Shown piece by piece: positions 1 to 64,000 of a DNA stretch of 64,000 nt. The first letter of the stretch is position 1; the number at the start of each line of letters is the position of its first letter. The notes under the pieces are model-generated. The model had not been told where the DNA came from, did no database searches, and saw only the letters and a list, made by a program, of their open reading frames with translations. This stretch comes from Tidjanibacter sp. Lineage in GTDB: Bacteria > Bacteroidota > Bacteroidia > Bacteroidales > Rikenellaceae. The stretch covers positions 1 to 64,000 of the forward strand of contig JAFXAY010000096.1 in assembly GCA_017521965.1 (NCBI GenBank), given 5' to 3'. Both the position numbers and the translations under genes were made by a program.

Positions 1-55
1 ATTTGCATACAAAAGTAGATATTATCGGCAAATTTTGCAAATCACAAGAAAAGAA

Positions 56-106
56 GATTTGCCAAAATACGCTAAAACACAATGTTTTGCATATTATTGG
101 CAAATC
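56..106. repeat. AT-rich hairpin at window start
   Basis: Ten-base arms GATTTGCCAA (56-65) and TTGGCAAATC (97-106) are perfectly complementary. A second nested pair, AAAACA (74-79) and TGTTTT (83-88), lies inside. TTTGC-like words recur through the first 110 bases. I see no gene in bases 1-190. The role is unknown: it may be a terminator for something left of the window, or part of a repeat. Confidence 0.5.
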
Positions 107-135
107 TTAGAAAATAGGTAAAAATACCCTATAAT

Positions 136-187
136 TTACTTATCGTAAATGAGCATCACCGAGCCGAGAGTAACGAAGAAATTCGCC
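136..187. repeat. Palindromic gene-end repeat, copy 1
   Basis: The core TTTACTTATCGTAAATGAGCA is followed by CCGAGCCGAG and GTAACG and runs up to the stop codon of the minus-strand BASS transporter gene at 191. The same core and flank recur near 58074, and the core alone near 37231. In every case it lies directly after the stop of a minus-strand gene and in the same orientation. No published name for it is known to me. Confidence 0.6.
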
Positions 188-190
188 ATT

Positions 191-1084
191 TTAGGCACTT
201 TTATTTTTGCGCCATAGTTGGTAGCTGTTGACAAGGTTCTGCCACACCACATAGGCAGCAGGGGCAACCGATGCAAGAGGGTTGAGAAACGATTGGGTGA
301 GCCATATTGCGAGCGCCATATTCTTCTGTCCGAGCGACTGACCACCCGCCACCTTATCGTCGAATCGGCCTCCCCACCAACGACCAAAAGCAAACTGCAC
401 CAGACAGATAACGAGTGCCGAGAGAGCCAAGGTAATCTCCACCGAGTAGTTGTCGGCAGGCTGACTGAGGATAAAGCGGGTAGTGTTGCCCATCAGGATT
501 GTCAAGACCACCACCCAGAGGTAGAACGAGAGGTTTTGGTGGGCCTTAACAAATGCGTGAGTTCGCGGCAGGAAACGCTCAGTAAACCACGAGAATAGCA
601 GCGGCATAAGCAGCAGCGGAGCGACACGTTTGAGCACTCTCCACAACATAGTCCAAAAGCCCATCTCCACGCCCGAACCGCCTGTCAGCGCAAAGAGCAC
701 AGGGGCACACAGAGCCACCGACATATTGCTCATCAGGATAAACGAGGTCATCGTCGTAACGTTTGCGCCAAGCATTCCACCAATCACCGCCGAGGCCATA
801 GCAGCAGGGGCGAAGATACAGATCATCACACCTTGCGCCACCACCTCGTTGGTGCCACGCAACAGGAAGTATAGTCCCGCACCGAGGCCAATCTGGAACA
901 GCAACAGCACCCAATGAAACCACCCTACACGCAACTCAGAGAGCGACACTCGCGAGAAGGTGATGTAGAGCATAGCAAAGATAAGATAGGGCGAGAGGAA
1001 GCTCCAACGGGCAAAGAAGCCATTGAAGAGCGCACCCACCACAATCGCCACGGGCAAGGCATAACTTCTAATCTGCGGACTCAT
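191..1084 (-). CDS. BASS-family sodium-coupled transporter
   Basis: The product has 297 residues, nearly all hydrophobic, with about eight to ten predicted membrane segments. Short polar motifs fit the bile acid:sodium symporter superfamily, which imports organic anions with Na+ in the inner membrane. Substrate cannot be told from sequence. I take the ATG at 1084 (MSPQIRSY) because the frame extends upstream only to a TTG. It lies 56 bases after der on the same strand, with a small hairpin plus T-run between them, so it may be a partly attenuated second gene of a der transcript. A second BASS gene lies at 53461. Confidence 0.8.
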   Translation of the reverse strand: MSPQIRSYALPVAIVVGALFNGFFARWSFLSPYLIFAMLYITFSRVSLSELRVGWFHWVLLLFQIGLGAGLYFLLRGTNEVVAQGVMICIFAPAAMASAVIGGMLGANVTTMTSFILMSNMSVALCAPVLFALTGGSGVEMGFWTMLWRVLKRVAPLLLMPLLFSWFTERFLPRTHAFVKAHQNLSFYLWVVVLTILMGNTTRFILSQPADNYSVEITLALSALVICLVQFAFGRWWGGRFDDKVAGGQSLGQKNMALAIWLTQSFLNPLASVAPAAYVVWQNLVNSYQLWRKNKSA

Positions 1085-1093
1085 ATACAATCT

Positions 1094-1125
1094 AAAAAAG
1101 AGAGGGTCGAACGCTATCAACCCTC
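1094..1125 (-). terminator. Hairpin and T-run between der and transporter
   Basis: On the minus strand GAGGGT and ACCCTC (1120-1125 and 1102-1107) can pair, followed by a T-rich run at 1099-1094. The stem is short (6 bp), so termination between der and the transporter would be partial. Confidence 0.4.
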
Positions 1126-1140
1126 CTATAAATCAATGTA

Positions 1141-2445
1141 TTACTTCTGACGGAAATAGATCTGCATCGGCACACCCTCAAAGTCCCAATGCTCGCGGAT
1201 TTTGTTCTCCAAGAATCGGCGATAGGGGTCTTTGATGTATTGGGGCAGATTGACAAAAAATGCAAATGCAGGGGTCGGCGAGGGCAACTGCAAAGCATAC
1301 TTAATCTTGATATACTTACCCTTTGTGGAGGGAGGAGGGGTCTCCTCGATAATCGGGAGCATATACTCGTTGAACTCCGAGGTCGAAATGCGCTGTGCTC
1401 TCGACTGATAGACCTTGATAGCGGTTTGGAGTACATCTAAGATGCGCTGCTTGTTGATGACCGAGGTGAAGATGATGGGCACATCATTGAACGGAGCGAG
1501 TTTCTTCTGCAAAAACTCCTTCCAATCGCGCATCGTATTACTATCCTTCTCAATCAAGTCCCACTTGTTGACCACAATCACACAACCCTTCTTGTTGCGG
1601 ACAATCAGGCTGAAAATGTTCAGGTCCTGCGACTCCACGCCCTGCTGAGCATCGAGCATCAGCACACATACATCGGAGTGCTCAATGGCACGGATAGAAC
1701 GCATCACCGAGTAGAACTCCAAATCCTCGTTCACCTTACCCTTTTTGCGCAGACCTGCGGTATCGACAAGGTAGAAGTCGAGGCCATATTTGTTGTAGCG
1801 GGTGTTAATCGAGTCGCGGGTAGTACCTGCGATGGGGGTAACGATGTTTCTCTCGCGGCCAAGCAGTGCATTGGTGAGCGATGACTTACCCACATTGGGA
1901 CGACCCACAACGGTAATTCGGGGCAGACCCTCCTCCAAAGCGTCGTCCTTGTCGTCGGGCAGAGCAGCCACCACAGCGTCGAGCAGGTCGCCTGTGCCAC
2001 TACCACTCATCGAGCTGATGCAGTAGGGGTCACCCAAGCCGAAGGAGTAGAACTCGTGTGAGGAGTAGATAAGGTCGTAGTTATCAACCTTATTGACCAC
2101 CAAGAAAATCTTTTTCGACGAGCGGCGGAGGATATTTGCCATAGCCATATCCAAGTCGGTGATACCGGTCGAAACCTCCACCATAAAGAGGATAACATCG
2201 GCCTCGTCGATGGCGAGCATCACCTGTTTGCGAATCTCCTCCTCGAAGATATCGTCACTGCCGGTGCTGTAACCGCCGGTGTCGATTACCGAGAACTCAG
2301 TTCCGTTCCAATCGGTTTTACCGTAGTGTCGGTCGCGAGTAGTGCCTGCTGTCGAATCGACAATAGCTTGGCGCATACCTACCAGACGGTTGAAAAATGT
2401 ACTTTTGCCCACATTGGGACGTCCTACAATCGCTACAAGTGCCAT
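1141..2445 (-). CDS. der: Ribosome-assembly GTPase Der (EngA)
   Basis: The 434-residue protein has two consecutive GTPase domains, each with GRPNVGKS (residues 8-15 and 181-188). NKVD near 118 and a later NKWD are the guanine-specificity motifs, and a KH-like C-terminal domain follows. This tandem-G-domain plan is diagnostic of Der, an essential factor in 50S ribosomal subunit maturation. Length matches the family. Its own promoter lies just upstream (2479-2509). The BASS transporter gene follows on the same strand. Confidence 0.97.
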
Positions 2446-2478
2446 ATATATTCCTCTTTATATTTTCTGTTTCGCGCG

Positions 2479-2509
2479 CAAAGATAGCCTTTTTTAATCA
2501 AACAGCCAA
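2479..2509 (-). promoter_or_regulatory. Promoter of der
   Basis: Minus-strand TATCTTTG (2486-2479) matches the Bacteroidota -7 box TAnnTTTG. A TTG (2509-2507) stands exactly 20 nt upstream as the -33 box. The start codon is 34 bases downstream of the -7 box. Confidence 0.75.
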
Positions 2510-2626
2510 CCCCAAAAATTGGCAAAAGAATACTACAAAGCCATTTATGGCCAAGTAATTGTTGTCGGGAGCCTCTACAAAGAGGTGGAGTATATATATA
2601 ATATAGGTAAAAAAAGTGGCAACAAA

Positions 2627-2657
2627 TTGATTGTTTAGAGAAAAAACTCTATATTTG
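2627..2657 (+). promoter_or_regulatory. Promoter of first barrel gene
   Basis: TTG (2627-2629), 20 nt, TATATTTG (2650-2657): a full match to the Bacteroidota sigma-ABfr consensus, 31 bases before the start codon at 2689. Confidence 0.8.
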
Positions 2658-2688
2658 TGAAAATGTATAACCTCAAAATGTAATTTCT

Positions 2689-3291
2689 ATGAAGAAAATT
2701 TTTGCAACATTAGTTATTCTCGCTGCCGCTTCGGTATGGAGCGCACAGGCAGACAACAACCTGCCTTTCATTAAGTTCGGTGTTAAAGCAGGTATCGTTT
2801 CGGACCAGACAAAGGTTGACGGTGGCACTCTCGGAACTCTCTTTGAGGATGCAAATACCGGTTATCAGTTTGGTGGTGTAGTTCGCGTAAGCGTGCCTCT
2901 GCTCCCCATCTATGTTCAGCCTGAGATTCTCTACACAACTACCAAATTTGGTAAGGAGAGCACTACCGCTTCGGTTAGCCACATCGACGTTCCCGTACTT
3001 GTTGGTGCAGGTATCGGCATCGGCACTACCGCAAAGGTTCGCGTAAATGCAGGTCCCGTATTCAACGTTAATTCCAGCAGCAAGTTGGAGATTGGCGGTG
3101 CAAGCATCGAGGACAGCAGCGTATTCGACAAATCTATGGGTTGGACCGCAGGTGCAGGTATCGACCTCTTCGGCTTCACCATCGACTTCCGCTACAACGG
3201 TCAGTTCAAGGACAGCGAGGGCGAGTTTGTTGGTGCTACCAGCGCAGTTAAGACCAAGAATATGTCGATTAGCGTAGGCTATTTGTTCTAA
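2689..3291 (+). CDS. Small outer-membrane beta-barrel protein, copy 1
   Basis: The product has 200 residues with a signal peptide (residues 1 to about 21, ending SAQA). Alternating hydrophobic and polar strands follow, and the chain ends in GYLF; a terminal aromatic residue is typical of BAM-inserted barrels. It fits the porT/OmpX-like outer-membrane family common in Bacteroidota. The next gene is a paralogue: both share the order signal peptide, FGxxxG, VPxLPIYxQPE, RxNAGPVF, WTAGAGIDL, DFRYNG. The pair therefore arose by tandem duplication. It has its own consensus promoter. Function beyond an envelope protein is not evident. Confidence 0.8.
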   Translation: MKKIFATLVILAAASVWSAQADNNLPFIKFGVKAGIVSDQTKVDGGTLGTLFEDANTGYQFGGVVRVSVPLLPIYVQPEILYTTTKFGKESTTASVSHIDVPVLVGAGIGIGTTAKVRVNAGPVFNVNSSSKLEIGGASIEDSSVFDKSMGWTAGAGIDLFGFTIDFRYNGQFKDSEGEFVGATSAVKTKNMSISVGYLF

Positions 3292-3329
3292 GCAATCAAA
3301 TTTACTTAATAACCCAAATTAATTAAACG

Positions 3330-3944
3330 ATGAAAAAGATTCTTTTAGTTGCTCTTTCGCTTGTGATTTCGGCAGGCGTAGCAAACGCTGACAATGGTAA
3401 ACGTCTGTTGCAGTTTGGTCTGCACGGTGGTCTGATTTCGACTGCTTCGCTCGACGAGGCAACCGAGGATGTTGGTCACACTTTCGAGGCTGCAAGCAGC
3501 TACTATGCAGGTCTTGCACTGAGAGTTAATGTACCTATCCTGCCTATCTACATCCAGCCCGAGTTGGACTATATGTGGCACAACTACACCAACGAGGCAC
3601 TCGGTGATGAGAATAGCAAGGCTACTTTCAACACTATGCGTGCTCCCGTATTGGTAGGTATCGGTCTGGGCGGCAAGGCTTTCAAGATTCGCGCTAATGC
3701 AGGTCCCGTTTTCGACTTCGGTGCTGTTGGTGACAACAACTTCGCAGGTTGGGAGGAGTTCGGTAAGACCTTCGAGAAATCGACTATCTCGTGGACTGCC
3801 GGTGCAGGTATCGACCTGGGTAAGCTCTCCGTTGACTTCCGTTACAATGGCGACTTCGCAGATCAGGACGTTGATTTTGAGAACGCATTCGACAAGATGA
3901 ACCAGCAGAGTTCGTGGTCGATCAGCCTCGGTCTGATGTTCTAA
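3330..3944 (+). CDS. Small outer-membrane beta-barrel protein, copy 2
   Basis: This 204-residue paralogue of the gene 38 bases upstream has a signal peptide of about 20 residues ending ANA. It shares LPIYIQPE, RANAGPVF, WTAGAGIDL and DFRYNG with copy 1 and ends in GLMF. Copy 2 carries different loop segments, notably around residues 85-95 and 130-150, as expected for surface-exposed turns. It is probably co-transcribed with copy 1, and a strong terminator follows at 3977. The role is unknown. Confidence 0.8.
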   Translation: MKKILLVALSLVISAGVANADNGKRLLQFGLHGGLISTASLDEATEDVGHTFEAASSYYAGLALRVNVPILPIYIQPELDYMWHNYTNEALGDENSKATFNTMRAPVLVGIGLGGKAFKIRANAGPVFDFGAVGDNNFAGWEEFGKTFEKSTISWTAGAGIDLGKLSVDFRYNGDFADQDVDFENAFDKMNQQSSWSISLGLMF

Positions 3945-3976
3945 TAAAAGAGACTATTAGTACTTTTCTTAAACTT

Positions 3977-4026
3977 CGACACCGAGTATTGTGATACAAT
4001 GACAGCACTCGGTGTCGTTTTCTTTT
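3977..4026 (+). terminator. Terminator after barrel pair
   Basis: CGACACCGAGT (3977-3987) and ACTCGGTGTCG (4007-4017) form an 11-bp stem followed by a T-rich tract. Confidence 0.85.
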
Positions 4027-4082
4027 ATCAATAGGGGTGCGCTCCTACCCCAAAGCAACAAGGAGCAACACTGCAAACAACA

Positions 4083-5081
4083 ATGGCCGAAAAGTTAATA
4101 GAGATTAAAGGCAAAGACCTATTGGAGTTCTATGGCGTTGCAAATAGCAACATCGAGCGATTAGCCTACCACTTTCCCAAACTCAAAATCGTAGCCCGTG
4201 GCTCCACAATCAAGGCGGTGGGTACCGACGAGGAGATTGAACGGTTGGAGGCAAAGCTCGCCACCCTGTTCGACTACCACGCCCGCTATGGTCACCTTTC
4301 GGAGAGCGTCATCGACCAGATGTGCGGCTCGGCAGGTGCTACGGTGAGCGAGATGGGTGTAGCCGAGAGCGATGTGATAGTCTATGGCAACAACGGCCTG
4401 ATAGTCAAAGCCCGCACACCGGGACAGAAGCGTCTGGTGGAGGCCTACGACAAAAACGACCTGCTGCTGGCGATAGGCCCTGCCGGCTCGGGTAAGACCT
4501 ACACTGCGATTGCACTTGCGGTGCGCGCACTCAAAAACAGAGAGGTCAAGAGAATTATCCTGACTCGTCCTGCGGTGGAGGCAGGCGAGAAGTTGGGATT
4601 TTTGCCGGGAGATATGAAGGAGAAGCTTGATCCCTATCTCCAACCACTTTATGATGCACTGAACGATATGATTCACCCTGCCAAGCTCCAAAAGTTCATA
4701 GAGGAGGGTACAGTGCAGATTGCTCCACTTGCCTATATGCGTGGTCGCACCTTGGACAACGCCTGTGTGATACTCGACGAGGCTCAGAACACCACCCTAC
4801 CCCAAATCAAGATGTTTCTGACCCGTATGGGTCGCAGCGCGAAGTTCATCGTAACGGGCGACCTCACCCAAATCGACCTGCCACGTCGTACCGATTCGGG
4901 TCTTCGACACGCCCGAGCAATACTCGAAGATATCGAGGGTATCGGCATCGTCGATTTCGACAACCGCGACATCATTCGTCACCGACTGGTGAAACATATA
5001 ATCGAGGCTTTCGAGAAGGATGCTCAGAAGAGAGCCGAAGAGAATAAAGAAAACAAAGAGGAGAACAAAACCGAAAACTAA
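4083..5081 (+). CDS. phoH: PhoH-family ATPase
   Basis: The 332-residue protein has Walker A GPAGSGKT (132-139) and Walker B VILDEAQN (229-236). An N-terminal domain of about 110 residues precedes them, the arrangement of the PhoH/PhoL family of cytoplasmic ATPases linked to RNA metabolism. The C-terminus is a lysine- and glutamate-rich tail of about 20 residues. It heads a run of four same-strand genes with small gaps (13, 38 and 2 bases), suggesting an operon with pepD, the lipid kinase and the DUF4491 gene. Confidence 0.93.
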   Translation: MAEKLIEIKGKDLLEFYGVANSNIERLAYHFPKLKIVARGSTIKAVGTDEEIERLEAKLATLFDYHARYGHLSESVIDQMCGSAGATVSEMGVAESDVIVYGNNGLIVKARTPGQKRLVEAYDKNDLLLAIGPAGSGKTYTAIALAVRALKNREVKRIILTRPAVEAGEKLGFLPGDMKEKLDPYLQPLYDALNDMIHPAKLQKFIEEGTVQIAPLAYMRGRTLDNACVILDEAQNTTLPQIKMFLTRMGRSAKFIVTGDLTQIDLPRRTDSGLRHARAILEDIEGIGIVDFDNRDIIRHRLVKHIIEAFEKDAQKRAEENKENKEENKTEN

Positions 5082-5094
5082 AACAATAATTACT

Positions 5095-6558
5095 ATGGAC
5101 ACAAACATTTCGAAACTTGCTCCCCAACCCATTTGGAAACATTTTGCCGAGATTTGCAAAATACCTCGTCCCTCCTACCACGAGGCCGAGATTAGGGAGT
5201 ATCTGGTTAACTTTGCCAAGGAGCACAACTTGGAGCACTTTGTTGATGCCGGTAACAATGTGATTATCCGCAAGCCCGCCACTCCGGGTATGGAGTCGCG
5301 CAAGGGTATCGTGATTCAGGCCCACGTCGATATGGTACCTCAGAAGAACTCCGACAAGGAGTTTGACTTCACCAAAGATTCGATTGTAGCCTACATCGAT
5401 GGCGATTGGGTAACAGCCGACGGTACTACTCTGGGTGCCGATAATGGTATTGGTGTAGCATCTATCCTTGCAGTGCTCGAATCGACCGACCTCAAACACG
5501 GTCCTATCGAGGCTCTCTTCACCGCAACCGAGGAGACAGGTATGGACGGCGCCTTTGGCTTGAAGGCCGGTGAGTTGAAGGGCGATATTCTGCTCAACCT
5601 CGACTCCGAGACCGAGGGCGAACTCTATGTTGGTTGTGCCGGTGGTCAGGACTTCAACGTATCGATGCCCTACAAGACAGTTGCTATCCGTAAGAAAGAC
5701 TTTGCAGGCTATCGCATTGAGATTAAGGGTCTTAAAGGTGGCCACTCGGGTATCGAGATTATCCTCCAAAGAGCCAACGCCAACAAGCTGATGGCACGCA
5801 CTCTGATTGGTATTCAGGAGAAGATGAACGTGCTGCTCTGCTCGATTGATGGTGGTGGTCTGCGTAATGCTATCCCTCGCGAGGCGTTTGCTACCGTGGC
5901 TGTCGATAAGGCTTTCGAGAAGAAGTTCTTGGCTGCTATCAAGCGTTACGAGAAACTCTACAACACCGAGTTCAAGGATATCGAGGATAAGATTGAGGTT
6001 AATGCTGTGGCTGTGCCCTGCCCCGCACGCTGCATCGATATTCTCGACCAGTGCTACCTGCTCGACGCTGTTCAGGCTTGTCCCAATGGTGTAATCAAGA
6101 TGAGCACCTCGATGCCCGGTCTGGTACAGACTTCGACCAACCTCGCACGCGTGGTATCCGAGAAGGGTAAGTTCACCGTATTTGGTCTGATGCGTTCGTC
6201 GGTACGCAGCGAGAAGGAGGATTTGGCTCTCTCGATTCGCACCGTATTCGAGCTTGCAGGTGGTAAGGTTAAGATGGGTGGTGCTTATGATGGTTGGAAC
6301 CCCAATATGCAGTCGCCTATCCTTGCCACAATGAAGGAGAGTTATAAATCGCTCTACGGTACTGAGCCTAAGGTGGTTGCCATCCACGCAGGCTTGGAGT
6401 GCGGTATTATCGGTGGCGTATATCCCAATATGGATATGATTTCGTTTGGTCCGACCATCTGCTATCCCCACTCGCCCGACGAGAAGGTAAACATCGCTTC
6501 AGTTGATAAGTTCTGGAAATATCTCTGCCACACCCTCGAAAACGCTCCCGAGAAATAG
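5095..6558 (+). CDS. pepD: Cytosolic non-specific dipeptidase (M20 family)
   Basis: This 487-residue aminoacyl-histidine dipeptidase has the M20 metal-site pattern: QAHVDMVPQ, then GTTLGADNGIGVA, then the ATEETGMDGA catalytic-glutamate segment, and a late HAGLECG. It hydrolyses dipeptides in the cytoplasm using two zinc ions. The frame is open further upstream, overlapping phoH, but the ATG at 5095 (MDTNISKL) starts 13 bases after the phoH stop and gives the normal family N-terminus. Confidence 0.95.
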   Translation: MDTNISKLAPQPIWKHFAEICKIPRPSYHEAEIREYLVNFAKEHNLEHFVDAGNNVIIRKPATPGMESRKGIVIQAHVDMVPQKNSDKEFDFTKDSIVAYIDGDWVTADGTTLGADNGIGVASILAVLESTDLKHGPIEALFTATEETGMDGAFGLKAGELKGDILLNLDSETEGELYVGCAGGQDFNVSMPYKTVAIRKKDFAGYRIEIKGLKGGHSGIEIILQRANANKLMARTLIGIQEKMNVLLCSIDGGGLRNAIPREAFATVAVDKAFEKKFLAAIKRYEKLYNTEFKDIEDKIEVNAVAVPCPARCIDILDQCYLLDAVQACPNGVIKMSTSMPGLVQTSTNLARVVSEKGKFTVFGLMRSSVRSEKEDLALSIRTVFELAGGKVKMGGAYDGWNPNMQSPILATMKESYKSLYGTEPKVVAIHAGLECGIIGGVYPNMDMISFGPTICYPHSPDEKVNIASVDKFWKYLCHTLENAPEK

Positions 6559-6596
6559 GTGAGCCTACGACCCAAACAAGAGAGAGATAAGAGAGG

Positions 6597-7583
6597 ATGG
6601 AAGTGATTGATAAATGGTTTGCGATAGTCAACCCCATATCGGGCAAAGGTAAGGGGTTGCTCGACTGGCCTATGGTGAGTAAGTTGCTCCGTGACAACGG
6701 GATTATGCCCGACTTTGTATTCACGGAGCATCGCTACCACGCCATAGAGCTCACTGTGGAGGCCATCAGCAAGGGCTATCGTCGAATTATGGCAGTGGGT
6801 GGCGATGGCACAATGCACGAGGTGGTGAACGGTATCTTCATACAGAAGGCTGTTCCCACAACCGACATTCTCGTGGCTGCCATCAGTGTTGGAACGGGAA
6901 ACGACTGGACACGTATGTATGGTATCCCTCGTCAGTATGCCGAGGCGATACAGGCTATCGTGAAGGGTCACTCCATCTTGCAGGACGTTGCAGTTGCCTC
7001 CTACTACGAGTCGCTCTACAACCAACATCGCTACGTGGCCAACAACGCAGGTTGCGGACTCGATGCAGTGGTTAATCGTCGCTGCTTCCGTATGAAGGAG
7101 CGTGGTTATCGCGGCCGACTGCTCTACTTGTGGAGTCTGGTGCAATCGGTATTCACCTATCGCTCAACGCGTATGAAGATATGGGTTGACGACCAACTCG
7201 TGTGGAACAGCAATGCGCTGAGTGCCACTTTCGGTATCGGCAAGTACAATGGTGGCGGTATGATGCAGCTGCCCTACGCCGAGCCTGACGACGGACTGCT
7301 GGACCTTACTGTAATTGGCCGACTTAGTCGCTTGGAGATTGTGCGCCACGCACACGCACTATTCAATGGTAAAATCTACGAGGTGAAGAAGGTACGCCAT
7401 TGGCAAGGCCGAAAAATCCGTATTGAATCGGTGCCGACCGTGGAGTTTGAGATTGATGGCGAGCCGAGCGGCGAGCAGCCTATCGATGTGGAGATTCTCG
7501 AAAAGGCAATACACATTATCGTGTCGGAACAGTTTATCCGTCAGCGCGAAAAGAGCGCAGCAAAACAGATTAGTAAGGATTAG
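6597..7583 (+). CDS. Diacylglycerol/lipid kinase-family protein
   Basis: The product has 328 residues. VNPISGKGKG (11-20) and GGDGT (68-72) are the nucleotide-binding signatures of the DAGK/YegS/sphingosine-kinase fold. A later NNAGCGLDA and a C-terminal beta-rich lobe with IDGEP complete the family plan. Such enzymes phosphorylate a lipid alcohol at the membrane; the exact lipid is not predictable here. Third gene of the phoH run. Confidence 0.9.
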   Translation: MEVIDKWFAIVNPISGKGKGLLDWPMVSKLLRDNGIMPDFVFTEHRYHAIELTVEAISKGYRRIMAVGGDGTMHEVVNGIFIQKAVPTTDILVAAISVGTGNDWTRMYGIPRQYAEAIQAIVKGHSILQDVAVASYYESLYNQHRYVANNAGCGLDAVVNRRCFRMKERGYRGRLLYLWSLVQSVFTYRSTRMKIWVDDQLVWNSNALSATFGIGKYNGGGMMQLPYAEPDDGLLDLTVIGRLSRLEIVRHAHALFNGKIYEVKKVRHWQGRKIRIESVPTVEFEIDGEPSGEQPIDVEILEKAIHIIVSEQFIRQREKSAAKQISKD

Positions 7584-7585
7584 CT

Positions 7586-7864
7586 ATGAATTACGAAGGA
7601 TTAATACTTGGTATATCCACATTTCTTATTATTGGATTGTTTCACCCACTAGTCATCAAGGCAGAGTACTACTTTGGTGTACGTTGTTGGTGGGTCTTCC
7701 TGCTTGTAGGCATAGCAGGCGTTGCAGGCTCGCTCTTTGTGGAGGGCACTCTCCTATCGACTCTGCTCGGAGTCTTTGCCTTCTCCTCTTTTTGGAGCAT
7801 TCACGAACTCTTCCAACAGCGCGAAAGGGTCCGCAAGGGTTGGTTCCCAAAGCGCGAAAAGTAA
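7586..7864 (+). CDS. DUF4491 family small membrane protein
   Basis: This 92-residue protein has about three hydrophobic segments (roughly 5-23, 35-50 and 55-70) and a basic C-terminus. Length and motifs such as GLFHPLVIKAEYYFG and FSSFWSIHELFQQ match a Bacteroidota-specific family I know as DUF4491, function unknown. It starts 2 bases after the lipid kinase stop, so it is very probably translated from the same mRNA. Its stop codon lies inside the terminator hairpin. Confidence 0.8.
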   Translation: MNYEGLILGISTFLIIGLFHPLVIKAEYYFGVRCWWVFLLVGIAGVAGSLFVEGTLLSTLLGVFAFSSFWSIHELFQQRERVRKGWFPKREK

Positions 7865-7902
7865 TAATAAAGGGTTGCACATCAGCGCAACCCTTTATTA
7901 TT
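7863..7902. terminator. Bidirectional terminator
   Basis: A perfect 16-bp stem (7863-7878 with 7887-7902) has A-rich and T-rich flanks on either side, so it can serve both converging genes. Confidence 0.85.
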
Positions 7903-7917
7903 TGGCAATCATTATCT

Positions 7918-8670
7918 CTACTTGACAGCCCAAGCAATCACTTCACGTATAAATTGGTAGCTATCTTTTCCCCACCAGCCACGCTGAGTCATAGATGCAC
8001 GACCGTGTCGTTCCACCTCATCGGAACCCATAAGCAGTGCCACCATAGTTTCACCCGACGCAAACAATTTACCGCCTGTTGGAGTTACAACATATGTGGA
8101 GTGCACCCAGCCACCATCCATACAGACAGCAGCCGGTATGCCTCCTTTGACTTGGCGTCCACCGCTATAAGGAATCTCGTAACGTCCAGCAAATATCTGA
8201 TTCTCTATGGAGATACCGCCACAATTCCCTTTAACACCTTGAACATCGTTACGACTTAACTCTACACCAAAGATATTTAGCGCGCGGTTGATACCAAATC
8301 GTTCAATCTCTACTCTGTGCGACTCTTCGTCAATGAAGACCACAAAACTACCTCCACGATTTACAAAGTTGACAATAGCATCGATCTCCTCATCAGTCAA
8401 ATCAACCTGTAAATCTTTCTGCAATGGCGACATCATAAACACCACGTCGTAATCCTCAAAGAGGGAATCAGAAAACTTCTCATCATTAATCACAAATTCC
8501 ACCCCCATTTCGTCACACATTGCACGATAATCCGGCAAGACATCGGCAGTGTAATTATTGCCTTTGCACTGCCCGTGAGCACGGTCGAATAACAATCGCT
8601 TATGGCCATAAGCAGCCATGGAGATGGTCAACATAATCAGCAATAACAATAAACGCTTTACACTTTTCAT
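7918..8670 (-). CDS. Secreted protein, GATase-like fold, function unknown
   Basis: The 250-residue protein has a signal peptide (about residues 1-22, ending AAYG). The mature part opens with a strand and LLFDRAHGQ, then ADVLPDYRAMCDEMGVEF, DVVFMMSPLQ and IVNFVNRGGSFVVFIDEESH. That alternation resembles the DUF4350/ThuA-like glutamine-amidotransferase fold, but I see no catalytic Cys-His pair, so enzyme activity is doubtful. A -7-like box TATTTTTG lies at 8713-8706 on the minus strand without a convincing -33 box. Codons are more AT-rich than in the neighbours. It diverges from the HxlR regulator gene. Confidence 0.65.
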   Translation of the reverse strand: MKSVKRLLLLLIMLTISMAAYGHKRLLFDRAHGQCKGNNYTADVLPDYRAMCDEMGVEFVINDEKFSDSLFEDYDVVFMMSPLQKDLQVDLTDEEIDAIVNFVNRGGSFVVFIDEESHRVEIERFGINRALNIFGVELSRNDVQGVKGNCGGISIENQIFAGRYEIPYSGGRQVKGGIPAAVCMDGGWVHSTYVVTPTGGKLFASGETMVALLMGSDEVERHGRASMTQRGWWGKDSYQFIREVIAWAVK

Positions 8671-8716
8671 AAATATAAATTATTAATAGTAATTAGTAAT
8701 AGTTTCAAAAATATAG

Positions 8717-8724
8717 TAACTTTG
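8717..8724 (+). promoter_or_regulatory. Possible -7 box of HxlR gene
   Basis: TAACTTTG fits TAnnTTTG, but it lies 128 bases before the start and no clear -33 box is present. The 182-base intergenic space (8671-8852) is very AT-rich and otherwise shows nothing I recognise. Confidence 0.4.
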
Positions 8725-8852
8725 CAAACGAGAGTTGGTATATACTTTGATTTTTAGTCAAATTTAGAACATATACATCTAAATAACAAGAGGTTACAAA
8801 TTAGACAGATAATCACTAATTTGTTACTAATGTTCAATAATAGTTAGTTACG

Positions 8853-9209
8853 ATGAGAAAAAAAGATGAAGCAAATGCATTAATTGAGATTTGCCCAGTG
8901 AGAAATGTGATTGCACGTTTTGGCAACAAATGGGGTCTATTAGTCTTACTAATAATCAGCGAGGAGAGAACCATACGTTTTAACTCTCTTTCCAAGGCTA
9001 TTCCCGACATTTCTCCCAAGGTACTCTCCACAACACTCAGAACACTCGAAACCGACGGTTTTGTCCATCGTGAACAGTTTGCAGAGATTCCTCCAAGAGT
9101 TGAGTATTCACTTACGGAGATGGGGCAATCAGTGATACCCATAATAAAAACCCTCACCGCTTGGGCCGAAGAGCACAAAGCACAGATAATCGAAAACAGA
9201 AATAACTAA
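8853..9209 (+). CDS. HxlR-family transcriptional regulator
   Basis: This 118-residue winged-helix protein has the family hallmarks: CPVRNVIARFGNKW near residues 14-28 (the conserved cysteine, then the W of the first helix), LSKAIPDISPKVLSTTLRTLE as the recognition helix region, and YSLTEMGQS in the wing. HxlR proteins usually sense thiol, aldehyde or redox stress through the N-terminal cysteine. The target is unknown; the divergent secreted-protein gene is the obvious candidate. The gene is AT-rich like that neighbour. Confidence 0.9.
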   Translation: MRKKDEANALIEICPVRNVIARFGNKWGLLVLLIISEERTIRFNSLSKAIPDISPKVLSTTLRTLETDGFVHREQFAEIPPRVEYSLTEMGQSVIPIIKTLTAWAEEHKAQIIENRNN

Positions 9210-9211
9210 TA

Positions 9212-9242
9212 AAGGTAGGTTTCCGTTAAAGAAACCTACCTT
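9212..9242. terminator. Bidirectional terminator
   Basis: A 12-bp stem pairs AAGGTAGGTTTC (212-223 of this kilobase) with GAAACCTACCTT (231-242). It sits between the converging HxlR gene and rfbB. Confidence 0.8.
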
Positions 9243-9268
9243 CTATTATAAAGACACAGGTAGTTGGT

Positions 9269-10396
9269 CTATCTGCCGGCGTACATCTTCTCGTAGTACT
9301 TCTCGTACTCGCCACTTGTAACATTGTCGAGCCACTCCTGGTTGTCGAGATACCAACGCACGGTCTTCTCGATACCCTCCTCGAATTGCAGACTTGGCTC
9401 CCAGCCGAGTTCGTCTTTGAGTTTGGTGGAGTCGATAGCGTAGCGCAAGTCGTGGCCTGCACGGTCGGTAACGTAGGTAATCAGTTTCTCGCTCTCGCCC
9501 TCGGGGTTGCCAATCAAGCGGTCCACGGTGCGGATAATCACCTTAATCAGGTCGATATTCTTCCACTCATTGAAGCCACCGATGTTGTAGGTATCGGCAA
9601 TCTTGCCCTCGTGGAAGATGGTGTCGATAGCTCTTGCGTGGTCAACCACATAGAGCCAATCGCGCACATTTTCGCCCTTGCCATATACGGGCAGAGGTTT
9701 ACCGTGGCGGATATTGTTGATAAAGAGAGGTATCAACTTCTCGGGGAACTGATAGGGACCATAGTTATTCGAGCAGTTGGTCACGATAGTGGGCAGACCG
9801 TAGGTGTCGTGGAAGGCACGCACAAAGTGGTCGCTCGATGCCTTACTTGCCGAATAGGGGCTATGGGGGTTATACTTGGTATCCTCGTAGAAGAAATCTT
9901 TACCGTAGGCCATATGGTGCTCACTCGACGAAGCGGTAGTGGTAAATGGAGGCTCAACACCCTCGGGGTGAGTGAGTTCCAATGCGCCATATACCTCGTC
10001 GGTCGAGATGTGGTAGAAGCGTTTACCCTCCCACTCACCGTTCCAATACTCCTTAGCAGCCTGCAAGAGGCTCAGAGTACCGAGCACGTTGGTCTTAGCG
10101 AAGGTGAAGGGGTCTTTGATGGAGCGGTCAACGTGGCTCTCAGCAGCCAGATGGATAACACCATCAATCTCATACTTACGGAAAATCTCCATCACCTTAT
10201 CGATGTCGCAGATATCGCAACGCTCGAAGAAGTAGTTGGGTTTATCCTCGATATCGGAGAGATTGGCAAGGTTACCCGCATAGGTAAGCTTGTCGAGGTT
10301 TACAATACGGTAGTCTGGGTACTTGTTAACAAACAGACGTACAACGTGGCTGCCAATAAAGCCTGCACCACCGGTAATCAGGATGTTTTTACTCAT
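9269..10396 (-). CDS. rfbB: dTDP-glucose 4,6-dehydratase
   Basis: The 375-residue SDR enzyme has the NAD-binding GGAGFIG (9-15), STDEVYG, and the YSASK catalytic Tyr-Lys pair. HLAAESHVDRS and a C-terminal RAGHDLRYAID segment are typical of RmlB/RfbB. It converts dTDP-glucose to the 4-keto-6-deoxy sugar, the first committed step to dTDP-rhamnose and related deoxysugars for surface glycans. The other rml genes are not in the window. It follows udk by 38 bases and may be the last gene of an ftsE-gyrB-udk-rfbB run. Confidence 0.95.
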   Translation of the reverse strand: MSKNILITGGAGFIGSHVVRLFVNKYPDYRIVNLDKLTYAGNLANLSDIEDKPNYFFERCDICDIDKVMEIFRKYEIDGVIHLAAESHVDRSIKDPFTFAKTNVLGTLSLLQAAKEYWNGEWEGKRFYHISTDEVYGALELTHPEGVEPPFTTTASSSEHHMAYGKDFFYEDTKYNPHSPYSASKASSDHFVRAFHDTYGLPTIVTNCSNNYGPYQFPEKLIPLFINNIRHGKPLPVYGKGENVRDWLYVVDHARAIDTIFHEGKIADTYNIGGFNEWKNIDLIKVIIRTVDRLIGNPEGESEKLITYVTDRAGHDLRYAIDSTKLKDELGWEPSLQFEEGIEKTVRWYLDNQEWLDNVTSGEYEKYYEKMYAGR

Positions 10397-10434
10397 AATA
10401 ATACGTTTTTAGTTCGAGGGTAACTAATTATTCT

Positions 10435-11052
10435 CTATTTTGCTATCAGCGATTTGATATTCTCAATCAGCATACCTACTGCCACAGAGTTGAAACCGCC
10501 TTCGGGGATAATCACGTCGGCATACTTCTTCGAAGGCTCAACAAACTCTTCGTGCATTGGTTTCACAGTGTCGATATACTGATTAATCACCGACTCCATA
10601 GTTCGGCCACGCTCCTGCACATCGCGCAGAATACGACGCGCCAAACGCACATCGGCATCGGTATCTACAAAGACCTTGATATCCATCATATCGCGCAAAT
10701 CCTTATTCTCGAAGATGAGGATACCATCGACAATCACCACTCTCGAAGGCTTGACATCAACCCACTCGTCGGTACGGTTGTGCTCCACAAAGGAGTAAAC
10801 GGGGTGCTTGATAGGCACACCACTCTTCAAGGCTTTGAGGTGCTCCACCATCATATCGGTATCGAAGGCCTGCGGATGGTCGTAGTTGAGTTTGCAACGC
10901 TCCTCGTAGGTGAGGTTAGTGTAGCCTTTGTAGTAGTAGTCGTGGCAGAGGGTCACAACGTCGCTCTCGGCAAAAGCCGATTGCAGGCAACGCACCAAGG
11001 TACTCTTACCCGAGCCCGTACCACCTGCTACGCCGATAATTGTTACTTCCAT
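10435..11052 (-). CDS. udk: Uridine kinase
   Basis: This 205-residue protein has the P-loop GGTGSGKS (10-17), HDYYY and YDHPQAFDTD, all classic for uridine/cytidine kinase. It phosphorylates uridine and cytidine in pyrimidine salvage. A lid-like segment RRILRDVQERGR follows. It lies 33 bases after gyrB on the same strand. Confidence 0.95.
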   Translation of the reverse strand: MEVTIIGVAGGTGSGKSTLVRCLQSAFAESDVVTLCHDYYYKGYTNLTYEERCKLNYDHPQAFDTDMMVEHLKALKSGVPIKHPVYSFVEHNRTDEWVDVKPSRVVIVDGILIFENKDLRDMMDIKVFVDTDADVRLARRILRDVQERGRTMESVINQYIDTVKPMHEEFVEPSKKYADVIIPEGGFNSVAVGMLIENIKSLIAK

Positions 11053-11085
11053 TGCTGATATAGTTTTCTGGTTAGTATTTCACTC

Positions 11086-13029
11086 TTATGCGTCGATATT
11101 AGCATACTTAGCGTTGCGCTCGATGAACTCCTTGCGAGGCTCAACATCGTCGCCCATCAACATCGAGAAGATACGGTCGGCTTCGGCAGCGTTCTCGATG
11201 GTCACCTGACGCAGGATGCGGGTTTCGGGGTCCATAGTGGTCTCCCAGAGCTGCTGTGCATCCATCTCACCAAGACCTTTGTAGCGCTGCACGGTGTAGC
11301 CTCTGCCGCTCTCGGCGATGATTGCATCGCGCTCCTCGTCGCTCCAGCAGTAACGCTTCTTATTGCCACTCTTCACACAATAGAGAGGAGGTGTAGCGAT
11401 ATAGATATGGCCAAGCTCGATGAGGTCCTTCATCTTGCGGAAGAAGAAGGTGAGCATCAGGGTAGCAATGTGACTACCATCGACATCGGCATCGGTCATA
11501 ATGATAATCTTACCGTAGCGCAACTTCTCGATATTGAGAGCCTTGCTGTCCTCCTTAGTACCAATCGACACACCAAGTGCGGTGTACATATTGCGGATCT
11601 CCTCGTTCTCCAACATACGGTGGTCCTGAGCCTTCTCCACGTTGAGAATTTTACCACGCAGAGGCATAATAGCCTGATAGGTACGGTCGCGGCCCTGCTT
11701 TGCAGTACCACCTGCCGAGTCACCCTCGACGAAGAATATCTCAGCCTTGTCGCGCTCTCTCGACGAGCAGTCGGCCAACTTACCGGGCAGACCCGAGCCC
11801 GAAAGCACGGTCTTGCGCTGTACGAGTTCGCGTGCGTGACGAGCAGCGTGACGAGCAGTAGCAGCCAAAACTACCTTATCGACAATAGCCTTTGCATCTT
11901 TCGGGTGCTCCTCCAAGTAGAGGGTCAGCGCCGAAGCGATAGCCTGATCCACTGCGGGAGCCACCTCACCATTACCGAGTTTGGTCTTGGTCTGACCCTC
12001 AAACTGAGGCTCAGCAACCTTCACCGAGATAACAGCGGTCAGACCCTCACGGAAGTCGTCACCATTAATCTCAAATTTGAGTTTGGCGAGCATACCCGAC
12101 TCCTCGGCATATTTCTTCAAGGTACGGGTCAATGCACGACGGAAACCGGTCAGGTGGGTACCACCCTCGATAGTGTTGATGTTATTAACGTAGGAGTGAA
12201 CATTTTCCGAGAAACTATCGTTGTACTGCATAGCCACCTCCACGGGGATACCCTTCTCCTCAGTTTCGATGTAGATGCTGTGCTCGATAATAGCGTTACG
12301 ATTGGCATCGAGATACTCCACAAACTCCTTCAAACCCTCCTCCGAGTAGAAGTGGTTGTGCAGAGGTTTGCCCTCCTCATCTACCTCACGCATATCGGTC
12401 AGATGGAGCGACACACCCTTATTGAGGTAGGCAAGTTCGCGCAGGCGGGCAGCCAAAACTTCGTAATTGTATATAGTTTCAGTAAAAATCTCATCATCGG
12501 GCTTAAAGGTGATAGTGGTACCAGTGCGATTGGTCTCACCCACAATCATCAACTCCGAGGTGGGAGCACCCTTGCTGTAAGTCTGGCGGTAGATTTTACC
12601 ATCGCGATGCACCTCTGCTATAAGTTTATTGGAGAGAGCATTCACACACGACACACCTACACCGTGCAGACCACCCGACACCTTATAGGAGCCTTTGTTG
12701 AACTTACCACCGGCGTGGAGCACAGTGAGCACCACCTCCAAAGCCGACTTACCCTCCTGCTCGTGCATATCGACGGGGATACCACGACCGTCGTCCTCGA
12801 CAGTGATAGAGTTGTCGGTATTGATAGTCACGTTGATATCGTGGCAATAGCCTGCCAGAGCCTCGTCGATAGAGTTATCGACTACCTCATATACCAAGTG
12901 GTGCAGACCGCGAACACCGATATCGCCAATATACATAGCAGGGCGCTTACGCACTGCTTCCAGACCTTCCAAAACCTGAATACTCGACGCCGAGTACTCT
13001 TGCTGTTTTTTCTCTTCCAAATTTTCCAT
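11086..13029 (-). CDS. gyrB: DNA gyrase subunit B
   Basis: The 647-residue type II topoisomerase ATPase subunit has RKRPAMYIGD near residue 30 and the GHKL ATP site with VVDNSIDEALAG and DDGRGIP. GGLHGVGVS, the TOPRIM segment VEGDSAGG and MTDADVDGSHI follow, then a C-terminal RYKGLGEMD. Length (about 650) and the motif set favour GyrB over ParE. It introduces negative supercoils with GyrA, which is not in the window. Confidence 0.95.
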   Translation of the reverse strand: MENLEEKKQQEYSASSIQVLEGLEAVRKRPAMYIGDIGVRGLHHLVYEVVDNSIDEALAGYCHDINVTINTDNSITVEDDGRGIPVDMHEQEGKSALEVVLTVLHAGGKFNKGSYKVSGGLHGVGVSCVNALSNKLIAEVHRDGKIYRQTYSKGAPTSELMIVGETNRTGTTITFKPDDEIFTETIYNYEVLAARLRELAYLNKGVSLHLTDMREVDEEGKPLHNHFYSEEGLKEFVEYLDANRNAIIEHSIYIETEEKGIPVEVAMQYNDSFSENVHSYVNNINTIEGGTHLTGFRRALTRTLKKYAEESGMLAKLKFEINGDDFREGLTAVISVKVAEPQFEGQTKTKLGNGEVAPAVDQAIASALTLYLEEHPKDAKAIVDKVVLAATARHAARHARELVQRKTVLSGSGLPGKLADCSSRERDKAEIFFVEGDSAGGTAKQGRDRTYQAIMPLRGKILNVEKAQDHRMLENEEIRNMYTALGVSIGTKEDSKALNIEKLRYGKIIIMTDADVDGSHIATLMLTFFFRKMKDLIELGHIYIATPPLYCVKSGNKKRYCWSDEERDAIIAESGRGYTVQRYKGLGEMDAQQLWETTMDPETRILRQVTIENAAEADRIFSMLMGDDVEPRKEFIERNAKYANIDA

Positions 13030-13060
13030 CTTTTATTTATGTGTTTTACTCTTCTCTATT

Positions 13061-13792
13061 CTACTCGCCAAACAACTGCTTAACATCCAACTCCTCGATG
13101 TGTCCCTTTGCGAAACGGATTGTTCGGGCAGGGAAGAGTTCGAGGTTGGATATGTTGTGAGTTGACATAATGATAGCGCAACCGCTTCGTGTAATACGAC
13201 GGAACAGCTCCATAATCTCGTCCGACGATGCAGGGTCGAGGTTACCGGTAGGCTCATCTGCGAGGATAATTTTAGGGTCGTTCACCAAGGCACGAGCAAT
13301 GGTCAGTCGTTGCTGTTCACCACCCGAGAGTTCGTAGGGCATCTTGTAGGCTTTGTGTTGCAGGCCGACAACGCCCAACACCGACTCGATACGCTGACGA
13401 ATCTTCACCTCATCGCGCCAACCTGTGGCACGCATAACGTAGTGCAGATTCTGGAAGGCGTTTCTGTCGGTCAGCAACTGACAATCCTGAAAGACGATAC
13501 CGATACTGCGACGCAACTGCTGGATATCTTTGCGGCGAAGTGTGCGCAGGTCAAATCCTGCAATCTCACCCTCGCCCTCCAAGAGTGGCAACTCGGCATA
13601 GAGAGTGCGGAGCAGCGAACTCTTGCCACTACCCACACGACCGATAAAATAGACCATCTCGCCCTCGCTGACGGTCAGATTTACATCCGACAACACCTCC
13701 TCGCCTCGTCTGCGTGACGAGCGCGACCAAGGTGTCTGCGAGTGGAAAACACTCACTCCGCGAAGACGAATTACACTCTCTTTCTCGTTCAT
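13061..13792 (-). CDS. ftsE: FtsE-like ABC transporter ATPase
   Basis: This 243-residue ABC ATPase has Walker [10 protein letters not shown], signature LSGGEQQR and Walker [24 protein letters not shown] fits the FtsE/LolD clade, and the G-R-V-G-S-G-K-S Walker A is FtsE-like. With FtsX it would activate cell-wall hydrolysis at the division site, but no ftsX is adjacent, so the name is a best fit. The ATG at 13792 is preferred over an upstream in-frame codon because it follows the -7 box and gives the usual N-terminus. gyrB starts 31 bases downstream. Confidence 0.8.
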
Positions 13793-13816
13793 TTTTGGTG
13801 AATCACTAAAAACAAA

Positions 13817-13824
13817 CAAAGATA
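13817..13824 (-). promoter_or_regulatory. -7 box of ftsE
   Basis: Minus-strand TATCTTTG lies 24 bases before the ftsE start. The nearest TTG is 23 nt upstream, slightly long for the consensus. Confidence 0.5.
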
Positions 13825-13854
13825 CAAATTCTTCTCGAAATATACACCAAAAAA

Positions 13855-13897
13855 ACGTAGTAAAAACGCCCTAATTATTAGAGTTTTTTTACTACGT
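13855..13897. terminator. Terminator after trpB
   Basis: ACGTAGTAAAAA (13855-13866) pairs with the T-run plus ACTACGT (13884-13897). The stem is long and AT-rich and lies just past the trpB stop at 13928. A possible second arrangement on the plus strand makes direction ambiguous. Confidence 0.6.
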
Positions 13898-13927
13898 AAA
13901 AAAAGATTGACCCAAGTCGGTCGGAAA

Positions 13928-15298
13928 CTACAAGAGCCCCACCCTCTTTTGCGACGCCTCAATACTGCGAGCAATCTCCTCGGCCGAGAGCGACGAATCG
14001 CCAAGAGCACCGGAGAGGTATTGGTCGTAGGAGTACATATCTACCATACCGTGGCCCGAGAGGTTAAACAATATAGTCTTCTGCACCCCCTCCTCTTTGG
14101 CTTGGAGCGCCTCGCGGACAGCCACAGCAATAGCGTGTGCCGACTCAGGAGCAGGCACAATGCCCTCAGTACGGGCAAAGGCCAAAGCAGCCGCAAATGT
14201 TTCGAGTTGGTCAACCGATTGAGCCTCGATAAGGCCATCTTTAAGTAGTTGACTTACAGTACTTCCCGCACCGTGATAGCGCAGACCGCCGGCGTGAATA
14301 TCGGCGGGGTGGAAGGTGTGGCCGAGGGTGTACATCGGCACCAGCGGGGTGATACCTGCCGAGTCGCCAAAGTCGTAGCAGAGTTTTCCGCGAGTCAGTT
14401 TCGGACACGATGCAGGCTCCACCGCCACAATGCGCATCTTTGCCCCCTCGGTCAAGTTCTTACGCAGGAAGGGGAAGCCCAGACCCGCAAAGTTACTACC
14501 ACCACCAAAGCAACCAATAACAACATCGGGCATCTCCCCTGCCATCTCCATTTGCAGCACAGCCTCCTCGCCGATAATGGTCTGGTGGAGCACCACGTGG
14601 TTCATCACACTACCCAGACAGTAGCGGGTGGTTTCGGGGTTCTTGATTGCCAACTCTACCGCCTCCGAGATAGCCATACCGAGCGTTCCCGAGCAATCAG
14701 GCTCTTCGGCAAGCACCGAGCGACCATACTCGGTCAGCTCACTCGGCGAGGGGACAACATTGCCACCCCACACGTTCATCAGCAACTTACGATAGGGCTT
14801 TTGATTGTAGCTCACCCTCACCATAAATATCTGAGCTGTCTGCCCGAAGATATTGGTGGCGTGGGCCAAGGCTGTACCCCACTGACCGCCACCTGTTTCG
14901 GTAGTCAGGTGGGTGATGCCCTCAATGTGGTTGTAGTAGGCCTGCGGAATCGCGGTATTGGGCTTGTGCGACCCCACGGGCGAGGTACTCTCGTTCTTGA
15001 AGTAGATGTGAGCGGGGGTATCGAGCAACTTCTCCAACCCGTACGCTCTAACCAGCGGAGTGCAACGCCACAAACGATAGAGTTCTCTTACTCGGTCGGG
15101 TATCTCGATAAAACGCTCGGTCGAAAGTTCCTGCTCGGCAATGGAGCGGGCAAAGATATGACTGAGGTCATCGACCGTAACGGGCTGATGACTTTTGGGG
15201 TCGAGCAACGGAGCAGGACGGTTGGGCATATCGGCCACAACATTATACCACGCACTGGGTATCTGCTTGTCGCTTAGGAGAAACTTCTTTTCGTTCAT
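13928..15298 (-). CDS. trpB: Tryptophan synthase beta chain, TrpB2 type
   Basis: The product has 456 residues, longer than the usual TrpB1 (about 400). The PLP lysine is K112 in SHKPNTA, the catalytic glutamate E134 lies in TETGGGQWG, the PLP-phosphate loop is GGGSN (265-269), and LSGHG is near the C-terminus. The long N-terminus and the motif spellings match the TrpB2 class. It condenses indole with serine to make tryptophan. It stands alone, with no trpA or other trp gene, so it may salvage free indole. A complete tryptophan attenuator precedes it (15330-15535), which independently supports the role. Confidence 0.93.
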   Translation of the reverse strand: MNEKKFLLSDKQIPSAWYNVVADMPNRPAPLLDPKSHQPVTVDDLSHIFARSIAEQELSTERFIEIPDRVRELYRLWRCTPLVRAYGLEKLLDTPAHIYFKNESTSPVGSHKPNTAIPQAYYNHIEGITHLTTETGGGQWGTALAHATNIFGQTAQIFMVRVSYNQKPYRKLLMNVWGGNVVPSPSELTEYGRSVLAEEPDCSGTLGMAISEAVELAIKNPETTRYCLGSVMNHVVLHQTIIGEEAVLQMEMAGEMPDVVIGCFGGGSNFAGLGFPFLRKNLTEGAKMRIVAVEPASCPKLTRGKLCYDFGDSAGITPLVPMYTLGHTFHPADIHAGGLRYHGAGSTVSQLLKDGLIEAQSVDQLETFAAALAFARTEGIVPAPESAHAIAVAVREALQAKEEGVQKTILFNLSGHGMVDMYSYDQYLSGALGDSSLSAEEIARSIEASQKRVGLL

Positions 15299-15329
15299 AA
15301 CTGCACTCTGTTAATTTTGAAACTGATAT

Positions 15330-15370
15330 AAAAAAAAATGACCGCTGCTTACACTATGTAAACAACGGGC
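15330..15370 (-). terminator. Attenuator terminator in trpB leader
   Basis: On the minus strand an 11-bp stem (15368-15358 with 15352-15342, two G-U pairs, loop of 5) is followed at once by a U-rich run at 15338-15330. This is a strong intrinsic terminator located 32 bases before the trpB start codon, inside its own leader. Confidence 0.85.
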
Positions 15371-15423
15371 CAACACAAATCTAAATACCACTATACGCAA
15401 CCTTCCACGCTCATTGTTTACAT
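15356..15423 (-). promoter_or_regulatory. Antiterminator pairing of trpB leader
   Basis: ATGTAAACAA (minus strand, 15423-15414, containing the last codon and stop of the leader peptide) is perfectly complementary over 10 bp to TTGTTTACAT (15365-15356). That second arm overlaps the 5' arm of the terminator, so the two structures exclude each other. A further 8-bp pair joins 15466-15459 and 15405-15398. A ribosome stalled on the Trp codons would leave ATGTAAACAA free; one reaching the stop codon would cover it. Confidence 0.85.
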
Positions 15424-15474
15424 CTCCGACAATGTGCGCCACCACCAATAGGTATTACGAAGGTTGTTCTGCAT
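15418..15474 (-). CDS. Tryptophan leader peptide of trpB
   Basis: This 18-codon frame encodes MQNNLRNTYWWWRTLSEM, with three consecutive Trp codons (15447-15439). It lies downstream of a consensus promoter, and its stop codon falls inside the antiterminator arm. The arrangement is that of trpL-type attenuation peptides: scarcity of charged tRNA-Trp stalls the ribosome at WWW. The peptide itself need have no other function. It is too short for ordinary gene callers. Confidence 0.85.
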   Translation of the reverse strand: MQNNLRNTYWWWRTLSEM

Positions 15475-15503
15475 AAAAATTGCTTTCTCTCGTATAGTTT
15501 ACA

Positions 15504-15535
15504 CAAATATAGGAATTATACTCCAAACCAACAAA
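15504..15535 (-). promoter_or_regulatory. Promoter of the trpB attenuator unit
   Basis: Minus-strand TTTG (15535-15532), 20 nt, TATATTTG (15511-15504): a perfect Bacteroidota promoter. A start near 15498 gives a leader of about 200 nt before trpB. Confidence 0.85.
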
Positions 15536-15577
15536 TTTTTATTCATCATTTTTCACACCTATTTCTAAGAAACATCC

Positions 15578-15585
15578 TATCTTTG
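15578..15585 (+). promoter_or_regulatory. -7 box of metallophosphoesterase gene
   Basis: TATCTTTG lies 20 bases before the start codon at 15606. The -33 region is T-rich but lacks a clear TTG. Confidence 0.55.
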
Positions 15586-15605
15586 CCACTACTAAACGTA
15601 CGATT

Positions 15606-16784
15606 ATGGTAATTCCGATACTGCTACTCACCATCGCCCTGCTCACAGCATCATTTATAATAGTCTGGCGCAGAGATATATACAAAAGAAGCAAGAGTGT
15701 CCGCCAAATATACAAATGTGGCGCTTGGTTTCTGCCGAGCGTTATTGTGGCCTACATACTTTTTGGTCTTATCCACAAAGGTCCGATGCCCCATTGGTTT
15801 AATGCAGCGTTGGCAATCTACATTTTACTCTTTCTGCTCATCACCGTTTGGGTGGTCACCTACGCCATCGGGCTGCTGCTCGACACAAAGAGGAGCCGAT
15901 GGTGTTGGCGTACAGTTGCAGTAGCGCTGAGTGCGCTCATTACACTCGTTGTGCTCTATGGCTCGCTATGGGAGCGAAAACAGCTGAGGATAGAGGAGGT
16001 TGAGTTGTCATACAACAATCTTCCCGCGGGATTCGACGGTATGCGTATTGCGCTCTTCTCCGATGTGCACCTCTCCTCGATGTATGGCAGCCACCGCATG
16101 GTGGAGAAGATGACCAACAAAATCAACGCTCTCGATGCCGATATTGCCATCTTTGCGGGCGACCTTGTGACAGGCACCACCGAGGAGCTGACACCCGAAT
16201 TTGCCGACCTGCTCGGCTCTATCACTGCTCGATATGGGACTTACTCCGTGCTCGGCAACCACGATATGGGTATCTATGGCGACACCCTGCGAGTGCCACG
16301 CGCTACTGCCATTAAGGAGCTGACCGACAAACAGCACAAAATGGGTTGGCACTTGCTACGCAACGAATACCGACTGCTGACCGCCGACAATGGCGACCAG
16401 ATTGCACTTGTAGGCGTGGACTACCCAGAGGAGATACTCGAACACAGCCACCGCTCACCCGAACTCGCTGAGGACTACGACGGAGTATTCTCCACCCTGC
16501 CCGACTCACTCTTCCGCATCACAATAGCCCACGCCCCGCAGATGTGGGACGGACTGAGGGAGTTGGCGCGCCAGGATTTGACCCTCTCGGGCCACGTTCA
16601 CTCTATGCAGATGAAACTCTTTGGTGTGTCGCCCGCCCAACTCTTCTATAAGCGTTGGAGTGGCCTCTACGAGGAGAACGTGGAGCGCCTCTACATCACC
16701 GACGGTATCGGCAGCGTCGTCGTCCCCGCCCGCATCGGCGCCCCACCAGAAATCACGCTCATCACACTGAGGAGTAAAAAATAG
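15606..16784 (+). CDS. Membrane metallophosphoesterase
   Basis: The product has 392 residues. Four hydrophobic segments lie in the first 120 residues (about 3-20, 40-56, 67-90 and 103-120). A calcineurin-like phosphoesterase domain follows, with FSDVH (D153, H155), GDL near 186, GNHD near 218 and LSGHVHS near 330, the full two-metal motif set. The layout resembles YkuE-like enzymes. It may act on phospholipid or nucleotide head groups at the membrane; the substrate is unknown. It diverges from the trpB leader. Confidence 0.88.
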   Translation: MVIPILLLTIALLTASFIIVWRRDIYKRSKSVRQIYKCGAWFLPSVIVAYILFGLIHKGPMPHWFNAALAIYILLFLLITVWVVTYAIGLLLDTKRSRWCWRTVAVALSALITLVVLYGSLWERKQLRIEEVELSYNNLPAGFDGMRIALFSDVHLSSMYGSHRMVEKMTNKINALDADIAIFAGDLVTGTTEELTPEFADLLGSITARYGTYSVLGNHDMGIYGDTLRVPRATAIKELTDKQHKMGWHLLRNEYRLLTADNGDQIALVGVDYPEEILEHSHRSPELAEDYDGVFSTLPDSLFRITIAHAPQMWDGLRELARQDLTLSGHVHSMQMKLFGVSPAQLFYKRWSGLYEENVERLYITDGIGSVVVPARIGAPPEITLITLRSKK

Positions 16785-16803
16785 TTGTTTTTACAATTGG
16801 TGA

Positions 16804-16834
16804 TTGATAGTTTACTTAAAAAATGATATTTTTG
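16804..16834 (+). promoter_or_regulatory. Promoter in front of 6S-like RNA
   Basis: TTG (16804-16806), 20 nt, TATTTTTG (16827-16834): a full consensus promoter with no coding gene for 300 bases. Its predicted start is near 16840, about 40 nt upstream of the closing stem of the structured RNA. Confidence 0.7.
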
Positions 16835-16880
16835 CCTTATAAATAAACCAAATCAGCCTATGGAGAAATAGCGTATAGTG

Positions 16881-17083
16881 ATACGCAGACTTTAAACATA
16901 CTGGAAAAGCGTTTTTAGTTTTATTCTGTCTACTCAGAAGTTTGGCGACTTAAATAGATTGGCAGGAATAATGCAAAAATGCTCGTGCACTTCGCGCGGG
17001 CTTTTAGTTATTCTGTCAATCGGGCATCGCCAAACGCCTTGGGTAGAGAATACTAATTGCACCGCGTTTTTTTGTCTGCGTAT
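16881..17083 (+). ncRNA. 203-nt rod-shaped RNA, candidate 6S RNA
   Basis: A 10-bp perfect closing stem (16881-16890 with 17074-17083) encloses nested helices. These are 16929-16936 with 17040-17047, 16940-16948 with 17027-17035 (9 bp perfect), 16957-16961 with 17017-17021, 16966-16971 with 17008-17013, and an 8-bp apical stem 16981-16988 with 16994-17001. A large asymmetric bubble lies between the closing stem and the rest. Closing stem, central bubble, long arm and about 200 nt are the 6S RNA architecture. The strand is uncertain: plus has the better promoter, but minus has TAAATTTG (17094-17087) ending right at the closing stem. It occupies the gap 16785-17145. Confidence 0.55.
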
Positions 17084-17145
17084 AAACAAATTTACCTAAG
17101 GTGCAACACTTAACATAAGCAACAGACAATTAGCCATTAACAGAA

Positions 17146-17589
17146 ATGAAAAAAGTATTACTAATTCTATTTACAATTTGCGCAGTACAGACCGCCAAGG
17201 CTCAATATGGTTGGTATATGCCAATGCCAGATCCGGCTTCTTTCGCACAACAGTATATGAACCAATACAACAATCCTACAGAACCTTGGCTCCAACCCTC
17301 AGATCCGAATGCAACATTTGACTACTCTGGATGGATTAACAATTTACCAGCATTACCCTATGTAGAGCCAACACCCAGCTCAAATCCTACACAAAGTTCC
17401 ACACAAGGCACTAACCACAACCACAACAATCAGAGGCCTAAGGATTGCCATATGTGCTATGGCCTTAAAGTATGCCAGACTTGTAATGGCAAAGGTTGGT
17501 TTTACAGTCAATTTGGCACTGACAAACTAGATTGCCCTAACTGTACAGATGGAAAATGTTCAGCATGTGGAGGTAAAGGTCATCTATGA
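17146..17589 (+). CDS. Secreted protein with DnaJ-type zinc-finger cysteines
   Basis: The 147-residue protein has a signal peptide (1 to about 19, ending TAKA). A low-complexity Pro/Asn/Gln/Ser region (20-98) follows, then four CxxC pairs: C101/C104, C110/C113, C130/C133 and C138/C141. The spacing CxxCxGxxxCxxCxGxG resembles the cysteine-rich domain of DnaJ, which binds two zinc ions. The J domain and other chaperone parts are missing. Finding this module on an exported protein is unusual. No family name is known to me. It is AT-rich relative to neighbours and ends just before a strong terminator. Confidence 0.75.
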   Translation: MKKVLLILFTICAVQTAKAQYGWYMPMPDPASFAQQYMNQYNNPTEPWLQPSDPNATFDYSGWINNLPALPYVEPTPSSNPTQSSTQGTNHNHNNQRPKDCHMCYGLKVCQTCNGKGWFYSQFGTDKLDCPNCTDGKCSACGGKGHL

Positions 17590-17599
17590 TAGATAATCA

Positions 17600-17654
17600 C
17601 TCCACCAAATAACAGAGGAACTCCAAAAAGGAGTTCCTCTGTTATTTGGTGGAG
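17600..17654. terminator. 25-bp perfect hairpin shared with tmRNA 3' end
   Basis: Positions 17600-17624 are perfectly complementary to 17630-17654, with an AAAAA/TTTTT loop. It can end the plus-strand secreted-protein gene. On the minus strand the mature tmRNA 3' end (17647) lies within the 5' arm of the hairpin. Confidence 0.8.
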
Positions 17655-18051
17655 CCGGAGGGAATCGAACCCTCGTCCAAACAGGCAGCCCAAAGGCTTT
17701 CTACACGCTTAGCCAACCTTTAATCCTTCTCCTGACGCACGGTAGGCGGCAACCAAACATCAGTCCCAGTCTTTAATTTCTAACCCTCAGGCCAAGACGC
17801 TCCTTCGGGCGAGCCTTAAATTGATGATACCCCGTTGCCAACGACAGAAAAGGCGGGTGTCAGAGGCGGGATACTCGTTTCCGCACCAGCCTTGGGCGCA
17901 GAAATTAAGCTAATTTTCCTTGAAAATTAAGCAGCGAGTGCGTAGCTATTATTGCCAATTAATTTTTTGGACATTCAGTTTAACGAGCCTCCATCCAACG
18001 CTCGACGTGCTTACCTTCCAACTGTCCCTGCTGTCAAAACCGGTCGGCCCC
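17647..18051 (-). ncRNA. ssrA: tmRNA (ssrA)
   Basis: The 3' part, read on the minus strand, is a tRNA-like T arm (GGTTCGATTCC) and acceptor ending in CCA at 17647. The 5' end GGGGCCG (18051-18045) pairs over 7 bp (one G-U) with CGGCTCC before the discriminator A. A tag frame lies 96-125 nt from the 5' end. tmRNA with SmpB frees stalled ribosomes and tags the unfinished protein for proteolysis. The total length of 405 nt includes CCA, which is encoded. Confidence 0.95.
17927..17956 (-). other. tmRNA tag-peptide frame
   Basis: From the resume codon GGC (17956-17954) the frame encodes GNNSYALAA and stops at TAA (17929-17927). With the alanine from the charged tmRNA the tag would be A-GNNSYALAA. 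The YALAA end is the usual degradation signal. The resume codon is assigned by analogy with Bacteroidota tags of nine residues. Confidence 0.85.
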
Positions 18052-18128
18052 TTGGTGGGGACAATCACTTTGCAGTGACGAAAAGTGTGTGCAAAGATAG
18101 CAATTTTTATTCCAATCGCAAAACAAAC

Positions 18129-19466
18129 CTACCTACCCAGCAACTTGGCGATAGCCTTGTCGGCTGCGGAGAAGTCGAACTCTTTGATGCGCTGGTGCAT
18201 TAGGCGGGCAATCTCCTTGTTGCACAAATTGCCGATACTACCCTCGTGGGTGTGAGTCACTGCCCTATCGGCAACAAAGTTGCCATCGGCAATCTCGGCA
18301 GCCACCTGCTTGTAGGCATCGCGGAAGGGTACGCCCTGCTGCACAAGTTGGTTGACGCGCTCCACGCTAAACATAGCATCGTAGCGCGGGTCGGCAGCAG
18401 CCTCGGCATTGACCTCAATACGTGCAGCAATATACTCGGTCATACGCAGCACCTCGTCCATCGTATCGAGGGCAGGGAGGATAATCTCCTTGATGAGTTG
18501 CATATCGCGGAAGTAGCCCGAGGGGAGGTTTGTCATCACCGAGCCTATCTGCTGAGGCACAGCCTGCAACATATTACACTTACCGCGCAGGAGTTCAAAG
18601 ACATCGGGATTCTTCTTGTGGGGCATAATACTTGACCCCGTGGTGCACTCCTGAGGCAGTCGCACAAAGCCGAAATTCTGCGAGTTATACAGGCAACCGT
18701 CCATAGCAAACCTACCTACGGTAGAGGCGATAGCCGCCACTGCATAGGCCACATTGCGCTCCACCTTTCCTCGACTCATCTGCGCTGCCACCACATTATA
18801 GTTCATCGACTCAAAGCCGAGCAGTCGGGTGGTCTTCTCCCTATCGAGCGGGAACGACGAGCCATAGCCCGCAGCCGACCCCAGAGGGTTGCGATTTACA
18901 CCACAATCGGCACCATAGAGAATTGCAAGGTCATCGACAAGGCTCTCAGCATAAGCACCAAACCAAAGGCCAAACGACGAGGGCATAGCCACCTGCAAAT
19001 GGGTGTAGCCAGGCAGCAGGATATCCTTGCACTCCTCGCTACGACGTTGCAGAGTGTCGAACAGACGCTCCACACCCTCCACCAAGCCACGGATACGATC
19101 GCGGAGCAGGAGTTTCATATCGACCAACACCTGGTCGTTACGCGAGCGGCCACTGTGTATCTTCTTACCCACATCGCCCAGACGACGGGTGAGCAAGAGT
19201 TCCACCTCACTGTGAACATCCTCGATGCCCTCCTCAATCTCAAACTCGCCACGCTCAATCTCTGAGTAGATATTTCTGAGTTCGGCACTCAGCACCTCGT
19301 ACTCTTCGTCGGTGAGCAGGTCTATCGAGGCGAGCATACGGATATGAGCCAGAGAGCCCAGCACGTCCCACGGAGCAAGAAAGATATCCAATTCTCTGTC
19401 ACGCCCGACAGTAAATTCTTCTATAAATTGGTCGGTATCAAAACCTTTATCCCAAAGTTTCTTCAT
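18129..19466 (-). CDS. argH: Argininosuccinate lyase
   Basis: The 445-residue member of the fumarase/aspartase superfamily has HSGRSRNDQV, the C-terminal signature GSSIMPHKKNPD and TTGS. It splits argininosuccinate to arginine and fumarate, the last step of arginine synthesis. The ATG at 19466 (MKKLWDKGF) is chosen because it starts 17 bases after the argE stop, while the longer frame overlaps argE. Last gene of the arginine operon; tmRNA lies downstream. Confidence 0.95.
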   Translation of the reverse strand: MKKLWDKGFDTDQFIEEFTVGRDRELDIFLAPWDVLGSLAHIRMLASIDLLTDEEYEVLSAELRNIYSEIERGEFEIEEGIEDVHSEVELLLTRRLGDVGKKIHSGRSRNDQVLVDMKLLLRDRIRGLVEGVERLFDTLQRRSEECKDILLPGYTHLQVAMPSSFGLWFGAYAESLVDDLAILYGADCGVNRNPLGSAAGYGSSFPLDREKTTRLLGFESMNYNVVAAQMSRGKVERNVAYAVAAIASTVGRFAMDGCLYNSQNFGFVRLPQECTTGSSIMPHKKNPDVFELLRGKCNMLQAVPQQIGSVMTNLPSGYFRDMQLIKEIILPALDTMDEVLRMTEYIAARIEVNAEAAADPRYDAMFSVERVNQLVQQGVPFRDAYKQVAAEIADGNFVADRAVTHTHEGSIGNLCNKEIARLMHQRIKEFDFSAADKAIAKLLGR

Positions 19467-19483
19467 AGTATGCACAAAAAATT

Positions 19484-20548
19484 CTATAAACAAAAACCGT
19501 CGAGCAGAGAGATGTAGAACTCCACAGCGTGTTCTATCTCGCTCAGGTAGATATACTCATCGGCAGTGTGTGAGCGGCTACTATCACCAGGGCCCATCTT
19601 AACCGAGAGCCACGGAATAACCGCTTGATTTGAGGTAGTGGGCGAGGCAAATGCCACTCCGCCCAACTCCTCAGCCCGCTTCACAATGGGGTGCTCGGGC
19701 GATATGGCCGACGAGTTCAGACGGAACGAGCGTGGCACTACCTCCGAGCGTACGTTTCGACAAATCTCCTCAAAAATCTCCTGATTATCATAGAGTTCAT
19801 TAACCCTCACATCGACCATCATACGACACTCGGCAGGTACTACATTGTGGAGTGTTCCGGCATTTATACCCGTCACGGTCATCTTCACCTCGCCAAGCAG
19901 TGGCGACACTCGCTCGAAGCGGTAGTTACGGAACCACTCCAAGTCGGCCATCGCCTCATATATCGCATTGATACCCTCGCCACGTGCAGCGTGTCCCGCC
20001 TTACCGTGGGCGATACAATCAATCACAAAGAGCCCCTTCTCGGCAATAGCGGGATTCATACCCGTAGGCTCACCCACTATCGCCAAATCGACACGACCCA
20101 CTTTATCGACCACACTCTGAATACCACCCGGGCCTGTATTCTCCTCCTCGGCAGAAGCAAGCCATATCAAGTTAAAAGGCTGAGTCACAGAGGTCAGCGC
20201 CACAAATGCCGCCAACATACTCACCACACTGCCACCCGTGTCGTTACTGCCCAAGCCATAGAGTTTGCCATCGACGATGGTAGGCTGGTAGGGATCGTAA
20301 CTCCAACTTGCCGAGGGGCGCACGGTGTCGATATGGGCATCGAAGAGGACGGTAGGTCGCTCCTCGGAGTAGTCGGGACTGACAATCCAAAGGTTATTAC
20401 CACTACGCTGTGGCTCAAAGCCAAGCGAGCGCACATACCCCTCCAAGAGGTCTGCCACGCCCTGCTCTGCTCCACTCTGCGAGGGTATTTTTATCATTTC
20501 ACACAACAAGTCAATAGCCTGCTGCGGAGTCATCTTTGCTCTATCCAT
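19484..20548 (-). CDS. argE: Acetylornithine deacetylase-like M20 peptidase
   Basis: This 354-residue M20 metallohydrolase has FDAHIDTV and GSNDTGGSV for the metal ligands, and SAEEENTG with the catalytic glutamate. IPSQSGAE is found near the N-terminus. Position between argB and argH indicates removal of the acyl group from N-acyl-ornithine (or N-acyl-citrulline in Bacteroidota that use the carbamoylated route). It starts 2 bases after the argB stop. Whether the acyl group is acetyl or succinyl cannot be told from sequence. Confidence 0.85.
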   Translation of the reverse strand: MDRAKMTPQQAIDLLCEMIKIPSQSGAEQGVADLLEGYVRSLGFEPQRSGNNLWIVSPDYSEERPTVLFDAHIDTVRPSASWSYDPYQPTIVDGKLYGLGSNDTGGSVVSMLAAFVALTSVTQPFNLIWLASAEEENTGPGGIQSVVDKVGRVDLAIVGEPTGMNPAIAEKGLFVIDCIAHGKAGHAARGEGINAIYEAMADLEWFRNYRFERVSPLLGEVKMTVTGINAGTLHNVVPAECRMMVDVRVNELYDNQEIFEEICRNVRSEVVPRSFRLNSSAISPEHPIVKRAEELGGVAFASPTTSNQAVIPWLSVKMGPGDSSRSHTADEYIYLSEIEHAVEFYISLLDGFCL

Positions 20549-20550
20549 AT

Positions 20551-21309
20551 CTACTTGACTATCAACGTGCCGCTATCCAAGTGGTCGGTATCGGTAATTC
20601 GTACCGCCTTGACACCCGAGGCAATCATCGAAAAGGCGTTATCGAGTTTGGGTATCATCCCCGAAAATATCTTTCCTTCGCCCTTCATCTGCTCGTATAG
20701 CGCTCTATCTATCTGAGGTATAACACTTTCGGGGTCATCTACATCGAGCAGTACTCCGGGCTTATCGAGGCACATAACAGCCTCGACCTCTGTCCTATCC
20801 GCCATAGCGATAGCCACCGCAGCAGCCACTGAGTCGGCATTGGTGTTGAGCAACTCGCCCCCCAATGAGCAGGTAATCGGACTCAGCACGGGACAAATGC
20901 CCTTATCGAGCAGGTCGGAGAGCACATCGGCATCGACGCTATCGACATCGCCCACAAAGCCCCAATCAATCGCACCCACAGGGCGACGATGGCTGACAAC
21001 TACACCCATATCGCACCCCGAGAGGCCGCAAGCACGCTTGCCGAGCGACGAGAGAGCAGCCACCACACGCTTATTTGCCAAGCCTGCGTATGCCATCACA
21101 GCAAGTTCCAAAGTGCGCGCATCGGTGATGCGTCGTCCCTCGTGCATACGCTGTTCCACCCCCAACTCCTTTGCAAGTTGAGTAGCCAGCGTACCGCCAC
21201 CGTGGACAAGCACAAAAGGCTCGTTGCCAAGGCCTACAAGAGCACCGACCACCCTTTCGAGAGTGGCCTGATTCTCAATTAGTTTACCACCTATTTTTAT
21301 TACCTTCAT
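20551..21309 (-). CDS. argB: Acetylglutamate kinase
   Basis: The 252-residue amino-acid kinase opens with IKIGGKLI, followed by LVHGGG and, further on, LLNTNADS. These are the ATP and N-acylglutamate binding segments of the family. It phosphorylates N-acetyl- (or succinyl-) glutamate. The start overlaps the argD stop (TGA/ATG sharing a base), so translation is coupled. There is no N-terminal extension of the arginine-sensitive type, so feedback inhibition is uncertain. Confidence 0.93.
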   Translation of the reverse strand: MKVIKIGGKLIENQATLERVVGALVGLGNEPFVLVHGGGTLATQLAKELGVEQRMHEGRRITDARTLELAVMAYAGLANKRVVAALSSLGKRACGLSGCDMGVVVSHRRPVGAIDWGFVGDVDSVDADVLSDLLDKGICPVLSPITCSLGGELLNTNADSVAAAVAIAMADRTEVEAVMCLDKPGVLLDVDDPESVIPQIDRALYEQMKGEGKIFSGMIPKLDNAFSMIASGVKAVRITDTDHLDSGTLIVK

Positions 21310-22439
21310 CAGAATTTCGATAGAGTATTGCGGAGTGCCTCCAAAAGCAAATCACACTCCTCGCGGTTTACACACAATGGGGGTAGCAATCGCAGAGTAT
21401 TACTACCGCTATATCCTGTCATTATGCCATAGTCGGCAAGCAGTTGTTTACGGAATAGGCCTTGCGCTACGGGCAACTCCACACCAATCATAAGTCCGCG
21501 TCCGCGCACCTCGCTGATGCCCTCCATCTTGCTTATCTCACCAATCAGATACTCTCCCAACTTGGCGGCATTCTCCACCAACTTCTCGTCGCGGATAACT
21601 TCCAACACTGCCAATGCAGCCGAGCAAGCCAGATGACTACCACCAAAGGTTGTTCCGAGCATACCTTTGCGCGCCTCGATGTGGGGAGCAATCAGAATAC
21701 CTGCCACGGGGAACCCATTACCCATACCCTTAGCCATTGAGATAATATCGGGCTTTACACCGCTATATTGGTGCGCAAAGAACTTACCCGAACGACCATA
21801 ACCCGACTGCACCTCGTCGAGGAGGAGCATCGAGCCATACTTGTCGCAAATAGCGCGCGCACCTGTCAGGAACTCATCGCTCGCCACACGGATACCGCCA
21901 ACGCCCTGAATACCCTCAATCATCACTGCCGCAACATCGCCCACAGCAACCTCGGCTTCGAGAGCCTCTAAGTCGCCAAGAGCCACAAACGACACCTTGT
22001 GTCCACAATTTACGGGGGCTTGGATTGAGGGGTTGTCAGTAACAGCCACCGCCGCACTTGTACGACCGTGGAACGCTCCACGCATAGCCACCACCCTATC
22101 GCGCCCCGTCACAAATGAGGCCACCTTCAAGGCATTCTCGTTAGCCTCGGCGCCACTATTGCAGAGGAAGAGGTTGTAATCGGGGTAACCCGACACCTCG
22201 CCCAACAACTGAGCCAACTCGCCCTGCAACGGATTTTGCACTGCATTGGAGTAGAATCCTATGCGCGATAGTTGCCCCGCGATGCGCTCAACATAGTGAG
22301 GGTGAGAGTGACCGATGGAGATAACAGCGTGGCCACCATAGAAATCGAGATAGCGCGAGCCATCGGCACCCGTGAGCCACAAACCGTGGCCCTCGGTAGG
22401 CTCCACATCCATCAGCGTATATACATCGAAAAGTCCCAT
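21309..22439 (-). CDS. argD: Acetylornithine aminotransferase
   Basis: The 376-residue PLP class III aminotransferase has NSGAEANENALK, LLLDEVQSG (the aspartate over the pyridine ring) and GTTFGGSHLA. An in-frame GTG 45 bases upstream overlaps argC; I prefer the ATG at 22439 (MGLFDVYT), 11 bases after the argC stop. It converts N-acylglutamate semialdehyde to N-acylornithine. Confidence 0.93.
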   Translation of the reverse strand: MGLFDVYTLMDVEPTEGHGLWLTGADGSRYLDFYGGHAVISIGHSHPHYVERIAGQLSRIGFYSNAVQNPLQGELAQLLGEVSGYPDYNLFLCNSGAEANENALKVASFVTGRDRVVAMRGAFHGRTSAAVAVTDNPSIQAPVNCGHKVSFVALGDLEALEAEVAVGDVAAVMIEGIQGVGGIRVASDEFLTGARAICDKYGSMLLLDEVQSGYGRSGKFFAHQYSGVKPDIISMAKGMGNGFPVAGILIAPHIEARKGMLGTTFGGSHLACSAALAVLEVIRDEKLVENAAKLGEYLIGEISKMEGISEVRGRGLMIGVELPVAQGLFRKQLLADYGIMTGYSGSNTLRLLPPLCVNREECDLLLEALRNTLSKF

Positions 22440-22450
22440 AGAATTATCGC

Positions 22451-23422
22451 TTAAAAACCGACCGCTTTGAGTCGGAGTCCGCACATCTCGTCGAGTCCGA
22501 ACATCAAATTCATATTCTGCACTGCCTGACCCGATGCACCTTTGAGGAGGTTGTCTATCACCGAGGTAATCAGCAACTTATCCCCCTCTTTCTGTACCGA
22601 AATCATACAGAAATTAGTACCCACCACCTGCTTCATATAGACAGGCTTATCGCTCACAAAGGTAAAGGGAGCATCGGCGTAGAAGTTCTTATAGAGCCCT
22701 CTCACCTCCTCCTCGGTCATCTCACTACGCAGCACCACATCGGCCATAATACCGCGAGTGTGGCAGCCACGCACGGGCACAAAAGCGAGGTCGGTGGTAG
22801 AGCCTGCCGCCGAGAGTGTTTCGCCAATCTCGGCGAGGTGTTGGTGGGTAAAGACCTTGTAGTTCGACAGGTTGCCGCTACGGTTGCTGAAATGGGTGTC
22901 GTGGGTGGGTTTCTGACCTGCACCCGTGCTACCCGTCATCGCCACCACCGTCACCTGCTCGGGCAGAAGCCCCGCAGCAGCAAGTGGCAGGAGTGCCAAT
23001 TCGATAGAGGTGGCAAAGCAACCCGGATTGGCCAAGCGCGAACAACTACGGATAGCCTCTCTGCGCAACTCGGGCAGGCCATATAGGAAGCCATTGGAAT
23101 CAGCCTCCAAGCGGAAGTCGTTACCGAGGTCGATAACCTTCACTCTCTCAGGCACATCGTTCTCGGCGAAGAACTCCAACGAGTGACCGTGACCCATACA
23201 GAGAAAGACCACATCGACCTGCTCGAACTCAATCTTCTCGACAAACTCAATCGGCCACCACACCAAGTCGGTGTGGACACTACCCACTGCCGCTCCGGCG
23301 TGGGAGGTACTCTGCACCGCCACTACCTCGGCCATAGGGTGAGCCACCAGCAATCTCAACAACTCGCCCGCAGTGTAGCCTGCGCCACCCGCAATCGCAA
23401 CTCTTATCTTACCGTCAGCCAT
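22451..23422 (-). CDS. argC: N-acetyl-gamma-glutamyl-phosphate reductase
   Basis: The 323-residue NADPH enzyme has AGGAGYTAGELLRL at the N-terminus. Catalytic C135 lies in NPGCFAT, and HTRGI comes later. It reduces the acylglutamyl phosphate made by ArgB. Its start codon overlaps the argG stop (TAATG), so the two are translationally coupled. Confidence 0.95.
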   Translation of the reverse strand: MADGKIRVAIAGGAGYTAGELLRLLVAHPMAEVVAVQSTSHAGAAVGSVHTDLVWWPIEFVEKIEFEQVDVVFLCMGHGHSLEFFAENDVPERVKVIDLGNDFRLEADSNGFLYGLPELRREAIRSCSRLANPGCFATSIELALLPLAAAGLLPEQVTVVAMTGSTGAGQKPTHDTHFSNRSGNLSNYKVFTHQHLAEIGETLSAAGSTTDLAFVPVRGCHTRGIMADVVLRSEMTEEEVRGLYKNFYADAPFTFVSDKPVYMKQVVGTNFCMISVQKEGDKLLITSVIDNLLKGASGQAVQNMNLMFGLDEMCGLRLKAVGF

Positions 23423-24612
23423 TAGAGGTCGTCATTTACCTTATTATAAATCTTCAAGGGCATCGAGAGAATCTTGGTGAAGCCCTTCACATCGTCGGCA
23501 GTCCAAGCCTTGTTATCCTCACCATAAGCAGCAAACGAGGAGTTCATCAGGTCGTGCTCCGAGGAGATACCTACCAGCGAGAAGCAGTAGGGACGGAGGG
23601 TGATATATACTTTACCGCTCACATTGCGCTGCGAACTATCGAGGAACTTCTCCACATCGCGCATCACAGGCTCCGAGTACATAGCCTCGTGGAGGAACAT
23701 ACCGTACCAATTGCCAAGTTGCTCTTTCCAATACTGCTGCCACTTGGTCAGGGTGTGCTTTTCGAGCAATTCGTGCGCCTTGATAATCAGCATAGGGGCT
23801 GCCGCCTCGAAGCCTACGCGACCCTTAATGCCGACAATGGTATCGCCAACGTGGGTGTCGCGACCGATAGCCCACGCCGCACCGATAGCCTCAATCTTGC
23901 GGATAGCCTCAACACCCGAGCACTGCTCACCATTGACTGCCACAATCTCACCACAGCAGAACTCCAACTCCAACTGCTCAGTACCCTCTTTCGAGAGCTG
24001 CGAGGGATAGGCGTGGTCGGGGAGGTTGGTTGCCGAGCAAAGAGTCTCCTTGCCACCCACCGACGTTCCCCAGAGGCCCTTGTTGATGGAGTACTCCATC
24101 TTGGTAAAGTCGGCCTCGAAACCGTGCTCTTTCAAGTAGTTAATCTCGTACTCTCGCGAGAGTTTCATATCACGCGTAGGGGTGATAATCTCCATCTGGG
24201 GAGCGAAGACCTCAAAAGTCAGATCAAAACGCACTTGGTCGTTACCAGCACCTGTCGAACCGTGAGCAATGGCATCGGCACCAATCTCGTTGGCATAGTT
24301 GACAATAGCAAGCGCTTGGAAAGTACGCTCCGAGCTCACCGAGATAGGATAGGTCTTGTTGCGCAACACATTGCCAAAGACCATATACTTGATACACTTC
24401 GAGTAGTAGTCACCTGTAATATCGAGATTGACGTGCTTTTTGGCGCCAAGCGCATATGCGCGTTTCTCTACCGAAGCCAACTCCTCAGCCGAAAAGCCGC
24501 CCGTATTGGCAAGTGCGGTATATACCTCATAACCGAGCTCTTCGGAGAGATACTTCACACAAAACGAGGTATCCAAACCTCCACTATATGCTAAAACAAC
24601 TTTTTTACTCAT
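23422..24612 (-). CDS. argG: Argininosuccinate synthase
   Basis: The 396-residue enzyme has the ATP pyrophosphatase loop SGGLDTS (10-16). AHGSTGAGNDQVRF binds citrulline and aspartate. It joins citrulline and aspartate with ATP. Second gene of the arginine operon, 28 bases after the GNAT gene. Confidence 0.97.
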   Translation of the reverse strand: MSKKVVLAYSGGLDTSFCVKYLSEELGYEVYTALANTGGFSAEELASVEKRAYALGAKKHVNLDITGDYYSKCIKYMVFGNVLRNKTYPISVSSERTFQALAIVNYANEIGADAIAHGSTGAGNDQVRFDLTFEVFAPQMEIITPTRDMKLSREYEINYLKEHGFEADFTKMEYSINKGLWGTSVGGKETLCSATNLPDHAYPSQLSKEGTEQLELEFCCGEIVAVNGEQCSGVEAIRKIEAIGAAWAIGRDTHVGDTIVGIKGRVGFEAAAPMLIIKAHELLEKHTLTKWQQYWKEQLGNWYGMFLHEAMYSEPVMRDVEKFLDSSQRNVSGKVYITLRPYCFSLVGISSEHDLMNSSFAAYGEDNKAWTADDVKGFTKILSMPLKIYNKVNDDL

Positions 24613-24640
24613 CGTCTATTGTAATTTTCAGATTATCAAA

Positions 24641-25246
24641 TTAATACTTACCGAACACTCTTGCCCAGAAACCGGGTTTCTTCATCGCAGCCTTCTCGGC
24701 CTCGGCACGCTTGGCAGCCTCAACGGGGTCGAAGACCATACCCGTACACAGACACTTGGTCATATTGGTACGCTCCAAAATATCGTAGTTCACACACGAC
24801 TTGCAACCTGCCCAGAACTCCTCATCGTCGGTCAGTTTAGCAAAGGTTACGGGCACATAGCCGAGTTCGGTATTGATACGCATAACCTGCTCACCGGTGG
24901 TCAGACCGAAAATTTTGGCATTCGGGAAACGCTTGCGCGACAACTCAAACGCCGCCTTCTTGATACGCTTTGCCACACCCATACCACGATAGGAGGGTTT
25001 AACAATCAGACCCGAGTTGGCCACAAAGTCATCGTGTCCCCACGACTCGATATAGCAGAAGCCCACAAACTCATCGCGATTGAGTGCGATGATAGCTTTG
25101 CCTTGGTTGATTTTATCGGTGATATACTCGTCTGTTCGACGTGCGATACCCGTACCGCGTGCCTTTGCTGCTTCGTCGATAGTGTCGTTGATTGTGCTGA
25201 CATAACGCAGGTGCTCCTGACCTGCCACCATTACATCTATTTTCAT
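24641..25246 (-). CDS. GNAT acyltransferase of the arginine operon
   Basis: The 201-residue protein has a GNAT core: ALNRDEFVGFCYIE, the acetyl-CoA loop motif SYRGMGVAKRI (V-x-x-x-R-G-x-G type) and TELGYVPV. A C-terminal segment with CKSC and CLCTG follows. Position as first gene before argG points to N-acylglutamate synthase, the entry step; Bacteroidota keep a GNAT here instead of classical ArgA. Acetyl versus succinyl donor is unresolved. The ATG at 25246 (MKIDVMVAG) is chosen over one 12 codons upstream because it fits the family start; both are possible. Confidence 0.75.
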   Translation of the reverse strand: MKIDVMVAGQEHLRYVSTINDTIDEAAKARGTGIARRTDEYITDKINQGKAIIALNRDEFVGFCYIESWGHDDFVANSGLIVKPSYRGMGVAKRIKKAAFELSRKRFPNAKIFGLTTGEQVMRINTELGYVPVTFAKLTDDEEFWAGCKSCVNYDILERTNMTKCLCTGMVFDPVEAAKRAEAEKAAMKKPGFWARVFGKY

Positions 25247-25287
25247 TTCACGATTTGAGTTAATAGTTATCTTGTTTCTCAATTTTT

Positions 25288-25305
25288 ATGCACAAATATA
25301 TGCAT
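25288..25305. promoter_or_regulatory. Candidate ArgR site at arginine operon promoter
   Basis: ATGCACAAATATATGCAT is an AT-rich imperfect palindrome with ATGCA/TGCAT arms. It overlaps the -7 box of the operon and resembles the site at 29796 by the argR promoter. Assignment to ArgR is inference from sequence type and position. Confidence 0.4.
25293..25300 (-). promoter_or_regulatory. -7 box of arginine operon
   Basis: Minus-strand TATATTTG matches TAnnTTTG, 46 bases before the GNAT start. No good -33 box is visible. Confidence 0.55.
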
Positions 25306-25354
25306 TAATTCTCTATATCGCCTAAATATTAACTATATTTCCTGCATATACAAT

Positions 25355-25390
25355 GAAAAACACGCATATTTATTCGATATGCGTGCTTTT
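25355..25390 (-). terminator. Terminator after carB
   Basis: CACGCATAT (25361-25369) pairs with ATATGCGTG (25377-25385). On the minus strand the stem is followed by a T-run (25360-25355), 22 bases past the carB stop. Confidence 0.8.
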
Positions 25391-25411
25391 CCCTATATTA
25401 GGCTGGGACTC

Positions 25412-28400
25412 CTACTGATTGTACTCCTCCCAACTCTTAATCTTCAAGTTATCCACACCTCCTACGTTGCAGATAGCCTTGAAGTAGGCACCTGCCAGAC
25501 GAGCATTGGTAATCAGAGGTATATTGAAGTCAACCGCCGCACGACGAATACGATATCCATTACCAAGTTCGCGGTGGGTATTGTTCTTCGGGATATTGAT
25601 TACAAGATCAATCTTCTTCGAGTGGAGGTAATCCATCACATTAGGCTCCCTATTCTCGTCGGGCCAATAGAGCGTCTCTGCCTCTACACCATTTTCATTG
25701 AGGAATTTGGCGGTACCCTCGGTAGCATAAATCTTAAAGCCTCTCTCTACCATCAGGCGGGTAGGCTCCAACATATCGAGTTTCTGGCGCAGAGTACCTG
25801 CCGAAATCAAGATACCCTCAGTGGGAATATGGTGACCTACGGAGTACATACTCTTCAAAAGAGCCTCGTCGAAGTTGGCACCAATACAGCCAACCTCACC
25901 TGTCGAAGCCATATCTACACCCAACACCGGGTCAGCCTTCAACAGACGTGCAAACGAGAATTGCGACGCCTTAACACCCACATAGTCGATATCGAGGAAG
26001 GATTTGGTATAACCCTCAACCTGACGACCCAACATAATTCGGGTAGCGAGGTTGATAAAGTTGAACTTCATAACCTTCGACACAAAGGGGAAGCTTCGCG
26101 AAGCGCGCAGGTTACACTCAATGACGCTAACGTGGTTATCCTTAGCCAAGAACTGCATATTGAAGGGGCCCGAAATGTTCAACTCGCGCGCCACTGCCTT
26201 AGCAATTTTGCGAATCTTACGGATAGTCTCCATATAGATCTTCTGAGCGGGGAAGACGATAGTTGCATCGCCCGAGTGGACACCTGCATACTCAACGTGC
26301 TCGCTGACTGCATAGACCTTCAACTCGCCACGCTGAGCCACTGCATCAATCTCCAACTCCTTGGCGTTCTCCATAAACTTGGTAACCACCACGGGGTAAT
26401 CCTCACTAACCTCGGCAGCCAAGTTGAGGTACTCTTCCAACTCGTCCTTACTCGACACGACATTCATAGCAGCACCCGAGAGGACATACGACGGACGAAT
26501 CAGCACAGGCAGACCCACCTTGTCGACGAACTTATAGATATCGTCGAGTGTCGAAAGCTCCTGCCACTCAGGCTGCTCAATGCCGAGCATATCGCACATC
26601 TCCGAGAACTTCTGACGGTTCTCTGCGCGGTCGATAGACGCAGCCGAAGTACCGAGGATATTGACACCTGCCGAGTTCAAATCGACAGCCAGGTTATTAG
26701 GAATCTGGCCACCGGTCGAGAGGATAGCACCGTAGGGCATCTCGGCATCGATGATATCCATCACACGCTCATAGCTGAGCTCATCGAAGTAGAGGCGGTC
26801 GCAGTTGTCGAAGTCGGTACTTACGGTTTCGGGGTTGTAGTTAATCATAATACCGCGATAGCCCATCTCGCGCACCGTCTTCAATGCATTAACACCGCAC
26901 CAGTCGAACTCCACACTACTACCAATTCGGTATGCACCCGAGCCGAGCACCACAACAGAGTTGTTGTCGTGGCAGAACTCGATATCGCTCTCGGTACCGT
27001 TATAAGTAACATAGAGGTAGTTGGTTTGTGCAGGGAACTCACCTGCCAAGGTATCAATCTGCTTCACACAAGGCAAAATACCAAGCGATTTACGACGCTC
27101 ACGCACCTGCAATTCGCGGGCACGGTTCGAGAAATTACTCTTACGCATCGTCAGATGTGCCAACTGCCAATCCGAATAACCCATACGCTTAGCCTCCAAG
27201 AAGAGGTCGTAGGGTACTGCCTCAATAGAGTCATATACTGCCAACTCCTTGCCGAGGTTGTGGATAGCCAACAGACGCTCCAAGAACCAACGGTCAATCA
27301 TTGTGATATCGTGAATCTGCTCCACGGTATAGCCCATATCAAATGCCATATCGATAGCCATCACACGCTTATCGGTGGGGTTGGACAACTCGTGAGCCAC
27401 ATCGGGCACACGCACATTGTTGCAGGTGAAGCCCTGCATACCCTGACCTACCATACGAAGACCCTTTTGGAGAGCCTCCTCAAAGGTACGACCGATAGAC
27501 ATAATCTCGCCCACACTCTTCATCGACGAGCCAATCTCCTTCGACACTCCGTCGAACTTGCTCAAATCCCAGCGAGGAATTTTACAAACCACGTAGTCGA
27601 TCGAGGGCTCAAAGAAGGCGGTAGTCACCTTGGTCACAGCATTGCGAATCTCCTTCAAGCCATAGCCGAGGGCCAACTTAGCTGCCACAAATGCCAAGGG
27701 ATAACCCGTAGCCTTGGAGGCCAGAGCCGACGAGCGCGACAGACGTGCATTGACCTCAATAACTCGGTAGTCCTCCGAGTTGGGGTCGAGCGCAAACTGC
27801 ACATTACACTCACCGACAATACCTACGTGGCGGATAATGTTGATAGCGATAGCCCTCAGGCGCGACACCTCACGATTGCTGAGGGTCTGGCAGGGAGCAA
27901 CCACAAGACTCTCGCCGGTGTGGATACCGAGCGGGTCGAAGTTCTCCATATTACATACGGTGATGCAGTTGTCGTACTTGTCACGCACCACCTCGTACTC
28001 AATCTCTTTCCAACCTTTGAGCGACTCCTCCACCAAAATCTGAGGCGAGTAGGAGAGGGCACTCGAAGCGAGTTTCTCCAACTCCTCCATATTGGCGCAG
28101 AAGCCCGAGCCCAGACCACCGAGTGCATAAGCAGCACGCACGATAATCGGGAAGCCCAACTCCTCGACCGCTGCACGAGCCTCCTCCAAGGTGTTGGCAG
28201 CAATGCTGCGGGGAGTCTTTACGTTAATCTCACGCAGACGGTTAGCAAATATCTCGCGGTCCTCAGTCTCGATAATAGCCTCGATGGGAGTACCAAGCAC
28301 TCGGACACCATATTTCTCCAATACCCCACTCTCGAAGAGCTGTACACCACAGTTGAGTGCGGTCTGGCCACCAAATGCCAACAGAATACCGTCGGGACGC

Positions 28401-28642
28401 TCACGCTCGATGACCTTCTCGACGAAGAAGGGGGTGATGGGGAGATAGTAAATCTTATCGGCCACACCCTCCGAAGTCTGCACGGTGGCAATGTTGGGGT
28501 TGATGAGGATTGTATATTTACCCTCCTCGTGCATCGCTTTGAGTGCCTGCGAGCCCGAGTAGTCGAACTCACCAGCCTCACCAATTTTCAGCGCTCCGCT
28601 ACCGAGCAGAAGCACCTTCTTAATATCTTTCAGTTCCTTCAT
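25412..28642 (-). CDS. carB: Carbamoyl-phosphate synthase large chain
   Basis: The product has 1076 residues, full length for the family. It has two homologous ATP-grasp halves with repeated motifs (GSGALKIGEAGEFDYSG in the first, GSGAYRIGSSVEFDW in the second) and a C-terminal MGS-like domain with IYATEGTA. It makes carbamoyl phosphate for arginine and pyrimidines from ammonia delivered by CarA, bicarbonate and two ATP. It lies 20 bases after carA on the same strand. A long open frame on the opposite strand is a codon-bias shadow. Confidence 0.97.
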   Translation of the reverse strand: MKELKDIKKVLLLGSGALKIGEAGEFDYSGSQALKAMHEEGKYTILINPNIATVQTSEGVADKIYYLPITPFFVEKVIERERPDGILLAFGGQTALNCGVQLFESGVLEKYGVRVLGTPIEAIIETEDREIFANRLREINVKTPRSIAANTLEEARAAVEELGFPIIVRAAYALGGLGSGFCANMEELEKLASSALSYSPQILVEESLKGWKEIEYEVVRDKYDNCITVCNMENFDPLGIHTGESLVVAPCQTLSNREVSRLRAIAINIIRHVGIVGECNVQFALDPNSEDYRVIEVNARLSRSSALASKATGYPLAFVAAKLALGYGLKEIRNAVTKVTTAFFEPSIDYVVCKIPRWDLSKFDGVSKEIGSSMKSVGEIMSIGRTFEEALQKGLRMVGQGMQGFTCNNVRVPDVAHELSNPTDKRVMAIDMAFDMGYTVEQIHDITMIDRWFLERLLAIHNLGKELAVYDSIEAVPYDLFLEAKRMGYSDWQLAHLTMRKSNFSNRARELQVRERRKSLGILPCVKQIDTLAGEFPAQTNYLYVTYNGTESDIEFCHDNNSVVVLGSGAYRIGSSVEFDWCGVNALKTVREMGYRGIMINYNPETVSTDFDNCDRLYFDELSYERVMDIIDAEMPYGAILSTGGQIPNNLAVDLNSAGVNILGTSAASIDRAENRQKFSEMCDMLGIEQPEWQELSTLDDIYKFVDKVGLPVLIRPSYVLSGAAMNVVSSKDELEEYLNLAAEVSEDYPVVVTKFMENAKELEIDAVAQRGELKVYAVSEHVEYAGVHSGDATIVFPAQKIYMETIRKIRKIAKAVARELNISGPFNMQFLAKDNHVSVIECNLRASRSFPFVSKVMKFNFINLATRIMLGRQVEGYTKSFLDIDYVGVKASQFSFARLLKADPVLGVDMASTGEVGCIGANFDEALLKSMYSVGHHIPTEGILISAGTLRQKLDMLEPTRLMVERGFKIYATEGTAKFLNENGVEAETLYWPDENREPNVMDYLHSKKIDLVINIPKNNTHRELGNGYRIRRAAVDFNIPLITNARLAGAYFKAICNVGGVDNLKIKSWEEYNQ

Positions 28643-28662
28643 ATTGATTACTCTTCGGAGGT

Positions 28663-29721
28663 TTAGTTATTCATTACCTTATCCATAAACTCTACTACGA
28701 TGGGATTCTCCGGGTCAATCTGGAACTGCACACCGTAGAAGGGTTTCTCCTTGTGGCGGATACCCTCGTTGGTACCATCGTTCAGATTGAGGAAGAGGGG
28801 CTCCCAACCTTCGGGCAGGCTCTTACCATCGACAGCAAAACCGTGGTTCTGCGAGGTGATGTAGCACTTCTGCTCCCCTACCCTCTCCACGGGCTGGTTG
28901 TGGCCACGGTGGCCATATTTGAGTTTATAGGTCGAAGCACCCGCCGCACGCGCCAAGAGCTGATTGCCGAGGCATACACCGAGGATAGGCTTATCCTCTT
29001 TCAGTGCCTGAGCAATTCGTTTAATCAGCACACCGCAAGTTGCAGGGTCGCCCGGACCATTGGATATCAACAGACCGTCGTACTCCTCGGCAGTGAAGTC
29101 GTAGTCCCAAGGCACACGCACCAACTCAACATCCCAACCCAGCAGGGTGTGGAGCGACGAGTTCTTCACGCCACAATCGACAACAAGCACCTTCTTGGAG
29201 CCTTTGCCATAGTGTTTCACGCTGTCGGTCGAGACCTCAGCCACCAAGTTACGCGAATTGGGGTCAACAAACTGCACGTTCTCACCCGCAAACTCAATCT
29301 TGCCGAGCATAGTACCATGTTCTCTGAGTTTCTTGGTCAGAGCACGGGTATCGATGCCGCAGAGTGCGGGTACTTTCTGCTCCACCAGCCACTCGCTAAG
29401 TGAGCGCTCAGCATTCCAATGGCTGTGAACGAGCGAATAATCAGTAACGATAAGGGCAGTACAATAAATGGCGTCCGACTCAAAATTAATCGACACGCCA
29501 TCTACCACCTTCTCGTGGGGAACTCCATAATTACCTACCATCGGATAGGTAGATACCAATATCTGTCCTTTGTAAGAGGGATCGGTAAGACTTTCGGGAT
29601 AGCCTGTCATTCCGGTATGGAAGACGACTTCACCCGATACCGAGGCCTCATAACCAAACGATACACCCTCATAGACGCTTCCGTCGGAGAGAGTTAAGCG
29701 GGCCTTCTTAAATAGTTGCAT
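28663..29721 (-). CDS. carA: Carbamoyl-phosphate synthase small chain
   Basis: The 352-residue protein is an N-terminal CPSase domain plus class I glutamine amidotransferase. It has GVCLGNQ with the nucleophilic cysteine, SNGPGDP, and a late histidine/glutamate segment. It releases ammonia from glutamine for CarB. The ATG at 29721 (MQLFKKARL) is preferred over a TTG 11 codons upstream. It is divergent from argR, which suggests direct arginine control of carAB. Confidence 0.96.
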   Translation of the reverse strand: MQLFKKARLTLSDGSVYEGVSFGYEASVSGEVVFHTGMTGYPESLTDPSYKGQILVSTYPMVGNYGVPHEKVVDGVSINFESDAIYCTALIVTDYSLVHSHWNAERSLSEWLVEQKVPALCGIDTRALTKKLREHGTMLGKIEFAGENVQFVDPNSRNLVAEVSTDSVKHYGKGSKKVLVVDCGVKNSSLHTLLGWDVELVRVPWDYDFTAEEYDGLLISNGPGDPATCGVLIKRIAQALKEDKPILGVCLGNQLLARAAGASTYKLKYGHRGHNQPVERVGEQKCYITSQNHGFAVDGKSLPEGWEPLFLNLNDGTNEGIRHKEKPFYGVQFQIDPENPIVVEFMDKVMNN

Positions 29722-29751
29722 AGATAAATAATGATTATAACTAACCGCCCA

Positions 29752-29780
29752 CAAAATTAGTATATTTTTTGGTAAATCAA
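29752..29780 (-). promoter_or_regulatory. Promoter of carAB
   Basis: Minus-strand TAATTTTG (29759-29752) with a TTG (29780-29778) 18 nt upstream. It overlaps the divergent argR promoter, so the two cannot both be occupied freely. Confidence 0.6.
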
Positions 29781-29799
29781 AAATTAACTTTTACTTTTG
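29768..29799 (+). promoter_or_regulatory. Promoter of argR-nhaC
   Basis: TTTG (29768-29771), 20 nt, TACTTTTG (29792-29799): consensus promoter, 26 bases before the argR start. Confidence 0.8.
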
Positions 29800-29813
29800 C
29801 ATAAATATGTAAA
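29796..29813. promoter_or_regulatory. Candidate ArgR site at argR promoter
   Basis: TTTGCATAAATATGTAAA is an imperfect palindrome covering the end of the -7 box and the predicted start site. ArgR sites are AT-rich 18-bp palindromes, and autoregulation is common in the family, so this is a reasonable guess. Confidence 0.4.
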
Positions 29814-29825
29814 TTTTATCGTATT

Positions 29826-30302
29826 ATGAACAAACGCACACAACGCTTTTCCGTTATCCGTAGCATTATAGAATCGGAGCCCATATCATCGCAAGACGAA
29901 CTGATTATCAAGCTAAAAGAGCAGGGCTATGAAATTACACAGGGAACTCTTTCGAGAGATTTGAAGTTTATGCACGTCGCAAAGGTGCCTCACCGCGAAA
30001 AAGGGTATATATATGTAATTCCCGACCAAATGGCGGCCCACCAGGCCGACACTCACATCTCGTCGCTAATCACCGACAACATCACCAACATCTCCTTCTC
30101 GGGCAACATCGGAATAGTCCACACCAAGGCTGGTTATGCCAATGCAGTGGCTGTGCTGCTCGAAAACAAACGCTACCCCGAGATTGCCGGTACTATTGCG
30201 GGCGACGACACCATCTTCTTTGTGCTCCACGAGGGTCAGAGCCGCAAGCGCATAGTACGCGAACTCTCCAAACTCTGTCCCAATATCGTTATTCCGCAAT
30301 AA
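29826..30302 (+). CDS. argR: Arginine repressor
   Basis: This 158-residue protein has an N-terminal winged helix with ISSQDELIIKLKEQGYEITQGTLSRDL, the recognition region of ArgR/AhrC. The C-terminal oligomerisation and arginine-binding domain has a GTIAGDDTIF segment of the GT.AGDDT type. It binds DNA as an arginine-loaded hexamer. Location between carAB and the arginine operon fits. Followed after 9 bases by nhaC. Confidence 0.95.
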   Translation: MNKRTQRFSVIRSIIESEPISSQDELIIKLKEQGYEITQGTLSRDLKFMHVAKVPHREKGYIYVIPDQMAAHQADTHISSLITDNITNISFSGNIGIVHTKAGYANAVAVLLENKRYPEIAGTIAGDDTIFFVLHEGQSRKRIVRELSKLCPNIVIPQ

Positions 30303-30311
30303 TCGACCGCA

Positions 30312-31760
30312 ATGGCAAAAACCGAAAAACAGCCCTCACTGTGGGTATCGATAATACCCATCGTAGCACTTGTTGCAATACTCACCGTAGCCATCAAGCT
30401 CTTTGGCAGCGACGCGCTCTCGGGAGCCACTCAGGTAGCCCTCTTTGCGGGCACTGCCATCTGCTCGGCAATCGCTATACTTGCCTATCATATCCCCTGG
30501 AAAAGGCTCGAAGAGTCTATCTGCACCAACATACACCACGTTGGTAGCGGCATCATCATACTGCTGCTGATTGGCGCTATTGCCGGCACGTGGATGGTGA
30601 GCGGCATAGTCCCTACCTTTATATATTATGGTCTGAAAATCCTCTCGCCCACCTTCTTCCTCTTCACCACCTGTATTATTTGTGCAGTGGTGTCGGTGAT
30701 GACGGGTAGTTCGTGGACCACTATTGCTACGGTAGGTGTAGCATTTATAGGCATCGGCACAGCCCTCGGATTCAGCGCAGGTTGGACTGCGGGTGCTATC
30801 ATCTCGGGCGCATACTTTGGCGACAAAATCTCGCCTCTGTCCGATACCACCGTACTCGCCTCAACAATATGCGACGTGCCACTCTTCAACCACATACGCT
30901 ATATGATGATTACCACGGTGCCATCGTTCATCATAGCGCTCATTATCTTCCTCGTGGCTGGTTTCGTAATGCCACACGCGGGCGACACCTCGGTAACAGA
31001 GGTGGCAAGTGCTATCAAGAGCACTTTTAACCTCACTCCGTGGCTGCTTGTGGTGCCTGTACTCACCGCACTGCTGATTGCTCGTCGCACTCCGCCGATG
31101 ATTACCCTATTCTGCGCAGCCCTTATGGCAGCCATCGCCCTGCTCATCTTCCAGCCCCACCTCTTGTCGCAGATTGGCGGCGAGGGCGCAAGGTCGGTCG
31201 TTGCAATCAAGTCGCTCTTTATCTCCATCTATGGATCTACGCAGATAGTAACGGGCAACCCCGAATTGGATATGTTGGTGGCAACCGACGGTATGAGTGG
31301 TATGCTCAACACCATTTGGCTGATTTTGTGTGCAGTATGTTTTGGTGGAGCGATGACAGGCAGCGGTATGTTGCAGCGCATTATTGCCTCGTTTGCACGC
31401 CGCCTGAACCGCACTACCTCGCTTGTGGCATCGACCACAGGAGCAGGTCTGCTCTTCAACGCCTGCACCGCCGACCAATACCTGAGCATTATCCTCACCG
31501 GCAACCTCTTCAAAGATGTCTATCAGCAGACGGGACACGAAAACAGACTGCTGAGCCGCACCACCGAAGATGCAGTGACGGTCACCTCGGTACTCTTCCC
31601 GTGGAGTTCGTGCGGTATGACGCAGGCGACAGTCTTGGGAGTGGCGACACTCACCTACCTCCCCTACTGCTTCTTCAACATCATCAGCCCGTTGATGACA
31701 ATACTTATCTCAGCCCTCGGAATAAAGATTTTCCGAAACACTCCTACCGAGGCCAAATAA
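30312..31760 (+). CDS. nhaC: NhaC-family Na+/H+ antiporter
   Basis: The 482-residue membrane protein has about eleven to twelve predicted hydrophobic segments and conserved MTGSSWTTIATVGVAF and AGAIISGAYFGDKISPLSDTT motifs of the NhaC family. Members exchange Na+ for H+, and some couple malate/lactate or amino acid exchange. It starts 9 bases after argR and shares its promoter. Together with ArgR control this raises the possibility that it carries an arginine-related substrate rather than Na+/H+ alone; that is inference. Confidence 0.9.
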   Translation: MAKTEKQPSLWVSIIPIVALVAILTVAIKLFGSDALSGATQVALFAGTAICSAIAILAYHIPWKRLEESICTNIHHVGSGIIILLLIGAIAGTWMVSGIVPTFIYYGLKILSPTFFLFTTCIICAVVSVMTGSSWTTIATVGVAFIGIGTALGFSAGWTAGAIISGAYFGDKISPLSDTTVLASTICDVPLFNHIRYMMITTVPSFIIALIIFLVAGFVMPHAGDTSVTEVASAIKSTFNLTPWLLVVPVLTALLIARRTPPMITLFCAALMAAIALLIFQPHLLSQIGGEGARSVVAIKSLFISIYGSTQIVTGNPELDMLVATDGMSGMLNTIWLILCAVCFGGAMTGSGMLQRIIASFARRLNRTTSLVASTTGAGLLFNACTADQYLSIILTGNLFKDVYQQTGHENRLLSRTTEDAVTVTSVLFPWSSCGMTQATVLGVATLTYLPYCFFNIISPLMTILISALGIKIFRNTPTEAK

Positions 31761-31803
31761 GAGCACAAAAAAAGAGTGAGAATCTCACTCTTTTTTTGTG
31801 CTC
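31761..31803. terminator. 43-base perfect palindromic terminator
   Basis: Bases 31761-31781 are the exact reverse complement of 31783-31803, including A7 and T7 runs. It serves both converging genes, nhaC and purT. Confidence 0.85.
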
Positions 31804-31813
31804 CTATGGTATA

Positions 31814-33004
31814 TTATCTCGGTAAAATCTCTACTTGCAATTTAGAGTAAGCACGCTCTGCCTTGGCGAGTGCCTCCTCGATGGTGTCGGCCGAGGCCAA
31901 AATAACGCCCAAGCGACGGTGTCCCACAACCTCAGGCTTGCCGAATATGCGAATCTGCACATCCTCCTCGGCTACCACCTCGTCGAGGTTGCCAAAGACC
32001 ACCTTATCGCTATCGCCCTCAACCACAATCGCTTTCGAGGCCGAAGGACGGTAGAAGCGAACAGAGGGAATAGGCAGGCCGAGCACTGCGCGTGCGTGGA
32101 GCGCAAACTCCGAGAGGTCCTGCGAAATCATTGTCACCATACCCGTATCGTGCGGACGGGGCGACACCTCGCTGAACAGCACCTCGTCGCCGCAGATGAA
32201 CATCTCCACACCGAAGATACCATAGCCGCCGAGCGCACCTGTCACCTTGCGGGCAATCTCCTCCGCCTTGGCAATGGCCACCTCGCTCATAGGCTGGGGC
32301 TGCCACGACTCGCGGTAGTCGCCATCTACTTGGTGGTGACCGATAGGTTTGAGGAGTGTTGTGCCTCCCTTGTGGCGCACGGTGAGCAGGGTAATCTCGT
32401 AGTCGAACTTCACGAAGCCCTCGACGATTACACGACCCGCACCTGCACGACCACCCTCCTGGGCTATCTGCCACGAGCGCTCAATCTCCTCCTCGGAGTG
32501 ACACACGCTCTGACCGTGGCCCGACGAGCTCATCACGGGCTTCACCACGCAGGGAGTGCCGACAGCCTTCACTGCCTCCTCGAACTCCTCGCGCGAAGCG
32601 GCAAAGCGGTAGGGTGAGGTGGGCAGGCCCAACTCCTCGGCAGCCAGACGACGGATACCCTCACGGTTCATAGTGAGGAGCGTAGCCTTAGCGGTGGGGA
32701 TAACGTTGTAGCCCTCCTTCTCCAACTCAACAAGGGTAGGAGTAGCGATAGCTTCAATCTCGGGAATGATGTAGTCGGGTTTCTCCGCCTCGATAATCTC
32801 GCGCAGGCGTGCTCCATCGAGCATCGAGAGCACATAGGAGCGGTGGGCAATCTGCATTGCGGGTGCGTTGGGGTATTTGTCGAGTGCTACGACCTCTACG
32901 CCATAGCGCTGCAATTCGATGGCTACCTCCTTGCCAAGTTCACCCGAGCCGCAAAGCAACGCCTTACGACCTACGGGCGAGAGAGTTGTTCCAATTTTAA
33001 CCAC
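31814..33004 (-). CDS. purT: Formate-dependent GAR transformylase
   Basis: The 396-residue ATP-grasp enzyme opens with [33 protein letters not shown] is the ATP-binding strand, and [13 protein letters not shown] near residue 290 is a PurT hallmark. It formylates glycinamide ribonucleotide with formate and ATP in purine synthesis, an alternative to PurN. Followed by converging nhaC. Confidence 0.96.
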
Positions 33005-33043
33005 GATTGTAATGATATTTGATATTAGTAATTGTTTTCGGGA

Positions 33044-33361
33044 TTATTCTACGGGGACAAGATAACGGACCGCCTTCCCCTCGCGGGTGGCATACTCTAT
33101 TTCGCTGCGTGTGCTGCTGCCGATGTAACCGCCTACGTTGATAACAAAAATCTCGTCGGCCATATCGATTTTGCGCTTGTGCATATCGTCGAGCATCTCT
33201 TTTGTCCCCTCCGTCCACACCTCCGCATCGCCCGAGTGACCAAAGAGCCCCACAGAGATAACGATATTCCCTTGCAGCGTCAACTCCTTCTGCACACGGA
33301 GATACTCCTCCTTAAACTTCGTACTCCCACACAGCGTAATAACCTTGTACTTCCCAACCAT
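33044..33361 (-). CDS. Nucleoside 2-deoxyribosyltransferase-like protein
   Basis: The 105-residue protein starts at ATG 33361 (MVGKYKVITLCGSTKF), downstream of a consensus promoter that excludes the longer frame. VITLCGSTKFKEEYL near the N-terminus, a DEIFVINVGGYIGSSTRSEIEYA segment and its size match the nucleoside 2-deoxyribosyltransferase/DUF4406 fold. Such proteins cleave or transfer N-glycosidic bonds of nucleotides. The exact reaction is not known. It precedes purT by 39 bases, so a purine-related role is plausible. Confidence 0.75.
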   Translation of the reverse strand: MVGKYKVITLCGSTKFKEEYLRVQKELTLQGNIVISVGLFGHSGDAEVWTEGTKEMLDDMHKRKIDMADEIFVINVGGYIGSSTRSEIEYATREGKAVRYLVPVE

Positions 33362-33381
33362 ATCTTTTAAGTTTTGTTCGG

Positions 33382-33411
33382 CAAAAGTAACAATTACTCT
33401 ATTAATAACAA
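33382..33411 (-). promoter_or_regulatory. Promoter of deoxyribosyltransferase-like gene
   Basis: Minus-strand TTG (33411-33409), 19 nt, TACTTTTG (33389-33382): full consensus, 20 bases before the start codon. Confidence 0.75.
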
Positions 33412-33412
33412 A

Positions 33413-33441
33413 ATAGAGCAACCCTTACGAGGTTGCTCTAT
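33413..33441 (-). terminator. Terminator after M13 peptidase gene
   Basis: ATAGAGCAACC (33413-33423) pairs with GGTTGCTCTAT (33431-33441) over 11 bp. On the minus strand a T-rich stretch follows. It directly abuts the -33 box of the next promoter. Confidence 0.75.
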
Positions 33442-33461
33442 CAATCAATATGAGGTAATCA

Positions 33462-35480
33462 CTACCAGATAACTACACGCTCACTCTCGGGACGGAACAT
33501 CTTACCCTCGGTGATGCCGAATGCCTTGTAGAAGTCATCGACGTTCATCAGGGTAGCGTTCACGCGGTTGCGGCCGAGCGAGTGAACATCCTCCTTGGTG
33601 AGGCGGGCGATAGCCTGGTCGGTGATGTTCTGCCCCCACAAGGCAGCATAGCCGAGGTAGAAGCGCTGGTCGTCGGTGAAACCATCGATATCGGCAGGCT
33701 CCTCCTTACCCTCCAACGAGTTCTTATATGCGGTATAGGCTACACGCAGGCCACCCTGATCGGCGATATTCTCACCCAGCGAGAGAGCACCATCGGCAAA
33801 TACGCCGGGCAATACCTCGATAGCGTTGAACTGCTCAACGAGCACATCGGTCTTAGCCTTAAATGCGGCAGCGTCCTCGTCGGTCCACCAGTTCGACATA
33901 TTACCATCTTTATCGAACATACGACCCTGATCGTCGAAACCGTGGGTCATCTCGTGGCCGATAACCACACCGATAGCGCCATAGTTCACAGCGTCGTCGG
34001 CATTGGGATTATAGAAGGGAGGCTGCAAGATAGCGGCGGGGAAACAGATCTCGTTGGTGGTGGGGTTGTAGTAGGCATTTACGGTCTGGGGGCTCATAAA
34101 CCACTGGTCACGATCGACGGGTTTGCCCACCTTGGCCATATTGTCGCGGGTGTACCACTCACTTGCGCGCTTGCGATTCTCGTAGTAGCTCAGAGTGGGG
34201 TCAACCTGCAACTCGGAGTAATCTTTCCACTTGTCGGGATAGCCAATCTTCACGGTGAAGTTAGCCAATTTCTCCTGTGCCTTGGCCTTGGTCTGGTCGC
34301 CCATCCAGTCGAGAGCGGCGATGTGCTGACCGAGTGCGGTCTGCAAGTTGCCTACCATCTCCAACATACGCTCTTTGTCCTCCTCGGCGAAGTACTTAGC
34401 AACATACATTTCACCTACTGCCTCCGAAAGGAGCGAGTTAGGCACTGCCATAGCACGTTTCCAGCGAGGACGCTGCTCCTGCTGACCCGAGAGGGTACGC
34501 TCGTAGAACTCAAACGAGGCGGTCACAAAGTCATCGCTCAGCGACGATGCAGCACCATCGACCAAGTGGGCGAGGAGGTAGTATTTCAGGTCCTCAACGG
34601 GCGCCGAGGCAATCAGCTCCATAGTAGCGTCGAGTGCCGAGGGCTGACCAAGGATAATCTTGTCGAACTTGCCTGCACCCATACCTGCGAAGTACTTATC
34701 CCAATCGATAACGCTGTACTTAACCTTGAAGTCGCTCATACTCATAGGGTTGTAGCTGCGGGCCACATCTCTCAGCTCCACATTGCTCCAAGCAGCCTCA
34801 GCCAGCGCATCCTCAACACGCAGGTCGGCATCGATAGCGCGGAGAGCATCAGCCTCCTCCATACCGATAAGATGGAAGATGGTTGCAAGGTATTGCTTAT
34901 AGGCCTCGCGGATATGCTTATTGGCAGGGTCGATGTAGTAGTCGCGCTCACCCATAGTGAGTCCACCCTGCTGGATATACATCACATTGTTGCGGCTATC
35001 CATCATATCGGCATCAACACCCACACCGAAGAAAGGCGAGCCATTGGAGGCGTGCATACGATAGATCTCGGCCAGCACCTCCTCGCGCGAATCTATTGCG
35101 AGGATATTCTCTACATAGCTCATAATAGGCTCTGCACCCTCGGCATTTAGACGCACCGAGTCAAGACCGAGCTTGTAGAGGTCGCTAATCTTCTGCTCCA
35201 CGCTGCCGGCCTCGGCCTTCGAGGTAGCCATCGCCGAGAAGAGGTCGTTCAGACGAATCTCGTTCTGCTCGCGCAACACATCGAACGAGCCATAACGCGA
35301 ATACTCGGGTTTCAGAGGATTCTTAGCCTGCCAGCCACCGGTGGCATACTGATAGAAATCGTCTTGAATGGCGATATTAGTGTCCAGATTGGTCAAGTCG
35401 ATTCCTGGAACGCTGGTACTCTGCGACTTACAGCCCGCAAGAGCCGCCAACGCAAATGCAATAATCATACACTTTTTCAT
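33462..35480 (-). CDS. pepO: M13-family zinc endopeptidase lipoprotein (PepO-like)
   Basis: The 672-residue neprilysin-family metallopeptidase starts at ATG 35480. It has a lipoprotein signal (MKKCMIIAFALAALAGC, lipobox LAGC, Cys17 lipidated), so it is anchored in the periplasm or outer membrane. VIGHEMTHGFDDQG gives the HExxH zinc site. ENIADQGG supplies the third ligand, and NAYYNPTTNEICFPAAILQ is also typical. It degrades peptides up to moderate length. The longer frame reaches into the intergenic promoter and is not used. Confidence 0.95.
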   Translation of the reverse strand: MKKCMIIAFALAALAGCKSQSTSVPGIDLTNLDTNIAIQDDFYQYATGGWQAKNPLKPEYSRYGSFDVLREQNEIRLNDLFSAMATSKAEAGSVEQKISDLYKLGLDSVRLNAEGAEPIMSYVENILAIDSREEVLAEIYRMHASNGSPFFGVGVDADMMDSRNNVMYIQQGGLTMGERDYYIDPANKHIREAYKQYLATIFHLIGMEEADALRAIDADLRVEDALAEAAWSNVELRDVARSYNPMSMSDFKVKYSVIDWDKYFAGMGAGKFDKIILGQPSALDATMELIASAPVEDLKYYLLAHLVDGAASSLSDDFVTASFEFYERTLSGQQEQRPRWKRAMAVPNSLLSEAVGEMYVAKYFAEEDKERMLEMVGNLQTALGQHIAALDWMGDQTKAKAQEKLANFTVKIGYPDKWKDYSELQVDPTLSYYENRKRASEWYTRDNMAKVGKPVDRDQWFMSPQTVNAYYNPTTNEICFPAAILQPPFYNPNADDAVNYGAIGVVIGHEMTHGFDDQGRMFDKDGNMSNWWTDEDAAAFKAKTDVLVEQFNAIEVLPGVFADGALSLGENIADQGGLRVAYTAYKNSLEGKEEPADIDGFTDDQRFYLGYAALWGQNITDQAIARLTKEDVHSLGRNRVNATLMNVDDFYKAFGITEGKMFRPESERVVIW

Positions 35481-35506
35481 GTTTAAAAAATATATTAATG
35501 AACGCG

Positions 35507-35537
35507 CAAAGATATTTGATTTCTGAGCGATATTCAA
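35507..35537 (-). promoter_or_regulatory. Promoter of M13 peptidase
   Basis: Minus-strand TTG (35537-35535), 20 nt, TATCTTTG (35514-35507): full consensus. Confidence 0.8.
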
Positions 35538-35557
35538 ACCAATTAACGAAAATTTAA

Positions 35558-35586
35558 CCCTCTCGGCACGATATTCGTACCGAGGG
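35558..35586. other. Hairpin before serine hydrolase gene
   Basis: CCCTC..GG..ACG (35558-35570) pairs with CGT..CC..GAGGG (35576-35586), with a small bulge. It sits in the 5' leader region of the plus-strand serine hydrolase. Function unknown. Confidence 0.45.
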
Positions 35587-35618
35587 CCGAGATAACCATT
35601 AACATTAGAAGACATATA

Positions 35619-36917
35619 ATGAGAAGATTAATCACAACTCTTATGGCTACAATTGTTAGCACATCGCTCTCGGCACAGCAGCTGTCGGCCGAGCAGAGCG
35701 ACCCAAAGCAGACACAATATATGCAGGGCTACCCTCCCCCAGCGGAGAAGCGCATCAACGCACGCGATGGCTCATTTTTCGAGTTCCCCGCGCTCCGTTA
35801 CAGCGTCTGCCACATGCGGGAGTTTATGCCCACAGTGGGGGTCGAGAGGCTCAACCGAACCCCCGTTCACTGCTTTGAGCGGGCAATAGACAACAATATC
35901 GACAACCTCACATTTACTCCTACGGGAGCCGACACCACAATCACCTTTGCCGAGTCGCTCGGACTAAACTACACCGACGGAATGCTGATACTGCACCGTG
36001 GTCGAATAGTCTATGAGCGTTACTTTGGCGAGCTCACCCCCGAGCGAGTACACGCAGTGATGTCGGTCACCAAGTCCTTAACGGGAACGATAGCCTCGGT
36101 ATTGGCTGTGGAGGGAGTAATAGACACAACAAAGACCGTAGCCTACTATGTACCTGAGTTGGCCGAGTCGGGGTTTGGTGATGCTACGGTGCGACAGGTG
36201 ATGGATATGACCACCGCCATAAAGTATAGCGAGGACTACACCGACCCCGAAGCGGAGGTGTGGAAGTTCTCAGCAGCGGGGAACGCGATGATTGACCACC
36301 CCGCAGGTACTCCGCAAGGCTACTACGACTATCTGCCCCAGATTGTCAAGGAGGGCGAACACGGTAACGTATTCGGCTATCGCACAGTGAATAGCGATGT
36401 GCTGGGCTGGATAATTGCACGAGCCTCGGGCAAGACAGTGGCGGAGCTGATGCAGGAGTGGTTTTGGAGTCGAATGGGTATGGAACTCGACGCCTACTAT
36501 CAGGTCGATGCGCTGGGTATCCCCTTTGCCGGAGGCGGATTTAATGCCGGACTGCGCGACTTGGCAAGGTTTGGCGAGATGATACGCTGCGGTGGCCTAT
36601 GGCGCGGTGTGCAGATAATACCGCAGGCAGCCATTGACGATATCACCAAAGGGGGTACAGCAGAGCCATTTGCCCGCTCCGCGTACAACAAGTCACTCCC
36701 CGGGTGGAGTTATAGGGATATGTGGTGGAAGAGCAATAATGCCAACGGAGCATTTATGGCGCGCGGTGTCCACGGTCAGGCAATCTATATCGACCCTGCT
36801 GCCGAGATGGTGATTGTCCGCTTGGCATCAAGCGACAAGGCGAGCAACACCCTCCTCGACGCCACATCACTGCCTGCCTACGAAGCAGTAGCGGAGTATT
36901 TGATAAATTCAAAATGA
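35619..36917 (+). CDS. Exported serine hydrolase, beta-lactamase class C fold
   Basis: The 432-residue protein has a signal peptide (about 1-19, ending LSAQ). The active-site SxxK is SVTK near residue 150, and a YRTVNS segment near 265 supplies the Tyr-x-Asn-like motif. FAGGGFNAGLRDLARFGEM and a C-terminal RGVHGQ (HxG type) follow. This is the beta-lactamase/6-aminohexanoate-dimer hydrolase family, which includes esterases and D-amino peptidases; beta-lactam resistance is not implied. It diverges from the M13 peptidase, suggesting a pair of envelope hydrolases. Confidence 0.85.
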   Translation: MRRLITTLMATIVSTSLSAQQLSAEQSDPKQTQYMQGYPPPAEKRINARDGSFFEFPALRYSVCHMREFMPTVGVERLNRTPVHCFERAIDNNIDNLTFTPTGADTTITFAESLGLNYTDGMLILHRGRIVYERYFGELTPERVHAVMSVTKSLTGTIASVLAVEGVIDTTKTVAYYVPELAESGFGDATVRQVMDMTTAIKYSEDYTDPEAEVWKFSAAGNAMIDHPAGTPQGYYDYLPQIVKEGEHGNVFGYRTVNSDVLGWIIARASGKTVAELMQEWFWSRMGMELDAYYQVDALGIPFAGGGFNAGLRDLARFGEMIRCGGLWRGVQIIPQAAIDDITKGGTAEPFARSAYNKSLPGWSYRDMWWKSNNANGAFMARGVHGQAIYIDPAAEMVIVRLASSDKASNTLLDATSLPAYEAVAEYLINSK

Positions 36918-36918
36918 T

Positions 36919-37172
36919 TTAGGGAGCGTTAGGGAGTGTTAGGGAGATTAGGGAATTATAGGAATTATAGGAATAATGGGAATAATGGGAAAATCTTTAA
37001 ACTCTTTAAGTTCCCTAAATTCCTTAATCTCACTAAATTCCCTAAACTCTTTAAACTCCCTATTGCATAGTGGGCTTATTAGGCTTATTGGGCCTATAAT
37101 AATAAGCCCAATAGGCCCGATAGGCCCAATAGGTTTTTCTTATTTTGAATTTTGAACTTTGAATTTTGAATT
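36919..37172. repeat. Composite repeat block 1: arrays plus hairpin plus heptads
   Basis: Three parts follow in order. Part one (36919-37062) holds tandem TTAGGGAG(C/T)G, TTAGGGAATT, ATAGGAATT and AATGGG units, then the complementary series of TCCCTAAA(C/T)TC-like units, giving a large imperfect inverted repeat. Part two (37070-37134) is a GC-richer hairpin built from GGGCTTATT/AATAAGCCC and ATTGGGCCTAT/ATAGGCCCAAT. Part three (37141-37172) is a TTTTGAA heptad array. A second block with the same order is at 53079-53272. With copy 2 of the palindromic element it fills the gap 36918-37301; no gene is visible there. Confidence 0.75.
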
Positions 37173-37175
37173 CCC

Positions 37176-37299
37176 AAAAAAGTCATATGGCTGAGGAAAT
37201 TTTGTGCTTCGTGCAGGGAGTCAAAGCGCAGTTTACTAAGCGTAAATGAGCATTTGGCTCACAAAGGAAGTGCAAAATTTACCAGCCAGATGGCTTTTT
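37176..37299. repeat. Palindromic gene-end repeat, copy 2
   Basis: The outer arms (AAAAAAG.CAT.TGGCTG near 37176-37193 and CAGCCA.ATG.CTTTTTT near 37283-37299) and inner arms (AAATTTTG with CAAAATTT, CTTC with GAAG) make a long interrupted hairpin. At its tip is the core TTTACTAAGCGTAAATGAGCA (37232-37252). It ends next to the stop of the minus-strand ZIP gene and probably terminates it. Confidence 0.65.
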
Positions 37300-37301
37300 T
37301 T

Positions 37302-38093
37302 TTACCCGAGGGCGACGTCTAGAATCATCATCACAGTAAACCCAGCCATAACGCCCCAAGTCCCAAGATGAGGGTGCTCGGAGAGGTTGGCGTCGGGGAT
37401 AAGGTCTTCGGCCACCACGAATATCATTGCGCCCGCAGCAAAGGCAAGCATCCACGGATGGAGGTCGATGATGTGGGTGGAGAGGAAGTAGCCGAGCATA
37501 GCCGACAATGGCTCAACAACGCCACTTGCCGCTCCAAAGAGGAACGCTTTGCGATTGCCACCCACCACGCTACGCATAGGCAACGACACCGCAGCACCTT
37601 CGGGGATATTCTGCACACAGATACCGATAGCAAGTCCCATAGCAGCCATATAGGCCGCCATATCGCCCGCCACGGTGGCAGCACCAAAGGCAAAGCCCAC
37701 CGCCAAGCCTTCGGGGATATTGTGGATAGTCACGGCGAAGAAGAGTTTCAGGCTCTTATGTATCTGTGAGCTAGGGCCTTCCTCCTGATTAGTACCTCCG
37801 TGTATATGGGGTATCACCCTGTCGAGCAGCACCAGGAAGAGTCCGCCGAGCAGAAAGCCGATAGCGGCAGGTATCCAACTCAGATCGCCCCAACTCTCAC
37901 CCGCAGCGTCGATGGCGGGTATCAGTAGCGACCACACCGAAGCGGCAATCATAATGCCCGCAGCAAAGCCCAAAAAGAGGGAGTTCCACTTGTGAGAGAG
38001 TTCCTTGCGCACAAAGAGTACCACCGACGAGCCGAGGGTAGTGCCCAGAAAGAGCAGTAGGAAGCCTAAAATGGTCAATTGTGTAGTATTCAT
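37302..38093 (-). CDS. ZIP-family metal transporter
   Basis: The 263-residue inner-membrane protein has about eight hydrophobic segments. The family metal-site helices are present: HNIPEGLAVGFAFGA (HNxPEG) and QNIPEGAAVSLP. A His-containing loop (HIHGG) follows TM3. Members such as ZupT take up Zn2+, Fe2+ or Mn2+. It has its own promoter and ends at the palindromic element. Confidence 0.92.
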   Translation of the reverse strand: MNTTQLTILGFLLLFLGTTLGSSVVLFVRKELSHKWNSLFLGFAAGIMIAASVWSLLIPAIDAAGESWGDLSWIPAAIGFLLGGLFLVLLDRVIPHIHGGTNQEEGPSSQIHKSLKLFFAVTIHNIPEGLAVGFAFGAATVAGDMAAYMAAMGLAIGICVQNIPEGAAVSLPMRSVVGGNRKAFLFGAASGVVEPLSAMLGYFLSTHIIDLHPWMLAFAAGAMIFVVAEDLIPDANLSEHPHLGTWGVMAGFTVMMILDVALG

Positions 38094-38121
38094 CTTCTAT
38101 CTATTTTCAAATTATATAATA

Positions 38122-38150
38122 CAAATGTACACAAAAATTTCCGAACTCAA
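38122..38150 (-). promoter_or_regulatory. Promoter of ZIP transporter
   Basis: Minus-strand TTG (38150-38148), 18 nt, TACATTTG (38129-38122). No metalloregulator site was recognised. Confidence 0.6.
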
Positions 38151-38202
38151 ATTATGGAACACCCTTTGAACAGATTATTCGGCAAACCAAAAACCGAAAA
38201 AT

Positions 38203-39264
38203 ATGTTCAGAAAAAGTATCAAGGCACTCGTTGCCACACTATTAGTAGTCACCACAATCGTTCCGAGCAGGGCGCAGACCGGAATTGAGGTTGGCATCAA
38301 CTACACCACCGAATTTTTCTACGGTTTTGCCGAAAACAAGGCCAATTGGGCAAATATACTCGATGTGGACTTCTCGCGCACGCTGTGGCAGGGAGGCTCG
38401 GTGAGGCTCAACCTGCTCTCGTCGGACAATCTTCGTGCCTCGCGAGGCAAAGAGCCTATCGCTCCCGACTTGGAGATATTCTCCGGTATCGAGGAGGAGA
38501 GTGCATCGCTCTCAATGTTCATCTTCGGCATCTCCCAGCACATCGGCATATCCGACGTATTCTTAGGGGTGCGCAACGTCAACGAGGACTACTTCGACAC
38601 TCCGTGGAACTCCCTCTTCACCTCGCCATCGAACGGGCTCTACCCCTGCATCTCCGAAGGGTACCCGCTTGCCGATGCACCGCGCGCCGCCCTCTGTCTG
38701 CATAGTGAGATGCGCTTCTCGCCCCGCTGGCTCTATAAGAGTTCGCTATATAATGGAGTGGCAACGGGCGATTGGTTGAAGGTGTTCAACTTTCGACCTC
38801 GCAAGCAGGGTATCTTGGCAATCTCCGAACTGAGTTACACGGGCAGGGAGGATAGTTACGTAGGCTCCTATCACCTCGGCACCGTATTCGGCGACTGCTA
38901 CGACGAGGAGCGCGGGGAGAAGGTCAAAAACGACTCTTTCTGGCTATTGGTCGAACAACCTCTCTACCTATCGCGCAGTGGCCGCACTCTGCAACTGCTC
39001 TTGCAGGGTGGCTACTCCACTACGGGCACTTGCCGAGGCTATTTTGGTGCGGGTGCTGTGTGGCGTGGGCTATTGCATAGCGACGACTACATAGGCCTGT
39101 TGGCACAACGCACATTTCACAAGCAAGGCGACGAGACCGACTGGGAACTCACCTATGCTATGCGCTTTGGTGCGGCACAAGTACAACCCGCACTCCATCT
39201 GCTATTTGGTGGCGACAAGACCCGCGCGATAGGTGTTTTAAAGGTGGTGATGGAGTTCGATTAG
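38203..39264 (+). CDS. Outer-membrane porin-like protein
   Basis: The 353-residue protein has a signal peptide (about 1-24, ending PSRA). Alternating beta-strand pattern continues throughout, with FFYGFAENKANWANILDVDF near the start of the barrel and LQGGYSTTG near the end. Layout and motifs suggest the carbohydrate-selective porin (OprB-like) group. It ends in EFD rather than a terminal aromatic residue. Its stop overlaps the converging crcB stop by 4 bases. The substrate is not known. Confidence 0.65.
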   Translation: MFRKSIKALVATLLVVTTIVPSRAQTGIEVGINYTTEFFYGFAENKANWANILDVDFSRTLWQGGSVRLNLLSSDNLRASRGKEPIAPDLEIFSGIEEESASLSMFIFGISQHIGISDVFLGVRNVNEDYFDTPWNSLFTSPSNGLYPCISEGYPLADAPRAALCLHSEMRFSPRWLYKSSLYNGVATGDWLKVFNFRPRKQGILAISELSYTGREDSYVGSYHLGTVFGDCYDEERGEKVKNDSFWLLVEQPLYLSRSGRTLQLLLQGGYSTTGTCRGYFGAGAVWRGLLHSDDYIGLLAQRTFHKQGDETDWELTYAMRFGAAQVQPALHLLFGGDKTRAIGVLKVVMEFD

Positions 39265-39644
39265 GCACCTTTCACCAAGCATCGTCCCAACCACACCAAG
39301 ACCAAACCGAGCAGGAAGGTTGCCGAGGAGTAGAGTGCAAACTGAAACCAGCGATGGTCAGCAAGCAACAGGTACATATCGTCGGCAAAGGTCGAAAAGG
39401 TGGTTAGGCCACCACAAAAGCCCGTGATGAGAAAGACATTTGCCACAGGCGACACAAGTTGGTGACGCTCAGCAAGTCCGAAGAGCAAGCCTATCAGAAA
39501 ACTACCCACTATATTGACCACAAAAGTACTCCACGGGAAGTGGCTATGGGTGAGGTGGGAGAAGAGGCGACCGACAAGGTAGCGGAGTGCCGAGCCAAAG
39601 AAACCGCCAAGGCCGGCAAAGAAGATAAGTTTCAGAGTCTGCAT
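39261..39644 (-). CDS. crcB: Fluoride channel Fluc/CrcB
   Basis: The 127-residue protein has four membrane segments. GGFFGSALRYLVGR, FVVNIVGSFLIG (the conserved asparagine) and GFCGGLTTFSTF (the central Na+-site and pore Phe motif) are diagnostic. It exports fluoride as a dual-topology dimer. The ATG at 39644 (MQTLKLIFF) gives the canonical start; the longer frame lacks a basis. I found no convincing fluoride riboswitch upstream. Confidence 0.94.
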   Translation of the reverse strand: MQTLKLIFFAGLGGFFGSALRYLVGRLFSHLTHSHFPWSTFVVNIVGSFLIGLLFGLAERHQLVSPVANVFLITGFCGGLTTFSTFADDMYLLLADHRWFQFALYSSATFLLGLVLVWLGRCLVKGA

Positions 39645-39750
39645 AATCGTAAATTTAAAGGTGTAACACTCTCCGACTTTGGGCAATTCTGATGCCACAT
39701 TTGGTCGCAACGGTGGTTAGTGGCAAACATTTTGATAGAGTAACGAATGA

Positions 39751-39766
39751 CGAGGCAATCGCCTCG
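39751..39766. other. Small hairpin between crcB and ureA
   Basis: CGAGGC (39751-39756) and GCCTCG (39761-39766) form a 6-bp GC stem with a 4-base loop, 34 bases before ureA. It could affect either divergent gene. No consensus promoter for the urease operon was found in 39645-39800. Confidence 0.4.
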
Positions 39767-39800
39767 GCAGAAATCATTAACAACAAAAAAAAACTGAATT

Positions 39801-40103
39801 ATGCATTTAACACCGAAAGAGATTGACAAACTGATGTTGCTCTCACTTGGCGAGATTGCCGAGCGACGCAAGCAGAAGGGGCTGAAACTCAACTATCCGG
39901 AGTCGGTTGCCTACATCACAAGTGCCGCATTGGAGGGTGCTCGTGAGGGTAAGACCGTAGAGGAGGTGATGAGCAATGCTGCCTCGGTACTCACACGCGA
40001 AGATGTGATGGATGGAGTGGCCGATATGATAACACTCCTGCAAGTGGAGGCGGTATTTACCGATGGGTCACGCCTTGTAAGTATTCACAACCCTATAAGA
40101 TAG
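39801..40103 (+). CDS. ureA: Urease subunit gamma
   Basis: The 100-residue protein has [22 protein letters not shown] and [10 protein letters not shown], the standard UreA features. It is the smallest structural subunit of the nickel enzyme that hydrolyses urea to ammonia and carbamate. First gene of ureABCEFGD; ureB starts 6 bases later. Confidence 0.97.
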
Positions 40104-40109
40104 AGAGTT

Positions 40110-40619
40110 ATGAAAGAGAATAGCAAAAATTGTTACCCCGACAAGAGTGGCTACCAACCAAAAGAGAAGGTAGCTGTGGGTGGCGTGGTACTCCACAACT
40201 CCCCCATCGAATACAACACCGATCGCACCCCGACCACACTCGAAGTGCACAACACGGGCGACAGACCTATACAGGTGGGCTCGCACTTCCACTTCTTTGA
40301 GGTCAATCGTTATTTGGAGTTCGACCGAGCTGCCGCCTTTGGCACTCACCTGAACATACCCGCCACCACCGCCATACGCTTCGAGCCTGGCGAGAGCAAA
40401 GAGGTGGAGGTAGTGCCTTTTAGTGGTAAGCAGCGAATAATTGGTTTCAACGGTTTGGTAGAGGGCTATGCAGGTGGCGAAGATGAGCCAACCTATCTAC
40501 CTACACGTCACAAGGCAATAGGTCGTGCACACAAGCGCGGCTTCCGATGCAGCGGTCAGCACTGCCACCACAATGCAGCAGGTAGCGAGAGTAACAAATC
40601 AGAAAAAACAAGAGAGTAA
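40110..40619 (+). CDS. ureB: Urease subunit beta with extended C-terminus
   Basis: The 169-residue protein has the UreB core [19 protein letters not shown] and [15 protein letters not shown] within residues 1 to about 120. A tail with [10 protein letters not shown] and a charged end follows, making it longer than minimal UreB proteins (about 100-110). The tail is Cys/His-rich and might bind metal. Its stop overlaps the ureC start (TAATG). Confidence 0.95.
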
Positions 40620-42337
40620 TGGCAACAATATCAAGACAACAGTACAACAATCTGTTCGGGCCGACCGTAGGCGACCGTATTCGTCTGGGCGACACCGACT
40701 TATACATAGAAATTGAGCGCGACCTGCGCACTTTGGGCGACGAGGTGGTCTATGGCGGAGGTAAGACTCTGCGCGACGGTATGGGTCAGGCCAACAGCAT
40801 CACAGGTTCACAGGGAGCACTCGACTTGGTGATAACCAACGTCACAGTGCTCGACCCAAAGGTGGGCGTAGTAAAGGCCGACGTGGGTATCAAAGATGGG
40901 CGAATAGCGGGCATAGGCAAGGCGGGCAACCCCAACACTATGCGCGGAGTGTCGCCCGAATTGGTGACAAGCGCCGCCACCGATGCCATATCGGGTGAGC
41001 ACCTGATACTCACCGCCGCCGCTATCGACGGACACGTTCACTTCATCTCGCCGCAGCAGGCTGAGGCCTGCCTGAGCAACGGTATCACCACGCTGATTGG
41101 CGGTGGTGTAGGTCCAACCGACGGAACAAACGGAACAACCATAACCTCCGGCCGGTGGAACATCGAGAAGATGATTCAGGCTGCCGAAGGATTGCCTATT
41201 AATATAGGTTATCTCGGCAAGGGCAACTGCTCAGTAGCCGAGCCTATGGAGGAGCAGATAAGAGCCGGTGCCTGCGGATTGAAGATACACGAGGATTGGG
41301 GCTCGACCCCTGCCGCCATACGAAGAGCGATGGCTGTTGCCGACCGCTACGATGTGCAGGTGGCAATACACACCGACACCCTCAACGAGGGCGGATATGT
41401 GGAGGATACCATTGCCGCCATTGATGGTCGCACTATCCACACCTACCACACCGAGGGCGCAGGTGGTGGTCACGCTCCCGACCTCTTGAAGATGGCATCG
41501 CAGCTCAATGTGCTCCCCTCTTCTACCAACCCGACACTCCCCTTCGGCATAAACTCGCAGGCGGAGTTGTTCGATATGATTATGGTGTGCCACAACCTCA
41601 ACCCCAAAATTCCCTCCGACGTGGCATTTGCCGAGAGCCGCGTAAGACCCGAAACGCAGGCTGCCGAAAATGTACTCCACGACTTGGGAGTGCTCTCGAT
41701 GATTACCTCCGACTCACAGGCTATGGGTCGTGTGGGTGAGTCGTTCCTCAGGGCATTCCAGATGGCATCGTATATGAAGTCTGTGCGTGGCCGACTCCAC
41801 GAAGATAGCGACCACAACGACAACTTCCGAGTACTGCGCTACTTGGCGAAAGTTACGATAAATCCCGCTATCACCTACGGTATCTCCGATGTGTTAGGCT
41901 CAATCGAGCGTGGCAAGATGGCCGACCTTGTGTTGTGGGAGCCCGCCTTCTTTGGCACCAAGCCGAAGATGGTAATCAAGGGCGGTATGATAAATTGGGC
42001 GCAGATGGGCGACCCCAATGCCTCGCTGCCCACTCCGCAGCCTATCTATATGCGTTCTATGTTTGGCTCGTTCGGCAAGGCGATGCCCAAGACCTGCCTA
42101 ACCTTCACCTCGCGCGCAGCGTGGGAGAGCGATATAGCCCACCGTCTTGGATTGGAGCGCGAGGTATATCCCGTATGCCGCACACGCTCGCTCACCAAGG
42201 AGCAGATGATACTCAACTCGGCAACACCCAATATAGAGGTCAACCCCGAAACATTTGAGGTGAGGATAGACGGTAAGGTGATTGAGATAGCACCTGCTGC
42301 CGAGTTCCCGCTCTCGCAACTCTATTGGTTTAGTTAA
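40619..42337 (+). CDS. ureC: Urease subunit alpha
   Basis: The 572-residue catalytic subunit has DGHVHF (nickel His pair), GLKIHEDWG with the lysine that is carbamylated to bridge the two nickel ions, and MVCHNL with the flap cysteine and catalytic histidine. The family's next histidine here is Asn. [13 protein letters not shown] has the nickel-binding aspartate. All active-site residues I could check are present, so the enzyme should be functional once matured by UreEFGD. Confidence 0.97.
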
Positions 42338-42348
42338 AGAGTGTAGGT

Positions 42349-42957
42349 ATGAAGATTTACACGCAAGTAATCGGTAATATCCGCTCGCCACATTGGGCTG
42401 AGGCGGTGGAGAAGACCGAGCAGGAGTATATCGACCTCGACCACTGGTCGGCTCAAAAGAGCCGGCTGGTGGCCACGGGGAGTCGGGGCAACAACTACGC
42501 TATATCGCTCGAACGTGGGCGACACCTGAGTGATGGCGACCTAATCTACTACTCTGCCGAGGAGCAGAGGTCGGTGATTATCCGCATAGCGCTCGACGAG
42601 GTGATGGTCGTTACGCTCAGTCCCGAGAGGCTCGGCACGGTGGAGCGACTACTGACAAGTGCAGTAGAACTCGGCCACTCGCTCGGCAACCAGCATTGGC
42701 CCGCAGTGGTGCGTGGCGCGCAAGTCTATGTGCCGATGTGTATCGACCGTCGAGCAATGGAGAGTGTGATGAAGAGCCACCGAATAGAGGGTATTGAGTA
42801 TGAGTTCAGGGCAGGTAGCGAGATTATTCCCTACCTCTCGCCCCACGAGCTCCGACTCCTTTTTGGAAATGTACGGCACAGCCACCAAGACGATGAACAC
42901 CACCAAGACCAAGAGGAACACTGCCACGAAGCCTACTCAACGGTTGGGGAGGATTAG
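42349..42957 (+). CDS. ureE: Urease nickel metallochaperone UreE
   Basis: The 202-residue protein has a UreE N-terminal beta domain and a ferredoxin-like C-terminal domain with LGNQHWPAV and an LLFGN near the end. A histidine/aspartate-rich tail (HSHQDDEHHQDQEEHCHE) binds nickel. It delivers Ni2+ to the UreG-bound complex. Starts 11 bases after ureC. Confidence 0.93.
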   Translation: MKIYTQVIGNIRSPHWAEAVEKTEQEYIDLDHWSAQKSRLVATGSRGNNYAISLERGRHLSDGDLIYYSAEEQRSVIIRIALDEVMVVTLSPERLGTVERLLTSAVELGHSLGNQHWPAVVRGAQVYVPMCIDRRAMESVMKSHRIEGIEYEFRAGSEIIPYLSPHELRLLFGNVRHSHQDDEHHQDQEEHCHEAYSTVGED

Positions 42958-42964
42958 TCGTCTG

Positions 42965-43633
42965 ATGCGGCTGCTCCAATATGCCGACTCGGCACTGCCA
43001 ATCGGTAGCTTCTCCTTTTCGGGAGGTGTAGAGAGCGCTGCGGCGGCAGGACTGCTCACTACCGAAGAGGAGTTGGAGGGGTATCTGCACCAATCGCTGC
43101 GCACAGCAGCACTCACCGACGGAGTGGCAGCACTCCACGCCTATCGTGCAGCATTGGTGGGGAATATGGAGGCTGTGGTCGATGCCGACCAGAGGCTCTA
43201 CTGCACCAAACTTTGGGCAGAGAGCAGAGCGATGTCGGTAAGAGTGGGAGGCAGACTACTATCGTTGGCACGTAATACGTTAAACAACAGTCTTTTGGAT
43301 AAATTTAGCGAAACCATCGCAAAAGGTGGTTGTCGAGGCACTCAGGCGGTGGTATTGGCGCTCATCTTTGCCATTGAGGAGGTCGATGAGCAGTCGCTAT
43401 GGGCGGCATTGATGAGTGGAGTGGCAAATATGGTACTCGGGGCTTCGCTTCGCACAACCCGCCTCTCGCACCTCGCCACACAAGCGATACTCCACCGCAC
43501 CGCGCCTCTTATCGAAGAGCAATATGCCACGGTGCTCGAAATGCGGTTGGAGGATATGCAGAGTTTTGCCCCGATGATGGAGATAGTGGCAGCACTCCAC
43601 GAGCAGGGCAGAGAGAGATTATTTATGAACTAA
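42965..43633 (+). CDS. ureF: Urease accessory protein UreF
   Basis: The product has 222 residues from ATG 42965 ([21 protein letters not shown]), which follows ureE by 7 bases and gives the normal family length. An in-frame ATG 72 bases upstream inside ureE is an alternative. [12 protein letters not shown] is the UreF signature. It gates UreG GTPase activity in the UreD-UreF-UreG complex on apo-urease. Confidence 0.93.
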
Positions 43634-43637
43634 ACAG

Positions 43638-44264
43638 ATGAAAAAGAGTTGCAGAATAGGAGTCGGCGGACCTGTCGGCTCTGGTAAAACAGCACTGATA
43701 GAGGCTCTTGCTCCACGTCTGATTGACAAGGGGTTGAGTCTGCTGATAGTGACAAACGATATAGTAACCACCGAGGATGCACGCCACGTGCAGCACGTAC
43801 TGCGCGGAGTGTTGGCCGAGGAGCGTATTGTGGGGGTCGAAACGGGAGCTTGTCCGCACACTGCGGTGCGGGAGGACCCATCGATGAACCTTGCGGCAGT
43901 AGAGGATATGGAGGCACGGTTTCCCGATGCCGATGTGGTATTTATTGAGTCGGGAGGCGACAACCTGACTCTCACATTTAGCCCTGCGCTGGTCGATTTC
44001 TTCATCTATGTTATCGACGTGGCGGCAGGCGACAAGATACCGCGTAAAGATGGGCCGGGAATTACTCACTCAGATATTTTGGTTATCAACAAGTTCGACC
44101 TTGCACCCTATGTGCGTGCCGACTTGGAGGTGATGCGCCACGACTCGAAGCTGATGCGTGGCGAGCGACCCTTCATCTTCACCAACTGCTTTACGGGTGA
44201 GGGTATCGACCGATTGGTGGAACTGATTGAGCAGATGGCACTCTTTGACCTCGAATTGCAATGA
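43638..44264 (+). CDS. ureG: Urease accessory GTPase UreG
   Basis: The 208-residue protein has P-loop [15 protein letters not shown] (about 8-22), the ESGGDNL segment and NKFDLAPYV for guanine binding. SIMIBI-class GTPase that powers nickel insertion into urease. The stop overlaps ureD (ATGA). Confidence 0.97.
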
Positions 44265-45166
44265 GTCGCACCACACCGATAGAACTCACTCCCTACCTGC
44301 GTCAGCCACCCGCTATGGCGGCAGGAGCGGCGGGCAAGCGCGGCGAGGTGGTGATGCACTTCGAGGCTACACCCGAGGGGCGAAGTCTGCTCCGTCACCT
44401 CTATCGTCGTACTCCGCTTATCGTGCAGCAGGCGCTCTACTTCGATGAGGAGTTGCCGGAGTTGCCCTGTGTCTATATCCTCTCGTCGGGAGGGCCAAAT
44501 GTCGATGGCGACCGCTATCGGCAGGAGATACGATTGGGCAAGGGGGCTATGGCACACATCTCGACGGGTGCTGCCACCAAGATAGCGCCGATGAACTACA
44601 ACTACTCGGAGTTGGTACAGGAGTTTGTGCTCGACGATGGGGCTTACTTGGAGTATCTGCCCGAGCAGACTATTCCCTGCCGCTCGGCGCGCTATCGTAG
44701 CGATTGCCGAATCACCATATCACCGAGCGCAACGCTCTTCTACTCTGAGATTTACACCTCGGGCAGGCGTCACCACAACGGAGAGCATTTCGACTACGAC
44801 CTACTCTCGCTCTCGACCTCCGCAGAGCGACCCGACAGCACGCAATTATTCAGCGAAAAGATGGTTATAGTGCCGAGCGAAACATCTCCTGCGCAGAGGT
44901 GGATAATGGCCGAATACGACACTTTTGCCACGGTATTCATACTCACCCCACCCTCATCGGCTGAGGCGATATATAGGCAGATAGAGAGCCACCGAAGAGA
45001 ACTATCGGCTGTGGGAGTAACCCATCTGCCAATGGAGAGCGGGCTGATGTGCAGGGTGCTTACAAAAGGGAGCGACCGAGCCAAAAAGATAGTGAGAGAA
45101 CTCTGCTCGATAGTCCGCCGAGAGATTAAGGGGAGGCCGCTACCAGCGGAGTTTCCGTGGAGGTAG
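44261..45166 (+). CDS. ureD: Urease accessory protein UreD (UreH)
   Basis: The 301-residue scaffold protein has typical segments [17 protein letters not shown] and [11 protein letters not shown] (LEWLPQ-type). It bridges apo-urease and the UreF-UreG pair and carries a nickel tunnel. Last accessory gene of the set; the order with ureD at the end is an alternative to the ureD-first operons of enterobacteria. Confidence 0.93.
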
Positions 45167-45211
45167 AACAAACATAATTAGACAACAAAGCACAAAAACA
45201 AAACGAAAAAA

Positions 45212-46225
45212 ATGGCAAACTTTTTCAAGACAGGCGATAGCGATGCTACCTTCATAGGAAATATGTTGCGTGGTGTCGGTCAGGTGATGTTCCAACGTAA
45301 TGGTTGGACAGGCCTATTCTTCCTATGCGGTATTGCGTGGGGAGCCTACGATGCAGGGACAATAGAGGTGGCGTGGGGAGCACTCGTCGGCGCAGCAGTG
45401 GCTACGCTCACGGGCTACCTGCTCGCCCTCGACCGCAACGACGGTAATAGCGGGTTGTGGGGTTTCAACGGAACACTTGTGGGGTGTGCGCTGATGACCT
45501 TTTTGGAGAGCACACCGCTGGTATGGCTGGCGTTGGTGCTCTGCTCGGCACTCTCGGTGTGGGTGCAGGTGGCGCTCAACAATGTGATGAAGGGTTGGAA
45601 GGTCAACTCCTTCACCTTTCCATTTGTCACTTGTACGTGGATATTCTTGCTCGCCTCGCGCGCGCTCCACGGTATGCCTGCCGATGCACTCCCCTCGCCC
45701 CACCTGCCGGGTTACTTCGATTGGAGCGTATCGCTCGCACCGTTGGACCTTGTGGAGTATTGGCTCAAAGGTATCGGGCAGGTATTTCTCATCAACTCGT
45801 GGGGTGCAGGTGCGCTCTTCTTGGTGGGACTGGCTGTGAGTAGTATCAGGGCTGCTGTGTGGGCCGCAATAGGCTCGGCGGTGGCACTTGCAGGGGCTAT
45901 ACTCTTTGGTGCTCCGGGCGAGATGATTAGTGAGGGGTTGTTTGGTTTCAGCTCGGTGCTGACAGCCATTGCACTCGGTGCGACCTTCTACCAACCGTCG
46001 TGGCGCTCGGCTATCTGGGCACTGCTCGGTGTGGTGGTATGTATGTTTGTGCAGTTGGCCACCGACCTATGGTTAGAGCCTATCGGACTACCTGCGCTGA
46101 CCGCACCCTTCTGCCTGACAACGTGGATATTCCTGTTGCCGCTATTCCGTTTCGGTGAGCACCCCAAAGAGGTGGACCACAGCCATTGGCGACACAGCAA
46201 AGATGTAAAACAACCAAAATTCTAA
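45212..46225 (+). CDS. Urea channel/transporter
   Basis: The 337-residue membrane protein is made of two homologous halves. The first contains GLWGFNGTLVGCAL and the second GLFGFSSVLTAIAL; LPALTAPFCLTTW near the end is the UT-family signature. It lets urea pass the inner membrane down its gradient. Immediate linkage to urease confirms the substrate. Starts 45 bases after ureD. Confidence 0.94.
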   Translation: MANFFKTGDSDATFIGNMLRGVGQVMFQRNGWTGLFFLCGIAWGAYDAGTIEVAWGALVGAAVATLTGYLLALDRNDGNSGLWGFNGTLVGCALMTFLESTPLVWLALVLCSALSVWVQVALNNVMKGWKVNSFTFPFVTCTWIFLLASRALHGMPADALPSPHLPGYFDWSVSLAPLDLVEYWLKGIGQVFLINSWGAGALFLVGLAVSSIRAAVWAAIGSAVALAGAILFGAPGEMISEGLFGFSSVLTAIALGATFYQPSWRSAIWALLGVVVCMFVQLATDLWLEPIGLPALTAPFCLTTWIFLLPLFRFGEHPKEVDHSHWRHSKDVKQPKF

Positions 46226-46229
46226 CCGT

Positions 46230-47195
46230 ATGCATATGTCCGATTCGCTCATATCGCCCGCAGTGGCGGCGGTAGGAGCAGTTATCTCAGTGGCACTCAT
46301 CGCCATTGCCACACGACGCACAAGTCGCGATGCGGGCGACAAGATGATACCGATGATGGGAGTGATGGGGGCCTTTGTATTTGCCGCCCAGATGCTCAAT
46401 TTTACCATACCCGGAACTGGGTCGAGTGGCCATATAGTCGGGGGAATACTCCTCGCCTCGGTACTTGGCCCGTGGGCAGGGTTCTTGGTGCTCACAGCGG
46501 TACTGATACTCCAAGCACTCCTCTTTGCCGATGGCGGAGTGTTGGTCTTGGGGTGTAACATAATCAATATGGCGGTTACATCTTGCCTTATCGGCTACCC
46601 CTTTATCACTCGTCCGCTACTCGAAGGTAGGCGCACCTACGCACGTGTGGTGTGGGCATCGGTGGCAGGCTCGGTGGTAGCACTGACGATAGGAGCGATA
46701 GGAGTGAGCCTCGAAACCACCCTATCGGGTATCAGCGCACTACCCACCTCGGCATTTATCCGATTTATGATTCCGATACACTTGGTGATTGGTCTGATTG
46801 AGGGAGTGGCAACAGCTACGGTGTTGTGGTTTATCTCGTGGCGACGACCATCGCTGCTCCACAATGCCGATCTCGACAAACAGAAGGCTACGGGAAAGTT
46901 GTGGGTGGCTATTGCGCTCTGTGCGCTGGTGATGGGTGGTCTGTTCAGCATCATCGCCTCATCGTCGCCCGACGGGTTGGAGTGGTCTATCACCCGCACA
47001 AGCGGTTTGGAGGAGATAACCTCACCTGCCACCTCAATGGCTCATAGGTTGGTCGGCACGATACAAGAGCAGACAGCCCTGATTCCCGACTACGGTATCT
47101 CCTCGGCAGGGTTGATAGGCTGCGGGATATTCTTAGTTCTCTCGCTGCTCATCTCACTCGTCATACGCCGACGACCCACCAAAACCACAAAGTGA
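46230..47195 (+). CDS. cbiM: CbiM/NikM-type ECF nickel/cobalt permease with PDGLE domain
   Basis: The 321-residue protein starts MHMSDSLI; the N-terminal Met-His pair is the metal ligand in CbiM/NikM. An S-component core with several helices follows, then a C-terminal domain with SSSPDGLEW (PDGLE, CbiN-like). The fused arrangement replaces a separate CbiN or NikN. Urease linkage favours Ni2+ over Co2+. Four bases after the urea channel stop. Confidence 0.9.
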   Translation: MHMSDSLISPAVAAVGAVISVALIAIATRRTSRDAGDKMIPMMGVMGAFVFAAQMLNFTIPGTGSSGHIVGGILLASVLGPWAGFLVLTAVLILQALLFADGGVLVLGCNIINMAVTSCLIGYPFITRPLLEGRRTYARVVWASVAGSVVALTIGAIGVSLETTLSGISALPTSAFIRFMIPIHLVIGLIEGVATATVLWFISWRRPSLLHNADLDKQKATGKLWVAIALCALVMGGLFSIIASSSPDGLEWSITRTSGLEEITSPATSMAHRLVGTIQEQTALIPDYGISSAGLIGCGIFLVLSLLISLVIRRRPTKTTK

Positions 47196-47974
47196 GAGAA
47201 GAGATATCGCATATCATCGCAGGCGGAGCAGACCAGAGGCAGACTCTATTGGGGAGTTACGACCCACGAGCAACAGCCATCGTTCTGCTCTGCTATCTTA
47301 TCGCAATGCTCTCGCTGCCTGTAACCTACTTGGGCGATTTGGTAGTTATGGGGTGCTGGGTGATGATTGGGGCCGCTATGGGAGAGGTCGGCTTCGGCAC
47401 TATCTTTCGGCGCGTGGCGATGATATTGCCACTACTGCTACTAATTGGAGCATTCAACCCCATTATCGACCGCACACCGATAGGCTCTATTGCAGGGATT
47501 ACTCTCACTCGCGGGTGGCTCACCTTCGGAGCATTACTACTCAGGGGTCTATTGGCGGTGGCGGCAGTGACGGTGGTAACCGAGGCGATAGGCTTCACTG
47601 CACTCTGCAATGCCCTGCGTCGGCTGGGACTGCCGCGAATACTCACCGAACTGCTACTCTTTGTCTATCGCTATCTGTTTGTCATTGTGGGCGAAGCCGA
47701 GGATATGCAACGAGCTCGATTGGCGAGGAGTGGTGGTAGGCGCGGCTTGCCACTCCGAGTGTGGGCAGGTGTGACGGGTACGTTACTCGTTCGCTCTGTC
47801 GATAGAGCCGAACGAATCTACGGAGCGATGCTTGCCCGCGGCTATCGGGGACGAATGCCCGAAAGGAGAGCACAACAGAGGTGGCAGTGGCGCGATACTC
47901 TCTATCTATTCACAGCAACGCTGCTCCCCGTAGCGACCGCCATTATCAAACCTATTCACCAACTATCGGTATGA
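47192..47974 (+). CDS. cbiQ: CbiQ-type ECF transmembrane component
   Basis: The 260-residue protein starts at GTG overlapping the cbiM stop (GTGA), so it is translationally coupled. It has about five hydrophobic segments and two cytoplasmic ATPase-coupling motifs, RLARSGGRRG and AMLARGYRGRMP (the ARG signatures of EcfT/CbiQ). Transmembrane scaffold of the Ni2+/Co2+ importer. Confidence 0.9.
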   Translation: MREEISHIIAGGADQRQTLLGSYDPRATAIVLLCYLIAMLSLPVTYLGDLVVMGCWVMIGAAMGEVGFGTIFRRVAMILPLLLLIGAFNPIIDRTPIGSIAGITLTRGWLTFGALLLRGLLAVAAVTVVTEAIGFTALCNALRRLGLPRILTELLLFVYRYLFVIVGEAEDMQRARLARSGGRRGLPLRVWAGVTGTLLVRSVDRAERIYGAMLARGYRGRMPERRAQQRWQWRDTLYLFTATLLPVATAIIKPIHQLSV

Positions 47975-48681
47975 GTCACCACTACTTGGAACTTCGTAAT
48001 GTAGGTTACAACTACCCATCGGGTGCAAGGGCACTCAGCGGAATTAGTTTTCGTATTCACCACGGTCAACGTGTGGCACTTGTGGGTGCTAACGGTGCGG
48101 GTAAGTCGTCGCTTCTGCAACTACTCTGTGGGCTGTTGCTACCTACCGAGGGAGAGATAATTGTCGGAGGGGTGAAGGTCGGTAAGAGAACTCTGCGACG
48201 GATACGCCAGACGGTGGGGATTGTTTTTCAAAACCCTGACGACCAACTAATTATGCCAACCGTCGAAGATGAGATAGCCTTTGGGCCACGCAATATGGAT
48301 TTGCCCGAGGAGGAGGTGGCAAGGCTTACAGATTGGGCCTTAGAGCAGACCTCAACAACACATCTGCGCCACCGTGCGCCCTACACTCTGTCGGGTGGCG
48401 AGAAGAAGAGCGTGGCCATCGCCTCGGTGTTGGCTATGGAGCCATCGGTGGTGCTGATGGACGAGCCTTCGGCATCGCTCGACCCGAGAGCACGACGACT
48501 GATGATGGAGCAGGTGGAGCGATTCTGCCACACCACAATTATCGCCTCGCACGACCTCCCGCTGGTCGAGCGACTTTGTCCACGCACACTGATACTCCAC
48601 CGCGGGCGATTGGTGGCAGACGGGGCAACAAAGCAACTGCTCGGCGACCAAAAATTGATGGAGGAGTGCGAATTGCTCTGA
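47971..48681 (+). CDS. cbiO: CbiO-type ECF ATPase
   Basis: The 236-residue ABC ATPase starts with ATG 47971 overlapping the cbiQ stop (ATGA). Walker A GANGAGKSS, IVFQNPDDQL, signature LSGGEKKSVAIA and Walker B VVLMDEPSASLDP. IVFQNPDDQ is characteristic of ECF/CbiO ATPases. Completes the metal importer of the urease locus. Confidence 0.93.
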   Translation: MSHHYLELRNVGYNYPSGARALSGISFRIHHGQRVALVGANGAGKSSLLQLLCGLLLPTEGEIIVGGVKVGKRTLRRIRQTVGIVFQNPDDQLIMPTVEDEIAFGPRNMDLPEEEVARLTDWALEQTSTTHLRHRAPYTLSGGEKKSVAIASVLAMEPSVVLMDEPSASLDPRARRLMMEQVERFCHTTIIASHDLPLVERLCPRTLILHRGRLVADGATKQLLGDQKLMEECELL

Positions 48682-48688
48682 GAAACTA

Positions 48689-48720
48689 TTGCGAAAAAAG
48701 CAGACAAAAGTGTATCTTTG
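48689..48720 (+). promoter_or_regulatory. Promoter of DJ-1/umuDC unit
   Basis: TTG (48689-48691), 21 nt, TATCTTTG (48713-48720): consensus, 24 bases before the start codon. Confidence 0.75.
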
Positions 48721-48744
48721 TAATCAAACAAAACAAACAGAACT

Positions 48745-49290
48745 ATGAAGAAAGCATATATCCTTTTGGCTGATGGTTTTGAGACCATCGAGGCCCTCAC
48801 CCCACTCGATGTATTGGTGCGTAGTGGCGTGGAGGTAAAGAGTATTGCAATAGGCGCGGAGCGTGATGTTCGCTCGGCACAAGGTGTGACGGTCAAGGCC
48901 GATGCACTCCTCTCGGAGAGCGACCTTAGCGATGGATCGGCGCTGATACTCCCCGGAGGCTACCCGGGTTACGAGAATCTGGCAAAGAGCACCGAGGTAT
49001 TGAAGGCTGTTGATGAGTACTACACGAGTGGCCGCACGGTGGCTGCCATCTGTGGTGCACCTACGGTACTTGCCGCAGCAGGAGTGGCTCACGGTAAGGA
49101 GGTTACATCCCACACAAGTGTCACCGACGAGCTTACTGATTACGTTGTCAGCTCTGACGATGTAGTGTGCGACTCCAACCTGATTACGGGCAAGGGTGCA
49201 GGCCTGTCGCTCCCCTTTGCGCTTGCCATAGCCGCAGCCCTCACCTCCCCCGAAAAGGTTGCCGAGGTGGAGCAGAAGATGGAACTCTAA
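48745..49290 (+). CDS. DJ-1/PfpI family protein
   Basis: The 181-residue protein has ILLADGFETIEALTPLDVLVR at the start, LILPGG, and AAICGAPTVLAAAG with the reactive nucleophile-elbow cysteine, followed by the conserved TSHTS segment. Members (YajL, DJ-1) are glyoxalase III or deglycase-like or redox chaperones. It begins a unit with umuD and umuC (13- and 27-base gaps), suggesting a stress response role. Confidence 0.9.
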   Translation: MKKAYILLADGFETIEALTPLDVLVRSGVEVKSIAIGAERDVRSAQGVTVKADALLSESDLSDGSALILPGGYPGYENLAKSTEVLKAVDEYYTSGRTVAAICGAPTVLAAAGVAHGKEVTSHTSVTDELTDYVVSSDDVVCDSNLITGKGAGLSLPFALAIAAALTSPEKVAEVEQKMEL

Positions 49291-49303
49291 GCCCCAAATC
49301 GAG

Positions 49304-49735
49304 ATGACCGAGCCAAAACTGATAATCAGCGATAACGCATTTGAGGACAACCACTTAGACCTACCGCTTGCGGGTGAGGTCAAGGCGGGTTTCCCCTCAC
49401 CTGCCGAGGACTACCCACAGACCACTCTCGATATTACCCGTCTGTTGGTGCGCAACCCTGCATCGACCTTCTATGCGCGTGTGAGTGGCGACAGTATGTC
49501 AGGCGAAGGGATTGCCGATGGCGACCTGCTAATCATCGACAAGTCGGTAGAGCCATACGACGGTTGCATAGCAGTATGCTTTATCGATGGTGAGTTCACC
49601 CTCAAACGATTAGAGATTCACCCCGACCACGCACTACTGATACCTGCCAACCCGAAGTACAAGCCTATCCGCGTGAGTGCCGACGAAGATTTCAGGGTGT
49701 GGGGCGTGGTGCGCCACGTTGTCAAGTCGTTCTAA
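49304..49735 (+). CDS. umuD: UmuD-like self-cleaving SOS protein
   Basis: The 143-residue S24 peptidase domain protein starts at ATG 49304 (MTEPKLI). The autocleavage site is Ala-Gly in VKAGFPSPAEDY. The catalytic serine is in GDSMSGEGI and the lysine in FTLKRL. UmuD-prime with UmuC forms the error-prone polymerase V. Residue pattern and length match UmuD rather than LexA, as there is no DNA-binding domain. Confidence 0.94.
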   Translation: MTEPKLIISDNAFEDNHLDLPLAGEVKAGFPSPAEDYPQTTLDITRLLVRNPASTFYARVSGDSMSGEGIADGDLLIIDKSVEPYDGCIAVCFIDGEFTLKRLEIHPDHALLIPANPKYKPIRVSADEDFRVWGVVRHVVKSF

Positions 49736-49762
49736 ACATCGTTCAACCGCCCTACCCTGCCT

Positions 49763-51028
49763 ATGTACGCTCTGGTCGATTGCAACAACTTCTTTGTGTC
49801 GTGTGAAAGGCTCTTCCGCCCCGACTTGGAGGGTCGGGCAGTGGTCGTATTGTCCAACAACGACGGTTGTGCAGTGTCGCGCTCCAACGAGGCCAAGCAA
49901 CTTGGTATCCGTATGGGACAACCCTACTTCGAGTTCGCCCACTTGGAGCACGAGGGCAAGGTGACGGTATTTTCTTCAAACTACATACTCTATGGCGATA
50001 TCAGTCGTCGTGTGCAGTCGGTGTTGCGCGAGGCATCGCCCGATGTGGAGGTCTATTCGATTGACGAGTCGTTTCTGCTTATCGACGAGCAGGCGGTAGG
50101 CGGCGACTTCGACGCTTGGGCCAAGGCTCTCGCCCGACGCTGCAAGCGACTGACGGGCATACCCGTAGGTGTGGGCGTAGCACCCACCAAGACACTCGCC
50201 AAAATTGCATCGAAACTCTGCAAGCAATACCCTGCTCTCAGAGGTGGTTGCTATATGCACCGCCCCGAGGATATCGAGAAGGTGCTCAACAAATTCCCGC
50301 TCAGCGATGTGTGGGGCATAGGTCGTCGCTACAACGCACGGTTTACGGCCCTGGGTATGCATACTGCGGCCGACTTTGCTGCTCGCTCTGCGGAGTGGGT
50401 ACGCAGGGAGATGGGGGTTAGTGGTCTGCGCACTTGGCGCGAATTGCACGGAGTGCCCTGCATCACCCTCGAACACGCTCAGCCTAAGCAGAGCATATGT
50501 TGTTCCCGCTCATTTGCCTCGGAGATTAGTTCTATTGACGACCTGCAAGGACAGTTGGCGACCTTTGTGGCGATGGCTGCCGAAAAACTACGCAAGCAGC
50601 ACTCTGCTGCTCAGCAGGCTACGGTCTTTATACTCACCAATCGTCACCGCACCGAACTGCCACAACACTATGAGAGCCGACTGATAACATTTGCCACCCC
50701 TACCGATGACACATTACAGATAGGCAAGGCTGCTGCCGAGGCTCTGCGACAGATGTGGCGGAAAGGCGTGGGCTACAAGAAGGCGGGAATAGTACTCAGC
50801 AACTTCTGCCCACGCGACCAGATACAGGCCGACCTCTTCGATACCAAAGACCACTTGCGTAGTGCAAAGTTGATGAAGGCGATAGACACCATCAACGCCA
50901 CCCACGGAGCGGGTCGAATACACGCTGCCACCCAATCGACCGAGGGGATAAAGATGAGCCGCAAACGCCTCTCGCCCTCCTATACATCGAGTTGGAACGA
51001 TATAATTGTGGTAAATGCCAATAAATAG
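49763..51028 (+). CDS. umuC: UmuC, Y-family DNA polymerase
   Basis: The 421-residue enzyme has the catalytic DCNNFFVSCERLF, NNDGCAVSRS and YSIDESFL acidic residues of Y-family polymerases, then PVGVGVAPTKTLAKIAS and a C-terminal little-finger domain. Polymerase V subunit for translesion synthesis. Encoded 27 bases after umuD. No LexA-type box was recognised upstream. Confidence 0.96.
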   Translation: MYALVDCNNFFVSCERLFRPDLEGRAVVVLSNNDGCAVSRSNEAKQLGIRMGQPYFEFAHLEHEGKVTVFSSNYILYGDISRRVQSVLREASPDVEVYSIDESFLLIDEQAVGGDFDAWAKALARRCKRLTGIPVGVGVAPTKTLAKIASKLCKQYPALRGGCYMHRPEDIEKVLNKFPLSDVWGIGRRYNARFTALGMHTAADFAARSAEWVRREMGVSGLRTWRELHGVPCITLEHAQPKQSICCSRSFASEISSIDDLQGQLATFVAMAAEKLRKQHSAAQQATVFILTNRHRTELPQHYESRLITFATPTDDTLQIGKAAAEALRQMWRKGVGYKKAGIVLSNFCPRDQIQADLFDTKDHLRSAKLMKAIDTINATHGAGRIHAATQSTEGIKMSRKRLSPSYTSSWNDIIVVNANK

Positions 51029-51037
51029 TTATCTTTG
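51006..51037 (+). promoter_or_regulatory. Promoter inside the umuC 3' end
   Basis: TTG (51006-51008), 21 nt, TATCTTTG (51030-51037): consensus; gives the following gene its own transcription. Confidence 0.7.
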
Positions 51038-51059
51038 CACTCGCAAAAAAAGAATAACG

Positions 51060-51638
51060 ATGGAAGAGAAAGAGTATTTCGACAAATACGAAGATAGACT
51101 TATCGAACAGCTCGTCAAGGTGTGCTCGGAGCGTGGTGCTCTGGGCGACAGAGAGATAGAGGTAGAGGAGGCACTCACCGAGTGGAACTCTATGGCACCC
51201 GAATATATGACCGATGCGGTGACACAAATCAACTCCTACCCCGCTTTCACACTTGCTGTGGCGGGCTATGTGGGTATGGCTGTGGCGCGCGGTTGGGACG
51301 AGAATTGGGAGAAGTCCGTTCCCTTTATCTATCGTGCTCTGTGTGGTCCTCAGGGCTTCGACTATGCCGATGAGCATATCCTGCAAGTAGTCTTGGGTTA
51401 TACTCTTGAATCGGGCGAGGCTCGCTTCCGTGAAGATATACTTAGGGCGTGCGCCCATACTGCTATGTCGCAGATACGCCACGAGGAGGTGGAGGGCCAG
51501 ACCTCAAAGGCACTCTACATCTTGGCACGCAGCGCAAGGGCTATGTTCCGCATAGGATTGTCGATAGAGTTGCACTCGCGCGGCTATCGCTACGAGCGTA
51601 TGGTTATCCCAATGCCCACCTCGGAGCAGGCAAACTAA
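51060..51638 (+). CDS. Hypothetical protein, 192 residues
   Basis: The cytoplasmic protein starts at ATG 51060 (MEEKEYFDKYEDRL). It is mostly helical, acidic in the first half, with AFTLAVAGYVGMAVARGWDENWE near the middle and a hydrophobic stretch too short for a sure membrane segment. I recognise no family. Its own promoter lies in umuC, and its stop overlaps the converging MBL gene by 4 bases. No function is suggested. Confidence 0.75.
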   Translation: MEEKEYFDKYEDRLIEQLVKVCSERGALGDREIEVEEALTEWNSMAPEYMTDAVTQINSYPAFTLAVAGYVGMAVARGWDENWEKSVPFIYRALCGPQGFDYADEHILQVVLGYTLESGEARFREDILRACAHTAMSQIRHEEVEGQTSKALYILARSARAMFRIGLSIELHSRGYRYERMVIPMPTSEQAN

Positions 51639-52459
51639 ACAGAAAAAGTCAATCCAACATATAGGCGATGGAGGTTCGGCAGAAGAGCCTCCATTGTTGT
51701 TATTGCTCGGTCGGAGGAGCAGTGGCCTGTATAGATAGCAGCCTCGGGGGCTACCTCGGCAATGGTTCGGGCAACACTCTCGGCCTCTCGCTCAACACCC
51801 TCATAATCTGGCAGGTGAAGGCCACCCACAAAGGCAGCTACACGCTCTTCGCCCGTACGCTCACGACACGAGGCGATGATATTTGCCGCCCCACGGTGTG
51901 AACAAGGGGAGATGATGACCAACCCGCTCGGAGTGGTTAGGCACACGGTGATTTCGTGGGCGAAGTCATCGGCGCACTCCACACCACCCTGCACACAAGT
52001 CAGATAGCGATTAGCAAGCGGCTGCGGGTAGCCATAATCATCGGCCGAGAGCAGTAGTATTTGGTCGGACACCTTTACCACACCGGCCACCTCCACTTGC
52101 CTAATCGGCAGTTCCAATTTGGGCGCAGAGATATTGTGTACCACACCGCCACGCACCGAATAGCACTCTTTATCAAACAGATTTTCAGCCACGTAGAGCG
52201 GCTTATCGAGCAACTGCTCAGGGAGATGGTTTATGCCTCCCGTATGGTCGCGATGGGCGTGAGAGAGTACCACCATATCGGCCTTGGCAGCCTCAATCCC
52301 CAACTGCTCGGCATTGCGCAGGTAGAGGTCCGAAGCACCCGTATCAACCAACATACGCACCCCATCGCACTCCACCCAGAGCGATAGCCCGTGCTCGGCA
52401 CATAGCGCCGGATTAGCCGGCGAGGGACGATTGTCGGAGAGTATGGTGATGGTTATCAT
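51635..52459 (-). CDS. MBL-fold metallohydrolase, MptE/methanopterin-synthase-like
   Basis: The 274-residue protein has SHAHRDHTGG (HxHxDH zinc site, with Ala and Arg at the variable positions) near residue 85. ISPCSHRGAANII and GGLHL follow in the second half. CSHxGxxN is typical of the DHPPP (7,8-dihydropterin-type) MBL group, probably a cytoplasmic phosphodiester- or pterin-related hydrolase. The exact substrate is unknown. It overlaps the upstream GNAT stop by 4 bases, so the two form an operon. Confidence 0.85.
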   Translation of the reverse strand: MITITILSDNRPSPANPALCAEHGLSLWVECDGVRMLVDTGASDLYLRNAEQLGIEAAKADMVVLSHAHRDHTGGINHLPEQLLDKPLYVAENLFDKECYSVRGGVVHNISAPKLELPIRQVEVAGVVKVSDQILLLSADDYGYPQPLANRYLTCVQGGVECADDFAHEITVCLTTPSGLVIISPCSHRGAANIIASCRERTGEERVAAFVGGLHLPDYEGVEREAESVARTIAEVAPEAAIYTGHCSSDRAITTMEALLPNLHRLYVGLTFSV

Positions 52460-53037
52460 TGTTTCGCGGGTTTGTTTTGGGTAGTTACTGCGGGGATATC
52501 TATTGCTAAGATGTAGTCAGTCATATAGTAGCCCTGCCCGATTGGGAAGTCGCCACGACCTATTTCGTGCATACCCATCTTGTGGTAGAACGCCACCGCT
52601 GCCACATTGTCGCGATTGACGTTGAGAATCAGCCTGCATGCCTCGCCACCAGCCCACTCTGAGGCCACCTGCTTGGCATAGTCGAAGAGCCTGCGCCCCA
52701 ACCCCACACCACGCACAGAGGGTAGCGTGTAGAGTTTTTCGAGGTGGTAGCAGTGGTCGCCATCGGGACGTACCGAGAGGTAGCCGACAATATCGGCAGC
52801 CTCACCCTCCTCGGCTACTCCACGCGCACGTCGCACTACAAAGTAGCGGTCACCACGCTCGCGGAACTGCATCAGTAGCGCCCGTTCGGAATACATCATA
52901 TCCATCATATACTCAATCTGTTCGGGCGAGAGCATAGTGCGATATGTGTGCGGAAAGACCACCCACGCCACCTCGCGCAGCAACGGGATAGCCTCCTCAC
53001 CCACCTCACAAATATCGAATATCTCTTCGCTAATCAT
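52456..53037 (-). CDS. GNAT-family N-acetyltransferase
   Basis: The 193-residue protein starts at ATG 53037 (MISEEIF). LYTLPSVRGVGLGRRLFDYAK is the acetyl-CoA loop (Q/R-x-x-G-x-G/A). LNVNRDNVAAVAFYHKMGM completes the fold. The substrate is unknown. Its -7 box ends only 5 bases before the ATG, so the mRNA may be leaderless. Co-transcribed with the MBL gene downstream. Confidence 0.88.
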   Translation of the reverse strand: MISEEIFDICEVGEEAIPLLREVAWVVFPHTYRTMLSPEQIEYMMDMMYSERALLMQFRERGDRYFVVRRARGVAEEGEAADIVGYLSVRPDGDHCYHLEKLYTLPSVRGVGLGRRLFDYAKQVASEWAGGEACRLILNVNRDNVAAVAFYHKMGMHEIGRGDFPIGQGYYMTDYILAIDIPAVTTQNKPAKQ

Positions 53038-53041
53038 ACCA

Positions 53042-53072
53042 CAAAGATAAAAATTCAAAGTGCAAAATTCAA
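53042..53072 (-). promoter_or_regulatory. Promoter of GNAT gene, inside repeat
   Basis: Minus-strand TTG (53072-53070), 20 nt, TATCTTTG (53049-53042). The -33 box lies in a TTTTGAATTTTG heptad stretch. The -7 box leaves room for almost no leader before ATG at 53037. Confidence 0.65.
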
Positions 53073-53078
53073 AATGGG

Positions 53079-53272
53079 AGAGATAAGAATAATGGGAGTG
53101 TTAGGGAGCGTTAGGGAGTGTTAGGGAATTTGGGAAAATCTTTAAACTCATTAAACTCACTAATTTCCCTAAACTCACTAAACTCCCTACAAAAACAGAG
53201 AGTGGTTCGACATCACTCTCTGTTTTAACCCATTTTGAATTTTGAATTTTGAATTTTGCATTTACTAAGTAT
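53079..53272. repeat. Composite repeat block 2: arrays plus hairpin plus heptads
   Basis: Same order of parts as at 36919-37172. Units like TTAGGGAG(C/T)G and TTAGGGAATT (53094-53135) are followed by complementary TTAAACTC and TTTCCCTAAAC units to 53189. Next comes a perfect 13-bp hairpin (53192-53204 with 53214-53226), then a TTTTGAA heptad array (53233-53260), and a TTTACTAAGTATAAAT stretch (53261-53276) close to the palindromic-element core. The whole stretch 53038-53460 holds no gene. No gene ends here for the hairpin to terminate. Confidence 0.75.
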
Positions 53273-53351
53273 AAATACCTATTTTGCTCGGTTGGGGTGA
53301 AAATTGGGTGGACAGATTGAACGAAATAATCTCCTTTTCGGAAAATATACC

Positions 53352-53359
53352 TATATTTG
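53352..53359 (+). promoter_or_regulatory. Possible -7 box of BASS-plsC operon
   Basis: TATATTTG matches TAnnTTTG, 101 bases before the start. The -33 region is weak. Confidence 0.45.
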
Positions 53360-53460
53360 TTCGATATTCGGTGTAGCCTATTTGCCGAGGCAGCACCAAT
53401 TAGAATACAAACCAATCCGTAAGCCTCACAGTTAGGCAGCGGGAAAAACGTTAGCACAAT

Positions 53461-54414
53461 ATGAAGGAACAGCTCGAAGCACTTAACGCTCTGACTATCA
53501 ATTTCGGAGCAGGAGGTATGACCATCGTCAACATCATTCTCGCATTTGTGATGTTTGGCGTGGCACTCGGTATCAAACTCGACACTTTCAAAGAGGTACT
53601 CACCAAGCCCAAATCGGTAATCCTTGGCATCTTGCTCCAATGGGTGGGACTCCCCGCAGTCACCTTCCTCGCGGCATTGCTGCTCAGCCCGTGGATTACC
53701 CCGATGGTGGCTCTCGGTATGATTTTGGTTGCCTCCTGCCCGGGTGGTAATATGTCCAACTTTATGTCGTCGCTCGCAAAGGGCAACACCGAGCTTTCGG
53801 TGACGATGACCGCCATCACCACCGCCTTTGCACCACTCATCACCCCCTTCAACTTCTTCTTCTGGGGGTCGTTGTACAGCAATATCATCAGCGTTCACGG
53901 CGACATCCCCCGCTTGGTAATCCCCTTCTTCCCTATGTTGGAACAGATTATGTTGTTGCTTGGTCTGCCCATCATCCTGGGTCTGCTCTTCTCGCACTAC
54001 TTCCCCAAGATGACGCAGAAAATCACCAAGCCTGCACAGTGGATTTCGATTGCCCTATTTATGGGTATGATTATCGTGTCGTTCTCGCAGAATTGGCGAT
54101 TGTTTGTCGAAAACCTCTTCTACATCGTTATCATAGTGCTGGTACACAACGGTCTGGCACTCAGCACCGGCTACCTCGGCGGCACTCTCGGCAAGGTGAG
54201 CCAGAGAGACCGACGCTCACTCACCATCGAGGTGGGCATCCAGAACTCAGGTCTGGGTCTGATATTGCTCTTCAACCCCGCCATCTTCCCGCCCGAGATT
54301 TGGCACGGACACTATGGCGGTATGCTGATTATCACCGCTTGGTGGGGCATTTGGCACATCATTTCGGGTCTGACGGTAGCAGGTCTGTTCCGTCGCACCC
54401 CACTCAAAGAGTAA
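53461..54414 (+). CDS. BASS-family sodium-coupled transporter, second copy
   Basis: The 317-residue inner-membrane protein has about nine to ten hydrophobic segments. LVASCPGGNMSNFMSSLAKGN contains the GGN(M/S)SN substrate-site motif of bile acid:sodium symporters, and TIEVGIQNSGLGL the second Na+ site. It imports an organic anion with Na+. The substrate is unknown. First of three closely spaced genes with plsC and a barrel protein. Confidence 0.92.
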   Translation: MKEQLEALNALTINFGAGGMTIVNIILAFVMFGVALGIKLDTFKEVLTKPKSVILGILLQWVGLPAVTFLAALLLSPWITPMVALGMILVASCPGGNMSNFMSSLAKGNTELSVTMTAITTAFAPLITPFNFFFWGSLYSNIISVHGDIPRLVIPFFPMLEQIMLLLGLPIILGLLFSHYFPKMTQKITKPAQWISIALFMGMIIVSFSQNWRLFVENLFYIVIIVLVHNGLALSTGYLGGTLGKVSQRDRRSLTIEVGIQNSGLGLILLFNPAIFPPEIWHGHYGGMLIITAWWGIWHIISGLTVAGLFRRTPLKE

Positions 54415-54433
54415 CACCCATAACACCTAACCT

Positions 54434-55768
54434 ATGGCTAAGAAAACCAAGAAGATACAAGACTACGACAGAGCCTACGCACTGCTACGCCATTATGTAG
54501 ATTTCGCTCTGCGCCTCTCCTATCGAGGTATTGAGTATCGTGGCGTAGAGTCGCTGCCCACCGACGGAGCAATAATCTTCGCCCCCAACCACACCAACGC
54601 TCTGATGGACGCACTCGTCATCTTGGCTATGGACCGTCGTCCGAAGGTATTTGTGGCTCGTGCCGATATCTTTCGCAACCCGATGCTCGCCAAGATATTC
54701 AGGTTCCTCAAAATTATGCCCATTATGCGTATGCGCGATGGCATTGACGAGGTGCGCAAGAACAACAAGACCATCGAAAAGTCGGTCGATGTGCTGCGCG
54801 ACAAGGTGCCTTTCTGCATCTTCCCCGAGGGCACTCACCAAGCCAAATACTCGCTCCAAATGCTCTCTAAGGGTGTTTTCCGTATTGCGCTCCAAGCTCA
54901 GGAGCTGATGCCCGACGTGCCACTCTACATTGTCCCTGTGGGTATGCGCTACGGTAACTTCTTCCGTTTCCGCTCTACGGTACGCGTACAGATGGGCACT
55001 CCGATTAATGTTGGTGAGTACATTGCCGAGCACCCCGACCAGCAGCCTGCCGAGCGTATGAATGCCCTGCGCACACTCCTCACCGAGCGTATCAAGGAGT
55101 CGATATTCTATATTCCCAACGACGAGGACTACGATGCCACCTACGAGATTTGCGCTGCTGTGGCTAAGCCATTGGAGAAGGAGTTGGAGGGTAAACGTGG
55201 AGGCAAACGTATCTCCTCGCTCGACGCTCACTTCGAGGCCAACAACCTAACCGTTAGCCAATTGCAAGAGATGAAGGAGGCAGAGCCCGAGCGTGCTGCG
55301 GAGCTACTCGCGCTGGGTAACGAGGCCCACAAGTTGCGCAACAAGCACCGCGTAAGTATGTCGTCGGTGTCGGTCAAGTACCCCTTCTGGTCGCGTCTGC
55401 TCAAAGCGCTCTTCCTGGTGGCAACTATGGGCTATTGGATTCCCGTGTCACTACTCACCCTGCCTATCAATGCGCTCTGCGCCTTTGCCTTTACGCTCAT
55501 CAAGGATATGGCCTTCCGCAACTCGGTACGCTTTGTGGTCAATCTGGTGCTTTGGCCTCTGCTGATGATTGTCTATGGTGTGCTGTTGCTCGTCTTCCTG
55601 CCTTGGCAGTGGGCACTGCTGGCCATTGTGGCACTCCTGCCCGCGCCTGTTGTGGCTCACGAGGTCTATCGTCTGTGGCGACTGATTGGCTCCGACGTGC
55701 GCTTCCTGGGGCAGAAACGACTGCGTAATATCTACAAGGAAATACGTGAAAAAATGTTGAATAAATAA
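54434..55768 (+). CDS. plsC: PlsC-like glycerolipid acyltransferase
   Basis: The 444-residue protein has APNHTNALMDAL (NHx4D, catalytic) and FPEGTH (glycerol-phosphate binding) in the first 150 residues. A C-terminal part (about 310-430) has two or more hydrophobic segments. It is longer than simple PlsC and resembles the larger acyltransferases of Bacteroidota. It probably acylates lysophosphatidate at the membrane. Middle gene of the operon. Confidence 0.88.
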   Translation: MAKKTKKIQDYDRAYALLRHYVDFALRLSYRGIEYRGVESLPTDGAIIFAPNHTNALMDALVILAMDRRPKVFVARADIFRNPMLAKIFRFLKIMPIMRMRDGIDEVRKNNKTIEKSVDVLRDKVPFCIFPEGTHQAKYSLQMLSKGVFRIALQAQELMPDVPLYIVPVGMRYGNFFRFRSTVRVQMGTPINVGEYIAEHPDQQPAERMNALRTLLTERIKESIFYIPNDEDYDATYEICAAVAKPLEKELEGKRGGKRISSLDAHFEANNLTVSQLQEMKEAEPERAAELLALGNEAHKLRNKHRVSMSSVSVKYPFWSRLLKALFLVATMGYWIPVSLLTLPINALCAFAFTLIKDMAFRNSVRFVVNLVLWPLLMIVYGVLLLVFLPWQWALLAIVALLPAPVVAHEVYRLWRLIGSDVRFLGQKRLRNIYKEIREKMLNK

Positions 55769-55785
55769 TTGAAATAGAGATAACT

Positions 55786-57168
55786 ATGAAAAGATTTTTC
55801 GCACTTATCATCATATCGTTGCTGACTGCCGCGCAGCTTAGTGGTCAGTCGAAGGAGATTGTCAAAACAGGTATCAACCTCGGTCCTCTCCCCGCAGTGG
55901 CTTTCGATGCCGACAAGGGCTTCCAGATGGGTGGCCTGCTCAACATCTACGACTTTGGCGATGGCTCGACCTATCCCAATCCACGCCAGCAATGGTATAT
56001 GGAGGCTTCGTTCTTCACCAAAGGCTCACAGCTCTATGTGTTGAGCTACGACTCCAAGGTGCTCATACCCGGTATGCGCTTCTCCACCACCTTTACGATG
56101 ACCAACGACAAGGCAATGGACTTCTATGGCTTCAATGGCTATATGTCCTACTACGACAGCGAGCGTGTGGAGTTGGGCAAGACGAGCGACGACTACTTCC
56201 TCTACTCGCCCAAGTACCGCGTGGATCGCATTGCAGCCCTCTTCAAGGCCGACCTGATTGGCAACCTGTGGGACAACAAACTCTTCTGGGAGGCTGGCTA
56301 CCACCTCAACTACTTCAAGCAGGGCGCTATCAACCGCGAGAAAATCAACAAGAACAAGGAGGAGAACAAGATGTTCCCCGACTCCGAAACCACCATCTAC
56401 GAGCAGTACCGCAGTTGGGGCCTTATCCCCGACGAGGTGGCTGGTGGCGGTCTGGGCAGTTCGATTCGCCTGGGTCTGCTCTACGACACTCGCGACAAGG
56501 AGGGTGCTCCCTCGCGTGGCACGTGGGCTGAGGCACACATCACCGCCGCTCCCAAGTGGTTGGGCAGCACCACACCCTATTATAAATACTCGGCAACCCT
56601 CCGCCAATACTTCCCGCTGGTGCCTAACGATGTGCTCACCCTCGCCTACCGACTCAACTATGAGGGTACTTTCGGCAAAGATGCACCCTACTATATCCTT
56701 CCCTACATCACCACTATGGGTCAGAGCTACGACCGCGACGGTATGGGTGGCTTCCGCACTACCCGTGGCCTGATGCGCAACCGTGTGCAGGGTCTGGATA
56801 TGTTGGCCTACAATGCCGAGCTGCGTTGGCGCTTTGTGCAGTTCCCGCTCTTCAACCAGAATATCGCTCTGGGACTCAACATATTCAGCGATGGCGCAAT
56901 GGTCACCAAGAACTACGATATGAGCTTCCGCCGCTCAGCTGCCGACTTCCGCTCGGCCGACGAGTACGCCAAGGCGCGTAAGTCCTACGACGAGTATATG
57001 GCGCTGGGGCAGAAAAAAGACTCGATGCACTCGACAGTTGGTGCAGGTTTCCGTTTTATTATGAATCAGAACTTTATCGTCTGCTTGGAGTATGGCAAGC
57101 CCATCGGCAAATACGCCGCACAAGATGGCAATGGCGCCTTCTATATCAACACCGGCTACCTATTCTAA
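55786..57168 (+). CDS. Outer-membrane barrel protein, surface-antigen family
   Basis: The 460-residue protein has a signal peptide (about 1-20, ending LSGQ). A 16-strand-like barrel with LGLLYDTRDKEGAPSRGTWAEA near the middle and GMGGFRTTRGLMRNRV is typical of the BamA/TamA barrel domain, without POTRA repeats. It ends GYLF. Function probably envelope-related; not BamA itself, which is about 800 residues. Seventeen bases after plsC. Confidence 0.82.
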   Translation: MKRFFALIIISLLTAAQLSGQSKEIVKTGINLGPLPAVAFDADKGFQMGGLLNIYDFGDGSTYPNPRQQWYMEASFFTKGSQLYVLSYDSKVLIPGMRFSTTFTMTNDKAMDFYGFNGYMSYYDSERVELGKTSDDYFLYSPKYRVDRIAALFKADLIGNLWDNKLFWEAGYHLNYFKQGAINREKINKNKEENKMFPDSETTIYEQYRSWGLIPDEVAGGGLGSSIRLGLLYDTRDKEGAPSRGTWAEAHITAAPKWLGSTTPYYKYSATLRQYFPLVPNDVLTLAYRLNYEGTFGKDAPYYILPYITTMGQSYDRDGMGGFRTTRGLMRNRVQGLDMLAYNAELRWRFVQFPLFNQNIALGLNIFSDGAMVTKNYDMSFRRSAADFRSADEYAKARKSYDEYMALGQKKDSMHSTVGAGFRFIMNQNFIVCLEYGKPIGKYAAQDGNGAFYINTGYLF

Positions 57169-57191
57169 AAAAGAGAAACTCGCTTGATAAT

Positions 57192-57226
57192 AACCCCGAG
57201 AGTGATTCGAAACCACTCTCGGGGTT
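57192..57226 (+). terminator. Terminator after barrel gene
   Basis: AACCCCGAGAGTG (57192-57204) pairs with CACTCTCGGGGTT (57214-57226), a perfect 13-bp stem with a 9-base loop. It has the same design as the orphan hairpin at 53192-53226. Confidence 0.85.
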
Positions 57227-57231
57227 TACTA

Positions 57232-57258
57232 TTTTTGAATTTTGCATTTTGCATTTTG
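57232..57258. repeat. TTTTGAA/TTTTGCA heptad array
   Basis: Four units of TTTTG(A/C)A type lie right after a GC-rich hairpin, as in the two composite blocks. One TTG of the array serves as the -33 box of the next gene. Confidence 0.65.
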
Positions 57259-57278
57259 GAAATTGAGTTATACTTTTG
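57249..57278 (+). promoter_or_regulatory. Promoter of DMT family gene
   Basis: TTG (57249-57251) of the heptad array, 19 nt, TACTTTTG (57271-57278), 28 bases before the start codon. Confidence 0.75.
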
Positions 57279-57306
57279 CGGCCGAAATTGCTATACAGAT
57301 AATTAT

Positions 57307-57678
57307 ATGAAGGGTTTATACACAATTATGCTCTTGCTGGTCAGCAACACCTTTATGACCTTTGCGTGGTATGGTCACTTGAAGGCTCAGCAGATCAGCC
57401 CCAAGTTCTCGACACTCCCCATCTTTGTGGTCATCATCATCAGTTGGCTCATCGCGCTCTTCGAGTACTGCGCTATGGTCCCCGCCAACCGTCTGGGCTT
57501 TGTCGATAATGGAGGCCCGTTCACACTCTTCCAGCTGAAAATCATTCAGGAGGTAATCTCACTGACGGTATTCACGCTGCTGGCAATCCTGCTCTTCAAG
57601 ACCGAGACGTTTCGCCTCAACTACCTCTGGTCGTTCCTCTGTCTGGTGGGTGCGGTCTTCTTCGCCTTCAAGAAGTAG
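57307..57678 (+). CDS. DMT family (DUF486) small membrane protein
   Basis: The 123-residue protein has four hydrophobic segments. NTFMTFAWYGHLK near residues 15-27 and FEYCAMVPANRLGF are the DUF486 signatures. Distantly like small multidrug-resistance exporters. The ATG at 57307 follows the promoter; the longer frame runs through it and is discarded. The function is unknown. Confidence 0.85.
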   Translation: MKGLYTIMLLLVSNTFMTFAWYGHLKAQQISPKFSTLPIFVVIIISWLIALFEYCAMVPANRLGFVDNGGPFTLFQLKIIQEVISLTVFTLLAILLFKTETFRLNYLWSFLCLVGAVFFAFKK

Positions 57679-57749
57679 CAGTCAACACAACAATCGGTCG
57701 CAAAAGTAACACCTTTGGGCTTATTGTGCTCAATATCAAACCATTGCTC

Positions 57750-57779
57750 TTGCCATTAACGATTAGTTGTTTACCTTTG
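57750..57779 (+). promoter_or_regulatory. Orphan consensus promoter
   Basis: TTG (57750-57752), 19 nt, TACCTTTG (57772-57779). No coding gene follows on the plus strand. Confidence 0.65.
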
Positions 57780-57784
57780 TACTG

Positions 57785-58015
57785 TTCTTTCGCTCGGTAA
57801 TTGGTTATCACGGTGGGAGAGCGCGCGGATTGCTTGTCCGCCCGTGGTATGTTCCCAAACCCAGAATAACCTTTATAGTAAACTACAATGACTAATGGTG
57901 TCGCTCTCGCATCTCTTTCACCCATTATTTTGAGCGACCGACCTCCACAGGCTTAGAGTATTCGCAAACAAATAGGGACTCTCTTACCGTAAGGTTTGAG
58001 AGTCCCTATTGCATT
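57785..58015 (+). ncRNA. Candidate non-coding RNA between DMT and S46 genes
   Basis: The stretch from the orphan promoter to a hairpin terminator is about 230 nt with no credible plus-strand frame. It includes GCGGA/TCCGC and CACGG/CCGTG pairings near 57810-57846. An 85-codon minus-strand frame here has no recognisable family. No Rfam family is recognised by eye; confidence is low. Confidence 0.35.
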
Positions 58016-58016
58016 T
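57971..58016. terminator. Hairpin closing the orphan unit
   Basis: AATAGGGACTCTC (57971-57983) pairs with GAGAGTCCCTATT (57998-58010), perfect 13 bp, with a nested TTAC/GTAA. Followed on the plus strand by GCATTTCT. Confidence 0.7.
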
Positions 58017-58020
58017 CTAA

Positions 58021-58140
58021 TAAGTTGTATAACAAGAGGGATTTCAAGGCTTGCGAAGGCGAGGCAAGCGGAGTTTACTTGAAGTAAATGAGCATTGCCG
58101 AACCGAGCGTAACGCAGAAATCACCTTGTTAGACAACTTA
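58021..58140. repeat. Palindromic gene-end repeat, copy 3
   Basis: The outermost arms TAAGTTGT (58021-58028) and ACAACTTA (58133-58140) pair, then AACAAG/CTTGTT and GATTTC/GAAATC. Inside are a CTTGC/GCAAG hairpin and the core TTTACTTGAAGTAAATGAGCA (58074-58094) with CCGAACCGAGCGTAACG. The last arm includes the S46 peptidase stop codon. Together with the preceding unit this fills 57679-58137. Confidence 0.65.
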
Positions 58141-60183
58141 TTCACTGAAAACCATCTCGTCGAAGAGATAATCCGCCTCACCAATACGGTCGATAGTGAA
58201 GAGCACAAAGCGGATATCAACAGCAATGTTGCGGCACACCTCGGAGTCAAACTCCAAGTCACTCATAGTGCTGAGCCAAGTGCGGTCGAAGTTGATACCC
58301 AGCAGCTCACCGTCACCATTGAGCACGGGGCTACCCGAGTTACCACCGGTGGTGTGGTTGGTGGCGATAAATGCCACAGGCACAGTGAGGTGAGGTTTCT
58401 CCTCAGTACCGGTGTTGATAGCCCAGCGACCATAATCCTTGGTGCGATAGATCTCTCTCAGGCGGTCGGGCACGTCGTAGTCATAGACCTCGGGGCTGTC
58501 CTTCTCCATAATACCGTCGAGGGTGGTGAAGTGCTTGTAGCTGATGGCGTCATCGCCCTCGTAGCCCTGCACACTACCGTAGGCCACACGCAGAGTGAGG
58601 TTAGCATCGGGGAAGAAGATACGGTTGGGCTCAAAATCCATCTGACCCTGCATATAGGTATGGTAGAGAGTGGTAATCTGCGAGTTAAGCTCGTTGTAGC
58701 GAGGAGTAATCTCGTTGCGCGAGATTTCCGAGAAGGCAGCAAGAAGTTTGTAAGCGGGATCCTCCTTGATGTCCACGCACGCGGCCTTAGCAGCCTCAAA
58801 CTTCTCGCGCGAGGTGAGATTGCTCTCGGCAAAGAGGGCATCTACAAGTGCCTCAACCGAGCCATACTTCTCAATCTGCTCAGTGAAGTAGGCGGGCACA
58901 AAACGAGGCTCAGCCTGCTCGGCGTAGGTAGCCCACACCTGCACTGCTATATCGCGATCGATCTCGGCGGAGTAGTTCTTGTAGAAGCTATCGGGATTCC
59001 AATTCCCGCGTGTAGCGTTGCTGGCTGCGCTCATCAACTCCACCACCGAGAAAGCCTCGCTATACAGGTCGCGTGCCATAGCGTAGGGCAGCAATTCGTC
59101 GTAGGCAGCGTGGAGTTGGGGCAGTACATCTTTATACTCAGGTCGGCTACTCTCAGCCCACTTTTGGAATGATGCCTCGTAGGTCTGCTTTTTCTGCACG
59201 GTACCCAGACGCTCCAAGCCGAGGCTCTCGCCCTGCCACTTCTTCCAAGCATTGGCAATGTTGGCGTGCTTCGAGGCGTACATAATACGCACCTCGGGAT
59301 CGGCCTCCTGAGCGGCGATGATGGTGTTGAGTCGCTTGGTGCGGAGGTCTATCTTCACGGGGTTGGAGTGGTTGAGGGTGTAATCCACAAAGTCGGAGGT
59401 CACATAGCGGCGGGTAGTGCCGGGGAAACCGTAAATCATAGTGAAGTCGCCCTGTTCCACACCCTTAGTTGAGATTGTGAAGAACTTCTTGGGACGGTAG
59501 GGAACATTATCCTTCGAGTATGCTGCGGGCTTGTTGTCCTTGTCGGCATAGATGCGGAAGATGGAGAAGTCGCCGGTGTGGCGAGGCCACATCCAGTTAT
59601 CGGTGTCGCCACCGAACTTACCAATCGACGAGGGAGGTGCAGCCACCAGACGTACGTCACGGAAAACCTCATAGACAAAGAGGAAATACTGGTTGCCATA
59701 GTAGAGCGACTCCACCGATGCCGAGTAGCGACCATCTTCGCGTGCCTCGTCAGCAATGTCGGCAGCCTTCTCGCCAGCGTTGATACGTTCGGTCACATCC
59801 TCCATACGCACCAAGAACGAGACCGACAGACCCGGGTTGGGCAACTCCTCCTCACGCGACAAGGCCCAGAAGCCATTAGTGAGGTAGTCGTGTTCGAGCG
59901 AGGAGTGCGACTGAATCTGGCTATAACCGCAGTGGTGATTGGTCAGCAGCAGACCCTCAGCCGAGATAAGTTCGCCCGTACAGCCACCACCGAAGAGCAC
60001 CACGGCATCTTTCATCGACGCTTGGTTGATGCTGTAAATATCCTCGGCAGTGAGTCGGAAACCCTTAGCCTGCATATCCTTAATTTTGTCACCAATCAGA
60101 CTTGGCAACCACATACCTTCGTCGGCACGTGCCACACCCGAAAGGGCCAGCAGAGCGACAATCGAAAATAGAAATTTCTTCAT
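58138..60183 (-). CDS. S46 dipeptidyl-peptidase, DPP11-like
   Basis: The 681-residue exported serine peptidase has a signal peptide (about 1-20, ending VARA). GGGCTGELIS and LLTNHHCGY hold the catalytic histidine, and TGGNSGSPVLNGDGELLGINFDR holds the serine. The Arg after FD near the end corresponds to the DPP11-type residue that favours Asp/Glu at P1, whereas DPP7 has Gly; that points to an acidic-residue peptidase. It trims N-terminal dipeptides in the periplasm. Last gene of the minus-strand operon. Confidence 0.88.
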   Translation of the reverse strand: MKKFLFSIVALLALSGVARADEGMWLPSLIGDKIKDMQAKGFRLTAEDIYSINQASMKDAVVLFGGGCTGELISAEGLLLTNHHCGYSQIQSHSSLEHDYLTNGFWALSREEELPNPGLSVSFLVRMEDVTERINAGEKAADIADEAREDGRYSASVESLYYGNQYFLFVYEVFRDVRLVAAPPSSIGKFGGDTDNWMWPRHTGDFSIFRIYADKDNKPAAYSKDNVPYRPKKFFTISTKGVEQGDFTMIYGFPGTTRRYVTSDFVDYTLNHSNPVKIDLRTKRLNTIIAAQEADPEVRIMYASKHANIANAWKKWQGESLGLERLGTVQKKQTYEASFQKWAESSRPEYKDVLPQLHAAYDELLPYAMARDLYSEAFSVVELMSAASNATRGNWNPDSFYKNYSAEIDRDIAVQVWATYAEQAEPRFVPAYFTEQIEKYGSVEALVDALFAESNLTSREKFEAAKAACVDIKEDPAYKLLAAFSEISRNEITPRYNELNSQITTLYHTYMQGQMDFEPNRIFFPDANLTLRVAYGSVQGYEGDDAISYKHFTTLDGIMEKDSPEVYDYDVPDRLREIYRTKDYGRWAINTGTEEKPHLTVPVAFIATNHTTGGNSGSPVLNGDGELLGINFDRTWLSTMSDLEFDSEVCRNIAVDIRFVLFTIDRIGEADYLFDEMVFSE

Positions 60184-60204
60184 AATTAGTTGAGTTATTT
60201 GTTG

Positions 60205-60807
60205 TTAATGATTATTTACAAACTCTTCGAGTTCCACGTATAGTCGCTGCACGGGGAGGCCTATCACATTATAGAACGACCCCTCGATATGCTCCACTGC
60301 CGCATAGCCTATCCACTCCTGAATACCGTATGCCCCCGCCTTGTCGAGCGGCGAGTAGGTATCCACATAGTACTCTATCTCCTCCGAGCGCAACTCGCGG
60401 AAGCGCACCTTGCTGTGCGACGAGAAGGAGCGTCGGCCATCTGCCGAGCGGAGCACCACACCCGTAATCACCGTATGGGTCTGACCCGAGAGCGAGCGAA
60501 TCATCTCCACCGCCTCGGCTCTATCGGCAGGCTTACCCAAAATTCTATCGCCGAGTATCACCACCGTGTCGGCAGTAATCAGTATATCACCCTCAGCCAG
60601 CGGCTCAGGGTAGCCATCGGATTTGAGCCCTGCCAAGTACTCGGGTACAGCCTCCGAGGCCATATCGGCAGGATAGTTCTCTTCAACCTCATACTTGTCG
60701 GCCAGAGTAAAATCCAACCCGCAATCACCGAGCAACTGTCGGCGACGTGGCGAGTGGCTGGCAAGTATCAGCCTGCGACTGAGTAGTTTATCTTTCAGTA
60801 GTGTCAT
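60205..60807 (-). CDS. maf: Maf-family nucleotide pyrophosphatase
   Basis: The 200-residue protein opens with LILASHSPRRRQLL (SxSPRR, the Maf signature). Later DTVV and the KAGAYGIQ motif are typical. It hydrolyses modified or non-canonical nucleoside triphosphates. Overlaps the FAH gene stop by 4 bases. Confidence 0.94.
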   Translation of the reverse strand: MTLLKDKLLSRRLILASHSPRRRQLLGDCGLDFTLADKYEVEENYPADMASEAVPEYLAGLKSDGYPEPLAEGDILITADTVVILGDRILGKPADRAEAVEMIRSLSGQTHTVITGVVLRSADGRRSFSSHSKVRFRELRSEEIEYYVDTYSPLDKAGAYGIQEWIGYAAVEHIEGSFYNVIGLPVQRLYVELEEFVNNH

Positions 60808-61424
60808 CTAATGTCAAAGTTAAATAGTTCCTCGCCACAGAGCCAGGCACGGAGCACATCGCCACGCTCCACACGCCCCACCCCTGCGGGAGTTCCCGTA
60901 AATATAAGGTCGCCGGTGCGCAGGGTCATAAACTGCGACACATAGCATATCAATTCATCGACCGACCAAATCATATCGCCCGTAAAGCCCTGCTGCCTTG
61001 GCTCACCGTTGAGCGTCATCTCAAAGCGCAGGTTTTGTACATCGCCTCCCAACTCCGAGAGCGGCAGAAAGCGGGGTGAGATGGCTGCCGAGCGGTCGAA
61101 GCCCTTGGCCTGCTCCCACGGTAGTCCTGCTTCGATAGCCTTTCGTTGCAAATCTCTGGCAGTGAAGTCGATACCCAAGCCTACCTCGTCGTAGTACTTA
61201 TGCGCAAAGCGGGGGCTTATAGCCTTTCCCACTCGGTTAATCTTCACCACCAACTCCGTTTCGTACTCCACCTGCTGGCTGAACGTGGGGATATAGAAGG
61301 TGTCGTTGTTGCGCAGCATCGCAGTATCGGGTTTGAGGAAGTATATCGGCTCTGCCGAAGGCTCCCCATTATCGAACTCCTTGATGTGGTCGCGGTAGTT
61401 TCTACCTATACATATAATTTTCAT
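60804..61424 (-). CDS. Fumarylacetoacetate hydrolase family protein
   Basis: The 206-residue protein has CIGRNYRDHIKEF at the start. VEYETELVVKI (ExE metal ligands) and GLGIDFTARDLQ follow, then FTGTPAGVG near the end. Probable small acylpyruvate or decarboxylating FAH member; the substrate is unknown. Three bases after lpxB. Confidence 0.9.
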   Translation of the reverse strand: MKIICIGRNYRDHIKEFDNGEPSAEPIYFLKPDTAMLRNNDTFYIPTFSQQVEYETELVVKINRVGKAISPRFAHKYYDEVGLGIDFTARDLQRKAIEAGLPWEQAKGFDRSAAISPRFLPLSELGGDVQNLRFEMTLNGEPRQQGFTGDMIWSVDELICYVSQFMTLRTGDLIFTGTPAGVGRVERGDVLRAWLCGEELFNFDIR

Positions 61425-61427
61425 CGG

Positions 61428-62561
61428 CTACTCTCCTTTCAGCAATTCGACCATACGTCGTGCAAACCTCTCCGAGGCTCCCGCACCACCCACCACTGCC
61501 GATAGTTCGGCATAGTCGGCCATCATCTTGGCGTGGCCCTCGCCGCCCTTCATAACTCGTCGCAGTTCGGCCGAGGCGTTCTCCACCGACATATCGGCCT
61601 GCAACAACTCCTTAACCACCTCGCGCTCCATAATGATATTGACAAGCGAGATATATTTAATCTTCACCACCTTCTTAGCCAACCACATAGTCAGCGGGTC
61701 GAAACTGTAACATACCACCTCGGGAGTGCCGATAAGGGCAGTTTCGAGCGTTGCAGTACCCGAGGTCACCACTGCTGCATCTGCATAACTTAGCAACTCG
61801 TAGGTCTTGTCAGTCACATAGCTGAGTGGCGCATCACCTGCCACCTTGTCGTACAATCCACGGTCGAGCCACGACACTGCCGCCACCACAAACTGCACAT
61901 CGGTCATCTGTCGGGCAAGTGCCGCCATCTGGGGCAGATTATTCTTTATCTCGCTGCTGCGACTACCCGCCAGCAGTGCCACAAGAGGTTTTGCGGGGTC
62001 TAAGCCTTGCGCAGCAAAGAACTCCTTCCTGCTCGGCAAATTAGCAGTACGCTCACTGATAGCGTCCATCAGAGGGTTACCCTCGTAGATAGCCTCAATG
62101 CCTCGCTGGCGGAAATACTCCACCTCGAAGGGGAAGATGATAAAGAGCTTATCGACATACTTACGCAACTGCTTCACCCTCGACTGCTTCCACGCCCACA
62201 CCTTGGGCGATATGTAGTAGAAGACCTTGATACCGTGTTTTTTGGCAAACTTTGCCATTTTAAGGTTGTGGCCAGGGTAGTCGATGAGTATCAGCACGTC
62301 GGGCTTGTAGTCCAACACATCTTGCTGACACTGACCGAGTTGCGAAAGTATAGTACGCAGATTGCGCACCACCTCCACAGCACCGAAGAAAGAGGCACTC
62401 TTGTAGTGGTGTGCCAAGTTCTCGGCACCACCCACCTCGGCCATACGGTCGCCACCCCAGAAGCGAAACTTCGCCTCAGGGTCTGCCACCAGCAACCCCT
62501 TCATCAGATTTGCCCCGTGCAAATCGCCCGACGCTTCACCAGATATTATGTAATATCTCAT
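61428..62561 (-). CDS. lpxB: Lipid-A-disaccharide synthase
   Basis: The 377-residue GT19 glycosyltransferase opens with YYIISGEASGDLHGANLMK (the family's SGE.SGD motif). IDYPGHNLKMAKFAK, YYISPKVWAWKQSRV and ALLAGSRSSEIKNNLP follow. It joins UDP-diacylglucosamine and lipid X in lipid A synthesis at the inner-membrane face. Eight bases after trmD. Confidence 0.96.
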   Translation of the reverse strand: MRYYIISGEASGDLHGANLMKGLLVADPEAKFRFWGGDRMAEVGGAENLAHHYKSASFFGAVEVVRNLRTILSQLGQCQQDVLDYKPDVLILIDYPGHNLKMAKFAKKHGIKVFYYISPKVWAWKQSRVKQLRKYVDKLFIIFPFEVEYFRQRGIEAIYEGNPLMDAISERTANLPSRKEFFAAQGLDPAKPLVALLAGSRSSEIKNNLPQMAALARQMTDVQFVVAAVSWLDRGLYDKVAGDAPLSYVTDKTYELLSYADAAVVTSGTATLETALIGTPEVVCYSFDPLTMWLAKKVVKIKYISLVNIIMEREVVKELLQADMSVENASAELRRVMKGGEGHAKMMADYAELSAVVGGAGASERFARRMVELLKGE

Positions 62562-62569
62562 AATTCCTT

Positions 62570-63250
62570 TTACTTCTTTTCCAAAAGATCGGGTCTTAAC
62601 CGTTTTGTTCGCTCATAGGCTTGCGCCTCTTTCCACTTCTCTATCTCGCCAAAGTTGCCCGAAAGCAAAATATCGGGGACTTTCCAGCCTCGGAAATCGG
62701 CGGGGCGGGTATAGACAGGAGGGGCTAACATATCGTCTTGAAAGCAGTCGGTCAATGCCGACTCCTCGTCGCCAATAGCGCCGGGCAGCAGACGCACGAC
62801 ACTGTCGGCAATCACCGCGGCAGCCAACTCGCCCCCCGTCAGCACATAGTCGCCAATAGAAATCTCGCGGGTGATAAGGTGGTCGCGGATACGCTGGTCG
62901 ATGCCCTTGTAGTGGCCGCAGAGTATAATAATGTTCTCCATCAACGAGAGGCGGTTGGCCTCGTGTTGGTCATAGACCACACCGTCGGGCGACATATATA
63001 TCACCTCGTCGTAGGTGCGCTCACTCTGCAACTTCTCCACGAGTTCAAATACAGGCTCGCACTTCATCACCATACCTGCCTCACCACCAAAGGGATAGTC
63101 GTCGGTAGTCTTACGCTTGTCGTGGGCGTAATCGTGCAGGTTATGCACCACAATCTCCACCAACCCCTTCTGCTGTGCACGCGAGAGTATCGACTCACCG
63201 AGTGGCGAGGTGAGCAGTTCGGGCACTACGCTGATAATATCTATTCTCAT
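62570..63250 (-). CDS. trmD: tRNA (guanine-37-N1)-methyltransferase
   Basis: The 226-residue SPOUT enzyme has [30 protein letters not shown] and [14 protein letters not shown], the deep trefoil knot motifs that bind SAM. It methylates G37 of tRNAs with a G36 to prevent frameshifting. Six bases after the MBL gene. Confidence 0.97.
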
Positions 63251-63256
63251 AACTCT

Positions 63257-63934
63257 CTACTCCTCAAAAGGTTGATTAAATCCACCCTGCAATACCTCGG
63301 TGATAAAGGGGTTATACATCGCCTCGTGGCCTATCGAGCTATCGCCACCGTGACCCGGATAGACGCGTACCTCGTCGCCGAGAGGCAGGATTTTGCCGAT
63401 GATGCTCTGCATAATCTGGTCGTAGTCGCCACCTTGCAGGTCGGTGCGGCCAATGCTCTCGCGGAAGAGCGTATCGCCCGAGAAGAGCACACCCTCCTTG
63501 CGGTTGAAGAAGCAGAGGTGACCGGGGCAGTGACCGGGGGTGTGAAGCACCTCCAACGAGGTATTACCGAAAGTGACGGTATCGCCATCGGTGAGCTCCT
63601 TATCGATTTTCAGAGGCTCGGTAGCCGAGCGGAAGCCAAAGAGGCGACCCTGCACCACAGCCTGACGCAGCAGTGGCTCGTCGGCGCTACTCATACAAAA
63701 AGGCACACCGTAGCGACTGCGGAGAGTATCGACACCGGGGGTATGGTCAAAGTGACCGTGAGTATTGAGCAGATATTTGGGTTTCAACCCCTTAGCCTCC
63801 AAGAAGGCAAAGAGTTTCTCATCCTCCGCAGGGTTTGAGTTGCCCGCATCGATAATCACCGCCTCGCAGGTTTCGTCCCACACAACGTAGGTGTTCTCGC
63901 CGAGATTATTGAAGGTAAATCGTGCTATATTCAT
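63257..63934 (-). CDS. MBL-fold hydrolase, glyoxalase II-like
   Basis: The 225-residue protein has NTHGHFDHTPG (THxHxDH zinc site) near residue 60. HTPGHCPGHLCFF, SGDTLF and PGHGGDSSIGHE follow, the full metallo-beta-lactamase motif set of hydroxyacylglutathione-hydrolase-like proteins. Probably a thioesterase; true glyoxalase II activity is unproven as it is shorter. First gene of the operon trmD-lpxB-FAH-maf-S46. Confidence 0.9.
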   Translation of the reverse strand: MNIARFTFNNLGENTYVVWDETCEAVIIDAGNSNPAEDEKLFAFLEAKGLKPKYLLNTHGHFDHTPGVDTLRSRYGVPFCMSSADEPLLRQAVVQGRLFGFRSATEPLKIDKELTDGDTVTFGNTSLEVLHTPGHCPGHLCFFNRKEGVLFSGDTLFRESIGRTDLQGGDYDQIMQSIIGKILPLGDEVRVYPGHGGDSSIGHEAMYNPFITEVLQGGFNQPFEE

Positions 63935-63966
63935 ATTTCGAGATTTTTAGTCAAAACAAATTATGA

Positions 63967-63974
63967 CAAATATA
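63967..63974 (-). promoter_or_regulatory. -7 box of the MBL-trmD-lpxB operon
   Basis: Minus-strand TATATTTG lies 33 bases before the MBL start. No TTG occurs at the right distance within the remaining bases of the window. Confidence 0.5.
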
Positions 63975-64000
63975 ACGAGTTTTTTTGAGATTTCTCTTTT

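Follow-up and report, generated by a model that had tools for sequence, protein, structure and literature searches.

The trpL leader of Escherichia coli (Rfam Trp_leader, RF00513) combines a short Trp-rich peptide with alternative 2:3 and 3:4 helices, a possible 1:2 helix, and a terminator with a U-run ahead of the first structural gene, and all of these elements recur at the locus described here. When Naville and Gautheret added Firmicutes in 2010 (PMC2965389), demonstrated leader-peptide systems were confined to Proteobacteria and Actinobacteria. Trp leaders of the actinobacteria Corynebacterium glutamicum and Streptomyces venezuelae, as cited in PMC4833913, resemble our case in being leader-peptide Trp attenuators outside Proteobacteria; they differ in phylum and in target genes. 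Closer in phylum but of another class, Flavobacterium psychrophilum yielded RNA-seq 'strong clues' that leader peptides attenuate operons of amino-acid biosynthesis; the main text of that report (PMC9723704) contains neither 'trp' nor, as far as seen, a comparative or covariation case. Short ORFs 'reminiscent of leader peptides' have been noted in B. thetaiotaomicron (PMC7366714). Our literature search for attenuators in Bacteroidota and Bacteroides, which covered papers outside subscription, gave nothing closer than such clues, and an earlier prediction in subscription papers is possible. A 2010 study by Lopatovskaya reportedly may have predicted attenuators in more phyla.

Here we analyse a leader in front of a lone trpB2 gene of Tidjanibacter sp. 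(Rikenellaceae). It lies in a 64,000-nt stretch of DNA, which we call the window. An earlier note, made from the letters of the window, had placed a complete tryptophan attenuator at 15330-15535. The coordinates were right and every part it named was found on the minus strand; one element, the segment that we call region 1, had been missed. Comparison with relatives makes it very probable that transcription of the lone trpB2 is attenuated by way of a ribosome on this leader, with charged tRNA-Trp as the signal.

Leader layout and proposed control

The following features, all on the minus strand, were assigned.

15504-15535 (-): Bacteroidota-type promoter, with TTTG at 15535-15532, a 20-nt spacer and TATATTTG at 15511-15504
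15418-15474 (-): predicted leader peptide MQNNLRNTYWWWRTLSEM, 18 codons followed by TAA
15439-15447 (-): predicted sensor, three consecutive Trp codons
15430-15438 (-): region 1, immediately 3′ of the Trp codons, able to pair with region 2 (anti-antiterminator)
15408-15422 (-): region 2, 5′ arm of the antiterminator, overlapping the leader stop codon at 15420-15418
15357-15372 (-): region 3, shared by the antiterminator as its 3′ arm and by the terminator as its 5′ arm
15339-15353 (-): region 4, 3′ arm of the terminator (3:4 pairing)
15330-15338 (-): terminator U-run (T9), read from the sequence and the terminator scan
13928-15298 (-): trpB2, 456 aa, stand-alone tryptophan synthase beta, assigned with TrpB2-type NCBIfam models
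13850-13900 (-): strong terminator-like hairpin with T-runs 3′ of trpB2, from folding

The promoter had been described as a consensus one. A promoter is indeed present, of the Bacteroidota type and not of the sigma-70 consensus: a sigma-70 scan gave no match on the minus strand, an absence for which the Bacteroidota motif accounts. Among 81 family leaders, 75 have the element TAnnTTTG no more than 90 nt ahead of the leader ATG, and transcription is predicted to start near 15498.

The peptide with its Trp triplet, the antiterminator whose first arm holds the stop codon, and the terminator that shares the second arm all stood as the earlier note had drawn them. The duplex of region 2 with the terminator arm was calculated at -15.8 kcal/mol and the terminator hairpin (15372-15339), which is followed by the T9 run, at -16.4 kcal/mol; the trpB2 start lies 31 nt beyond the U-run. 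Taken alone, the window is suggestive: the fold z-score is -2.2, and the terminator scan of this single window found one terminator-like site against 0.7 expected.

From what sequence and comparison provide, namely the parts, their conservation, covariation and spacing, and the missing trp genes, we infer the positions of the ribosome, termination, the direction of control and the reaction of the enzyme. When Trp is scarce, the first ribosome would stall at WWW and mask region 1, leaving region 2 free. Region 2 would capture region 3 upon its synthesis, so that the 3:4 terminator would be barred and RNA polymerase would continue into trpB2. When Trp is abundant, the ribosome would reach the stop codon, where in the window leader it would occupy region 2; helix 3:4 would then form and transcription would end before trpB2. 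After release of the ribosome, helix 1:2 could form and occupy region 2. Bacteroidota hardly use Shine-Dalgarno sequences, and the mechanism requires coupling of transcription and translation in this phylum, which is assumed here.

Two other features of the window were recorded in passing. A tmRNA gene lies at 17647-18051 (-) (RF00023, 159.5 bits). The Rfam model '5_ureB_sRNA' matched at 40769-41070 (-), antisense to an ORF at 40619-42337 (+) that by eye reads as the urease alpha subunit; this match probably reflects conserved urease coding sequence and not an sRNA. A match of Rfam BTnc201 to the leader, at 15.1 bits against a gathering threshold of 105, was discarded as noise.

TrpB2 and its metabolic setting

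The protein encoded behind the leader scored 684.7 bits with NF009057 (cut-off 366) and 605.7 bits with TIGR01415 (cut-off 518.85). It belongs to the same enzyme family as the stand-alone TrpB2 structures 6hul, 6hte and 4qys in the PDB, the closest solved chain being 6hul_B at 438 bits. Because the gene upstream is divergent and a strong hairpin follows trpB2 (-25 kcal/mol and z -5.1 for a segment of 81 nt that includes it), the transcript is probably monocistronic and trpB2 a single-gene unit.

None of trpA, canonical trpB or IGPS was detected in the organism's own genome, which is about 95% complete, and control genomes gave matches. Among relatives, trpA scored above the cut-off in only 20 of the 107 family genomes that carry TrpB2 (counted by hand, some of these genomes being incomplete), so that salvage in the absence of a de novo route appears to be the norm in this family. 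TrpB2 would build Trp from indole and serine, or possibly from another amino donor. Since no trpA or IGPS is in sight, the indole would have to be taken up from the surroundings or be released by the tryptophanase of the cell itself. Besides a tryptophanase (NF053783, 930 bits, cut-off 750), the genome encodes a paralogue of it. The two tryptophanase-family genes lie at L239:51-1523 (contig C4) and L240:1435-2883 (contig C54), and no tnaC-like Trp leader was seen upstream of them. The cell should thus be able to convert Trp to indole with tryptophanase and indole to Trp with TrpB2, and a Trp-sensing switch on trpB2 would stop the two reactions from opposing each other. Trp-sensed indole salvage, which the earlier note had proposed, was soundly reasoned, and salvage by TrpB2 under the control of Trp appears to be the best reading of the locus.

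The attenuator could also be real while TrpB2 makes some other beta-substituted amino acid, needed at low Trp for a different reason. What stand-alone TrpB2 does in the cell is settled only in part, a lone archaeal trpB2 without identified function has been described (Merkl 2007, PMC1854888), and TIGR01415 is typed as 'hypoth_equivalog'. We nevertheless consider this unlikely. The proposed switch on trpB2 would sense Trp and is of a type common to the canonical trp operons of the order, which points to Trp as the product of TrpB2; moreover, a role in indole salvage has been reported for Thermococcus TrpB2 (Hiyama 2014, as cited in PMC11085991).

Conservation and alternative helices among relatives

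The family of the window organism, to which Alistipes belongs, was sampled through 268 genomes. TrpB2 was found in 107 of them, and 101 trpB2 leaders were long enough to judge. A short ORF containing W.?W and ending 60-260 nt before trpB2 was present in 83 of these 101 leaders, compared with 32 of 2020 dinucleotide shuffles; for ORFs with WWW the corresponding numbers were 65 of 101 and 0 of 2020. The opposite strand gave none of either kind. In about one fifth of the 101 family leaders no Trp-rich ORF was detected at the expected place. The Trp run is WW, WRW or WLW in some relatives, and the lengths and ends of the leader peptides vary widely. Conservation extends to the residues behind WWW, which read R/H-S/P/T-L.

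This last feature raises the question of an arrest peptide similar to TnaC or ErmCL. Here the nascent WWWRxL would itself stall the ribosome when a small molecule is present (free Trp or indole, for example, or an antibiotic); the helices, which could be identical to those proposed above, would report the stall. Conserved residues behind WWW are what such a peptide would be expected to display, yet the codons for RSL, RTL or RPL coincide with region 1, and RNA pairing can account for their conservation. The variable lengths and ends of the peptides, and Trp runs reduced to WW, WRW and WLW, fit the counting of codons and not a precise arrest motif. In addition, induction by free Trp would be odd for an enzyme that makes Trp. 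We regard an arrest peptide as very improbable, and codon-based sensing of charged tRNA-Trp is retained as the preferred reading.

Our alignment of 72 family leaders, made on the sequence only, extends from the Trp codons as far as the U-run. Ten others were dropped: in five the automatic terminator search had chosen a wrong or weak hairpin or arm, and five were of another sequence type or fitted poorly. Helix 2:3, the antiterminator, was paired in 95.4% of alignment cells and helix 3:4, the terminator, in 92.2%; these percentages are biased upwards, since the leaders were selected for their fit to the common layout and the structure columns were taken from the alignment itself. The covariation counts are less affected by this selection. 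The covariation score of helix 2:3 was 0.288 and fell to 0.081 or less when the helix was slid by 1-3 columns, and that of helix 3:4 was 0.458, with at most 0.152 after the same displacement. Two-sided changes were seen in 11 of the 15 pairs of helix 3:4. On a tree built from the N-terminal part of TrpB2, at least 16 switches from one Watson-Crick pair to another were needed for helix 2:3 and at least 46 for helix 3:4; thus the covariation cannot stem from one inherited change. As region 3 belongs to both helices, three strands change together.

Helix 1:2, a weakly supported pairing, appears to be the weakest part of the layout. In the columns concerned (columns 13-21 with 39-47 of the alignment), 73.8% of cells were paired, compared with a shuffled mean of 72.2%. 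Two-sided changes occurred in 6 of 9 pairs, and in the window the helix was predicted with a probability of 0.976 for RNA extending up to region 2.

That a Trp-rich ORF arose here by chance, next to a hairpin that just terminates constitutively or stabilises the 5′ end, is hardly credible: shuffled regions do contain 0.7 terminator-like sites each, but a WWW ORF present in 65 of 101 leaders never arose in the 2020 shuffles, and a plain terminator does not need covariation between regions 2 and 3. It is the conservation in relatives that rules chance out, through the WWW ORF in the family, the covariation in both helices and the single match of a covariance model in the organism's own genome (see below). 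The earlier note had named homologous leaders without Trp codons or without paired arms as evidence that would count against attenuation; most of the family carries both. Together with the compensatory changes in the alternative helices and the spacing described next, the conserved Trp codons support its proposal of Trp attenuation of a lone trpB2.

The position of region 2 is informative about what is conserved in the leader. Of 82 family leaders, 64 have the start of region 2 at 14-18 nt past the last Trp codon. Measured from the stop codon, by contrast, region 2 lies anywhere between 39 nt before and 16 nt after. Because the first spacing is narrow and the second wide, selection appears to keep the distance to the Trp codons. 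If the edge of the ribosome is set 12 nt beyond the first base of the codon in the A site, a ribosome on any Trp codon would lie over region 1 and not reach region 2. For window RNA extending to the end of region 3, the predicted probability of helix 2:3 was 0.998 when a ribosome occupied the last Trp codon and 0.476 for the RNA without a ribosome. The medians over the 72 leaders were very similar (0.997 and 0.468, respectively).

A ribosome at the stop codon would cover region 2 in 49 of the 72 leaders, that of the window among them. The geometry put forward in the earlier note, with a Trp-stalled ribosome clear of region 2 and a ribosome at the stop codon on top of it, thus applies to the window, but the placement at the stop codon is not general. 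In the remaining 23 leaders the ORF continues across region 2 (LVNNE...) and stops shortly ahead of the terminator, and a ribosome at the stop codon would already be past region 2, between regions 2 and 3. Helix 1:2 might be expected to matter most in this class; it was not stronger where the stop codon lies beyond region 2 (p = 0.28). A stronger 1:2 therefore does not account for the blocking of 2:3 under Trp excess in leaders with long peptides.

Range of the element and relation to known systems

We built a covariance model from the family leaders. Searched against the whole genome of the window organism, it gave a single match, at this leader (E 2.2e-15, a score that is partly by construction since the window sequence was in the training set). 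Matches were obtained in 103 of the 268 family genomes, of which the weakest (above about E 1e-4) may be due to chance. Outside the family, 11 of 79 TrpB2 loci matched at E < 0.01 (12 of 80 including one Alistipes), among them Dysgonomonas, Salinivirgaceae, Paludibacter, Prevotellaceae and Bacteroidaceae records; the remaining TrpB2 loci had no match at this threshold, so the element would seem to be patchy outside the family or too diverged.

Several further matches of the model, at least five, lay some 6 kb ahead of trpA, at the place where a canonical trp operon starts. In other Bacteroidales, canonical trpB is preceded by peptides such as MNLTSVNKFWWWHLQLQQS. Leaders resembling WWWHLQL or WWWRLQL, with terminators, were observed before canonical trp operons in Bacteroidales, and some Bacteroidales genomes carry both a Trp leader of a canonical operon and the trpB2 attenuator. 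Of 23 genomes from the window's own genus, no more than 3 showed TrpB2. In three congeners that lack trpB2, a canonical trpB stands behind a Trp-rich WW leader of its own (MKYSFAYRLWWHHLQLSKVVSR or a similar peptide), and the search for canonical trpA in these three found none. A single genus thus presents different Trp solutions, each behind a Trp leader.

It is conceivable, and we put it forward tentatively, that leader-peptide Trp attenuation goes far back in Bacteroidales and is shared across the order, serving both canonical trp operons and lone trpB2 genes, and that it sets the direction of a Trp-indole cycle in gut species that bear tryptophanase. If so, plentiful Trp would be turned into indole and scarce Trp replenished from it, and tight coupling of transcription and translation would be shown for Bacteroidota.

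More immediately, a conserved, covarying Trp attenuator in about 80-100 genomes of one family makes a solid case for Bacteroidota. Its operation would imply coupling, in this phylum, between RNA polymerase and the first ribosome behind it. It is also indirect but strong evidence that a lone TrpB2 serves the supply of Trp, and it would link indole, a major gut metabolite, to a Trp-controlled pathway of re-use in Alistipes-like bacteria.

Compared with E. coli trpL, the leader described here is arranged differently in several respects. Region 1 lies directly behind the Trp codons, and the stop codon falls within region 2 in the window and before, inside or beyond it in relatives. The target is a lone trpB2 instead of trpEDCBA, and both the phylum and the type of promoter are different. 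The RF00513 model did not match the leader at its gathering threshold, nor at any E-value up to 10. By its layout the leader would work like trpL of RF00513 without being a member of that Rfam family. The class of mechanism is old; its presence in this phylum, its target gene and the breadth of its conservation are new.
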